DNA of 64,000 nt from assembly GCF_022201045.2 (NCBI RefSeq), contig NC_068560.1, positions 35,675,001 through 35,739,000 of the forward strand, read 5' to 3'. Under the pieces are notes generated by a model that made no database searches, was not told the origin of the DNA, and saw nothing but the letters and a program-made list of their open reading frames with translations. The position numbers were made by a program, and so were the translations under genes. Shown here one piece after another: positions 1 to 64,000 of this stretch. The first letter of the stretch is position 1, and every line of letters starts with the position of its first letter. The DNA is from Citrus sinensis. Lineage: Eukaryota > Streptophyta > Magnoliopsida > Sapindales > Rutaceae.

Positions 1-2034
1 CTTCACTCTCCCCCCTTCTTCCAAGGTAAACTATCCTATGAGTAACTAGTGAATTCATCTCTGTTCTAGGATCTAATAAATGCCAATATTTCTTGCAATA
101 TGAAGGAAATCTGCAGTGAAGGTGCACCTCATCTGCATTTGGATATGAATTTCAATGGAAAAAACTCCTCGTCTGGCGTGTCGTAGTCAAGATCTTTATC
201 CTCAAAGATGTAGTGTACGACACAATAGCCACCTTCTTAAAGAGTTGCAATTGGTCAAACACCATAGAAACTGCAAATAATCCTCAAAATTGCTGACGTT
301 TCACAGTTAATCAGCTTACTTATGTCGCAAGTCACAACAGTTTGAACTGTTGACGTCTGTTTAACTTATATAAAAATCTATTTCAGAAGCTTATGGAGTC
401 TTATCAATGACGGAACCAATGTGTTTTTGTATATTGTGCGGATGCTTCTATTATGCCTTGTATGAACTGGAACTGTGTTTGAAGGATTTTGAAGAAAATG
501 AAGAAGAAATTTTTCCAATGCGATGTGCTGTAATGCAAATCTGTGATCATTGATCAACGCGTACAAAAGTTGTAGAAGATGATGATGCCTCCTGATGTCA
601 AACTTCTTCATTGAGACCCAAATTTTTCTTTCAACTTCCATTAGGATACATTGAAATGAAAAATCATTTAAATTTTAATATCAATCCAGCACAAATTCTC
701 AATTTTAAGTATAAAATACACAAATTTATATAAAAAAAATCATAAACTAATATCTAAAAATAACAATTATCATTTTTTATTATCATTCAACATAAATTTT
801 AAGAGAAGATGTTCGTTTCATTCACCTCCATTAGCACCCATCAAATACGATTCTTATAATAATAATAATTAAGATTAATATTTTTTTAAAAATAATACTT
901 TTTAAATACTAATCCGAGGAATAAAATTATAATGATAAAATAATTCATGTATTAAGTTAAAGAATAATAGTGCATACAAAATTACAATAAGTATATAATA
1001 ATCTATGCATTAAGTTAAAGCCTGTTTGGACTAGACATGTTGCAAATTGAGTTGCCATTAAAATTAAATTAAAAATATTTTTAAAAAATTATCGGTTGAC
1101 GGATATTCATGCGGGTATCCGTTAGATATTTGACTAACACCAAACCCACCGACAACTTAATGCAGGATTCGATTTATAATACTAAACCTACCCACAATCC
1201 ATAAAATTACTCCGTAGTAGACAAGTTTTGACAGGTGAATTTGGACGGATTCGTGATTTTGCGGGTACCATATTGCCATCCTTAGGCTCTGCTGGTTGTA
1301 GCGCAATCCTTGTGACCACAAGCTTTTGAGAAAATGATGGGCTTCAGGCTACTTTTGCGTCGCACTAACACGAAGAGGGACGAACAAATCTATACGCCAT
1401 GTGCAACAGATTCAATGAAAGAGAACAATTATAACTGCTCTCGCGAAGTACCAACAAGTCATAAATTTTATGTTGCCATTAGGAGCGGTAGCATTTTCAA
1501 GTATGGTGAGTTACAACTTTTGACTTATTTGTGCTTGTACAATAACAATACCTTCACACTAAAATCAAGCTAATTTATTGCCGACCATTGTGATTGTGAA
1601 GTAAGTTTCTAAGCGGTCATTGTGTACACGAAATGTGAAATCCTTGTTGAATTTTTTATTAAAAAAATTCTAGGAGAAGTCTTGTGCACCGTGTCATCTA
1701 TAAGGCGTCTAATAAAAGCCTTACTACATATACTTTCATTTGAAGAGCAATCAATCATCAAATTAGTAGGATGAGTGAGAAAATTATAAGTGCACGTTAC
1801 AACTTGTTCTCGCTTCCCCGTATATGGTTGCCCAGTTTTTTTGTTTTATTTTTTATGACAAATTGGTAACTTACATCCTCTAAACACATGTTGCCATATT
1901 GGTAAACTTAATACTGATACGGACATCCCCATATTAAACAGTAATTGGGTGAAAATTTGTCCCAATTAACTTTCAAAATAACAAATTTAGCATTCAATTG
2001 ACAAACATTAAAAAGAGTACTGGATCGTTATCTC
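1..2034. other. Spacer with no supportable gene
   Basis: AT-rich DNA. A minus-strand ORF at 378-641 (87 codons from an ATG) shows no domain that I recognise and is not called as a gene. A decayed hAT end at 1057-1284 is listed separately. The rest holds no gene structure that I can support. Confidence 0.6.
1057..1284. mobile_element. Truncated, diverged hAT-type element end
   Basis: The stretch runs into GCGGGTACCATATTGCCATC at its right edge. Along about 230 bp it resembles the reverse complement of the left end of the 880-bp element at 36920-37799. Shared blocks include a run rich in ATTAAAATTAAATT, then GCGGGTATCC, CCAAACCCACC and TTTATAATACTAAACC. Only one end is visible and no matching second terminus or target-site duplication was found, so this is read as a broken old copy of the same family. 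Confidence 0.6.
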
Positions 2035-2424
2035 AAGTACGACTTATAAGGCCACTTGGGCTTGTAGCCCAGTGGTGGACCATTGCCCTCAAAGTTAAGC
2101 ATGACTATGAGGGCAATGGTTCGAGTCCTCACGGACTCAACCTCCCTCAATTAAACATAATTGTGTGGAGATTTCTTATAGCGTCTTTCTCCCTTGCGAA
2201 ATACGAGTGGAGTAGAGACATCCCTCCTCCGTGAGGAGTATTTGGATGGGCATGTACTTCATAGAATAAAAATATAATAATATAAGTCCCATGTATATAT
2301 ATCTGATTGTAAATATCAGTGTAATGACTTGTTGTCATAGCAGTTGTATATATCTCTGTGTAATACAGTAACCTGATGCTTAATCAGTTTTAAAAAAAAA
2401 AGAAAAAAAGTATGACTTATAAGG
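2035..2424 (+). mobile_element. tRNA-derived SINE with 17-bp target-site duplications
   Basis: The head looks like a pol III promoter. An A box reads TAGCCCAGTGG at 2065-2075 and a B box reads GGTTCGAGTCC at 2118-2128, 42 bp apart. The body continues for about 260 bp and ends in an A-rich tail at about 2391-2407. The element is flanked by a 17-bp direct repeat, AAGTACGACTTATAAGG at 2035-2051 and the same with one change (C to T) at 2408-2424. Box spacing, A-tail and duplications together make this a retroposed SINE and not a tRNA gene; no cloverleaf folds beyond the B box. A second copy of the family lies at 54979-55313. Confidence 0.88.
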
Positions 2425-3486
2425 AGTGTGACAGCTGTTACGAGAATGATTGAATTTATCAAAAATTCAAAGATAGGGAGTGATCTACATTGAATGGCCA
2501 TATGGGTGAGGACTTCCCTTAGTGTAACAAATTCCGGAGACTGGAGCGGAAAAGATCATTTGCTTGAACTAATTTTGAAAAGAGACGAGGGGTGGCATCA
2601 TCAAATTCAAATGGGGTGGTTTGTTATGATATTTAATTTTAAATAATGAGTTGATCTATCTCTTATGGTGGATCAGAGGGAGTTAGTTTCAAAGTCATGA
2701 TTGTCATTCAGATACGAACAAAAAAACTCCAGCTTTAGCAGTCGTACATAGAGCCATTCTTCAGAGAATCTTATAAAAGTTTTTTGAGAGTTACGGAGAA
2801 ATGCAATCACCTCCAGACTAGAGAAAGTTTCTGAAACTGAAACTTTTGCGTTTTATGAATATGAATATTAAAACAAAGAGATAAGAGAGAAAGACAAGGA
2901 TTCTCTAAAAGACCAAAGGCGCTAAATGGCGTGGTTTCTTGTAATTTTTTTTTGACGATAACGGCCATTGCCATATTATCATGGCTTGTGCTGCGGTATC
3001 ACACGATGCCCTCTTCGATTTCACCCTTTTACTTCACCTAAATTACCCAACTGCCACACCCTTTAATTTTGCACCCATTATTCCACGCTTTTCTACTAAC
3101 TGGAGTATTGTTTTAGATTAACAAGTAACGTTAATTCTAGTCATTCATATGGAATTTGGAAAGCAATGACATTATGTCAGTGACATAATTAAGCTCGGCA
3201 TATTTGAGAAAGGTGAGTGTTGTAAATAAACAAGTGAAGGAGGGTTGGCAAAGTAAAAGTGTAAGATGGCCGGTTAAGAAATCTTGACTGGCACGGGCTG
3301 AGCGTACTTATCCGTTTTTGTTTGGAAGCCAAATAACGGCATTGTCTCATGATTGTATTTTGGTCACTTTCTTGCCCCTCACAAAAAAATAAAATAAATA
3401 AATAAATAAAACTATCACACTTCCGCCAACTTTTTCCTTATAAGAAATGCAGACAAATCTAATTAATTAGCTGCCATTACAAAACC
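2425..3486. other. Spacer upstream of the bHLH gene
   Basis: No gene seen. A TATA-like CCTTATAAG near 3435-3443 lies about 45 bp before the first ATG of the bHLH region and could be its core promoter. Confidence 0.4.
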
Positions 3487-3598
3487 ATGCTTGCAAATCG
3501 TCCTGTCAAGTGCCCCAAAGCAAAACAATTTGCGGGTTAATTCTAGTTTTGATGTTTCTGGTGGTGATAGCGGTAGTGAAGAAATTAGGTTAGAGATC

Positions 3599-5718
3599 AT
3601 GAAACGGCCTGATAACTCGAGGACTCATAGCCCCACGACAGCCAAAATGGAAACAACACCAGCAGAAGCAGAAGAACAAGCACGAGCACAAGTGGGTAAA
3701 AAGAGAAGTGGAAATGGGAAGGCTGTCAGCGGTGGTGAATCGGAGCACGAGATGCATATATTGACTGAGAGAGAAAGAAGGAAGAAGATGAGGAACATGT
3801 TCTCTAATCTTCATGCTTTGCTTCCTCATCTTCCTCCCAAGGTATTCGATTTACAAACTCATGCTCTTTCTCGCTAACTTCAATTTTTATCAAAATTTTG
3901 CCCCCATCAAGATATGTTACATCCTAACTATAATATAGTGCTACTATACATATGGGTTAGGGTTACTAAACTATAGATACGATCAATGGGCAGCTTTTTC
4001 AATTTGAAATATTGAAATTTTCTTAGTATAACCTTTTCATATGGGATTTCGTATTGGAAAAACATGATGATGATAATAATTTTCCAAGTTTATTATGTAT
4101 ATTTCACTTCATCTATCTATCCAAAATTGCTTGGATAAGCGGCCCTCCTGTTATGCCTGGGGACAATTTTATGTGAGAAGTTCTAACTGCTAGCAAGGCA
4201 AAGTTGATCTCGGCCGAAGGCAAATGTAATAAGACTATAAAATATAATACGCCAAAAAGCCTTGTTCTCTCTCCTTTATATATTTATGTATGTTGCATAT
4301 GAATGAACCATGCATAACTTGAGCCAGCCTCAGTCGTCAAATTGTGATTGTAACTTCGAGTCTACTAATTTGAAATTTCTAATTGAATTAATTTATCAGA
4401 CGGCATACTTGACGACAGCGTTTCAAACTTTCAGTCGCTTTGGATGATGCATTTTGCATTATCGATAGCTTAATTGGAGCATAAATTCAATGCCTAACAT
4501 AGCCGAATGTTTATTATAAGGTTTCAAATTAAAATTTGCAATTAAACAATTTCATACATTAATTTCTCAACGTCAGACAAATATAGCTGAATGATGCTTT
4601 GGATGGTCATTATATTGTGCTAGTAAAATGCCGACTGATCTTAATTTTTCTGTCTCTTCAAATTTCAATGATCTGCAGGCAGACAAATCCACCATTGTCG
4701 ACGAAGCAGTAAAATACATCAAGACTCTTCAGCACACTCACCAAACGCTTGAGAAACAAAAGTTTGAAAAGGTCCAGGGTGCAACTACTGTTGATCATGA
4801 ACAATCAATCATCACATCACCATTAGAAGCAGTGATCGAATCAAGGGAAGCATACTTGGCTGATCATCTGGGATCATCAGTACCGAAGAACTTGTCAATG
4901 GCCGCAAACATTCATCATTCACTACAAGTGCCATCTGATTGTTTTCAGACATGGTTTTCTCCAAATGTCGTAGTGAATATGTGTGGTGATGATGCTCAAA
5001 TCAGTGTCTGTTCACCAAGGAAGCCAGGGTTATTGACCACCATCTTCTACATACTAGAAAAACATAATTTGGATGTGGTATCTGCTCACGTTTCCTCTGA
5101 TAGGTATCGTAGCATGTACATGATTCACGCTCATGTAAGTCCTATATATATCAACTTAATTAATTAGCTTTCTTCATATTTATAGAAAATTTTGTATTTT
5201 AGCATTCAGTTGATCAATCCAGCTATTGATGCTCCAATAAGTGGACATGTATAGATTAGATGATTTAAGACCTGCATACATAATAGGTAGGAGTTGAAGG
5301 CAGTTATGTTTATGGCATCCACGAGGCTGATTCTTTACTAAGATTTATCAATTTTCATTCCCAGGCTAGGTGTTACTGGTCACCCTCAAGTTAAGGACAT
5401 ATCTTAAGCAAATCAAGTTCTCCAAGAAAATTTATACTTTATCCTTCCATTACACTTCCCTTTGTTCTCATTACCTTTTTCTCTTTTAGGGCATATTTGT
5501 ACTGTTAATTATATTGGTTATTAAAGTAAAGGAAGATTTCTAGATAATGACTATATATATATATTATTGGCTGTAATTGTTCTTTTCTTAACGAGATCTT
5601 CTTAATATAAATATATCAGGCAGATGGAGCTTCTGATCAATTTCCAGAGTCCATATCGGTTGAGGAAATGTTCAAACTAGCCATAGGAGAAATGAACTTA
5701 TGGCTTCTGACGAGTTGA
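3599..5718 (+). CDS. bHLH95: bHLH95 / ZHOUPI-like bHLH transcription factor
   Basis: Three exons: 3599-3841, 4679-5134 and 5620-5718, with GT-AG borders and phase 0 at both junctions, giving 265 aa. The DNA-binding region has the H-x3-E-x3-R pattern (HILTERERR, about residues 53-61). Helix 1 follows ([18 protein letters not shown]), and helix 2 begins in exon 2 with [18 protein letters not shown]. The intron thus splits the bHLH in its loop. Residues about 195-265 look like the ACT-like C-terminal domain of the family. Arabidopsis ZHOUPI/RGE1 (bHLH95) acts in the endosperm, where it controls endosperm breakdown and embryo cuticle formation with ICE1; the same role here is inference. The start is unsure: the frame stays open upstream to about 3467 without an ATG, and the ATG at 3487 is in another frame and stops after 17 codons. 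The N-terminus may therefore lie in a missed upstream exon. Confidence 0.85.
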
Positions 5719-6765
5719 TTCTAAAAAATTCTCGGTTAAAAGAAGCTACCAGTTGAGGAAAGCAATATTGGGCCTTCGCCCTTTTTTTTTATTTATTTAT
5801 TTATTTTTTATTTTTATAAGTGGGAGTTCTTTTGGATTAATTACAAAGGAATTGGCGTATAATTTCTTGTTTCCGTTTTGTTTCCTTCATGTTATATGTT
5901 CCATATTATTAGCTGCTACAATTAGGCAAGTGTAGGTGATGCTCCTTTCTACCAAAAAAAAGATTTCCATTAATGTACATAAACATTAGATCAAAGCATA
6001 CGTGCAAGTTCGGTTACTCTCTTCTTGAATTTGCTTGTATAAATACAAGTTTACTTTTCCATTCGCCATAGTGACAGGTTGCGATCATGGGTCCAAGTCC
6101 AACAGAGTCCAGCAGGCTCAGGGGTGCTTTATCAATAGCAGTGGACCTAAACCAGACAGCACATTTGATGTTAAGCCGTGACAGTGCACTTTCTCACATG
6201 AAGAAACATAAATAACGCAACGAATTAAGAATAGAAATAATTCCAAATGTGTAAATAATATATTCTTTGATACCACTGACCTAAGACCGCATTAGGCAGC
6301 TAATGGAGGGCAATTATTAAAGCAACAACAGTCAAAGACCTTTTCCCCCTACATAAAGATATTTAAAGTTTAATCCTTAAATTAAACTAATAATGCTCCT
6401 CCGCCTGTCCCCATTTCATTTCTTTCTATTTCATTCATCCCAATTCCCACAATAAAATACGTTATGAATAAGACATCAAATACCACAAACGTATCTCAGA
6501 CTAGAAACTCCACTGTGCATGGATTAGAAAAATGCATTTAGGTCACAAAAAACACACTAATGGGTAATGGGGTTTTATCTCCGTTCTAGAAGTCCCATCA
6601 TGCCAGCTCTGTCTCTCAAAACAAAATGACCTCATTTAACCTCGTCTCTGCCCGCTGCAGCAAGTGCTAGTCCGAACAAAATACGACACGCCACACTCTG
6701 TCTCTCTGCTTCTTGTTTTCATGAAATTAGGAGCCGAAATTTGACTCACAAAGGGCTTTGCTGCA
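5719..6765. other. Spacer between bHLH and kinase genes
   Basis: Contains the presumed 3' UTR of the bHLH gene and the promoter and 5' UTR of the kinase. The last 100 bp before the kinase ATG are rich in CTCTGTCTCTCTGC pyrimidine tracts, as is common in plant leaders. Nothing else is recognised. Confidence 0.4.
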
Positions 6766-9637
6766 ATGTCTCATTACTCGTTCTTGAACGATCAGCTCTC
6801 TAAGAGAACCTCAATTTTCGGGTTACGTTTATGGGTTGTTCTTGGTATTTGCGTAGGAGCTGGAATAGTTCTAGTTCTCTTCCTCATATCTCTTTGGTTC
6901 ACTTCAAAACGCAATAGCAACAACTCAAAACGACAACTCAACGCTGCCAAGTCATCCTCTCTCTGCAGCAACTACAACAGCAGCAGCGGCAACCCAACAA
7001 TTCCAAACATTTCCAAAGAAATTCAAGAAATCCGAATCGAGCCGGACTCCAACTCGAACTCCAACTGCAAACCTCATTCCGCGCCAAATCCTGACCCGTT
7101 ACCCGAACCGGAGCCAATTTTGGTTGAAGACAGCCCCGCTAGCGGCCGCAACAGAATTCACATCGAAATAGGGAAAGACCACCGGATTGCTTACCCGGAA
7201 CGGGCCGCCGGGTCGCATCACGGGTCCGGTGATCAGACGGTGGCTGCGGCAATTACGCCGGAGGTTTCACACCTGGGATGGGGCCATTGGTATACTTTGA
7301 GAGAGCTTGAGGTGTCCACTAATGGGTTTGCTGATGAGAACGTGATTGGTGAAGGTGGTTATGGAATTGTTTACCATGGCGTGTTAGAGGATAACACCAA
7401 TGTTGCTGTTAAGAATTTGCTTAACAACAGGTGCTGGATGCACCTTTTGTTTTTGTAAGTTTATGTTTTGCTATTGCATGTGGCTTTTGTTGAAGAGTTT
7501 GTTCTGGTTTGCGACAGGGGACAGGCTGAGAAGGAGTTTAAGGTTGAAGTGGAAGCAATTGGACGTGTCCGACATAAGAATTTGGTGAGATTGTTAGGTT
7601 ATTGTGCTGAAGGAGCTCATAGGTACTTAAGTTTGATAAATTCTGAATCTTTGATTGGTTTTACCTATTTGCATGCTTGGACTTTCCGTGGATGTCTAAC
7701 ATTTAAAGATTTGTGAATAGCTATTATCTCATGAGCTTTCATGGCTTCAGTTGAATGTAAATGCTTGGTCGTTGTAGGATGCTTGTTTATGAATACATTG
7801 ACAATGGCAACTTGGAACAATGGCTTCATGGAGATGTGGGGCCTCACAGCCCTCTTACATGGGAGATTCGGATGAATATAATACTTGGAACGGCCAAAGG
7901 GTGCATTTTGATTTAAGTGAAAGTAACCATATTAGCTTCAATCTGTGTTATATTATATTAGTTGCTTGTAGCTTAAATGTGATGAAAATGTACAGGCTGA
8001 CATACCTGCATGAGGGGCTTGAACCAAAGGTTGTTCACCGTGACATCAAGTCAAGCAACATTTTGCTCGATAAGCAGTGGAATCCGAAATTATCCGATTT
8101 TGGCCTAGCAAAGCTTTTGGGCGCAGAGAGGAGCTACGTGACAACTCGTGTGATGGGAACATTCGGGTTAGTTGAATTAATCTTTGTGAAAACTGCTTTG
8201 TCACTTTATTTTTGAACTTGTTAGACAACTGATCTAGGCCAAGGATTAGAATTACAACTATCAGGTTCTGTTTTATAGGTATGTGGCACCAGAATATGCT
8301 AGCACTGGGATGTTGAATGAAAGAAGCGATGTATACAGTTTTGGTATCCTTATCATGGAAGTAATTTCTGGTAGAAATCCAGTGGATTACAGCCGCCCTC
8401 CAGGGGAGGTATGTATTCCTCAAATGAATAGCTTGATGACATCGTCCTATTGTTCCTCTTTCTTTTTGATTTGTTGTGTCAAGTTCTAATTTCAGGTGAA
8501 TTTAGTTGAGTGGCTCAAAACAATGGTCACAAATCGCAATGCAGAGGGTGTTTTGGATCCTAGGTTGCAAGAGAAGCCTTGTTCAAGGGCATTGAAGCGT
8601 GCTCTTTTAGTAGCTTTACGCTGTGTGGACCCGAATGCTCACAAGAGGCCCAAGATGGGGCATGTGATACATATGCTTGAAGCGGAAGAGTTCCCTTTCC
8701 GAGATGTAAGTTTTGGTCGTGTCATCGGCATATTATTTTTTCTAAAGGCACTTCTGTATTCAACTCTGGTTATGCAGTTATACCTGTTGAAAAATTTCCT
8801 TTTGCATGTGTCCTTGTTTTTACATTGAACCTGGTCCCTTACATTGATGCAGCTGTGATTGTTAGACTTTCAAACAAGTAACATAAACATTTCTTGAGAA
8901 ACTGGATAGTAGATCCTCATGATCATCACTATAGTTTCTAATGGATGTCTGTTTGTACTTGTTTTACCTGGATCTGGTGGGGTAAGAGAATGCAAGAAAC
9001 TTTTTTTTTAATTATTATTATCATTATTTGTTATCATCATCATCATTATTAATTTTTTTTTTTTTTAACTAGAGAATGCAACAAACTTGAGATCAACCAC
9101 TTGGGTTGAACTATCATATTAGACCAATGACACGTATCCTCCCTAAAGTTTGGTTTTAGTCAAAGGTCATTTAAGGAAAAAAAAAACACTCTTATAATTC
9201 AGATTTTGAGTCAATCTTGAACACTAATGGAAGAAAAACTCATGATGCACCAATTGTATGGGGAAATGGGGTAGCTGAGCTCCAGGCCCTCCAGAATCCA
9301 TTAGAGAGATATTTTAATGCAAATTGTGGTCAGACTGAAAGCAATGGTGAAATTTCATTTTCTACACATTGATAAGCACATAGAAAACATATTTACACAT
9401 TAATGGGATACATGCTTGCTCACATTTATCTTGGTACTTAATCCAAGATTATCATCTTTTACCATGTGACTTCAGGAACGTAGAGCTGGAAGGGAACATG
9501 GACGCTCGCCACATAATGGTATTAAGGGTAGATTGATGGAGAAGGGTGTAAGCGAATCAGGTGATAGCAGTGGATATGAAAGTGGTGTCCAAACCAACAA
9601 GCCATTATGGAGAAAGCTAGAACCTGAAGAGCAGTAG
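6766..9637 (+). CDS. Membrane-anchored receptor-like Ser/Thr kinase (At1g01540-type)
   Basis: Seven exons: 6766-7430, 7518-7622, 7778-7900, 7996-8166, 8279-8408, 8496-8705 and 9476-9637. The borders are GT-AG and the frame joins to 521 aa. There is a short N-terminus, one membrane span (about residues 20-44) and a long polar linker rich in Ser, Asn and Pro. The conserved block [17 protein letters not shown] leads into a kinase domain. Visible kinase motifs are GEGGYG (about 195-200), VAVK with Lys216, HRDIKSSN with Asp314, DFG with Asp332, and APEYAS. There is no ectodomain of note, so this is a receptor-like kinase of the TMK/PERK-adjacent group that resembles Arabidopsis At1g01540 and At4g01330. 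All catalytic residues are present, so it should be active. Its substrate and ligand are unknown. Exon 7 encodes a tail outside the kinase core. Confidence 0.93.
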
Positions 9638-12600
9638 CCTTCCCACATTCTGTATAAGGTGAATTGACACACCTTGGTTTCCCCCTTAGCCAGGTTTAGT
9701 TGGCTTATGCTAATATTATTCTGCCTGTATATGTAATTCACATTTGTGAGCTTGTCTGTTTCTCGAGTCTGTGGTATTCCCTGTCCTGCTTTTTGGCATT
9801 CTAGTTGATCCCTGATCTTTCTTGCTAAATTCAATGTCTGGAAATTCTGAAGAATGTGATATTGCTGAAATCTTTTTGTTAGTCAATGATTGTTTATATA
9901 GATAGCAAGAAGTTGAAATTTACTCATATCCTGCTCTGCTCTATATACTATTCTAATGCTGTGCACATGCACGCTCTATATATTGCGGTCTTTCCATTTG
10001 TATTTCTGTATGCTATTTTTTCTCTTCAGTTTTCATTCTCTCTGCCATCAGTAGACTGCTAGAATTGAACAAGTAGAAAGGATTGTGTATGAATCATTTT
10101 TTAGGAGGATGAAACGGCTTAGTTCTTTTCATTTCTCCCCACTTTGACACCCACGTGTTGAAATACACACTCATGTTATCTGCGTGTAATTTTTTTTTTT
10201 TTTGGATTTCAAATTTTGATTATAGTTTGTGTCACCGACAATAAGGACATATGAGAGATGTTCAGTCAATGGAGAAAAAATGCAGGTAGAATGGTAGATC
10301 CATTCCAGCTTATATTATGATTGAGATTTGAACGTTCAAAGTATATTCCCTATTAAGACAAAAACTTTTTGTGTCTGTGTTAGTTGGGGGTAGATTATGG
10401 TTTGGGGCCTACGATTCACATGCCTAATACTACAGATATTACTAGTTTCATAAGACTTTTAAGGATGTGGGGGCTCGTTTGGGACGAGAAAATTCTTCGA
10501 CAGCTAGTTGCCTAGAGATGTACTAAGTGGCCTTAAATCTTTGGACCCCTCCATTTTATATTAAATTTTGCCGGTTCTGGCGGATTAGAAAATTTACCTC
10601 TCATGACTCACCCACTCCCGGTCATCAATCTATTGTTCTTGATCAAATCAGTTCCTGGACTGGTACTGGCTTCTACGTTTTTCCACTTTTTGGTGGCTTT
10701 AAATGATGCATCGCTTTTCTTCTTTTGACCCTATCTGTATTTATTGACTTGTTCAAAACTGTTTAACCAGTCCCTGAAATATATGTAAAATAAGTCGGCA
10801 GAGCCAGAGCTTGAAATTCTCTTCAGTCGTCTGTCTCTTTGTTCACATTTTAGCTACTCCGTCTATTTTTACATTTTTGGGTCATCCTACTATCCTACAT
10901 TTGAGCTTTTACCACTACCCGTTGTACATTAAATTAATTTGTTTATGCTGAATGAAAAATATTTAAAAAAGATTAAAAATAAAGAAAATCATAAATAATC
11001 AGCGTAAAAAGATGTTGAATGATGCAAAATATGTAATAAATTTTATTTAAAATATAGTAAAATGAACTGTGAAAAAATTATGAAATAATCATATTCTTAC
11101 ACTTTTGATTAAAACAAATATATTGGGTGGCTGTTGTAAGTTAATTTAATCAACTCTAGTTTTGGTTATACTTTCTTATTTTTGGGTTATAAAATTCTAA
11201 CTTTCATGTTCTCATTTTTTTATTAAAGGAAGAAATATAAAATATCCATTTTTGTCATTTCCATTACATCACACATAAATGGGTAATTTACCAAAAATAT
11301 CTTAAAAATTATTTGACAACTGATCTTTCAATAATTTAATTTATCAAATACACAATTAAATTATTTTCAAAGCTGATTATTTGACAATCCTAGAATGAAT
11401 TATTTGGGAATTCAATGCAATCCCAAACATATACTAAGGTTTGAAGTAATTTAATCCACAAATAATTAATAGATTATACTTATATAAATTCCGGTTTAAT
11501 GTTATAATTTCCAATACCCCAATAAGATAATCATTTGATAATTATCTAATTTTTTGATTTAAAAACTTTTCCTGATATTGGCAAGTTGAGGTTTGAGTCA
11601 CTGTATGTGCATCCTAAAATTAATTTCTGGAATTAATTTCTTTCAAATATTTTGGAAAAAAATTAGTTCATTATATAGGTCTAGACTCTAGATATTTAAA
11701 GTGTAATGTAACATCAAAAAATTGATAAAAATATTTCAATAATTTTTTTTCAAAATATCATTATATTTATGATGAAATATTAAAATTAATTGAATTAATT
11801 TAAAGTTAATTTAATTAATTTATATTTAAATATTATTCTCATTAGTATAGAAGTCACATATTTTAAGTATATTTTCATGTTGTTCCAATAAAAGAAAATA
11901 TATATGTATTGTCATGTGACATTGAGGGTGCCTTTGGTAGTTTTCCATTATAAAATGATTTTTTTGATATTTTTATAAAATGAGGGTAGCTATATGATAA
12001 TGACCTTTAACATTTGTCTATATAAACAGTTGATTCGGTGGCCGGTCATATACTCCCATTAAAAACTTAATAAAAGAAGGGGACCCTTTATTTTTATTAT
12101 ATCTTTTTGTAAATTAGAAAGCCAATTGCTTGTCAAAAACTTTCAAGCTTCTTGCTTTCTGATTCTGGCTGTGTGTGTCGAGATGGTGCTGCCGCCTGTT
12201 TTGACAATCGTAATTCTGCAACTGCAAGCCTCAGGGAGGAAAGTGCAAACGTTGTCCCTGCCTCTGCCTCTGCCTCGATCATGAATCTCAACTTCTATTG
12301 GGATGCAATCAAAGCTGAAAGCACGGGTCCAAATTAGGATGTAGAAGTCTTTATTTAAAATATTTATTTTATTTTATTTGCATCTCAAATCAACTTATTT
12401 AAAGTAACTTTGGGGATAAAAATGTAATTTTCGTTCTAATTTGTTTTTTAATTTTATTTAAAGCATATGGGGTCAAATTCAAATTTTATTGGGGGATGAT
12501 TCTATTCGGTTAAAGTATAAATGTAATTTAAAAAAAAAAAAGAATTAGACTCGGCTCCACAATATGTGTATATATTTTTTAAGATAGAGAGGTAGACAAA

Positions 12601-15100
12601 GTTTAAATAAATTTTTTTATCTTCTACCTTCCTTAAGATTCAAATTCATGTAGCCAGTTAAATAAATCTACATAAAAATCACTTAGGTAGTCCCTAAAGA
12701 TAGTGCAATTGTGCCGCTATGCTCAATTAATACTTTTAATAGATTATTATTTTAACAGCTAATTACTATTAATTTTTAATAAAAAGTTGTACGATTAACA
12801 AACAAAATCTAAATAACAAATATAATTTTGACTTTTTAGAAAATTTGTTAAAAAATAGATTTCTTTATGATATGTTAAAAGAACTACAGTTTCAATAGTG
12901 GGGTTATTATGAACCATTTGATTTAAAATGAAATACTTCCAATAGATAGTTAGTTGTTACCCAAATCACAGGTAATCCTTAAATCTTAATTTAATTTGTA
13001 TTTAGCTTATATCCTATTGTTACAATTTTTTTTATAAGTCATAAATAATTATTTTTAATCATTGATTCATTGTAAAAGATTAAAAAAAGTAGACTTTCTT
13101 TTAATAAGGGCGTATATTGTAAACAAAATTATTATAAATTATTCCATAAGACTTTAAAATTATATGTATTTTATATGAATTGTTTTGGTGTATCATTTCA
13201 TTTTATTGTTCACAATACTAGTCTTGAAAATGTAATATTAAATTATACACTTCATAGATATCTCATCAACTTATAATAAATGGTTCTTGAATTGAATCAC
13301 AAAGTGGATGATACTACCCATAAATAGATAGTTTTTTATTGTTAGTTATTTTGAAACAATGTTAGACATAATATATGCTGAATACTATAATATAAAACAA
13401 TAAAATAGGATTAAAATTATAAAATCACACACAATGAAAGTTAGAGAATTATGTAATGATAAATATGTTCAGAAATTATGTAATCGTCCATTAAAAAGAT
13501 CAAAAAAATTTTAAATCAATAACAATAGAGACAAAATAATTGATTTTCATTGTCTCTATTAAATAATATAAAGATTGATTGTCAATCAAAATAAAAATGG
13601 TTTCAATATTTGTTAATCAATCAAATTCCCAAAAACCATGTCAATTGTATCATTTTTGTTTTTATTTATTTATTAATTATAGATTCATTAAAGTATTCAT
13701 CCATTGTAGGAATTGAGCATTTGTGCTTATTAAAATGAATTTCCTGATTTCATTTTTTTAATTAATTGTAAGATATTAAAACATTACATATGAAGATTTT
13801 TTTTTTTGAACTTTTCACTGTACATGTAAATTTTCAAAAGCAATAGTAATGTATTACGAAATTTATATCAATCAAGTAATGCGATTATAATTTAGTAATA
13901 TAAGATACAATTTTGTTTGTAATTAATGAAATTTATTTACCAAATGATTTATAAGAAATAATATATACACTGTAATTTTTATAACATTTATAAATAAATA
14001 GTATAAATTAATTATATTTTGTAGCGATGAAGTATTAAATAACCAAATTTTGTGTCTTAAAATTTGTGTTTGAATTAGTTTATTTTCTTTTCAAATTATA
14101 AATCTGTCTCTATATTAATTATTTAACTGGTATAATTTCTTATCCTTTATTGAATTTGAGTTATTTAATTGATAAAGAGCAAATATACTCAATCAACACT
14201 TAAACCTTTTAGATTAATTCCAGTATCCATGTTGGGATTTTTACACTGCGTCCTATTATCCTATAGGCACCCTAAAATATATATCAGAAAAAGAAAGCTT
14301 TTGTTGAGCGACGAGTTTTTTTTCTGTATTAAATTATTTAGTATTCAAAGACTATATTGAGTACCGACTAATTCAAATTCTGATACGGATAGAACTGTTA
14401 AAGTGCCAAAACTGTTCTAGCAAGTTGTTGAGCGATACGTTGAGGCAGAGAGGAGGGATTAGTTGGAGTTGCGTGGGCCCTTCCTTCCTGAAGTTGATGA
14501 AATTTTGGGCGCGTCTTTCAAATCTCTAACGAGACTCAAAGTCCCAGAGTAACTCTTCGATCTCTCAGGGGTTTCTTCTCCTAAGTTGTAATATTATAAT
14601 CAGTGTAAACCGTAAACTCTTCATTTCATATTATTTTGCTTTTAGATTTGGCATAATTTGACCTTCTTATAATTGGATTCGCATTTGGCTGCGACTCATT
14701 TTTCTCAGATAAAGCTGAAGGTTTATGTTTATCGGAAAACTTATATTGCCGAATTGGAGTATAGTTTCACTTGTTTTATTTTTTTAATCTACCGCTGTCA
14801 TAATATAACTACAATTGTGGTTAAGGCTCATAAGCAAATTACGAGGTTTCGTGAATGATTCATACCAATTCCAAGACTCATACATTAATCTGCATATAAC
14901 TTTCTCTGGTTTCGGTCCGGTTTACTTTTCTTCTTTGTGTGTGACATACAAGAACTGCACACGAATATATATGTTTTTATTAGAACATCATTTGGGATCC
15001 ATTTTATTATCTCTGACTATGAGTCTGTGCTGTAGACTGATGCTTTATTATGATTATTGACTTATGAAATCATGATATCTTAAGGATGACTATGATTTTG
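9638..15100. other. Long AT-rich spacer without a supportable gene
   Basis: About 5.4 kb. The first few hundred bases are probably the kinase 3' UTR. From about 10860 to 14400 the DNA is extremely AT-rich with no ORF that looks coding. A short, more balanced stretch at 12150-12340 holds a 61-codon ORF that lacks an ATG at its start and matches nothing I know. At about 14400-14600 the base composition is again higher in GC and resembles a gene leader, but no coding exon follows on either strand. Confidence 0.5.
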
Positions 15101-17374
15101 CTAGGTTTTAATGGCCACTACGGGGCTTGAAACTGTGTGGTTGTACTGATCAATCCATTTGAGGTAACCGTAGCTCACTCTCGGAGATTCTCTGTCAATC
15201 TCTACACTCAAGGCAAAATCCAGCAGCTGATATTTCTGAGTGAACTTTAGAGTGCTAGGCTCTATCCTGATATTCATTCCAGCAGGAAACTCCAAAACTG
15301 CATGGTATATTGAATCTTCTGCTCCCACGTTTTTCACAACCCTGCTGAAGTTCTTTGCCGTTGTTTCATTGGTAAATACGGCTGCAAAAGACGGGTAATT
15401 CAGGTCAGTAGATTCTTGGCTGCAATTCCATTGATTTCTTCGAATGACAGCTTTCATCTGCTTTTCATCATAGCCTAGGCCGCACAGGAACTCGACATAA
15501 TCCTGAAAGTCTGCGTCATAGATGAGTCCAGGGTCCATTGCTTTGTTTGGGTCTATATGGCCTGCCCCAAAATCTAGTGGCGTGGCAGGAACGCCACCTA
15601 TTTCATTTTCAGCAATGTTAACGGGATAAGCCGTAGTCATTATAGCTGATCGGATGGCTGCTGGGCTCCACTCCCGATGGATAGCTTTTAGCAAAGCTGC
15701 AACTCCAGCAACATGGGGTGCTGCCATGGAGGTGCCTGAAAATAGTGCATAGTCTGTCACCAATTCATAGTTGCCGATTTCAATGAATGGAATGTTAGGC
15801 GCAACTGCTGCCAGTACGTCAACTCCTGGAGCCACAATATCTGGCTTTAGAATCCCTGGACTGATTGGGTCCGGTCCCCTTGAAGAGAATGAGGCCACAT
15901 GAGGTGCTGGTTTTGTACCAAGCTCTGTCAAGATGAACCTCATTGATTTCACTTTTGATTTGTTTTTCCCAGTCACATACTGTCTAATTGACGTCCCAGC
16001 AGAAGTTGGCAGAATCAGGCTGGGAATGTAATACTCATCTGAATCTATATCTGGCGTGTCAGTCAAGAAGATTGCTGCATAAGCGCCTGCCCTGTCAACC
16101 TCTTCCATTTGGGAATAGGTGTCAATTCTGTTGCTGTTGTCACAAAAAACAACCTTTCCAGTAACCTCGTCTGGGTTCAGTGATCCCAAGTGGCATATTG
16201 ACTTGTTCACGTCATTTTTGCCATAGTACAAGGGCGCATCGGTAATGTAAACGCTTTCTGGAAAATATGATATTCCTTTAAAGGTTAAACCATTATCTAG
16301 GGTAACTGTTGCATGGAAGCTCCTGTCAAGCGTGCCAGCTCCTACAGTCGTGATCCAAGGTGCTCCATTATGTATTGACCGTGGAAATCCATCATTGCCT
16401 GCTGCACAGACTACGACAATTCCATTTTCAATAGCTGAGAGAGAAGCAATGGCGATAACATCATTGAAATAAGGTGTCTGGTCAAAGCCGAGAGACAACG
16501 ACATGATATCGACTCCGTCAGCAATTGCTTGATCCATGCCAGCAAGTACATCACTTGCTGCACTCTCTTCTGTGTCTGTTGCCCATAGGACCTTGTACAT
16601 GGCAACATGTGCTCTTGGTGCTATGCCTCTTGCAGTGCCTTTTGCGTATCCAAAGTGACTTACTCCCTCTACGTGGTTACCGGCTGCTGTGGATGATGTG
16701 TGAGTGCCATGACCGAAGAAGTCTCTTGCTGAGTCAAAGTCATATTCCTTGGAGACATTTATACCTGCGGCTTGCAGCCCTTTGCTGAAAGATCGAGCAC
16801 CGATGAGCTTCCTGTTGCAGACAAAAGGACTAAATGCCGTGCCATTCTCACACCGGCCATTCCATCGTCGAGGCACTGGTGGCATTCCCTTGTCATGAAA
16901 ACTCTCACTCTCTGGCCAAATTCCTGTATCAATAATACCTACTATTACACCTTGACCATATCTTGCAGAAGGCCATAAGCCTGAGTTAGGTTTTAGTCCA
17001 AGAAAATTTGGGGAGTGGGTGGTGAATAGTTTGCCAAAGGACTCAGGGTATGTGGCAAGGTGAGCTGGAGATTTCTCAATTTCAGATAGTTGGGAAGGTG
17101 TAAGCCTGGCACTGAAACCTTGAATTACATGATTGTAGGAGTATAACAACATGTTGTTGCGATCAGCAGGGTATGACGCTGACTTTAGGATTGAAAGGTG
17201 CCATGACTCGTGGGTTAAGAAAGCCGATGGCTTGTGAGAATGGTCCATGTGGATGATGTACGTCTGGTGGTCTTCATTTCTTGACTCTGCATTGTCGCTT
17301 CCCAGTAACAACAACAGTAGCCAAGGCAATGCATGGTTCAGAATCAGATGGGGAAAAGTTATTCTTCTGGTCAT
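15101..17374 (-). CDS. Subtilisin-like serine protease, SBT1.9-type (copy A)
   Basis: Intronless, 757 aa from the ATG at 17374; the ORF is open slightly further upstream, but only to a TTG. A Leu-rich signal peptide comes first. An I9 propeptide follows (TYIIHMDHS to about residue 120), then the S8 domain. The catalytic residues are Asp149 (GIIDTGIWPES), His222 (GHGTHTSS), oxyanion Asn327 (AAGND) and Ser549 (SGTSMAAPHVAG). A PA domain is inserted between His and Ser, and a fibronectin-III-like C-terminus ends at SSPVVAIKT. Such enzymes are secreted to the apoplast and mature by cleaving their own propeptide. The sequence is nearest in style to Arabidopsis SBT1.9 and tomato SlSBT3. It sits alone on the minus strand, divergent from two plus-strand paralogues, so 3.4 kb of spacer is shared between the promoters of copies A and B. 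Confidence 0.95.
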   Translation of the reverse strand: MTRRITFPHLILNHALPWLLLLLLGSDNAESRNEDHQTYIIHMDHSHKPSAFLTHESWHLSILKSASYPADRNNMLLYSYNHVIQGFSARLTPSQLSEIEKSPAHLATYPESFGKLFTTHSPNFLGLKPNSGLWPSARYGQGVIVGIIDTGIWPESESFHDKGMPPVPRRWNGRCENGTAFSPFVCNRKLIGARSFSKGLQAAGINVSKEYDFDSARDFFGHGTHTSSTAAGNHVEGVSHFGYAKGTARGIAPRAHVAMYKVLWATDTEESAASDVLAGMDQAIADGVDIMSLSLGFDQTPYFNDVIAIASLSAIENGIVVVCAAGNDGFPRSIHNGAPWITTVGAGTLDRSFHATVTLDNGLTFKGISYFPESVYITDAPLYYGKNDVNKSICHLGSLNPDEVTGKVVFCDNSNRIDTYSQMEEVDRAGAYAAIFLTDTPDIDSDEYYIPSLILPTSAGTSIRQYVTGKNKSKVKSMRFILTELGTKPAPHVASFSSRGPDPISPGILKPDIVAPGVDVLAAVAPNIPFIEIGNYELVTDYALFSGTSMAAPHVAGVAALLKAIHREWSPAAIRSAIMTTAYPVNIAENEIGGVPATPLDFGAGHIDPNKAMDPGLIYDADFQDYVEFLCGLGYDEKQMKAVIRRNQWNCSQESTDLNYPSFAAVFTNETTAKNFSRVVKNVGAEDSIYHAVLEFPAGMNIRIEPSTLKFTQKYQLLDFALSVEIDRESPRVSYGYLKWIDQYNHTVSSPVVAIKT

Positions 17375-17448
17375 GGCTGATGTGCTGAGGAGAATGTTGG
17401 GGAAGATATTCAAGGTTGGAGATTGAGGATGATGTTAAAAGGTGGAGG

Positions 17449-17457
17449 ATATATAAA
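17449..17457 (-). promoter_or_regulatory. Probable TATA box of subtilase copy A
   Basis: Read on the minus strand the bases are TTTATATAT, 75 bp upstream of the ATG. This spacing fits a core promoter with a leader of about 40-50 nt. Confidence 0.55.
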
Positions 17458-20400
17458 TGCCGTATAAGGAAGCTCTCTGATGCAGGGAAGTCTCTCCTTT
17501 GTTATTTACACAACACTAACTTTTAGTCCTGTGTTATGTTCGACCTGTTTTTTAGTAAGTTTATGAATGGATGTTTTTGCTTGGCTTATTAATGACAAGG
17601 CTTTGTTTTTCCCCCATTTTCCTTTAACTTTTCCCTGGGTCCACTTGATCAACTGTCCAAGATGACATTACTCATAGATGCCTAGAGGGTGAACCATCCA
17701 ATATAACAGTTGGATACAGTTTCAAAATCGGCGCAGCTTTGCTTTTGTTGCCGATGCTTTTCAAGTTTTGACCTTCCCTACAGCAGTTAACTGCAGATAT
17801 AAATTAATCATCTCGTAAGTCTATCTCGCAATGGAATCTGCTTAATTTATCCGCATATTTAGTGACAAAAGAAATAGCTTGATATGAATATATTAGCACA
17901 ATTCAGTGTTGGACTCATCACTCGTCACCTTTTTCATTTGCTGTTATATGAAGTTAACTGTAAGCTATTCTCCTTTTGACACTATAGGGTTTACAGGAAG
18001 CAACCAAAATATAGAATGGTGACGTTACCAATGGCATGTCTGTGCCTGTACTTTTCCTTCCGTAGAACTTCTGGATTTTCTTTCTCCCTTAAAATATAAG
18101 CTAATTGAATGTGCTGTGGCCTGCAGAACGTACGAAATTAAACCTTGTTCGGATTTTCTCAAGGTTTTGTTCTAGGCCTAGCCGTCCCCAGCAGACATCG
18201 AAGTTGATGTACGGCATGTGCCCTGGGGACTTTTCTACAAACTTCCAGATATGCACATAATAATATAAACATGCTATATTGGATTTGACTCCCTCGATAA
18301 AATATGTTATAGTTATATTGTAAATTAATATTTTTATCTTTTTATTATTTATATTATATTAATTTTTATATTTTGTTATTATAAGTACATTTTGGAGATA
18401 AAGAAAAAAATAATTGGAGTTGGGGAATAATTAGTCACAGTATTAATGACTTAATATTGGAACAAATATTTGATTGCCAATTTTACGAAATACAAGAAAA
18501 GTCAGACCGTGAACATGAATTAAAAGAGAGATAGAATTTTTAATTTATTCACGTGGAGGAGAGCACTAAAGAATCAATTGATAAATTTATACGTGGCAAC
18601 ATCGTGATGGGCTATTTGGCTTCGGATCCTCTTGGCTTAGTAATTGTTCAAGCCGGTTTGCATTATTATATCAAAGGAAGTATTACGGGCATGATGAGAG
18701 CAGCGGAATCAGGGCGAAAACCAAGAGCAAGGAAAGTCGATTGAAGATGGAACTGATATTTTCATTTTTTTTTTCCCAACTAATTTGCTTTAATGTTGTC
18801 AATTAAATTTATGAATTTCCTTTATTTTCTCATGAACTAAATTTACTTTGTTAGAGATGTGATATAGTCTAATTAGGAAGATTTAATTTTATAAATTTAT
18901 GTAATTTTTAATTATTATTTTATGATTGAGTGTTCATTATTATGCTTAATGTTTTTAAATATCTTGTCAATATTTAAGAATACGTAACGGAATCAAGAGG
19001 AAATTGAAATAATTTTACTCTGTGTACTAGATGTCATGAATTGAACGTAAAACAGAGATGTACGAACACAACTCGTATAGTTTTCCTTAAGAATTGACAT
19101 AGAGTTTAATTAATCTTTACATATTCATATAGAGTATAGTTGATTAATATGTGAGGGCAATTTTTACATTACTCAGAAGAGTACTTGTCATTGTGAGTAA
19201 TACTCTTTAATTGCATATATGGAATAATTGAATTAGATTGGTTATGGTGAAGTTGAATTTCCTAATACCTAAATCTCCCAATAATTTTTGTTATTTCTTA
19301 CATCATTATTTAATTTTTAATTATCTTATTTTAATTTAATTTTTAATCTAAATTCTCTTCCTCAATTATTTGAATAAATTAGAATTAGAATAATTTTAAT
19401 AGATAATAAGATATATAATGTACGATGATACTCTACTTTACATTATGTTACTTATGTCAACTAATACACTTTTTATTTTTTGCAACAATAGCCTGCAGGA
19501 TTTTATAATTACTGATCACATGCTCATACCTTGCTGTTTCCTAACCTCGTAAATGTCAAGCAAGAAATCGTCAAACAAAGACAAGGTTAATAAGCCAGCT
19601 GCCACTTAATAGGTTGAATTATCAACGTATTTAATTTGACTTTCCTCCTTTCTTATCGACCAAACTTTTTATAATCCATCAAAGGAGACGAGGTTTCACC
19701 AAGATTCGAATGACGCTGATTTTACCAAGACCTTACAACAAAAATAACTACCTATTTTCTTTATTTGCCAACTCATTTGAACGACTTATTAAAAATGATC
19801 TGACGTACTAACTTTATAAAGAAGATTGTGAGTTTCTCTATTGAAATAAAAATATTTCTTTTACTCTTTTACCGTTTTTATAATATTCAATAACTCCTTT
19901 AGTATTAATAATTTTACAATATTAAATAAGTGATATAAATTAAAATAAAAAGATTTAAATACTAAAATAAGAAATTTAAGTTTTTGTGTAGATAAAAAAT
20001 TATTAATTAGATTTTTTTGTACTTTTTATTATTTTAAGTAATTTTTTTATAATAACTATTATTTTATATTCATAAGATAAAATATCAAGTAAATAATTTA
20101 TTTATCCCTCTTTTCTCATAAATGTTTTTTGTCAAGGTGTTTTGGTTATTATAAAAACAGTATATATTAATTTCAATAGGAGAAAATTGGCATCTTCCAA
20201 TTTTATTTTACAGTGCAACTAATTTGTTGGTTCTGTTTTTTATTATTGGAGCACGAACCGTTCCAAACTCTAGTGCAATATTTCATGTTAGTTGAATGAA
20301 AATCCAATTTTGCAGCCTATCTAAATTGTAATCATTAAAGTTAAAAGTTTTATGATGTGTTAAGAAACATTTTTAAAATTAAAAATTCACATCCTATGGG

Positions 20401-20750
20401 TTATTTTTATTTCTCTTGCCGGAGAGAGTCTGCTTATGTGCTAGTTAAATGCCGTTTGTGTCAATCTAGTTTCCTAGCTGTCGTCAATTCTCACGGCCTC
20501 CATTTGAAATGAACCTGTGTTTCTTATAGGTTCATTTCTTGCATTGCATCTGTTGGCTTCACATGGCAAGAAAAGTAAACGTCCATTATACGATGCGACA
20601 TCATTGGCTGTGACTCCTATTACTATGTTTACTAGCTAAGACATTGTACCAACTAATTAAATTTCCTGCCACTTGCATAACAGCAAGATTTAATTAACTA
20701 AACGCCAAGTCTTGTAAATTTTTTGATATTTTCTAAACTGATGTCCATTT
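17458..20750. other. Shared spacer between divergent subtilase genes
   Basis: Mostly AT-rich DNA. One small island at 18553-18744 looks more coding-like than its flanks and is listed separately. Several long A+T runs lie between 18850 and 20200. No transposon ends were recognised. Confidence 0.4.
18553..18744 (+). other. Unrecognised 63-codon coding-like island
   Basis: An open frame begins GTG-GAG-GAG-AGC, without an ATG at its start. It ends in TGA at 18742-18744; the first internal ATG is near 18607. Base composition is clearly richer in G and C than the AT-rich flanks on both sides. The peptide carries a hydrophobic stretch (PLGLVIVQAGLHYY) and a basic end (GRKPRARKVD). It could be the last exon of an unseen gene or a captured fragment. 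I do not recognise it and assign no function. Confidence 0.2.
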
Positions 20751-20751
20751 C

Positions 20752-20759
20752 TATATATA
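20752..20759 (+). promoter_or_regulatory. Probable TATA box of subtilase copy B
   Basis: The bases TATATATA lie about 65 bp upstream of the ATG at 20824, a normal distance for a plant core promoter with a short leader. Confidence 0.55.
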
Positions 20760-20823
20760 CGCACAAACCATAGAGACCCCAATAACACATGCCTCGAGCT
20801 AATTCCTTTTCGGTAAAGAAATA

Positions 20824-23121
20824 ATGGGTTCTGTTAATGGTGTTCCTCAATTATTCCTTTTCGTTCTTTCATGGCTTCTGTTGGCTTTCCATGCTAACTC
20901 AAGTTCAGATGAGAGATCAACATACATAGTTCACATGGACAAGTCCCATATGCCCAAAGCCTTCTTTAACCACCACCATTGGTACTCTTCAGTCGTTCAT
21001 TCCCTCAAGTCTAAAAAGCCAGCCAAATCAAATCATCATCGATTCTCACCCTCTCTTGTGTATTCTTATGACAATGCTGCTCATGGTTTCAGTGCAGTGT
21101 TATCTAAACGGGAACTTGAGACTCTTAAAAAGTCTCCAGGTTTCATCTCAGCTTATGCCGATAAGACTGTGACACTTGACACCACCCACACCCCTGAATT
21201 TCTCTCCCTCAATACTGCCAACGGGTTGTGGCCTGCTTCAAAATATGGCGAAGACGTGATTGTCGGTGTTATTGACACCGGGGTCTGGCCCGAGAGTGAT
21301 AGCTACAATGATGATGGTATGGGCTCACTTCCAACCAGATGGAAGGGAGAATGTCAAGCTGGACAAGAGTTCAATTCCTCCTTGTGTAACTCAAAGCTTA
21401 TTGGAGCTAGATATTTCAATAAGGGTATTATAGCAGCTAATCCTGGGATTAACATTAGCATGAATTCTGCTAGAGATACCATGGGGCACGGGACCCACAC
21501 ATCCTCGACAGTAGCTGGGAATTATGTGAATGATGCTTCATTCTTTGGCTATGCTAAAGGTACAGCAAAAGGTGTGGCACCACGGGCTAGAGTGGCTATG
21601 TACAAGGTCATCTTTGATGAAGGGCGCTATGCATCTGATGTCCTTGCTGGTATGGACCAGGCTATTGCTGATGGTGTTGATGTAATTTCAATATCAATGG
21701 GATTTGATGAGACGCCATTGTATGAAGATCCTATTGCAATAGCCTCATTTGCTGCCATGGAGAAGGGCGTGCTGGTCTCTTCTTCAGCAGGAAATCGAGG
21801 GCCAGCGTTAGGGAGCTTGCACAATGGAATCCCATGGGTGTTAACTGTTGCAGCTGGAACCATTGACCGTTCATTTGCGGGCATAACAACTCTTGGGAGT
21901 GGGGAAACCATCATTGGATGGACCATGTTCCCAGCCAATGCTCTCGTAGAACGCTTGCCATTGCTATATAACGAGAGTTACTCAGCATGTAATTCAACTA
22001 AATTATTATCTCAATTACCAACAGATGCCATCATCGTATGCAAAGAAGCTACAGGTTCGGTATCTAAGCAAATATCTGTTGTTAGTGCATCAAAAATGCA
22101 GGGAGCTATATTTGTTTCAGATTATGATCCTGAATTATTTGAACTTGGCGGTTTGAGTATACCTGGCGTGGTAATTAGCACCCATGATGCACCGGCTGTC
22201 ATCAACTATGCCAGAAATGGCGTGGAACCTGTGGCAAGCATCAAGTTCCAGCAAACTGTTCTTGGCACAGAGCACGCACCAGCCGTGGCTTTCTATACTT
22301 CTAGAGGTCCTTCACCGAGCTATCCAGGCATCTTAAAGCCAGATATAATGGCCCCTGGGTCACTAGTTTTTGCTGCTTGGATTCCAAATACTTCTACAGC
22401 CCAAATTGGTTCAAATTTACTCTTGACAAGTGATTACAATATGATTTCTGGGACATCAATGGCCTGCCCTCATGCTGCTGGTGTGGCTGCCCTCCTTAGA
22501 GGCGCACACCCTGAATGGAGTGCAGCTGCTATTAGGTCTGCAATGGTGACTACAGCAAATCCATTGGATAACACTAACAATCCAATCCGAGACAATGGTC
22601 TAATCAATTTCACGTCTGCTTCACCTCTAGCCATGGGAGCTGGTCAAGTTGATCCAAATCGGGCTCTTGACCCGGGTTTGATTTATGACGCCACCCCACA
22701 GGATTATGTGAACCTCCTCTGCTCTATGAACTTCACCCAAAATCAGATTCTGTCCATTACAAGATCAAACCGTTACAACTGCTCCACCCCCACTTCAGAT
22801 CTTAACTATCCGTCTTTTATTACTTTGCACGATAACACAAGTACAAAATTTGTTCAAACATTTCACAGGACTGTGACTAATGTGGGAGGAAGCGCAGCAA
22901 CATACAAAGCCAAGATCACAGCACCTCTAGGTACTGTAATTAGTGTCTCACCGGACACATTGGTCTTCGGAAAGCAGTATGAGCAGCAGAGCTACACTCT
23001 TACTATAAACTATAAGACAGATGGTGGAGAAATCATATCATTTGGTGAACTTGTTTGGGTTGAAGAAAATGGGAATCACACTGTGAGGAGCCCTATTACA
23101 GTGTCGCCTTTCATGAGTTAA
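20824..23121 (+). CDS. Subtilisin-like serine protease, SlSBT3/SBT1.9-type (copy B)
   Basis: Intronless, 765 aa from the ATG at 20824. A signal peptide covers about residues 1-25 and the I9 propeptide starts at TYIVHMDKSHMPKAF. Catalytic residues are Asp151 (GVIDTGVWPES), His222 (GHGTHTSS), oxyanion Asn324 (SAGNRGP) and Ser545 (SGTSMACPHAAG). A PA domain lies between His and Ser, and the C-terminal fibronectin-III-like domain ends in HTVRSPITVSPF. The protein resembles tomato SlSBT3, an extracellular subtilase studied structurally whose PA domain mediates dimer formation; the same behaviour here is inference. All family landmarks are present at normal length. Copy C follows on the same strand 4 kb downstream, which points to tandem duplication. 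Confidence 0.96.
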   Translation: MGSVNGVPQLFLFVLSWLLLAFHANSSSDERSTYIVHMDKSHMPKAFFNHHHWYSSVVHSLKSKKPAKSNHHRFSPSLVYSYDNAAHGFSAVLSKRELETLKKSPGFISAYADKTVTLDTTHTPEFLSLNTANGLWPASKYGEDVIVGVIDTGVWPESDSYNDDGMGSLPTRWKGECQAGQEFNSSLCNSKLIGARYFNKGIIAANPGINISMNSARDTMGHGTHTSSTVAGNYVNDASFFGYAKGTAKGVAPRARVAMYKVIFDEGRYASDVLAGMDQAIADGVDVISISMGFDETPLYEDPIAIASFAAMEKGVLVSSSAGNRGPALGSLHNGIPWVLTVAAGTIDRSFAGITTLGSGETIIGWTMFPANALVERLPLLYNESYSACNSTKLLSQLPTDAIIVCKEATGSVSKQISVVSASKMQGAIFVSDYDPELFELGGLSIPGVVISTHDAPAVINYARNGVEPVASIKFQQTVLGTEHAPAVAFYTSRGPSPSYPGILKPDIMAPGSLVFAAWIPNTSTAQIGSNLLLTSDYNMISGTSMACPHAAGVAALLRGAHPEWSAAAIRSAMVTTANPLDNTNNPIRDNGLINFTSASPLAMGAGQVDPNRALDPGLIYDATPQDYVNLLCSMNFTQNQILSITRSNRYNCSTPTSDLNYPSFITLHDNTSTKFVQTFHRTVTNVGGSAATYKAKITAPLGTVISVSPDTLVFGKQYEQQSYTLTINYKTDGGEIISFGELVWVEENGNHTVRSPITVSPFMS

Positions 23122-24125
23122 CTTAGTTTGTCTTTGTGCCTATAAAATAACTTATCATGTGATCTGATCAAAGTGCAGGAATAACCCACATGTATGTGAA
23201 TCCTGAATAAGTTGTATGGAAATCTTCAACATTATCATTAAAGGCTTGAATCATTTGGTGTTTTTGATTTTCTGCAAGTCCTTTTCTCTTTAAAGGACCA
23301 TCCATTCATGTTTTCTTCATGTCTTCAACATTATCATATTTTCTGCAAGCCTTGAGAATGATTTGTGATTTCATTCTCAGGATCAGCATTATAAACCTGT
23401 TCTAAAAGTATTTAATGATTGAAGCAAGCTATGAAATGCTAAAAAACTATCGCCAAAAGAATCCAGAATCCATTTCGTAAAAGAAAATTTTTCACAGCCT
23501 CAGCCTGGCTCAATTGGCCCAGCAAGGCAATGGTAGCACCAAATACCACGCTACCAGCTCCCATCCCATCATGCAATCTGGCAAAGACTTTGTACAACCA
23601 ATTGCGTGCCAGAAGGAGAAAAGAAAATGTATACTCTTTTTTTTCCCCCTTTTTTTTTTTTTGAAATTAGAAAACGACATGGTTTGAACTTTTATCGCAA
23701 AATCATTAATCACGATAGCTGGCATTTGGATTTTGAAAATGGCAATGTATTCAAGGTCCATTTTACCTTTTCCATCGCAGAGTATGTGACTGGTTTCAAT
23801 CAAAATAATTACGACTATAGTTGGTTTGCTCTGGACCGTTTTGAGTCTTAATCAATAGTTTACTCATGTACATTGACAGAAGCCGAAATTGAAGGTATTA
23901 AACAGTAATACAGATTTGCAGATTCCCTTGACAGTTTACCTCTCTAGATATTTCACACTAGTCTTCAGTGAAAACCTACGACAATTTGCAATTAAATCTA
24001 GAGCTAACTACAATGTGCACGTCTTCAACAAGAGTCGCCATTATGCATAATCAATTCGGTATGAAAACAATAGCTGGGTACAAGAAATTTTTAATCTGAA
24101 CATACAGAATGTGGGGGAAATATGT

Positions 24126-24242
24126 GGTGCAACTGTGGTATCGTGCCATAGTTGCATCCAGCCGTTGGATACTAGTGGACCCCACCAATCCAAGTGCATC
24201 TAACGGTTGGATGCAAGTGTGGCACAGTACCACAGTTGCACC
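24126..24242. mobile_element. Hairpin MITE, about 117 bp
   Basis: The left arm begins GGTGCAACTGTGGTATCGTG. The right arm read in reverse begins GGTGCAACTGTGGTACTGTG. The two arms pair for about 45-50 bp with few mismatches around a short centre, so nearly the whole element folds on itself. It has no coding capacity. I could not define a target-site duplication, so the superfamily is open; the shape is typical of short foldback MITEs. Confidence 0.75.
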
Positions 24243-24339
24243 GTAGCCTAATCTCAGAATGTGACACCCTAAATTCACGTGGCATGAACACGTGACAATA
24301 TAGAATATTAGTGATCCTCAAATCTTATAACTTACCCTT

Positions 24340-24561
24340 AATAAATATCCATTAAACTCCTTAAGAGAGGTCAAAGGTTCAAGCCCCGCTCCCGTATGGA
24401 GTCATCATTTTGACCAGCACTTTACCCTTTACAGGCCGACTTGGTGCGAGCGGGAATTAGTCTGAGTTGTGGTAAAGGCTTAAAAATACTTTTCACATTT
24501 GAGGCTCACTCAGGATCACCTCGTGGTTCAGACAAAAAAATAAATAAATATCCATTAAACT
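24340..24561 (+). mobile_element. 5'-truncated SINE with 19-bp target-site duplications
   Basis: A B-box-like GGTTCAAGCCC is at 24376-24386, only 17 bp into the element, and the expected A box upstream is missing, so the copy is 5' truncated. The 3' end is an A-rich tail (ACAAAAAAAT). A perfect 19-bp repeat, AATAAATATCCATTAAACT, flanks it at 24340-24358 and 24543-24561. The body (GGCCGACTTGGTGCGAGCGG) differs from the SINE family at 2035 and 54979, so this is a second SINE family. Confidence 0.8.
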
Positions 24562-25190
24562 AAAAATACTTGTTCCTCATTTTACAATTAAAAACACAAG
24601 GTGCTAGGAGCTAAATTCTTACTCCAAAGCTATTTATTGAATGACCAATTTGCTTTTATTTATTATCCGTCTAAATCGAAGCTCCAATTAATCTTCCAAC
24701 AGCCTAAATTTATGGAGCTCTATTGTTCTATTCCAATCTCCTAAAACTAATATTCTCAGCGTATTAAATGTTAATGATGAGGGGGAGCTATCAATTTGAT
24801 AAATAAATTCATTCATAAAATTACTATTATTTAACGACATTTAATGTTTTTTCAGAAACAAATACCACTTTTACAAATCACAGATATAAACCTTTATTTA
24901 CTCAACAGTAAATACTTTATCGATAAAAAAAACAACAACAATAATAACAATGGTAAGCATAATAAATAAAACTATAAAATATTTTTGTTCATGCTACATA
25001 ATATCACCTACACCCCTAATGATTCTATTAAAATAATAATAAGTTTCTTGGAAAGATATAGTCATAACAGTTTCCCAAAAATTTTAGAAATAACAGTAAC
25101 AACAATTATGTGTTGCAAGAATAACAAACTAGTTAGTCTGTAGTGATAATAGTAACAAACTAACAATAATATTAATTATGAACTATGAGC

Positions 25191-25874
25191 CCAAACATTA
25201 GAGGTTTTCATAATCCAATCTAATTTGCTCAATCCGTCTGATCCGTAAAAATTTGATCTGTGGATTGGTGGATTGGATTGAATTGAAATTTTAAAAATCC
25301 GCGATCAATGAATTAGATATGGATTTACTTATATAAATTTGTAAAAATTTGCGAATCTGTAAAAAAAAAAAAATTATTTAAGTTAGAATATGGCATTAGT
25401 ACTTACTAATAAATAAACAAGTTAGAATATATTTACATTAACACCATATTATATCTTATCCAACATAACATAAAATAAAAATAATTAAATAAACAAATAT
25501 AGCTTCCTAAACAGTTAATTTTCATGTACTGATCTAAACAAATGAGATTTTTTTTTTCTTTTTGATGTGTTATATTTTGAAACTTTTAATATATTTTCTA
25601 ACTTTATTTAAATAATTAATTTATTTAAATATTATTTAATCTTAAATTTGATCGGTAGGAAAATTATTTTTATATTATTTTTTTATTTAGTTAGTTCGTG
25701 AATATGACGGAATTAAAAATTTTTAGCTCGCAAACCAATCTGTAAAATGGTGGACTGAGTCGAATCCGTATCCGATCCGTAGACACATGAAATGAATTTC
25801 ACCAATCCGTGATTGGATTGGATTAAAACTTTATAATCCGCAAAATCTTATCCGCAAGCACTCCTACCAAACAT
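25191..25874. mobile_element. Non-autonomous hAT-type element, 668 bp
   Basis: The 8-bp repeat CCAAACAT flanks the element at 25191-25198 and 25867-25874. The ends read TAGAGGTTTTCA on the left and, in reverse, TAGGAGTGCTTG on the right, so both begin TAG and partly match. Eight-base duplications and TAG-type ends are hAT characters. The interior carries short repeats of the type AATCCG and GGATTGGATTG near both ends and no transposase. It is a MITE-like derivative. Confidence 0.75.
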
Positions 25875-27013
25875 TATTGTATATTCATACCATGTGGTAT
25901 CACTTGAATTTTTGCTCTATAAAGATCAAGAGAATTACGACCCAAACAATTACATATTCAATGTATCTTTTTCAACACACGAAAAATTGTAACTTTTGGA
26001 ACTTTCAAACATATTTAATACTTATGAATCATTGAAATGGTATTTACGTTGGAAATAAATGCTGAAAATTAAAATTAGAGTTATCTTCAATTATTCGTTA
26101 ATTGTGTAAAGTTAAGAAAATATTTTTGAGTGATAACAGATTTTCTTTAAAGATAATCAGTTACGCTATTTGAAATTAATTTTGGCTGAATATTAATTAT
26201 GATATCAAATGGTCGTATACTACAAATAAATACGTTAATATTATAAATGAATTTACTTAGTTCACGAAAAATCCTATTTTCTACGAACCCTTAAGATCAT
26301 CATCATGTCCTTCGTTGAAATAGAATTGTCTTTATCAATCTCTCCCGATTTCTCGCTCTCTCTTCTCTTGGTGCGTAAATGAGTAAATGTAAATAACTAT
26401 GCCTTGAACTTATTATACTAATTAACTTTACTCGAAAACGTGCAATTAACTACCATCCTAATTAAGTATAATTTAATAAGCTTTTAAGCAAAAGAAAACG
26501 GTAACTCTATCTATTAATTAAACGGAGTTAATTAAATTTTAAAATGAAAAATGATAAGGCAATAACAATTCTTTATCCCACCATCTTTAATTTATCATTA
26601 CTATTATTAACGTAAGTTGGGGTTTACGCTGCAAAGGAAGAACCTACTCTGGAGTGCAAAAAGTTGTGCAAATTGATTCTATAATAAGAAGATGAAAGTC
26701 ACGTTCACGTATCCTCCTTTGCAGATAAGTCAAGATTGTTAAAGAGTGACATAGATTAGCTATGACTTGCACAATTCTAGCCACATGGGGGCTGTAAGAC
26801 CACTAATCACTTGATTTTGTCATCGGAATTCTCATAGCCAATCTGCTCCACACTTTTGAGGATGGGAGAAATGCTCACTGGCGTTGGCCCTTCGTTTCCT
26901 GCTTGATATATATACATATATAATTGCCGCTGCAATTGATACGGAAGCTGAGATATATATATATACATATATATTAATGAGTGGAACTCTTAAGGTGCCC
27001 ATACTTCTCAATT
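25875..27013. other. Spacer and promoter of subtilase copy C
   Basis: AT-rich. Two similar TATATATACATATATA-type tracts lie about 40 bp apart at 26908-26922 and 26953-26972. No gene seen. Confidence 0.4.
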
Positions 27014-27022
27014 TGTATATAA
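27014..27022 (+). promoter_or_regulatory. Probable TATA box of subtilase copy C
   Basis: The bases read TGTATATAAG about 60 bp upstream of the ATG at 27083. The distance matches that seen in copy B. Confidence 0.55.
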
Positions 27023-27082
27023 GCCGTATCAGCAGTTGATAATTTTGTTCAGAAATCTCATAGCACTTGCAATATCTCCTAC

Positions 27083-29380
27083 ATGGCTTCTCGGTCTCAG
27101 CGTGTTTGCTTGAACATTATTTGGCTTTCCTTCATCTCTATCTTACACTGCAGCTCCACATTAGCAAATCGCGATAATTATATTGTCCACATGGACTTAT
27201 CGGCGATGCCGAAAGCATTCCGAGGCCAACATGGTTGGTACTCAGCCACGCTTCAATCTGTCTCTGGAAATGTTGAGGCAAACACCAATATCTTCAACAA
27301 TATTTCCTCTTCCAAATTACTCTATACCTATAGTCACGTTCTCAATGGCTTCAGTGCTAGTCTCACTCCTGCTGAGCTGGAGGCCTTGAAAAGCTCTCCA
27401 GGCTATATTTCTTCCATTAGGGATTTGCCTGTTAAACCACACACCACACATTCATCTCAGTTTCTTGGCCTTAATCCGAAATCAGGGGCATGGCCAGTTT
27501 CAAAATTTGGCAAAGATATTATAATTGGGGTGGTGGACACAGGGGTATGGCCAGAAAGCGAAAGCTATAACGACGGAGGCATGACTGAAATTCCATCAAG
27601 ATGGAAAGGAGAATGTGAGAGTGGCACCCAATTCAATTCCTCATTATGCAACAAGAAGCTTATTGGAGCTCGGTTTTTCAACAAAGGTCTACTTGCCAAA
27701 AATCCCACTATCACCATAGCCATGAATTCTCCGCGCGACGCAAATGGACATGGGACTCACACTTCATCCACAGCAGCTGGAAGTTATGTTGAACGTGCAT
27801 CATACTTTGGCTATGCCATAGGGACTGCTCTAGGCACGGCTCCACTGGCACGGGTGGCCATGTACAAGGCTCTCTGGAATGAAGGTTCTTTTACTTCTGA
27901 TATAATTGCTGCAATTGACCAAGCAATTATTGATGGAGTTGATGTTTTGTCCATGTCATTGGGCTTGGATGGGGTTGACTTATATGAAGATCCCGTTGCC
28001 ATAGCGACATTTGCAGCCATTGAAAAGAATATCTTCGTCTCTACGTCTGCGGGAAACCAAGGGCCATTCATTGGGACCCTACATAATGGCATACCTTGGG
28101 TTATGACAGTTGCTGCTGGTACAATGGATCGTGAATTGGGCGCTACTTTAACTCTTGGAAATGGAAACACTGTCACGGGCTTGTCTCTTTATCCGGGGAA
28201 TTCATCTTTAATCGACTTCCCAATTGTTTTCATGGATGAATGCCTCAATTTAGCTGAACTGAAGAAAGTTGGGGAAAAAATTGTTGTGTGCCAGGACAAG
28301 AACGATTCCCTTAGCAACCAAGTTGATAACATTCAAAATGCGAGCGTCTCTGGAGGTGTCTTCATATCCGATTTCGACGGACTGGAATTCTTTCTGCAAA
28401 GCTCATTTCCAGCGGTATTCATGAATTCGAAAACTGGTGACATTCTCAAAGACTATATGAAGATCGAGAATAACGCAACGGCAACCATTCAGTTCCAAAA
28501 AACAGAGCTGGGAACGAAACCAGCACCAAGTGTGGCCAGCTACAGCTCTAGAGGCCCATCAATCAGCTGCCCATTTGTCTTGAAGCCTGATGTTATGGCT
28601 CCTGGGGATTCAATCTTAGCTTCATGGCCTTCAAATCTTCCGGTGTCTCAGACCAACTCAAAGCTCATATTTAGTAACTTCAATCTACAGTCGGGGACAT
28701 CCATGGCATGCCCAATGGCAGCAGGAATAGCTGCACTTTTGAGAGGAGCACATCCCGAATGGAGCCCTGCAGCTATCCGATCGGCCATAATGACCACATC
28801 AGATTCCACTGATAACACAAACAGTGATATTAAAGACATTGGTGATGATAACAAACCTGCCACCCCCATAGCCATGGGAGCTGGACATATCAATCCCGAC
28901 AAGGCATTAGACCCCGGGCTCATCTATGATGCAACCACTGAAGATTATGTTAGTCTTCTTTGTGCATTAAACTTGACCATGAAGCGAATCCAAACCATCA
29001 CGAGGTCCTATTCAGTCAACTGTTCAACATCGTCTTTGGATCTTAACTACCCTTCTTTTATTGCCTTTTTTAATGCAAATGAATCAAAGTCCGTGCAAGA
29101 ATTTCAGAGAACAGTGACTAATGTTGGAGAAGGAGTGTCAACTTACACTGCTAGTGTGACGCCATTGAAAGGGTTTAACTTCAGTGTCGATCCAGATAAG
29201 TTGACTTTTAAAGGTAAATACGCAAAGCAAAGCTACAAGCTGCGCATAGAAGGTCCAAACCAAATGGATGAAGAAACAGTAGTAGCATTTTGTTATCTGA
29301 GTTGGATAGAGACTGGAGGTAAACATGTGGTGAAGAGTCCGATAGTGGTTACAAGCTTAGGCACGGAAGCACCTTCGTAG
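27083..29380 (+). CDS. Subtilisin-like serine protease, SlSBT3/SBT1.9-type (copy C)
   Basis: Intronless, 765 aa from the ATG at 27083. It has a signal peptide (about residues 1-28) and an I9 propeptide from NYIVHMDLSAMPKAF. Catalytic residues are Asp152 (GVVDTGVWPES), His223 (GHGTHTSS), oxyanion Asn325 (SAGNQGP) and Ser540 (SGTSMACPMAAG). A PA domain and a C-terminal fibronectin-III-like domain are present. It is closest to copy B in the window (shared GWY/HWYS propeptide block, LYEDP, LHNGIPWV). One oddity is Met in place of the usual His in the CPHAAG part of the Ser motif. That residue is not one of the catalytic three, so activity is still likely. It is expected to be secreted and self-processing. 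Confidence 0.95.
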   Translation: MASRSQRVCLNIIWLSFISILHCSSTLANRDNYIVHMDLSAMPKAFRGQHGWYSATLQSVSGNVEANTNIFNNISSSKLLYTYSHVLNGFSASLTPAELEALKSSPGYISSIRDLPVKPHTTHSSQFLGLNPKSGAWPVSKFGKDIIIGVVDTGVWPESESYNDGGMTEIPSRWKGECESGTQFNSSLCNKKLIGARFFNKGLLAKNPTITIAMNSPRDANGHGTHTSSTAAGSYVERASYFGYAIGTALGTAPLARVAMYKALWNEGSFTSDIIAAIDQAIIDGVDVLSMSLGLDGVDLYEDPVAIATFAAIEKNIFVSTSAGNQGPFIGTLHNGIPWVMTVAAGTMDRELGATLTLGNGNTVTGLSLYPGNSSLIDFPIVFMDECLNLAELKKVGEKIVVCQDKNDSLSNQVDNIQNASVSGGVFISDFDGLEFFLQSSFPAVFMNSKTGDILKDYMKIENNATATIQFQKTELGTKPAPSVASYSSRGPSISCPFVLKPDVMAPGDSILASWPSNLPVSQTNSKLIFSNFNLQSGTSMACPMAAGIAALLRGAHPEWSPAAIRSAIMTTSDSTDNTNSDIKDIGDDNKPATPIAMGAGHINPDKALDPGLIYDATTEDYVSLLCALNLTMKRIQTITRSYSVNCSTSSLDLNYPSFIAFFNANESKSVQEFQRTVTNVGEGVSTYTASVTPLKGFNFSVDPDKLTFKGKYAKQSYKLRIEGPNQMDEETVVAFCYLSWIETGGKHVVKSPIVVTSLGTEAPS

Positions 29381-32300
29381 AACATATATTAACCAACTTA
29401 ATTAATAACTCGTCCTCTTTACTTTATGAATAACCTTGTAATAACTTAACCATTGGTTGGTAATGGAGCTTCCTTGTTCCTAGAGTTCAATAAAATGGTA
29501 ATTAAAATTTATTACATTCTCAAATGATTTCTATAAGACGAATTGGTCACCTCGGTCCTGGTCCATAATTGAGCTGATTCCATCGACTTACCTTGATTAT
29601 TTGATTCTCCGGGAGTTTTTTTTTTCCCCTTGTTTTTTAACCTCACGTGTGAAGTAAAAGATTTTTCATCTTTTGCGCAAAATTAAGTAAGTCCTGAATT
29701 TATGACTAGTAGTGATGTGTATGAAACATCGGTGGCTCGCGCGGTCTCCAAACTGAAATTTTTTGCCGAGTTAGACAAGAAAACTCGTCCATTATCTTTC
29801 TCTTTTTAATTAAATGCTCCCACGCCAGAAATATACAAAATATCCTGTGTAGAAAATGACGTGACGAATAGGCTGCCTGTTATCCAGACGGCATGCATAC
29901 ACAAAAAATCACACCGTACAATATTGTTTGTCTATCTTTTCAATTTTCATGAATAAGATAAGCAAGCACACTATGACTCGTACGCGCTTCCTCTTTATCT
30001 CTTCTGGTTTCTTGCATGCGTGTTCTCTTCTCAATTATTTTTGCTGTCTTAGCCATCACTCACCGCCTCTATCTTTCATTTGAAGTTTAAGGAAACATTA
30101 CATCTTAGCTTCATTAATTGATTTATGAAGAGTAGTTATGACAAGTAATATATAATTGAGAAGATAATACGCTCGCTAGTAATACGTTTAATTCAACGGG
30201 TGTTGTGACAACCTTGGAGCTTTGGTGTTGCTTGCTCCATTGCCTCACGATATTATACGTGCACTCATACAAAAATTTCCTTGGCTACATGTACAACTAA
30301 CTCATCACTGATTTAGTAGATTGGCTTTCAATTCTTTTCAACTTGATGGTATGATATCGCAAGCAATTTCCAACCAAACTGTAATGGTTCGTATTAATGA
30401 TATGCTAACGTGGACCTTAACTCTTTCTTTTCTCATTAACCATTACGTATTTGGTTTTTAAGTCGAATCTTTGTAATAGTAGAAGTATACGAAGGTAAGA
30501 TCTGTGCATGCATCATAAATAATTAAATTGTTATACATCTACCTAAAATCTTTAATTACAATGTGTAAGCAAAATATGTATAAATTATCTAACAATTTGT
30601 GTGAGATGTAGTTAAATTATTGAACTTCTTGATAGAATATTGTATTTGAGCGCATCAAATTGAGCGAATAGTCATGAGAGAGTCAGGCCGAGAGGGCCCA
30701 ACTCACATGTATGCAGCAAAGTCGACGCTGTGGACGAAACAATGGTGGCAGAAATCTCTCGACGTTAATGGGTTCACAAACTTTTAGATTGCAGATTTGT
30801 TTTACTTAATTTATTGAGCCCATGCCCTTTCGTTCCCGATGGGGGAAAGATGGAAGCATACAAACACTACGGCCTAACGGTAGAATCTACAAACTTCCAA
30901 CTCAGATCCATCGCTTTTGTCAGTTAAGAAGATCATTATTTGGTCAATTGGATGATCCAACGGGAGATCGGATCGCGTGGTTCTTCGAAAAAATGGAAAT
31001 AATGTAACATATACGTATTTTAGTTTAGTTGGCAAAGTCATGAGTATTGACATTGTAGTGTGTGTATCTGTTGACCTCCATAGCGATGCGGGCCATGCGG
31101 CCATACTGCGCATGGGAATGGGATCAAACAAGGTTAGGCTTCGTGTGTATTGATTGGCCCACTCAAAATCCCCCGTAAAACTCTTTTTTCAGTTGAAATT
31201 AATTAAATTACCAAACACAAATTGATTCATTTCCTGTTTTAAATAAAGATTCAATCAAACACTTAGGAAAATTATTCTTTTAACAAACTTTTAAAGCCTA
31301 TGCTATTTTATAATCTATATTTGTATTTTAAATTTTAATTAAAAATATTTTTTCAAAAAAATAATAAGAGTCAAGAAATATGAAAATAGAATTTATATAA
31401 TAAGAAAGAAAAAGTAAGAGAATTTTAATATTTAAAAATTATATGCAATTTAAAAAGAGATTTTTTTTTTAATATAAAATTTTATGAGAATATGGTTAGA
31501 AGGTATTTTTTTTTAAAAAAAACAACATTCAAAAGATATGTCATGAGAATTTTAGAGGGCCGTTAAAGAGGCCCACTCTATCCATACTGCATCGGGCAAC
31601 CTAACGGAGTCATGGTTCTGAAGTCCAATGGATAAATGGGTCTCAGCAGTCTGGGCCAATTGACTAGGAGTTGCAATGAAACAGTCTTCCTGATCGCTGA
31701 TAATGTTGCTTATTGCTATATACATCATAAACTTGTAAATTCTGTTTTCTCTGACTAGTGCTCACTTTTTAATTAATATTATTTATTTTAAAATTAATCT
31801 CATTAAAAGATAAAAATAACATAAAAATTATTATTTTTCTTCTCTCTCAATTTCATAATAGCTTAACTTCTCATCTGTCATTTTTTTTAATTGATTCAAA
31901 ATCCGAATGTAAATACTAACTCTTAATCAAATCCTTATTTGAAATTAAATAAAATCTTAAATTATCACACAAAGTAAAACTAGCATCATTAATGACAATA
32001 AAACCCACCATTTATTCATAAATTTTAATATTAAATTCATTATATGTTAGTGGTGGTGATGATAATAACTTTTTTGTCAATAAAAATGAGTGATGGACTG
32101 ATGGTTAAACTATAAAGAAAGAGGACGTGGTGGAAAAGGAGAATAAAATAAAAAATTTTATTTTAATAAAGATAAGTATGATAAATAATAAAAATAATTT
32201 GAAAGAGTTAAATATCGTTATTCTTTAAATAGGCAATTTAAAATTTCATTGGTAGGCCACCAGACCCACCCCCAGCAAAATTGTTTTGAAAAAACATCTG

Positions 32301-34036
32301 CAAAATTGAAGGATTCAGCGTCTTAACTCTGGAGATAACTTTTTTTAAAAAATTTTTTTTAATACAACCCTCGAGATAACTCTTACTATCCCAAAATTTA
32401 AACAGTATAAAGGGCAGACGAGGTAAACCCATGCAAATTCGTTTCTATTTTGGACCTGCCATGTGCAAATTGGGCCGGGTAGGGACAGACGGACAGTGGG
32501 CTTTACGCATGCTCCTTTCGGAGATTGTCAGAAAAGAAGGGTTGGATTATTTAACATGTTATTTTTAATTAGATACACTGTATCCTTAAATATATTTTCA
32601 ATAAAAATTAAAGTTACAAATATTTAAAAGGGATTTTAAATTTCTTTTTAGAGAGGTTACAGTTGTCTGAACTAATAATAATAAAAAAAAAAGAAAGCAA
32701 GCAATTATATGAAGGACGTGGCTATTTGCATTCTAAATTTACTCTTAATATTTTATTGCTATGTATACTCATGTATTAAATTTAAAAACTTAAGTTTTAT
32801 TTTCTATACTATTTAAAATACCAAAAAAGACTTATACTTAAAATAGTTAAATTAATTTATTCAAAATACCAAGAAATCATTTAGCACATCCAAAATGAAT
32901 TAATAACAATTTAATTATAACAATAGAACCAAATTATGTCCCAAACAAATTCATTAACATAAGTTTTAGTTACTAGTTTTTGTCTATTAAATAATATGAT
33001 CAATATTGGTTTTTACACCCCAATTTTTTTACCAAACAATTGAAAATAAATGGCCATTAGGCCAAAAAAGAAAAAAAGTAACAGTAGAAAAAGAAGAAGT
33101 ACAACAGGAAAAAGAAGAAAACTAAAAAAGAAGAAGAAGAAGAAAGAGAAGCCTGTAAAAAATAATTTTTAAATAAAAAATTAAAATATATTAAATATAT
33201 TGATTTGGTCGTTGTGTAACTAAATAAGGTTTAAGAGATTGGAAGTTAAATTTTTAAGGTTTATGGCAAAAAAATTATATATTAAATAGTGAGCCTGCTA
33301 TATGAATATTCAGAATAATTATATTATATTAATTTATAAAAGAAAATTTTTTATTAGTAATTTATATAACAGACATTCTTATAATAAAATAACTTATTAA
33401 AATAAGAGGGTTTAAATTAAATTTTTAATTCAAACAGCCTCGCCGTCATATGGGAAAAGGTTTTCGAGTCCCCTCGGTGCCAATTCACACTCGTTGAATG
33501 GAGTAGTTTGGCACATGGGTTCACGTGTTTGTTGTAAAAGCTTAGTGCTGAGATAAAGATAATTGTGTATGACTCACAGGGTCATAATTAATAAATGAGC
33601 TAGTCACTTCAATTGCATTAGACAAAGTCAATTTTTATTTCTCTCTTTTCTTTCTTCTATGATCATTGAGCGGCCACCGTCGGATACACACCCACAAAAA
33701 CATCTTGCAATCAAGTCTAAGCGGGGCACAGCCAATACATTAATAAACAGTTGTGCGGTGCCAACTGGAAATTGGCTGTCGGGGCTCGGGTAATTAGTTC
33801 CTGGCTGCTTCCTTTGCCAAACCAAAACCAAATACCACATCTCCACACTTTTGTTTAGTCCAGTACGGTGTAAAAAAAATATTTCCGGGTCGCGTATGCC
33901 AATTATAATATTCCACGTGTTGAGATATTAGGGTTCAATGCTTACCTAAAATCTCCTCATCAAGTAATTTCAACATTCATACATAGGCACAGCGCGATAG
34001 CATAATCTTGATCTTCTTTACTAACTGAACACAACA
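29381..34036. other. AT-rich spacer, with poly(A) signal of copy C at its start
   Basis: A canonical AATAAA at 29489-29494, about 110 bp past the stop codon, is the likely poly(A) signal of subtilase copy C. The rest is AT-rich DNA without a recognisable gene. A purine-rich run of GAAGAA units lies at about 33090-33150. The last 300 bp are the promoter and leader of the CC1-like gene. Confidence 0.45.
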
Positions 34037-35215
34037 ATGCACGCCAAGACAGACTCAGAGGTGACCAGCCTCGCCCCCTCGTCTCCCACGAGATCTCCAC
34101 GGCGTCCAGTTTATTACGTGCAAAGCCCGTCGAGGGACTCACACGATGGAGAGAAAACGACGACGTCGTTTCACTCAACGCCGGTGCTCAGTCCCGCGGG
34201 CTCACCGCCGCACTCTCACTCATCCATCGGGCGCCACTCCCGTGAGTCGTCTTCCAGCAGGTTTTCCGGGTCTTTAAAGCCTGGATCCCGCAAGATCTCG
34301 CCCAATGATGCGTCTCGAGGTGGACAAAGAAAGGGACAGAAGCGATGGAATAAGGAGTGTGACGTCATTGAGGAAGAGGGGCTTCTTGAAGATGAAGAGC
34401 GTCGAAGCGGTCTCCCCCGCCGTTGCTATTTCCTCGCTTTTGTTCTTGGCTTCTTTCTTTTGTTCTCTCTCTTCTCTTTGATTCTCTGGGGCGCTAGCAA
34501 GTCCCAGAAACCCAAGATCACTATGAAGGTACACATGAAATTAGTTGTGAATCGATTTGAGTTGATTTTTCTGTCATCTCGGGGTTTTTATTTTATTTTT
34601 TTATTCTCTTTTTGGTCTCGCAGAGCATAAATTTCGAGCATTTCAAGATTCAAGCTGGTTCAGATTTTTCTGGAGTGGCAACTGATATGATCACAGTGAA
34701 CTCTACAGTGAAGATGATCTACCGTAATACCGGCACATTTTTTGGCGTCCATGTAACATCGAATCCTCTGGATCTATCTTATTCTGAAATCACAATTGCC
34801 TCAGGAGCCGTAAGTCATCACAAATATCCTTCTAATTTTCGTTTTAGTTTTTGTTTTAGTTTTAGCTAGTTTAAGTTTTGTAATTGTTTGGGGAAAGTGA
34901 AATGGGTACTTACTGGCGTTGCAGATTAGGAAGTTCTATCAATCGAGAAAGAGTCAGAAAACAGTAACCGTTGCGGTGATGGGTAACAAGATCCCATTAT
35001 ATGGTAGTGGAGCTGGTTTGAGCATCAACAGTACAACGGGCAGCACAAGTCATCCAGTGCCTCTCAATCTGAACTTCGTGGTCCGATCCAGAGCTTACGT
35101 TTTGGGAAAATTGGTCAAGCCTAAGTTTTACAAGAATATTGCGTGTTCTATTACTTTCGATCCCAAAAAGCTCAATGTTCCTGTCTCCCTCAAGAACTCT
35201 TGCACATATGACTGA
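34037..35215 (+). CDS. Companion of cellulose synthase (CC1/CC2)-like protein
   Basis: Three exons: 34037-34528, 34624-34809 and 34925-35215, GT-AG and phase 0 throughout, giving 322 aa. The N-terminal 125 residues are cytosolic, Ser/Pro/Arg-rich and strongly conserved in this family (MHAKTDSEVTSL, RRPVYYVQSPSRDSHDGEK, SSRFSGSLKPGSRK). One membrane span lies at about 130-152. The rest is an LEA_2-type domain outside the membrane (YRNTGTFFGVHVTSNPLDLS, FVVRSRAYVLGKLVKPKFY). Arabidopsis CC1 binds microtubules through the N-terminus and travels with the cellulose synthase complex, keeping cellulose synthesis going under salt stress. The N-terminal conservation argues for the same job here. The stretch between GSG and PVPLNL is shorter than the Pro/Lys-rich insert I recall for CC1. 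Confidence 0.88.
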
Positions 35216-36828
35216 ATCTGAATGAATGAATACACAGCACCAAAGACAAAATCTAATTTTTTTTTTTAAATATTAATGAAGCACGTTAAAGAGACTTTCG
35301 TGCATTCTTTGTTGTTCTTCCTCTTTTTTTTTTTTTTTTTTTAATTTTTTGATGCCAGTGTAGTTGAGTTACAGCTAAGCGGGAGAGCTTTTGAGTTGTT
35401 TGGGCAAAGGGGTTTCATGCGTGTGTGGACTTTTAGGCTGCCCGGAGAGCGGAGATTGAAAAAATACCTTGCGTTTAGATAGTGACTTGTGTGTGAGTGA
35501 TCTTTCGTCTTTTGTTATAATTTATTGATTTCTTAGATGACGATGTAATGTAAACTATTACATATTGTTTATATCATAAGACCATTTGTATGTGGTTGGT
35601 ATTTTGTAAAGATTGTGTTTCTTGCGGTCAACTCTTAATTGCTAAAGAATTATTATTCGGCAAATTTCATCCTTTATGATGAAGGCAAAGATTAAGCTGT
35701 GAGAATATATTATGGATAAATTACGGTCATAAATTTATCTAAAACTCTCTATTTAGGATTATGAACAGAAAGACTTGAACCTCTTTCTTATTATCTATGT
35801 GATTTCCGAACGTAATTGATAACACCATTTGGGTCATCCTAATAACAATATTCAGCAGAATCTCAGGATATATATATATATATAATAAATAAAAAATAAC
35901 AGCAAAGCTTAATCAAGAACAAACCTCTGATCTCAGTGATACTTTGCTTTGAAAGACTTGAATGAAGGGTCTTTTAGATGTGCACTATACGCCAATCACA
36001 TGAGTTATAATGACTTAAAGTTTTGCTTAACTAGAATAAGAATAACTTCGTTTTGCAGAGGCTTAAAAGAATGTGTTCGCAAACTCCTTTATCAACGTTG
36101 AAAATCCTCTTCAAATTAAGCCATTGTACAGCAAGCTTGCCCAGTGTTGGAGACGTTATTATCAAGACTTGAGAATCCTGCATAGTGAAACAGGATAGGC
36201 AATGGTTATTTTCTGTGCCAAAACGAATCATATATTAATTCGACTTAGAGTATGGTTCGTATTTAATAACTTCAATGAGTTATAAGACTGTTATAGTCAT
36301 ATCTGATATGACTTTCTTGAAGCATAAGCAAACCTTGCACCGTCGATAGAATTTACAAAGTTTGCTTGCTAAAAGGTTGATAAAATGTGTCATTGATTTC
36401 TAAATATTGGTTTCTGCTGGCGTTTCATTCTGAAATTTCATCTTAAATTGCTTGGCACTAACAAGACAGTGTGTTATGCAAGCAAGAATCTGATAGTTTG
36501 CAGAATGAAGATTTAGAGTGAAAAGGAGTTATACAACATTGTTTCAGGGGCATATCTTGCGTTTGATAGATTTAACTCAGAAACTTACTGAGGCTACAAG
36601 CCACATCAGCACCACTTCATGATCAAACTCGAGATTTAAATCCGATTAGATGGGTAATTTAGGAGATCTCAAGTCTACACATTGCGTCAAAGTTTATTAT
36701 TTTTTTGGGACATTGACAAAATAAGGAGCAGTAAGTCAACAGAGCAAATAACAAAGAGCGAGCTTGTACTATGAAGTAGTAATAAATGAATATATAATTA
36801 AAAGAAAACTGAAGAAGAACTAATGAAT
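35216..36828. other. Spacer between CC1-like gene and RALF remnant
   Basis: It holds the 3' UTR of the CC1-like gene, a poly-T run at about 35320-35342 and a TATATA microsatellite at about 35870-35884. No gene seen. Confidence 0.4.
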
Positions 36829-36911
36829 CTATCTCCTGCAATGGGTGATTGTGGAGCAACCTCTGGTGTAGGGGTTAGCATGGCCTCTGGCTTTGTAACA
36901 GTTGTGGGTAT

Positions 36912-37807
36912 AATAAGAGTCCTGGGGATGGCAATTGTACCCGTAAACCCGTAAATTCGTCCAAACCCACCCGCCAAAACCCGCCCGTTATGGGTAATTT
37001 TACTCATTGCGGACGGGTTTAGTATTATAAATTAAAACCCACACATGGATGCAGGTGGGTTTGGTATTAACCTTATATCCAGTGGATACCCGCATGGATA
37101 TCTACCAAACCCGTAATATTTTTTCCAAATATTTTTAATTTAATTTTAATCTAAAAATATATAAAGAAAATAATGTCATTAATCAAATTACCAAATAGTC
37201 AAAGGCTCAAAGTTGTGTATGTGTGTATGTGACACATCTCTTATTCTAAAGTTATAACCTAAAGAAAACTAAAGGTATTTCCCTTCGAATTAATATTTGA
37301 AAATATTAATCTTAATTATTATTATAGGCATTGTGTTGGATGAGTGCTTATGGTGGTGAATGAAATGAATATATTCTCTTGGAGCTTGTTTTAAATGATA
37401 ATATGAAATGGAATTATTATTTTTATATACTAGTTTGTGTTTTTTAAATAGATTTGTGTAATTTATACTTAAATTTGAGAATTTGTATTGAATTGATGTG
37501 GAAATTTTAATTTTTCAATTACATTATTTAAATATAAAATTGAGTATGTTATATGGAATTTGAGGTTATTATTATAAATTTATATATTAAATATTTGTGA
37601 TTTTAAATACGGAAACCAGTAAAAAATCCACCGGATACCATTGCGGATTTGGTAATTGTTAAAACCCGCTGCGGGTGGGTTTTTTTTTTTAAATTAAAAC
37701 CCGCTGTGGGTTGTGGGTGAGTTTGATAATTTAAATTTTGTGCGAGTTTGTGTTTGATAATGGCAAACCCGCTGCGGGCGGTGCCCATTGCCATCCCTAA
37801 ATAAGAC
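36912..37807. mobile_element. hAT-type element B (880 bp) inside the RALF gene
   Basis: The element spans 36920-37799. Its ends read GGGGATGGCAAT on the left and, in reverse, TAGGGATGGCAAT on the right. The flanking 8-bp duplications are AATAAGAG (36912-36919) and AATAAGAC (37800-37807), seven of eight matching. The left end carries a few extra bases (TCC) before the GGGGATGG. The ends are rich in ACCCGC/GCGGGT units, and the middle is AT-rich without a transposase. It is non-autonomous, and a broken relative lies at 1057-1284. Confidence 0.8.
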
Positions 37808-37860
37808 CTCCCTGAACGAGCTGGGCAAGGAACCCTGTTGGCAGAAAGAGATCCATACGA

Positions 37861-39416
37861 TATGTAATTAGGGGTGGGCATGGGTTGGTTTGGGTTGAAT
37901 TTTAAGTCAACCCAAACCAAACCATAAAAATTTGGATCCAACCCAAACCAACCCAAATATTTTTAACCCAAACCAAACCAAATCATTTGGGTTTGGTTTG
38001 GGTTTGGTTTGAATTTTATTATCAAAATAATTTTTATTTTAATAAAATTTAATTATATCAAAATTATAATAATTATTAATTGTTATTAATTATTAAATTG
38101 ATATTAAAATATAAAAAATATAGTGGATAAAAATTATAAATTTTACAATAACTTAATCCTTAAATTAAAGAATACTAGAAAATCAAAATAAAGTTTAATC
38201 ACAAAAATTATTATTTTTCAATAAATAAGAACGTACACTTTAATAATAAACTTTCACAAACATGACATTAACAATCTAATAATAAATTTTGCCACTTGTT
38301 ATTTATTTAATTATGCAATATTTGTTTTTATTTATCGTTTTGATAGTTTTGCGTTATGTTGTCTACTTATATGTTTAATTTTAGGGAGATTGCCAGTTTC
38401 CCCCCTACAGTAATCAACATATATTATTTTTCCCCCTTCTGCTTTTATAATGGCCAAAAACTCCTCTAATAGTATAAGTTTACAATATTACCCTTATTTT
38501 CAACTACTCTTTTATTTATATTTATTCTAAATTAAATAAATCACATGAATAGAAACTAAATAAAAAATAAAGCATTAAAAATAAGAAATATTTGTTTTGA
38601 TATGAACAAAAAAATTAATAATAAAATTTTTTTATACTTATTTATTTTTTGAAAATTTTCTTATAATAAATATATAAGAAAGTTATTAGTCAAATGATAA
38701 AAAAATTATTATAAGAAAACTTGATTGACAAATAAAAATTTATTATAAGATAAATAATAAAATATTTTACCTATACTTTTTACATTTAATTTTAAAATAT
38801 TACAAAATATTTATTATAAGAAAATGTTCACAAAATAAATAATTACAAGAAAAAATTTTATTATTAATTTTTCTACTCATATCAAAATATATATTTCTTG
38901 TTTTAATACTTAATATGGGCATTACATTCAATTATTAACCAAAAATTAGCCGACATCTAGCATATCGGACCTAGTCCAAGCCGAATTATTATTGATCATT
39001 AGTAGAGTCTCCTGCTCTTTCTATGATGATCTTTCCATGTGGAAGGAATTATTTTTGTAAATAAGAAAAAAAATTGATGTTATTTACAACAATATTTATT
39101 TAATATAAATTTATTTTTACTGTTATTTTCATTTTCTAACTGTTAACAATTAATCATGCCGTAAAAAATTTAATGGTGGTCTTTCACTTATTTGTATTAA
39201 TTTATTTTATTTTCATTTATTTCATTTGAAAATTTAAGTGTTGGGATTTTATCCATAACCCATGAGTAAACCATACCCAAATCATAATGAAATGGTTTTC
39301 TACATAAAACCTACATCTAACCCATTTTAATGATTTATCCAACCCAAACCATTTAATTTGGTTTGAGTTTGGATAAACCCATGGGTTGTGGGTTTATGCC
39401 CACCCCTATATGTAAT
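37861..39416. mobile_element. hAT-type element A (1540 bp) inside the RALF gene
   Basis: The element spans 37869-39408. It has perfect 13-bp terminal inverted repeats, TAGGGGTGGGCAT, and a perfect 8-bp target-site duplication TATGTAAT at 37861-37868 and 39409-39416. These are textbook hAT characters. Both ends are full of AACCCAAACC/GGTTTGGGTT units. The interior is AT-rich, holds no transposase ORF, and has a segment from about 38384 (AGGGAGATTGCCAGTTTCC) that looks like a further nested insertion. Confidence 0.9.
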
Positions 39417-39639
39417 AATGCTTTCCTCTCCTGTACAGAGATCTCCTGGCAATCCCACCATCTTCATCCTGGCGTTCTTCATCATCATCATCATCATCAT
39501 CGTACGCAGACATTGTCCATGATGCCCACCCATGTCCCTCGGTACTCATCAGCGGGAAGCTTGCTTCATCATACCGAGCTTTCACAGTGATGATCATAGA
39601 GACGACAAGGAGCAGCTTTAGAACTAACGAGAATGCCAT

Positions 39640-41029
39640 TGATGATCGATGTGATCAATCTTTATTTGGGTTAGCTTTCAGCATGCAGCTAGCAGGAAAC
39701 GGGGAGTGATGAATTATAATAGTAGAGACTAGAGACTACTACGGGAAGGCAGTGCATGTGGCAGATGAAGGGTTATGACTGATGAATTATGAGATGGTGG
39801 TGATTGCAGACAATAAATTAATCACGTGAAAATTTGAAATTTTTCGCCGACTAGAGCAAGAGAGCAGATGACATCAGTCGCACCTTGTTGCCTAGCTCCC
39901 TTAATTAACTCTGTCCTCCGCACCCTGCCCTGCCTCTTTGTTTCCCCCATTTGTTCATTGTATATAATTAATTGTTTTGTTCACATGTTTTCTTTTCTCC
40001 TTTTTGGGATCTACCGTTTGCCACATGCAATGATGCCCCAATGCAGCGTGATGTGATATGTAAAATTTTGTCTTTCAAGTCTTTTCACTTGGCTATAAAA
40101 CGAGGATAATAGCAACAAACAAACACACGATTTTGTCTTTCGCAATGTGACTGCTTTTCTATTTGATTTACTAAAACTTCTTGGCCAAACTCCTATCTTT
40201 TTATGAAGGTCGAATATTTAAACTTAGGCCTAGTTGGGACTGCTGCTGCGCCTTAATTATTCTCATAAAAGTTTGCCATGCATTTCTAACCGTTGAGATA
40301 TCGTACTCATATGATCAAATGTGACATTGATTGCAATTCAAAAAATAATAATACCAATCATAATCTCTGGAAACTATTTAAATCTTATTTGAGATTGAGA
40401 CGCCGTAACTCGCTGTAGAAAAAAATTATAATTATTAAATAAAAGTTAATAATATGTAGTAAATATAAATTTTAAATAATAATTTTAAAAAAATATTTAA
40501 AATATAATAGATTTTTCATTATATAAGTGAAAGATTATATCAACATAATTTATAAGCTATAACAACTAATATTTACTAAACACTTTAGTACTATAACTTA
40601 AAAACTAAAATTACCTAATCTTAATTTCAAACGCACTTTTAATTAAGGTGATAGAATCCCCTATATTAAATACATGAGAGTTATGCGTAGTTTAAATCTC
40701 AGTCGTGGTTGGGAGGTAATTGACGACTTAAAAAATGAGAGAGAGATTAAAAAAGGTAATAATAATAACTTTAAATTGATTGGCGGGACAGCAATTGGGC
40801 TAGCCAGGCCCCTAGGCCTCACCATGGAGGCCCGGTCCAATATGATTGAGTTAACTTTCTTGAAGGGCCTTTTCAACAAGCAAAAAATATTTTATGGCTA
40901 TCGTAGGAAATTTAGGAAACTTATGAGGAATAAATGTAAAATAGAAGAATCTCTGGCATCGACCATCTCGCCCGTCTCTTAACTGACAGAACTCCATTGC
41001 GCCTATTCCTCTCTAGAATTGTCTTAACG
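39640..41029. other. Spacer upstream of RALF remnant and RING gene
   Basis: The two genes are divergent, so this 1.4 kb holds both promoters. A 102-codon ORF at 40674-40982 shows no known domain and probably lies in the promoter or leader of the RING gene. Nothing else recognised. Confidence 0.4.
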
Positions 41030-44000
41030 ATGGCTCGGCCTCAGCACCATTTCCAGCAAAATTACCAGCAGCCACAACAGCAGTCCAAAAGCTTCAGGTA
41101 TTTATACCTCAAATTTATTTTATTTTTTTTCCAAGACCTTATTATTTTTGTCTGATCATTTAATTTTTTTTTTTACTCCATCAGGAACTTATACGCAATG
41201 GACGGTCAGATTTCGCCACCGGTAGCTTATTACAGCTCGGCCAATAATTTACAGGATCAGTCCCAGCATCCTCCGTACATTCCTCCCTGTATTATTCCTT
41301 TCTCTCTCTGTGATTGTTTTAACTGCTGATAAATCACTGTCAAAATAAATAAATGTATAAGAAGAACTGAGGGCCTGAGACCATATAAAATTCTGTTTCC
41401 TTTGTTTCTCAAGAATTGAAAATGAGAAAAAGAGGATTAAGCTAGTTTGTGGACTTTTTCTTAAGCTAAATTGCTAAATTTGGCTAAATTTCGATTGCGC
41501 GTAATTTATTCTTTTCAAAAATAAATAAATAAATAGATAGGCAGAATTATTTCATCTTCTGAGCCCTGAGCTGCAGAAAATATGAAGTTTCACATTATTT
41601 GTCATTTATTTCTGTCATATTCATAGCAAAAACATATATACAGATTTTTTTTTGTCCTTTAATAAATCGTTTTTCTTAAATTTATTTTTTCATTAACCTA
41701 CTAAACATACATATTATGTATATGTTTTTATTGCAGTTCATGTTGTTGGGTTTGCACCTGGTCCGGTAAATGCAACGGATGGCAGTGATGGGGGAGCTGA
41801 TTTGCAGTGGAACAGTGGTTTAGAACCCAAGAGGAAAAGATTGAAGGAGCAAGATTTTTTGGAGAACAACTCGCAGATATCATCAGTGGATTTCCTGCAA
41901 GCACGACCGGTATCAACAGGATTAGGTTTGTCACTTGACAATACACGAATGGCTTCCTCTGCTGACTCGGCTTTATTATCATTTATTGGTGATGACATCG
42001 ATAGTGAACTACAGCGACAGGATGCTGAGATCGACAGATTCCTCAAAGTTCAGGTGAAGATTCTGGAATTTATTGGTTTCCATGTTTGTTTGAAAAAATT
42101 GTCGCCTTCTTGATTTTTTTGGAACATTTACTTTTCTAGCATGGTTATAGTGATTGAAATGATAATCGGTATCATAATGATTGAATGTTAGCATACATGA
42201 TGTTTTCAGGTGGTGCTTTTGTCGTATTTGTTAAGATACTTATGATAATTGCTTAGTTAGGTTGACAACACAGTTTACCGTGGTTTATGTTGGTTAATGT
42301 CAAGTGTTATGTGAAGACATAACCTAAAAAAAAAAAAAAAAGGTGTTATGTGTACCTAGAAATTTGAAGTGATGCCTTTTGCTTCATTTTTTCTCTTTTG
42401 AGAGAATTTAATTCCCGCCGCACTAGATATGGCGCAATCTGCCTCCCTTCAAAACTTCTCATTTGAAGTTTAGGAGTGTTCTGCATTTAGCCCTTTGACT
42501 GAGTGATCGGATACACTAGATTGTATTGCATATAAGCTGAGAAGGGCCCCCCCCCCCCCCCCCCCCCCCTCCCTCTCCCCAAAAAAAAACCCAATGTTAC
42601 ATTTTTTTGTGGTTCGTTTATAGCCAAAGATGTATATGGTTGAAGAAGGGAACACATATCCCACATATGCTTGATAGGGCTGTCAAGAACGTGTCAAGTA
42701 TGTGATTTTTTGCCTAGATTATGTTGAATGGTTGATTGACACCCATCTGAACTCTGTATACTAACATTTTTACCTAAAAATCTAGCGTTACATTTATTGA
42801 AATATCCAACATTATGAATTCAAATCAACTTAATGAGGTGATTAAGCCATTCTACAGAAGTAGATCTTTTACTAGTTGGAAGCTCCAAATCAACAGTAGG
42901 TGTCAACTCTTGAAGTTTTCAGTATCCTTTACAGTCTTCGTGATGTTGTTGTATGTTTCATATCCTTTTTAATGCAAACTTGTGACAGAACTAAGGTAAA
43001 GAAGAAAGAGGGTATTTTGGTGAGATCAACATTGTCTTTGGCTGTAGGAAGAGTACAAAACTAACTGTCTTTGGCTGTAGTAAGAGTACAAAACTAACTT
43101 TGTAGTTTTCGAAAAAATAATAAAACGGCCATCCAAATAGTGTTATTTAGGGAAATAAAAACCCAGATGGGAGTCCTGTCTCCTGTCTTAGTTGATGAGG
43201 ACTTAATTTTTTGTTGGTTTGAGATATGCGGCTGTTTGCTTTGCTGCTTTTAGAATTTAATTGCATTAAGGTTATTTACAGAAACAGATTTCACATTGCT
43301 TTTATGACTCCTAAGTTAGAGGTGATGGATGATGTTTCCAACCTTTTGCGTTTATCGAAATATCATCTTCAGGACACTGTCTATCGTTTTATTCTTGGTT
43401 TTGCTTACAATGAAGTTTTCTGTTTTGTAACTCTTGCTCTCTATAGCCTCTTGCGTACTTGTTTTCCTGTTTCATAAATTTATATTGTTAAAGGAAATAT
43501 GAACAAGTGATAATCATTGTCACATTGTGTTAAACTTTTTCTCTCATATAGTTGCCTTGTTTTGATATTGTTATATTTAATTGTTTTGCTTTAATTTCTG
43601 TCCTCAGTGTCATTTTATGATTCAGATAAGAGGATTTTGCAATTTGATTGTTCCAAGTTCTAAGTTCTTCATCAATATGATAGGTTGACCGATTGCGGCA
43701 AGCCATTCTAGAGAAGGTTCAGGCTAACCAACTTCAAACCATCTCACTTGTGGAAGAGAAAGTTATTGAGAAACTTCGTGAGAAAGAAGCAGAGGTGGAG
43801 AATATTAACAAGAGGAATCTGGAGCTTGAAGAAAGAATGGAACAATTGAGTGTGGAAGCGGGTGCTTGGCAACAGCGGGCCAGACACAATGAAAATATGA
43901 TCAATGCCCTCAAGGTTAATCTTCAGCATGTATATGCTCAAAGTAGAGACAGTAAAGAAGGGTGTGGTGATAGCGAGGTTGACGATACGGCTTCATGCTG

Positions 44001-44211
44001 CAATGGACGTGCCATTGATTTCCATATTCTCTGCAAAGAAAACAATGATATGAAAGAGCTGATGACCTGTAAGGTTTGTAGAGTGAATGAAGTATCAATG
44101 CTTTTGTTACCTTGTAAGCATCTCTGTCTGTGTAAAGAATGTGAAAGTAAGCTCAGTTTTTGCCCCATGTGCCAGTCATTTAAGTTCATAGGGATGGAGG
44201 TCTATATGTAA
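41030..44211 (+). CDS. BOI-type RING E3 ubiquitin ligase (BOI/BRG family)
   Basis: Four exons: 41030-41097, 41185-41288, 41737-42053 and 43684-44211, with GT-AG borders and a continuous frame of 338 aa. The N-terminus is Gln-rich (HHFQQNYQQPQQQ). The family block LLSFIGDDIDSELQRQDAEIDRFL follows, then a long coiled coil (about residues 160-240). The C-terminal C3HC4 RING runs from CKVC through LLPCKHLCLCKEC to CPMC, near residues 297-331. All zinc ligands are present. Relatives in Arabidopsis (BOI, BRG1-3) attach ubiquitin to proteins such as the MYB factor BOS1 and restrain cell death and gibberellin responses. Substrates here are unknown. Intron 3 is 1630 bp and carries a 23-base C run and a 33-bp tandem duplication. 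Confidence 0.92.
42547..42569. repeat. Poly-C homopolymer in intron 3 of the RING gene
   Basis: Twenty-three C in a row preceded by GGG and followed by TCCCTCTCCCC and nine A. Its exact length is unreliable in most sequencing methods. Confidence 0.7.
43033..43098. repeat. 33-bp tandem duplication in intron 3 of the RING gene
   Basis: The unit TGTCTTTGGCTGTAG followed by GAAGAGTACAAAACTAAC occurs twice back to back at 43033-43065 and 43066-43098, with one base changed. Confidence 0.85.
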
Positions 44212-47200
44212 CAGGATAAATGTGTAAGTTTAAGATTTGATGTTATGCTAATGGTATATTTTGATTGTTGATGATTTTGATGATTGCTTGTTACCTCTTT
44301 ACTTCTTTCTTGGTTGTTACATGCTGTATTTTCAGTGTTTTCTTCAGAATTTCTTGTTTTTTGATTTTCTCTTGTAAGACCCACACAAATTGTGTTTCTA
44401 TTCCAATACCCAGGTTGCAATGGCATGTAGAATTCTTAGGCTCCACACTATTTCTTTTACCTGCAGTTTTGACGCACTGCAAGATGTTTATGTGTCAGTG
44501 CTGGATCAAAGTTGGGGACCTAGGTGGAAGTATATGTTAACTTGTATGGTTTGACATTTATCTTCTAGTTCATTTCTGTTGTGGGGAAAAGGAAATTGTT
44601 TCGGCATCCTAATGGAATATCGTCTTTCTATTTTAACTTTAGGATTTTCACAAATTTCGTTTTGGAATAATAATATACGTTTGAAAGATACAGAAAAAAA
44701 ACAACACTGTTCTACTTTAATTCGTTTTGAAACGACATTGTTCTGCTTTAATTTTTTTTTCTTTGTTCTGATTTCTTCCTTCTCTTCATTTAACCCAACT
44801 ACAGACCCATTGCTTCTTCCTCTTCGTTCTCTTCATCGACCGACAGCCACGTTCGTTTGCAAATCCAACTGCAAATCCTTCAAAACCCAGCTGCCTCTTC
44901 GTTTGCCTCATTCCATTTTCCTTCATCGAACTGAAATACAGGATGCCTACATAGTCTCTTCACTCTTCGTCTTAAGCTTAGCCAGTCCCCATTATTGTTT
45001 CCAACTCCAAACCCATTTTCTGATGCTCCCGTCTCTCTCTCTCTCTCACATAAAGCAGGCTTGCTGCTATCTGAGACTGACTCAATGTCCTCTTCCCCAA
45101 CACTTTTCTTATGGAAGCTCCAAAATTTCTCCTCAGCATCAGATTCCAGTCTACCCAAAGTCACAGCCCTTGAGAACTTAATTAAGATTTGGCAGTCATT
45201 CGCAATCCCTAGTCTATTATTCATTAATCTAGTCTCATTTGGTCAGGATGGTGGTATTTTATTCAAGTTAAAGGACATATTTTGCACTAGTAAGGATATT
45301 CATTTTTCCTTTCCGCACTTGATTTGGGTGCTTAATGCCTAGTGTTGAGGATGAATGATGATAAAAATGAGATTTTGGTCTGGAAGAAACTATGTACAGA
45401 TTTGTCTGCATTTTGTTTTCAATTGCTCTGCATTTTGTGATGAATTGTTGTGCAAGTGACTTATGCAATTTTTGCTGCAATTTGTGCTTTGTTGGTCTGT
45501 AATTTTTGTTGAATTGGTCTGCAATTTGTGTTGAACTGGTCTGCAATTTGTCTTGCAACTGCTCTGCATTTTACAACTCCAATACAAACTACAAGCGGAC
45601 TTATAGGGCTTCAGATTTAAAAGAAAATGCATAAACCTAGGTTTGCTTTCACTGGGCTGAAACGACTTCATTTCATGGAAGCAAAAAGGAATCGAAGAGG
45701 AAGAGGAAGAAAAGCAACAACGTTTTTTCTGTTTTCGCTGTGCTGAAACGACTGCATTTCATGGAAGTAAAAAGTAAAAAAAAAAAAAATCCAAAACGGC
45801 ATTGTTTTGGTTTAATTGGGGGTTGACCTGGGAAAAGTAGCATTTTCCTAATAATAATAATAAAGTACCTTGGAACATTGATTTATTGTTTGTGTATTAT
45901 TAAATGAAAAACAAAACGGGCGCCAAGCAGACTCAAGACTGTAAAAGCTTCCATCAAATCATTCGGTGGGTTCAATTGAACTGGGCTCATCGAGGTTGAA
46001 TGGAGCTAAAACCCAGTGGGCTATTTTCACTATTATACATGTATTACGGCTGTGTATTTTTCATTTTATTTTTTCTGAACACCTGTATCTGTTACATTCA
46101 AAGCAACATTTCAAGCATTTCTAATTGGTGCATGTTTGGTAATGTAACGAGTTATTTAATGGTTAAAAGTGCTCATCTAATTCAAAACGCTTTTTAAAGT
46201 TTTTGGAGTTATTTGATTGTATTTTTAGTAGAATTTTTTAGGATTAAATAAGTAATTTTGTCATTGCTAGAAAAATTTTAAATTTTATTTATTACACACA
46301 TTTTTTAGAGTAGATTTGTGGAGCTTTTTTAAGAGTTAAATTATTTAAGAAATTCTCTTTATCTATTTCATAATCTTATTTTATTTATTTTATGACATAA
46401 CTTTAAAAATTCTGTATACTAAAGTAATTTTATATTTTTTAATAAAAAAAAAACTCTATTTGAATATACTCTATTTAGAAAGTTATACCAAACGGTATAG
46501 AAAATGTGGATGTGCCAGTCAAAATTAATTGACTTTTATTTTTCCCCCCTTTTCTTTGAGAAGAGTAAATATGTAGGAGGAGACTGGTAGATATGAATCT
46601 CAATAATTGCCCGTAATTTTGACAATCAAGCTACTCATCACTACTTTAGCCTGTGTACCTGATCTCTAAAACTGTAGAAAAGGATCTTGTACTTAATTTG
46701 TACCTAATCTGCACTTACAACTTCTTGTTAAATCAAACCTAGAAAAATAATTATTCAGTTTCCGAACTTATTATTAGAAAACCAGTTTATCAACTATGTT
46801 GGTAGTTGAACAAACCGCGACATCTCTTACTCATTCCGTTATTACATGCAAACATTATATATATATTTTTAGCTGAAGCCGAGCCAATTCCGAAAATTGA
46901 GCTTGAGCCTTGAGCCTTGAAAATTATAGCCAGTATTATTAGTTATAATAATTTTGCTTTGAACTTTTTGTCAATTTTCTAGTAACCAATATGTTAGTAG
47001 TAGAAGAAGAAGATAGACTTGGGAAACAAGATGTTGATTTGGGGGTAATGTTATAGTAATTAGTAATTGAGAAAAGAGGGATGGTAGCTTTTCTTTTTAA
47101 GGGGGAGAGAAGATACATCAACTTTTTTCTAATCATGCCTTAGAAAGTGATGACAAAGAGGAAAGTGAATATGCTTCTTCCATGATTATAACTATCTGCC

Positions 47201-50200
47201 ATATGTATTATTATTGTGATTTGTTTTTATTCATTATTCCACCTCCACTTCCACTTCCACCGCAAACCCCAGCCGATCTCAGTCCTGTCATGTCCCTTTA
47301 CTTTTCTTTTTATTCGTACCATCATCCTTCTTCTTTATCTTATTATTAAAGGAATCATCTAAAACCCAAATCTGATCGTATATAATGATAATAATATACT
47401 AATTTTTTTTTAATTATTTTTACTATATGAGTAAAATTCAAATTTCAAAATTAAGGAAGAGTGACTTTAATAGAGTTCAATCATCTAACACCCACCTTAT
47501 TCCCCATAAAAGCTGTTCTTTTATCTATCTCCTTTCTTTAATTTTTATCTGCTTTCTCAAGTGGAAGTGGGGACTCCTGCATTGGCTTACCTCCACTTTG
47601 TATCTCTTTTGCCTTTCCTTTCATCTTAGATGTACATTCGTGAATGATTCTTCTGGGACTCCAGTATGTATGTGTTCAGTGATTCTTACACTGTCAAAGT
47701 TATACGATTTTGAACTGAACATGTAGCTTTTTGATGCCCACAGCCACAACTGCTGCTGCTTCGTGTATGCGGGATCTTTTAGTGCAGTAGTAATTAAAAG
47801 GATGACCCCATTGTAAATGAAATACACACACACACACACGATAGATAGATTGCTTCACTTGAGCGAGGTTGAGGGATTTTAATTTCTCTCTACTCTATAT
47901 TTATTTCTTCGCTCATTTCTCTAGATAAAAATGCTTGAGACGTACGTATTTGCAATTATCTAATCTTACCTACCTGTGCACTTAATTACTTTCTAGCACG
48001 ACACGATAGTTATCTGTCTACTTTGAGAAGCTTCATAGAAAGACAAAGAAAACTTTGGGAAAGTTGGCATAAATAAATTTGCGTCATATATGTGAGGTTG
48101 AAAATCTATATGAGTAATTAAGCGGTAGGATATATTTCAGAGTGTCTTTTTGAGTATGTTCTCTAAAGAAATATCAGCAATAAATTTAGAATCTGGGCGT
48201 ATGCCAAGTAGGTGATCAGTTTATGAAAGCATGCTTTTTTATTAATATATTTTGCAGAAAAAAAAAAAAAACAGGTAATTGCTGGTTGCTAAGTATATAA
48301 CCCCAGTTCATTACACAACATATTTTTTTTTTTTTTTTTAATTTTTCCCCACCATTTTCTTCCACAGTGTTTCATTTCATTAGTTTTCAGACTCGGCCAA
48401 TGTTCCACTTCCACATCTGCTTCACAGTCACTAACAACAAATAGGTAGCTGAGGGCAGTCCCAAGTTCTATTGCTTGTCGGCATCTTCAGTACTTTTGGC
48501 AACAGCCAACAGCGGTCCTAGGAACAAAATTAAAACTTCTCTTCATTAATTTGTCTCTATCTATCTTAGCTACTTCCAATAACCTTAACTTGTTTCGAAA
48601 GACTAATCGCTGGGGTTAATTTGTATATTTTATATATTAATTATTTGGCTTCTTTTGTTAAATTATAAAATTATAAAAATCAGAAAGAAAGGAAACAAGA
48701 GTTAACGTGTGTGTGTTTATATATATATATATATATTCATGCAAATTCATTAACGTAAAGGCAATAACAGTATAGTAAGTAATTGCTTTTAAGGAGTGGG
48801 AGTGGCGCGTGTAAGAATGAAATAATGCACATCATTTTCACAGATGGACCGTCGGATATGTGCGCGCTGAGTGAACGATCTATTCCTTACAAAGCTTTTT
48901 GCTTGACATGATTGACCAGGCAAAAAAGAAAGGGGTTTTCTCAGTGGATAATTAGGTGGCAATAATATTTGCATGATTATATATATCATTTGGAATATGT
49001 ATATTGCATTTTAAATAATAATAATATAATATAAATAAACAAAGAGACGAACGAAATCTGGACAGTCCGGATCGACCCAACACTGCAAATGATTTGAGGA
49101 TAACTGCAGTTCCCCATAATGGATCACCATCCGATCAATTACAAAACAATAATTATTTTTCTTTTTTTTAAAAAAAAAAAAAACATGCATATATTTTTCT
49201 TTGACGAATTTCGATGAGAATCAGATATGCAATTGTGTATCATGAATTATTGGCTGTCGTCAACAGAAAAAGGAAAGGAAAATAAAATAAATGTCGCTTT
49301 AAGCACTTTGCTTTGTGAGTAATGGACGTAAGAGGTGGGTCTTTGAAATTGATATGTATGCATGAAATGATGGTGAAGATGATGGAGGGACCCAAATGAG
49401 GTTGATGATGATCATCATCACAAGGGGAATCCCTTGGATTGAGGAGTAGTATTAGCATGTAGCTAGCACAGCAGCAGCCTTGAATTGTGGGACCTTTTTC
49501 TTTAACGTTTTATCAGCCACAGTATAAAAAGATGTGAAGACGAAGAAGAAAAAGAATGTGATGTGCATGTGATCCAACAGCCTTTATGTTCCCCTCTTCT
49601 TCTAACCAAATGTATATATATTTTTTAACCCACCAATATTAATTCCAAACCATCTTTAGTGTTTTTTTTTTTTTTTTTTTTTAAATTAGTTAATTGATCA
49701 CCTGGGTCTCTATTACTTTTTGGCACAATCATGTTTAGGTCTAACATTACATTGTTGTTAATGTTTTGTACTAAGACTTAATTTTGGGCCCATACTCCAT
49801 TAAAGACATTTTACTCGTTAGCTAGTGGAATTCAAAAGACACCATATCACATCAATCATTCTGTAGAATATACTGTATATAATATATCTCTATCAATTAT
49901 ATTCTCTGTATACACGATAAAGTTTCTCACGTTTGTAGTAGGAGCTTTTTCACGTAGAAGTTGAATTGATGCCTTTAAGAAAGAATATTGAAAGAAAGAG
50001 GGAAAGCAAAAGAAAAGAGAAAGGAAAGAAGGAGAAGAAAGAGAGAAAGAAAGAAAAATGAAGGGAAAGATATCTATTGTTGTTGCTCTCCTTTTAATGT
50101 ATCTCCAAAGTGAGTTAAAATGAGCTTTGTTTCAGTGACAAGCAACAATAGGCCTTGCAAGACTAAATTCTTTGCTTTTCAACCTCTTTTATGGAGGGAT

Positions 50201-51590
50201 AGAGCTTTTGCATGGAAAACAAATCCTTTATTATATATATATATATATATATATATTCTAATGTTCCATTGATAGATTCCTTTTCTGTTTAATCAATCAA
50301 TTTAAAAACTTTCTTTACTTCATTTGGGTCAATGTCTTAGTTCACTTTTAAGTCCTATAAATATACATAATTTCTTAATGAGTGAGGCAGAATACACATC
50401 TAAATGGCTACGTACTTCTTAATTAGCAAGCAATTAAGTCATTTCCTCGCGACTGGAGACCTGATGAGGGACCCTAGCATTATTATTTAATTAACTCCAT
50501 GATCATCAATTTGAAAAAGAGTGACAACAAAAGTATTTGTGCTGGCTATTGAACTAATAAAATCTTATATGATATGGTTATAGAAAATTTGGGGTCCAAA
50601 ACCCGCAACGCCAGATCGAGCTATAAAGGTCCCGAGAGGCTCCAAAAAAAAAAAAAAAAATACCATCTAAGGTATAAACATTTTTTATTTTTTTTTCACA
50701 AAAACAAGGAAGAAATTTATGCTATGTGTTACTAAATTTCTCTTGTCATTGATTAGTTATAACTTGATCTATTGTTTAGAGTAATATTTGGTTGTATAGG
50801 CTTATGGATGATCTTGTAATATAGAATATAAACACAAAGTGCAAACTTTCAAAAACAAAAAAAAAAAAAAAACGAAAAAGAAATGTGCGCACTTTGTTAT
50901 TTCTGTTATAAATATTAGCCTTTGCTAATTAAACATACAATTCCCACTTAATTCTAATAAACTTGCTAAATAAAAATAAGCACGTCATAATTCACGACAC
51001 TCGTTGATGTTACAAATTAAAGCAAATCACACTACAATCAGCCGATCATAAATATCAGATATATATCACAAATTAAGCAACGGTCAAAAGATCACCAAGA
51101 GTCAAGAGCAACGTGCAGATTATAAACAAGGAAAATAGTTGGCCTCAATCCTGATATCAAGTATTTTCTATTCAGGCTACGTTTTAATTGCTCAATAGTT
51201 TTGGAAATACTCGAAATCTTTTATTATTATTCACTACATAATTGGTCAAACAATCCTATATCTTTGATTAATAATAATGAAATTCAAGCTAACTTAAGAG
51301 GAACAAGTCAATAATAGTTGTTTCAGTTGTAAACTAAATATTCGCCCTCGTGTTTAAAACTCATCAAAATTCCCAAGTCATTATTAGAGAAATGTGAACT
51401 TTTGCTTTTGCTTTTGTTTTTGTTTTTGGTTTTTTTTTTTTTTTTTTTGTGTGTTTTTTGTGACAAGGGAGTTTTGATGGTATTGAATATGAGGGGAAAA
51501 ATAATTAATGTTTAACAAACAACACAAGGATTTGATGGTCTTCTATTATAAAGCCAAACCTGAAAAACTAAAACTTACATTGATCACAGC
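44212..51590. other. Long spacer, 7.4 kb, no supportable gene
   Basis: It starts with the 3' UTR of the RING gene. A pyrimidine-rich block at 44750-45330 has long ORFs in several frames, but none matches a family I know and the frames overlap each other. A degenerate repeat block follows (45390-45570, listed). A possible MITE lies at about 46134-46493. From 46500 on the DNA is AT-rich, with TA microsatellites at 48718-48735 and 50235-50256 and a poly-T run at 51430-51448. Confidence 0.45.
45390..45780. repeat. Degenerate tandem repeats around TGCAATTTGT
   Basis: From about 45405 to 45573 variants of GGTCTGCAATTTGTGTTGAA recur every 22-30 bp, at least six times. A separate pair of direct copies of CTGAAACGACTTCATTTCAT (one base different) lies at about 45657 and 45743. 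The block looks like the inside of an old element, but no ends were found. Confidence 0.6.
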
Positions 51591-51594
51591 TTAT

Positions 51595-52031
51595 TGTTAC
51601 GGTCCGCCCAATTCGCTAGCCCAATTGCCCACAATTTCGGGCTAGAGAGCCAACACAAGGCCAAGAGTGCTAGCTTGGCCCAATTCCGGAAGGTTCTAGG
51701 CAACTCTAGCACATGTGAACATGTAAATATTCTAGAATACTTTATACAATTCCAGCACATGAGTTTGACCAAGTTTGGCAAAGTTAGGTGAAGTTAGGTG
51801 AAGTTAGGCAAAGTTAGGCAAAGCCTCCCCTATAAATATGGGATGGCATTAAGCATTTGTATCCAACAAACACTACAACAAGCACTGTAATCTCTCTTTG
51901 TGCAATACAAGTTTCTTTGGCTCAATTGCTCTCTTCTCTTGTTTGAGAATCTCTAGGCTTACTTAGCAACATTCGGCAAAGTTGTCTAAGTGCCGCACGG
52001 GTTAGCTGCGCAAAACACTCATCCCGTGACA
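51595..52031 (+). repeat. 5' LTR of the gag-protease element
   Basis: 437 bp, TG...CA ends. A TATA box (TATAAATA, 51831-51838) fits the start of the U3/R border. Just before it, four to five copies of a 10-bp unit AAGTTAGGTG/AAGTTAGGCA lie in tandem (about 51780-51823) and could be an enhancer-like array. The copy appears unchanged in the 3' LTR. Confidence 0.92.
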
Positions 52032-52033
52032 AG

Positions 52034-52045
52034 TGGTATCAGAGC
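52034..52045 (+). other. Primer binding site, initiator-Met tRNA type
   Basis: TGGTATCAGAGC, two bases after the 5' LTR, complementary to the 3' end of plant initiator methionine tRNA. This is where minus-strand DNA synthesis would be primed. Confidence 0.9.
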
Positions 52046-52081
52046 TAAGGTTTGCACGCACGCAAATTAGCTCACGAAGCA

Positions 52082-54214
52082 ATGGCCAACCCTTCGAACG
52101 TAGCACAAGAGGGTGTTGTTGGTGTGGATGTTCCACCGGAACCAAGCCGTGGCCGAGAGGGAGAACGCGCCCAAGGCAAGACTCGCGGCAAGTCCAAGGC
52201 CCTATCCGTGGATGCGTTGGAGCCTCGTGTAGGCACTCTCGAAATAGCATTGTCCGCCGCTCAAGATAGCCTCGTGGGATTGGAGGAAAGAGTGGATGGT
52301 CTCGAGGGAGAATACGCCGAGTTCACGGTGGCCACAAAAGCTCTCATCCATGAGCAAGCGAACATTCTCCGAGGTGAGTTTCGTTCTTTCCATGATGAGT
52401 TGTTCAAACTTCGTAGTTTTGTTCAGGACGAACTACGTACTGTCCGTGCGGAAGTGGATGAAGTCCGCTCGGATTGGGCATGGCACAAGCGCACACTCTC
52501 CACAAGTCCAGCTTCCGCAAACTTGAGTGATGCGCGCCGCATTGACGTGCCAAAGCCTGACACCTACGATGGCACACGCAATGCCACCATCGTGGACAAT
52601 TTCCTCTTTGGGCTGGATCAATACTTCGATGCCATGGGTGTCCGAGATGAGGCATCGAAAGTGGGCACTGCACCCACCTATCTTCGAGGCGCTGCACAAC
52701 TATGGTGGCGTCGCAAGCATGGCGAGATGGGCAAGGGCATTTGCACCATCGACACTTGGGCTGACTTCAAGCAAGAACTCCGAAAGCAGTTCGCCCCAAG
52801 CAATGCGGAGAAGGAAGCGCGAGCGCGCTTACGTCGCCTCAAGCAATCGGGTAGCATTCGGGACTACATCAACGAGTTTACTACCCTTATGTTGGAGATA
52901 AGCGACATGTCCGACAAAGATTCACTCTTCTACTTTCAAGATGGCCTCAAGGATTGGGCCAAGACCGAGCTTGATAGGCGTGGTGTTCAAACACTTGACG
53001 ACGCCATCGCCATTGCGGAGTCGCTCACCGAATACTCCGCCCAGCTCAAGGACAAGAGGTCTAGCTATGACCAAGGTGGGGGAGAGAACCATGAGGACAA
53101 CAACCGCAATTGCAAGGAATGGAGCAAGAAAAAGCCTCCAAGCGGCAAGGACGGGCAAAGTAAGTCCGAGAAGCCACCCAAGCCTCGAAGCCCATGCTTC
53201 ATTTGCAATGGCCCTCATTGGGTACGCGACTGCCCGGAGAAAAAGTCGTTGAATGCCCTCGTAACACAACTCAAGGGCCAATGCACACCAACTACGGAAG
53301 AACCCCAACACAACTTGGGTTCGCTCCAACGCCTTAGCACACTCGTGAGCCAACCGCCAGAACCCACAAGGAAAGGGCTCATGTTCGTAAGTGTGCTCAT
53401 CAATGGCCGAACCGTTCGTGCGCTCCTTGACACCGGAGCAACGCACAACTTCATCTCCGAAGAAGAGGCTAAGTGTCTAGGCCTCAAGGTAACGCAGCAC
53501 GGAGGCACCATCAAGGCTGTAAACTCACCCGCCAAGCCATTTGCGGGAACCACACGAGGCGTACACGTTACGCTTGGGACATGGAATGGGAACCTCGACT
53601 TCTCGATTGTGCCGATGGATGACTTCGCAATGATCCTTGGCATGGAATTCTTCGACAAGGTACATGCCTTCCCACTTCCAGCAACAAACTCCCTTAGCAT
53701 CTTCGATGGGAATAAGGCATGCGTGGTACCGGTCGAGCGCGCACAACCCACAAAAAAGGCGCTCTCAGTCATGCAGTGCAGACGAGGATTCAAGAAGAAT
53801 CCAGACCACTTGGTCTCCATCCGGCAACACCACAAGGGAGAGGATTCCGAAAGCCCTCCAAGCCAAGTCCCACAACAAGTACGAGCCGTCCATGACAAAG
53901 GCAAGGACGCTATGCCTCCGAAGCTCCCACCGAGACGAGTGGCTGAGCAACGCACAAAGCCATCCGAGCATAAGGGGTTGCGGAAACACAAGAGGGGACG
54001 CCGCAACACCAACCGAAAGAAGGAAACAACCACATGCGGAGCAAGTGGCGGAACCTCCCCAAGAGTGAAGCACACGAAGACTAACGACAAATCACGGAAC
54101 AAGTCCCCCAAGGAGCAAGGACGAGATCGCGACGAGGACGCCGCGAGCTTAGGTGGGGGAGGATGTTACGGTCCGCCCAATTCGCTAGCCCAATTGCCCA
54201 CAATTTCGGGCTAG
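52082..54214 (+). CDS. Gag-protease polyprotein of the LTR element
   Basis: 710 aa from the ATG at 52082; the frame is open upstream only to a TTG. A coiled-coil region (about residues 50-130) is followed by a retrotransposon gag core (about 150-315; PKPDTYDGTRN, LWWRRKHG, QFAPSNAEKEARARLRRL). A zinc knuckle CFICNGPHWVRDC (about 372-384) has the CX2CX4HX4C form. The retropepsin motif ALLDTGATHNFIS has its active-site Asp near residue 450, and ILGMEFF lies further on. The last 150 residues are basic and low in complexity. The frame runs through the polypurine tract and stops (TAG, 54212-54214) 48 bases inside the 3' LTR. Base use is much richer in G and C than the surroundings. The ORF is intact, which fits a recent insertion. 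Confidence 0.9.
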   Translation: MANPSNVAQEGVVGVDVPPEPSRGREGERAQGKTRGKSKALSVDALEPRVGTLEIALSAAQDSLVGLEERVDGLEGEYAEFTVATKALIHEQANILRGEFRSFHDELFKLRSFVQDELRTVRAEVDEVRSDWAWHKRTLSTSPASANLSDARRIDVPKPDTYDGTRNATIVDNFLFGLDQYFDAMGVRDEASKVGTAPTYLRGAAQLWWRRKHGEMGKGICTIDTWADFKQELRKQFAPSNAEKEARARLRRLKQSGSIRDYINEFTTLMLEISDMSDKDSLFYFQDGLKDWAKTELDRRGVQTLDDAIAIAESLTEYSAQLKDKRSSYDQGGGENHEDNNRNCKEWSKKKPPSGKDGQSKSEKPPKPRSPCFICNGPHWVRDCPEKKSLNALVTQLKGQCTPTTEEPQHNLGSLQRLSTLVSQPPEPTRKGLMFVSVLINGRTVRALLDTGATHNFISEEEAKCLGLKVTQHGGTIKAVNSPAKPFAGTTRGVHVTLGTWNGNLDFSIVPMDDFAMILGMEFFDKVHAFPLPATNSLSIFDGNKACVVPVERAQPTKKALSVMQCRRGFKKNPDHLVSIRQHHKGEDSESPPSQVPQQVRAVHDKGKDAMPPKLPPRRVAEQRTKPSEHKGLRKHKRGRRNTNRKKETTTCGASGGTSPRVKHTKTNDKSRNKSPKEQGRDRDEDAASLGGGGCYGPPNSLAQLPTISG

Positions 54215-54600
54215 AGAGCCAACACAAGGCCAAGAGTGCTAGCTTGGCCCAATTCCGGAAGGTTCTAGGCAACTCTAGCACATGTGAACATGTAAATATT
54301 CTAGAATACTTTATACAATTCCAGCACATGAGTTTGACCAAGTTTGGCAAAGTTAGGTGAAGTTAGGTGAAGTTAGGCAAAGTTAGGCAAAGCCTCCCCT
54401 ATAAATATGGGATGGCATTAAGCATTTGTATCCAACAAACACTACAACAAGCACTGTAATCTCTCTTTGTGCAATACAAGTTTCTTTGGCTCAATTGCTC
54501 TCTTCTCTTGTTTGAGAATCTCTAGGCTTACTTAGCAACATTCGGCAAAGTTGTCTAAGTGCCGCACGGGTTAGCTGCGCAAAACACTCATCCCGTGACA
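54164..54600 (+). repeat. 3' LTR of the gag-protease element
   Basis: 437 bp, the same length as the 5' LTR and, as far as I can compare by eye, the same at every base. The polypurine tract sits directly before it. Its first 51 bases also encode the end of the gag-protease ORF. Confidence 0.92.
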
Positions 54601-54604
54601 TTAT

Positions 54605-56666
54605 GGTATGGGTAGGAGAAGTAGGGGTTGACTGAGGCGAAAGGAATAGCACGTTCCACATATTTTCCTTCAAATATTAATAAGTATGATGGCGGAGTAG
54701 CAGCACAGGATTGTGTGTGTGTGTGTGTGTGTGTGAGTGTGACTGAGACACTGAGGGATTGTCACCTCTAGAAGGACAAAGTTGTCAATCAAATAACGCA
54801 AAGGACAAATCCTCTGAGTATACATGAGTGCATGCATTACAAAGACAAACGGCGATCTTGTCCGGTCCATTAATTAATATCAGTGTGCCATTTCCTCGTG
54901 GGATCCATATCCCCTCCCCTCGTGACTCTTTCTTTTTTCCTTTTTACTTCATTTCTTTTTTCCCTTAGTTCTCATAATAAGTACACACCAATGGGCCTTT
55001 GGTCCAGTGGGAGAGCCCTTGCACTTAGAATAATGAGTGCAAGGGTTCGAGCCTCCATGAAAGCATTTATGGGGTTTATTTACAATCATTCCTCAATTAT
55101 CAAATAATTGAGTGGAGCCAGTCTATTCTTCACAAAAGGTGAGTAGAGTGGACAACCCTCGAATATTTGAGAGGGTTTGAAGAATTTGGGCAGCGCTTCA
55201 GAGGAGTACATGACACGATGAAGGTCCCAATTGTAGAATCTGTTTGTAAATATTAATTGTAATACCTACAGTCCTGTATAACAGTATTCAAAAAAAAAAA
55301 AAAAGTACACACCGTCTGCCCATTTTGAACCAGTTCTCTTTGACCAAACCCTAGCTCTCTACTACGTATTTCACGAACCCAACAACATTATATTAATTGT
55401 ATAATATGTGACATTTGTATATATCTGTATGTATATAATATGTTTGTGTTCCTGGGTCCTGGCCATGGTGGGAAGAGAGGAGGAGGGGGGTCAGTGAAAC
55501 AGACAAAAGAGAGAGCGAGAAGAGACAGAAGAAAGAACCTTGTAGCTTGTCACGTATTTATACAGACTTTTGATTCTTTTTCACTTTAGAAATAGAGAGA
55601 TAGAAAGATACTTCTTTGAATATTATATATGTTTAGTAGCTTAATTGATTATTATATAAACCTATCAACTTTTTCTTTCTTTATTTATTCATTTATTTTT
55701 TATCCGTATTCGCTCTGTGTTTTAAGTTGTCTCTCCTTGAAATTCTCATTCTAGATTAACAGATAATAATTTTTAATTGTCTTCTATATAATTCCTAGAA
55801 ATTAATAACAATATTTTCAAATGTATCGGCGGTGGTCATGTGAGGAGGAGGAGGAGCAGGGGGCTGTGCGTTGTGGGGTTCACTTTTTCACTGCGTTTTA
55901 GAAATTGGAATAGAATCTTCTTGGCACCTCAACTTGTTAGAGGTAATAGGAAAATGGTGTTTTTATGTGTGTTTGTGTGTGTGTGTGTGTTGGCTTGGTT
56001 GCCACTGATGGTGGTGGGCTCGGGAGGATCTGTCTAAGTTGCTGACAACTTGTAAAAAATAAAAATTATCAGCCTTTATTTTCTAGATTTCCAGTCTCAG
56101 TAGGTCCACAACCTTTTATCGATGTCTGATACAAACAAAAATGCTTCATATAATTTGTTTAACTGGCTAGCTAGATTTGCTCATCAACTGCCCATCCTCA
56201 TCAATGCCATAGGGTCCCATGCCCTCATGCTGCGTACATTTGCTTGACAGACCCTCTAATTAATTAATGATCACATAATTGGTTAGCTTAATCCTGTAGA
56301 TGCTCAATTTGCTGCGCTTCCATTATTAATCTGTTACGGTTTCGAAACTAATTACACAATGACTGGCTAGGTAGCTCGAGTAATATTATTGTGTTTGATT
56401 TGATTCTCTTGAGATAGCAGCCTCCTATGATCTGTAAATTATGACAGTAAAAGTAATGGGTTGTGGGGGAACATATTTGTTGGAATTTGGAAGCATCTAG
56501 ATTGATGTTACATACATTACACATGTGACGCCTCCCATAAATATGCATGCAATATGAACATCAGAATAGAGAGTAAAATATTTAGATTTTCATTTATTTA
56601 TTTATTTTACGAAGGCAAGAAAAAAACAAAACAGGAATCACGAGAATGGCATACAAGCACAAGATT

Positions 56667-56700
<34 letters not shown>

Positions 56701-58971
56701 CTGTTTCCATGTCAGCCGCTGCGAATTTTTCACAGACCGCAGAAGGGGTAAGTTACTTACAAGTGTGTGTGTGTGTGAATTGTGAAGTTGAGGGGGGGTT
56801 TTAATAAAAGCCAAGATATAGATAAAAGAAAGAGAGAGAAGGGCATATCCAGTTTTAGAAGGTGGTATTTTCTCAGACCACAGCGAAGGGCCAAGGGAAA
56901 GTATGTATTTTCCCATTTTAATTGAATATCGGGACTTGAAGCTGACATCTTCTTCTTATTCTTTTCAAAATTTGAAGCTTCTCCGTATAGATGTAAATGT
57001 AAATGTAATGCAAAATAAAAGAATTCAACGTCACATGCAAAGCAATGAATCCTCCTATTTCCCTCCACTAGCTACTCCCTCAAATTTTAAATGTGGGTCT
57101 TGAATATTTTGGCTCATTCAGTGGAATCAAAAGAGAAAAAAAAAAAAAATCTTACATAAGAGAAGAAAGAAATGAAATGACAATATTAATCAAGAGAATC
57201 ACATTAAATAAAAGTGAAAGAAAGGAAATAAAATGGTGGGGGACTGGGACAGTTTAACTTTGTTTTTCCAATAATGAGAATCATATAACATGATCAAAAT
57301 AATCAGTTGAGTATCTATGTGAAATAATTAGTAATCATTTTCCTATAGTTTCACTTTGAACATGCTTCTGTCCCTACCTTGCCCGACTGTTCACTTACTC
57401 ATAACCAAAATGATGCGTTTCTCACTTTTAATTATAGGATCCCTCGATCTCTAATAACCACTTACTTCCAATATTTATTTAATTTCATGCATTTTTCTTT
57501 CACTTGTTGCTTTATTTATTTATTTATTTAAAGAGAGTAAAAAAAAAAACACTAATTGAGTTTCCGATATGAGAAAAAAAAAATTCTCGAGAAATTAAAT
57601 CATGAGAAATTAACGTGGAGAGTACATGGAATGTTGGGGCATTATCCGAGAAAGAAATTAGGAAAAGCTGAAATTTTTTTCAGTTATATATATGTGTGTG
57701 TGTGTTTATTCATGGAACGGAAACTTTTGGGCCAATAATTCAATTGAATCACCTGGGACACGTCAGCAAAGGAAAGAAGCCGAGCCGAGAGACAAGTGCC
57801 AAAGTTGGAGGCTCAAAGCAGAGGCCAAAGGCTATGTAGGGTGAGTCTGTACAATTGTAAGTTAGTGAGTAAAAGGCAGCAGTGGTATAGTAGCCAGAGA
57901 TAGCATGCATGTGTGTACTACTGTTGTATCTATCCATTGAAAAGTTTGCAAATATTATTATTAAATTAAAAAGAAAAATCAAAATTTGAAGAAAGAAAGA
58001 AAGAAGAAGAAGAAGAAGAAGAAGCAGCAGTAGAGGAAATAGAAATAGAAGCTGAGAGAAGAAATGTCGTCACCAAAACTCTTTTTTTTTTTTTTTTTTG
58101 TTTAAATAAAAAATAAAAGAGCTCTAGTTAAATCCCATCACGTAGTTCGATGTATCCTTTTACCTTATATATCTGCTAGAGTAGAGTAGTAGTAGAAAAT
58201 GATGGGATTCGAAATTGGAGACTGTGTCTGATGAGTTGGGTGTGTTATTAAACAACAAACGGAAAGCTACAAAATGAAAAGACGACACTCGTTTGACGTG
58301 AGCACTTAACTCAAAATCAAATTCAGACACACCTTCCTCTTCTCTTCGTAATGCTATTTTAATGAATAATAAATAAATATATATATAATATTGGATTGTT
58401 ACCGGCTAATTACACAGTGTAACACTGTGCGCATTTGACCAAAATACCCTTAGATTATAGCGGTAAAACGGGGGATGACATTGTAAATTAAAAAATTAGA
58501 AAGACAGGCTGCTGCAACCTGCACCTGCACCACCCTTGTGGCTGATTTTTAAGTGGGTGTGCGCGGGATCCCTTGTCAGAGTCAGAGAGAGAAAGAGAAG
58601 TCACGGGTTTGTCTTGAAATGCCCTTATTTCACAGTCCTAGACAGACAGACACATATTCTCTCTCACTACATAACCGAGGAGGGGGGAGGAGGAGGGTAA
58701 CAAATTAATTATAAACATTCACGCTGCCAAAAATATTTTACTATATATACGTTAAATATATCAATTAATTTAATCAAAACATTTTTTTTTTCTTTTTCTT
58801 TTTAATTTATACAGTTCCACACACTACCCTTTATCTGCTGCCATCATTTTTTATCCTCCGAAGAAATCACCAATTACCCATCACAGCCCCCCTCTCTCCC
58901 GACTCTCTCTCACTTGCTCCCGAACAAAAAATTTTTCTTGTTGCTTTGTTTTTGCTTTCACCCTTCTTTCA
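54605..58971. other. Spacer upstream of HSFB4
   Basis: It has a GT microsatellite at about 54714-54733, the SINE at 54979-55313, further TG runs (55972-55990, 56763-56776), A-runs near 56666-56690, and GAAGAA units at about 58001-58030. A TATA-like CTATATATAC at 58741-58750 lies 220 bp before the HSFB4 ATG. No gene seen. Confidence 0.45.
54979..55313 (+). mobile_element. tRNA-derived SINE, second copy, 11-bp duplications
   Basis: A box TGGTCCAGTGG at 55000-55010, B box GGTTCGAGCCT at 55044-55054, and an A tail of about 14 bases before 55303. The repeat AAGTACACACC flanks it at 54979-54989 and 55303-55313. Body and end share blocks with the SINE at 2035-2424 (CTCAATTA, GAGTGGAG, GAGTAGAG, TGTAAATAT, TGTAATAC), so both belong to one family. 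Confidence 0.88.
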
Positions 58972-60254
58972 ATGGCGCTTATGTTAGACAATTGCGAAGG
59001 CATCTTGCTATCACTAGACTCACACAAATCAGTGCCGGCGCCATTCCTCACAAAAACTTACCAGCTGGTTGATGATCCCACCACAGACCATGTAGTTTCC
59101 TGGGGCGAAGACGACACCACCTTCGTCGTTTGGCGTCCCCCTGAGTTCGCACGTGATCTTCTTCCCAACTACTTCAAGCACAACAACTTTTCTAGTTTTG
59201 TCAGACAGCTCAACACCTATGTATGTAACACGAAATCTTATTTCTCTCTCTTTAAAAAAGGCCTTTACTTTTCTATAGTTAGTTTGTCGTTTCGGTCACC
59301 GCAGATACTGGTTTTTGATTTCGTTTCTGCTCTCTTGTTTTGATTTTTTAGGGTTTTAGAAAGATTGTGCCAGACAGATGGGAGTTTGCTAATGAGTTCT
59401 TCAAGAAAGGAGAGAAGCACTTGCTGTGTGAGATCCACAGAAGAAAGACTGCACAGCCACAAGTTGCCATAAACCATCATCACCATCATCATCAGCACCC
59501 ACATTCACATTCTCCCGTACTGGTCAACGGTCCAAGTTTCTTCCCATTTCCGAACCGAGTCAGCATCTCTCCATCCGACTCAGACGAACACGTTAACAAC
59601 TGGTGTGACTCGCCGCCAAGAGGAGGCAAAGGCACGGGAGTTTCTGCTGTCATGAGTAGTGGTGCTGGCTGCGGCGGCGGGTACAACAATAACAATAATA
59701 ATATCAATATTAATACCTCGGTTACTGCCTTGTCGGAAGATAATGAGAGACTGAGGAGAAGCAACAATATGCTTATGTCGGAACTTGCACACATGAGAAA
59801 GCTTTACAATGATATTATATATTTTGTGCAAAATCATGTGAAGCCAGTTACTCCTAGCAATTCTTACTCTCCTTCTTTGCTTCTTTGTAACACAACACCA
59901 AGTGCTGCTGCTGCTCCTATGTGTGCTAATACAACTCCACTGGTGCAAAAGCCTTTAAACCAGCTTCTTGGGTATTATCCTACTAATGGTACTAACCCTA
60001 AGCAAGCTACCCATCATCAAGCTCATGTTTTGAACTCTCCTACTGCTACATCACAAAGCTCTTTGACGATTCTTGAAGAACCCAACAGCAATAGCTGCAA
60101 GACTAAACTGTTTGGTGTGCCTCTACAATCCAAGAAGAGAGTACACCCTGAGTATACATCTAATTATCCAGCAAATACGGAGACCAACAAAGCCCGTTTG
60201 GTCATGGATAAGGATGATCTAGGGTTGAATCTTATGCCTCCTTCCACATGTTAG
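58972..60254 (+). CDS. HSFB4: Heat shock factor B4 (class B HSF)
   Basis: Two exons, 58972-59220 and 59352-60254, joined in phase 0 at the usual HSF intron position (NTY|GFRKI), giving 383 aa. The DNA-binding domain covers about residues 21-115 ([46 protein letters not shown]). A His-rich run and an Asn-rich run follow. A short oligomerisation coiled coil lies at about 208-245 ([19 protein letters not shown]). The repressor motif KLFGVPL at about 335-341 and the basic SKKR next to it are class B marks; there is no AHA activator motif. The N-terminus [20 protein letters not shown] is typical of HSFB4. Arabidopsis HSFB4 (SCHIZORIZA) directs asymmetric division and ground tissue identity in roots. 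The same role here is likely but inferred. Confidence 0.95.
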
Positions 60255-62435
60255 TTTCCTTTCATAATTATTTCATTAATGATCTTAGCTTTTTCTTTTT
60301 CTTTTATTTTTTTTATTTTTTTTATCTTCCCTTTTCTTTCTGTCATCAATTTTCTTGCTTGATTTGCCTTTGTTACGCTATCGAGTCTGAGAATCTGATG
60401 ATAGTAGTAGTTTTAACGAAATATGCGTGTGTGAGTGTGCGTGCGTGGGTGTGGGTGTTTGTGACTATGTAAATAACTTGAAGTGTCGGTATTATCTTTG
60501 TTCCCCACAGCTATGAATGCATGTGGGTTTTGGTTAGAGTGAAGATGAAAGCAAGTTTAAATCGTCCGCAACAACATCTTTTTCTCCTTTGATGTTCTTC
60601 TATTTCATTGGTGCAAATTTACTGCCTTGCTCAGATTTGTTCTTCTTTGTATACTTTTTCTTTCTTCATGATTTTTACGTCTGTATGTTTCGGTTACATT
60701 AATGCAGGAGAGAGATTGTGTTTGTCCGTGTTTGTGTTTTAATGACTTCCTTCTCAGTTCTTCTATAAACCAAGAAAAAGCTGAGAAGGGTTTCAGTTCA
60801 GACTCTAGCTGGTTCCTTGCAATGTCTCTAGGGCTTTCTCTGATAAGTCCCATTAATGCAACGTACAAGCGTACAGCCGTGCTTTTGATTTGAAAATGCT
60901 TCGCTCTCTTGTCTTGTAAATTAATTAAAAGACCGATAAGAACGATTAATAAATTAAGGCTAAAAGGAAAATCGGCTGACACCATATGATAATTTGTTCC
61001 TTAAAATCATACTAACTAGTAGTGTAATTATGATTATGGTCATCACTATTATTGTCAAAAAGAAAGCAAAACTATAATTTAGGAAAAAGAAGGTTATCAT
61101 GTCATATCTCGTTTGATGAAGGTTGTAATCTCTATTTCTCTTGTTTCTATGAACTGTCTGTCAGTCACGCAAAAGAACAAATACAAAGTTTTAAGATTTT
61201 AGAAAAATAAAGTATAATTTTATTTTTTATTTAAAAAAAAAAAGGTACAAACAAAAATAGCGAGTTATTCGATGATAGCGAAATGTAAGATAAGTGACGA
61301 AAAATGTTTGTTTGAAATGTATCTATCAAGGCTTCTATACTTCTTCTTCTTCTTCTCTGAGGATCAGAAACCTTGACTTTTCCTACTTTAAGTATCTGAT
61401 CGACCATCTTCAAAATCTCTCCTTGGATCCCTCTTACCTCTATTCTCTAATTCCAAGCTCTTTCTTTTCTTCTTCCAGACGATACCCAGAAACACAGCGA
61501 GAGAGAGAGCTTTAACTTAGCTCCTTTGACCGGTAGGTAATCTTTTCTTTTTTTTTTCCTTTCTTTCTTTCCTTCTTTTGTTTTTTAATTAAAAAAAAAA
61601 ACCTATTTCTTTAATGGCTTTACTGCTCACTTTCTCCAATATCCCTATACAAGTAAAGTTTCTGGTAATGTTTGACTACGAATTTTAACTTGGTTCTTCT
61701 TTTGCTCTCATGGGAATTATTAATTTCTAAGACAAGGAAACTCTGTGAGACAGAGATGAAAGCATGTTTAAAAGGTCCATTGAAATATCTACAGGGCTAG
61801 ACTGTAGACGGATAAAAGTAGGAATATATAGTATTCTTAGAATATCTTTGTCGTGTGTAATAATTTCGTCGCCTACTATTACTAGTACTACTCATATGAA
61901 AGAGCAAGCCCTAACCCTAGCTAATTTAACACTATGATAAATTCTATAATAATATACTCCCATGGCCTATCTGGGCTTCCCAATAGCTTGTTTTGTCTTT
62001 TTGAAGAGTGTCACGTGACGAGAAACTGCACGTGTGATGCTGAAGAAAAGTGGGTGATTTTGGGTCTTAAAAGTGGATACGGATCATCCGGTAAAAGAAT
62101 AAAGAAATGCTTTAGCCTTTAAGGAAGGCAATTGTATGTTATTGCTAACAGCCGTATTGGAGGACCACATGACCATGTTTTTGAAACTTTTTTTTTTCCT
62201 CTCAAAAAGGAAAAAGAAAAATAAAATTATGGGTAAAAGAAACGAAACGAAAAGAAAAGAAGACATACACGATTGCTTCGTTTTGTCTTTTGGAATACAC
62301 TTTTTTAAATTCCTCTTCACATTTTTATTGTACACTACTCCTGTCGACAATTTTATAAAATATTGATTTAATAATGAGAAAAAAAACGTATTTGTTAGTG
62401 TGGGTTAATGAATATAATTTCTTTTACATACACAC

Positions 62436-62877
62436 TAGAGTTGGGAATGAGACTAGATGGGTTGAGATTTATCAATCTTAATCTTATCCCAAACAATAAA
62501 TCGGGACAAATAATTATCACGATCTCATCCCGATTGGAACTTCAAATCTCGATCAGATTCTAAATTGTCCCAGATGATATGAGTTTTCTGTCATACAATG
62601 TAGATTCTATCACAAACGACATGTCATACGAGTTAATTGATATGTTGTAATTTTTCAATCAACGCATCATAACTAATAAACGACTTGTCATACAAAGTTA
62701 ACGAACATATAATTCATTAAACTGACTTGTCATACATTTATGGAAACTCAAATTTCGGGCCATTTAAGATCTAGATGAAAATTTTAAAATGCCCTGAATC
62801 CTAACACGAATAGTAAATTGGGATAAAATTTTATTCCAAATCCCGGCTAGGATTGCAGGAATTTCTACCAACCTTAA
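62436..62877. mobile_element. Candidate decayed hAT-like element
   Basis: The left end reads TAGAGTTGGGAATGAGAC and the right end in reverse reads TTAAGGTTGGTAGAAAT, a weak inverted pair. The flanks ATACACAC and CAACACAC match at six of eight bases. The inside repeats blocks such as ATCCCGATT, CTTGTCATAC and GACATGTCATAC. No ORF. The ends are too diverged for certainty. Confidence 0.35.
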
Positions 62878-63576
62878 CAACACACACAATATTTTTTAAA
62901 TATGTTCAAAATATTCTTAGCTCAAAGTTGATGGGTTGATAGTAATGTGTGTCATAGCATCCCTGATTATGATTCAATAAGGGTCATAATGTGAAACAAA
63001 AAATTTCATAGGATTATAGTTAGAAAAGTAAATGAACACTATGAATCGAGAGGGACCAAATAGTAAAATTTACAGAAAAGATTTAAAAATTTTCTATTTG
63101 GACACTTGCCTTAAATTAGTTTCTTCATCATTGTTAATCTTTTAACCAGTGTAAAAATTTATTTAATATTGTCACATTATTTTTCATTTAAACTGCATCT
63201 TTTACTTTGATCAAATTAATATTTATACTGAAGCTAAGGTCTAACTTCGATAAGGATCTGGTTTCCTAAGGCTCATGTGCTGGATCTGAACATTAATGAT
63301 TGCGTGAGTTAATAAAAAAAAATAATAATAACATCTATACTAAACAAGATATAAAAGTTGATTGATATGTTGAGAAACTTTTTTTTTTTTAATTTTTGTA
63401 GTAGACCGTCTTGAATGTTTATCAACTTAATGAAGTTCCCTCATTAAGTTTTTCTCTGAAACTTCGAATTATTTTATATTATATAGCAAAGTGATTTTAT
63501 GATTTGATTATAAACTTCTAGTGCCAATCAAGACGCATACATTATTAAAAAGAATTCAAGAAAAGCCATTGATCGG

Positions 63577-63612
63577 CGGTACCCGAAAAGGGGTACCGGC
63601 GCACCGTGCGCC
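63577..63612. repeat. Two adjacent GC-rich hairpins
   Basis: CGGTACCC (63577-63584) pairs with GGGTACCG (63591-63598) around the loop GAAAAG. GGCGCAC-C-GTGCGCC (63598-63612) is a perfect palindrome with a one-base centre that starts on the last base of the first hairpin. Both stand out in AT-rich DNA. Confidence 0.7.
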
Positions 63613-64000
63613 GTGACGCAAAATAAAAGTGACGCTAAAGCAGGCATTATGATGGGCCATATAAATGGGTTGCGGCCTATTCATCAAATGAGCGCTGTCA
63701 GAGTATTGGTGGGTGCTTTTACTAAACTGTTGTTGCTGTCATTAAAATAACAGTTCGGCGACGGCAATAGTTGACAAAAATAGCGTGGGACTTTTGACAC
63801 CCCCACGAAATCCTTATAAAACCCCATTCAAGTACAGTAACATAGTATTGAAAAAAAATTAGTCCCTTAACATTAAACAACCACACATGTGACAAGGACT
63901 GCTCAAATCTCCCGGAGGTTAAATTGGCGCGCAACAAAAGTTCGCCCAATAGTGAGATGCGCTCAGTACGTGAACAAAACTCGGCTCAAATTATAGAATT

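Follow-up and report, generated by a model that had tools for sequence, protein, structure and literature searches.

Two hAT-like insertions split a RALF34-like gene in Citrus and probably left a null allele or lineage-specific pseudogene

A RALF precursor gene split by two insertions was found by sequence inspection on the minus strand (39639 to 36829) of the 64,000-nt stretch of Citrus sinensis DNA analysed here (the window). The favoured reading, to which we assign a probability of about 0.85, is that this is a null allele or a lineage-specific pseudogene of a RALF34-like gene, that an uninterrupted version exists elsewhere in Citrus, and that the elements are neither spliced out nor mobile. 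Two non-autonomous hAT-like elements, B and A in gene order, would have inserted 69 bp apart in the RALF coding sequence, each duplicating its target. Transcription into element B would yield a 77-residue product and presumably no active peptide. The pieces would have stayed readable owing to too few mutations since the inactivation, and not to splicing or element movement. The pattern looks like the ordinary loss of one gene copy, and two non-autonomous transposon insertions in one peptide-gene paralogue are ordinary plant genome biology.

The RALF pieces themselves occupy 39639-39417 (223 nt), 37868-37800 (69 nt) and 36911-36829 (83 nt) of the minus strand, and the features of the locus are presented in Table 1. 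Removal of both elements and of one copy of each duplication gave a joined empty site of 375 nt, corresponding to 124 codons plus a stop, and no stop or frameshift was found in this joined reading. As in a RALF precursor, it carries RRSL, YISY and four mature cysteines (at VPC, HNC, RGC and HCRR), together with the SYYTHNC spacing. An earlier note on this DNA had given coordinates and lengths (1540 and 880 bp, 69 bp apart in this short coding sequence) that proved correct, and had pointed out that 375 is an exact multiple of three; this is true but was given too much weight, as any insertion in an intact gene leaves the same. The open reading frame (ORF) of piece 1 encodes 77 aa, in which RRSL is followed by YRRGKHYYI and then by a stop supplied by element B. 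A check of the stop-free frames at the locus found no single one holding the mature RALF peptide, as the earlier note had stated.

Table 1. Positions of the RALF pieces, the two elements and their target-site duplications in the window.
Feature	Position	Strand	Description
RALF piece 1	39406..39639	-	Start codon, hydrophobic N-terminus (signal peptide by eye), acidic pro-region, RRSL
Target-site duplication of B, copy 1	39409..39416		TATGTAAT
Element B	37869..39408		1540 bp, hAT-like, non-autonomous
Target-site duplication of B, copy 2	37861..37868		TATGTAAT
RALF piece 2	37800..37868	-	69 nt, YISYGSLSANRVPCPARSGRSY region, first mature cysteine; Pfam RALF 4.7e-7 alone
Target-site duplication of A, copy 1	37800..37807		AATAAGAC
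Element A	36920..37799		880 bp (877 bp by terminal repeats, 36923-37799), hAT-like, non-autonomous
Target-site duplication of A, copy 2	36912..36919		AATAAGAG, then 3 unexplained bases TCC
RALF piece 3	36829..36919	-	YTHNCYKARGHANPYTRGCSTITHCRR and stop, outer duplication copy included; Pfam RALF 5.1e-9 alone

The joined reading matched the Pfam RALF family with an E-value of 1.8e-20 and 74.1 bits, against a curated cut-off of 22. Pieces 2 and 3 alone were also recognised, with 31.2 and 37.5 bits, respectively, each query including one or a few residues from the element border; piece 1 alone matched no Pfam family up to E = 1. Solved RALF4 chains matched by sequence as well, with a best E-value of 5.6e-10. 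A search of 5.8 billion proteins returned 364 candidates, including 340 relatives, of which the best 120 were listed in partly redundant rows, many of them annotated 'RALF-like 34'. The best match among the relatives listed was P0001, a 124-aa protein of Citrus x changshan-huyou with full coverage and 98% identity. It differs from the joined reading at 3 of the 124 positions (43, 53 and 81), and the match crosses both insertion junctions, so that the refuting condition named in the earlier note (no in-order match to a single RALF gene, or pieces of mixed paralogous origin) did not hold. The next named relative by E-value among the matches listed, from Melia, was 62% identical. P0001 is a protein record (huyou gene WN943_008797), known here as a protein rather than as DNA, and it suggests that an uninterrupted version of the gene persists elsewhere in Citrus.

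Because of this full-length match to a single 124-aa Citrus protein, the three pieces are parts of one gene, in order, as the earlier note had supposed; the same match led to rejection of an origin of the pieces from different paralogues. Together with the duplications and terminal repeats, it makes a chance origin of the arrangement implausible. The absence of any other damage, also claimed earlier, holds for stops and frameshifts but not for position 81, at which the joined reading has Ser. Among the listed relatives, 119 carry the motif and none of these has Ser at this position (118 have Ala and 1 has Cys), a count that leaves out one listed row, P0003, which ends before the motif. Ser81 may be a hint of relaxed constraint, and one substitution proves nothing.

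Element B has the features of a hAT insertion, with a duplication (TATGTAAT) that agrees at 8/8 positions and terminal repeats (TAGGGGTGGGCAT) that agree at 13/13. The duplication of element A (AATAAGAG / AATAAGAC) agrees at 7/8 positions, and its best terminal repeats (TGGGGATGGCAAT / TAGGGATGGCAAT), which start 3 bp inside the left end, agree at 12/13 in a count made by eye. The exact 8-bp duplications implied for both elements were thus confirmed for B and not for A. Judged by their longest stop-free stretches, of 74 codons (A) and 62 codons (B), neither element appears to hold a hAT transposase gene. The end sequences are ones that we take to be of hAT character, and the assignment of A and B rests on duplication length and ends. 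The central claim of the earlier note, a RALF gene split by two hAT-like insertions with duplications, was borne out by the Pfam RALF match, by both junctions and by the terminal repeats.

Elements A and B share 8-bp duplications, short terminal repeats and the absence of a transposase with non-autonomous hAT elements and long hAT-like MITEs, and A also shares with the MITEs the existence of related copies. They differ from both in the imperfect duplication and 3 stray bases of A, and in the internal palindrome of B. A truncated second copy of the element A family lies at 654-1290 on the minus strand, with 442/653 aligned positions identical (68%). A protein search with the middle ORF returned 6 proteins, all matching the element-A part and none with the RALF part. 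These matches mark A as a member of a repeated family. Dating by element copies was useless, the sole long second A match in the window being 68% identical and truncated. Other matches to element B within the window were short or internal ones only. The palindrome of element B, at 38578-38904, is imperfect (98-nt arms, 72% complementary) and is perhaps a nested hairpin element. A nested element within B was considered and rejected, as there were two weak matches without a clean terminal repeat and duplication.

There are signs of insertion B outside the window as well. The listed relative P0003, which derives from 4 member sequences on 8 short contigs (longest 1056 bases), is 77 aa long and ends ...KHYYI exactly where element B supplies the stop, with 1 difference from the window. 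Because P0003 ends exactly at the B junction and carries one difference, insertion B is probably shared, that is, present in more than one sequence variant. An assembly that broke off at the edge of the element would give P0003 the same end, and would likewise require an element at that place; the plant that supplied the window may also be the source of P0003. A protein search with the tail ORF, on the side of insertion A, found no candidate, so insertion A is known from this window only. Searches of plasmids (near mode), of viral contigs and of genome contigs from bacteria and archaea found no copies, which is unsurprising for a gene of plants. The insertion was unreported in the literature covered on RALF, Citrus RALF families, RALF transposon insertions or pseudogenes, and citrus hAT MITE alleles, a partial coverage that included few subscription journals.

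The 375 nt allow 1,125 possible single changes, 71 of which would be disabling (54 new stops, 9 start-codon changes and 8 stop losses). The calculated probability of escaping such damage was 0.72 after five random substitutions and 0.52 after ten; with indels added at an assumed value of 0.15 per substitution, it was 0.34 and 0.12, respectively. As P0001 differs so little from the joined reading, few disabling changes are predicted. The readable pieces therefore require neither selection, very recent insertion nor continued movement, though they do speak against a very old insertion. The proposal in the earlier note that both insertions are recent is not needed, given these few differences and the indication from P0003 that insertion B is not private to the window.

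Read from its native start codon, the protein ends nine residues past RRSL, short of the YISY and cysteine region, so that a null is the likely result. A working RALF peptide would still be made if the elements acted as introns and were removed from the transcript. Some maize Ds insertions have been reported to be spliced as introns, and the readable state of the pieces is consistent with this. A scan for two GT-AG introns (over limited junction ranges and with no splice-site scoring) yielded 30,723 combinations, of which 189 ended in the native C-terminus; YISY was kept in 0/189, so that 0/30,723 canonical combinations keep both. Under looser rules (GT-AG, GC-AG and AT-AC), 1,995 products reached the native C-terminus with VPC, including 1,520 that kept YISY and 592 that kept YISY and SYYTHNC, which would favour splicing. 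However, the products inspected all used AT-AC and were 194-204 residues long instead of 124, with some 70-80 element-derived residues added between the first and second mature cysteines. The rule was considered too permissive for products with AT-AC pairs and 70-80 extra residues to be used as evidence of function, and those with YISY are taken as chance matches, which a loose rule leads one to expect. Splicing at rare sites is formally possible, and a spliced transcript encoding a working peptide is very improbable. The same degree of doubt applies to elements that are currently mobile and whose excision can restore the gene, as the earlier note had suggested. Element B, with its perfect duplications and 13/13 repeats, may be mobilisable by a transposase from elsewhere. 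However, neither element has a stop-free stretch long enough to encode a transposase, the ends of A are imperfect, and, to judge from P0003, B has probably remained where it is in more than one sequence. Furthermore, hAT excision usually leaves footprints. The suggestion of continued movement found no support.

An origin of the pieces in different paralogues, or in a misassembly, is extremely improbable. RALF34-like genes do form two groups, which could in principle have supplied different pieces, but the in-order match to one protein, the duplications at both borders and the presence of the same B junction in other data (P0003) all argue against such a mixture. A heterozygous locus, with an intact gene on the other chromosome and the broken allele carried along, has a chance slightly below even; it refines the null-allele reading and does not exclude it. 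In its favour, the protein is recorded at full length from a hybrid citrus, huyou, for which a natural hybrid origin and a heterozygosity of 3.02% have been reported (PMC11161639). P0003 is compatible with a shared allele and silent on zygosity. The earlier idea that the gene is intact on another chromosome therefore survives in a wider sense only, that of the full-length P0001 in another citrus. A transposon-null allele of the second RALF34-like gene, common to citrus lineages and retained because they tolerate or profit from losing this cell-wall signalling peptide, e.g. in root branching, is unlikely; if this were true, Citrus would be a natural knock-out panel for the RALF34-like paralogue.

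The relationship to RALF34 was examined in a midpoint-rooted tree of 41 rows, comprising the window reading and 40 rows hand-picked from the 120 listed of the 340 relatives, for which the bootstrap had not settled. The window gene and P0001 fell in an 18-row group with Melia, Pistacia, Xanthoceras, Acer, Theobroma and others, some members of which are also annotated 'RALF-like 34'. A 23-row group holding two Arabidopsis rows and a second Melia gene was separated from it at 97/98. The two Arabidopsis rows are presumably RALF34, from its mature sequence, as the row names do not say so. The window gene thus did not group with Arabidopsis RALF34 (97/98 split, with an unsettled bootstrap and a midpoint root); this split argues against orthology to AtRALF34, which had been assumed at first, and makes a RALF34-like paralogue the most likely identity of the broken gene. 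In the 41-row tree, Melia, Morella, Quillaja, Reevesia, Corchorus and Diplodiscus each had members of both RALF34-like groups.

Clade II(B) RALFs have been counted as 3 in C. clementina and 2 in C. sinensis (PMC5258720), which would fit Citrus having several genes of this kind, and the motifs described there for the clade suggest that the window gene may belong to it. In cucumber, a single RALF34 orthologue has been described (PMC10179419). Arabidopsis RALF34 is the reported ligand of THESEUS1; in ralf34 mutants and overexpressors alike, pericycle divisions are aberrant and stage-1 lateral root primordia are more numerous (PMC7618880). The window reading shares with this peptide the RRxL site, YISY, the four cysteines, the SYYTHNC spacing and the Pfam RALF match, but it differs in being interrupted and in belonging to the other tree group (97/98). 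Because the tree places the window gene among paralogues, an AtRALF34-like role for it would have to be inferred.

A comparable silencing of a citrus gene has been described in Fortunella hindsii, in which insertion of a MITE, a 786-bp non-autonomous element, at S-RNase leads to self-compatibility (PMC11022811). That insertion lies in the promoter and was tested by deletion, whereas the RALF gene carries two insertions in the coding sequence that are known from sequence. If the null RALF allele segregates in Citrus, it would be a ready-made natural knock-out of a RALF34-like peptide. Automatic annotation could miss or mis-model such a gene, and in comparisons of pan-genomes it could be counted as missing.

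Elsewhere in the window, the region 15101-29380 holds three long subtilase ORFs, of 757, 765 and 765 aa, two of them on the plus strand and the other on the minus strand. A 710-aa ORF encoding the gag and aspartyl protease of a Ty3-type retrotransposon was located at 52082-54214 on the plus strand, at a local G+C peak of 54%.
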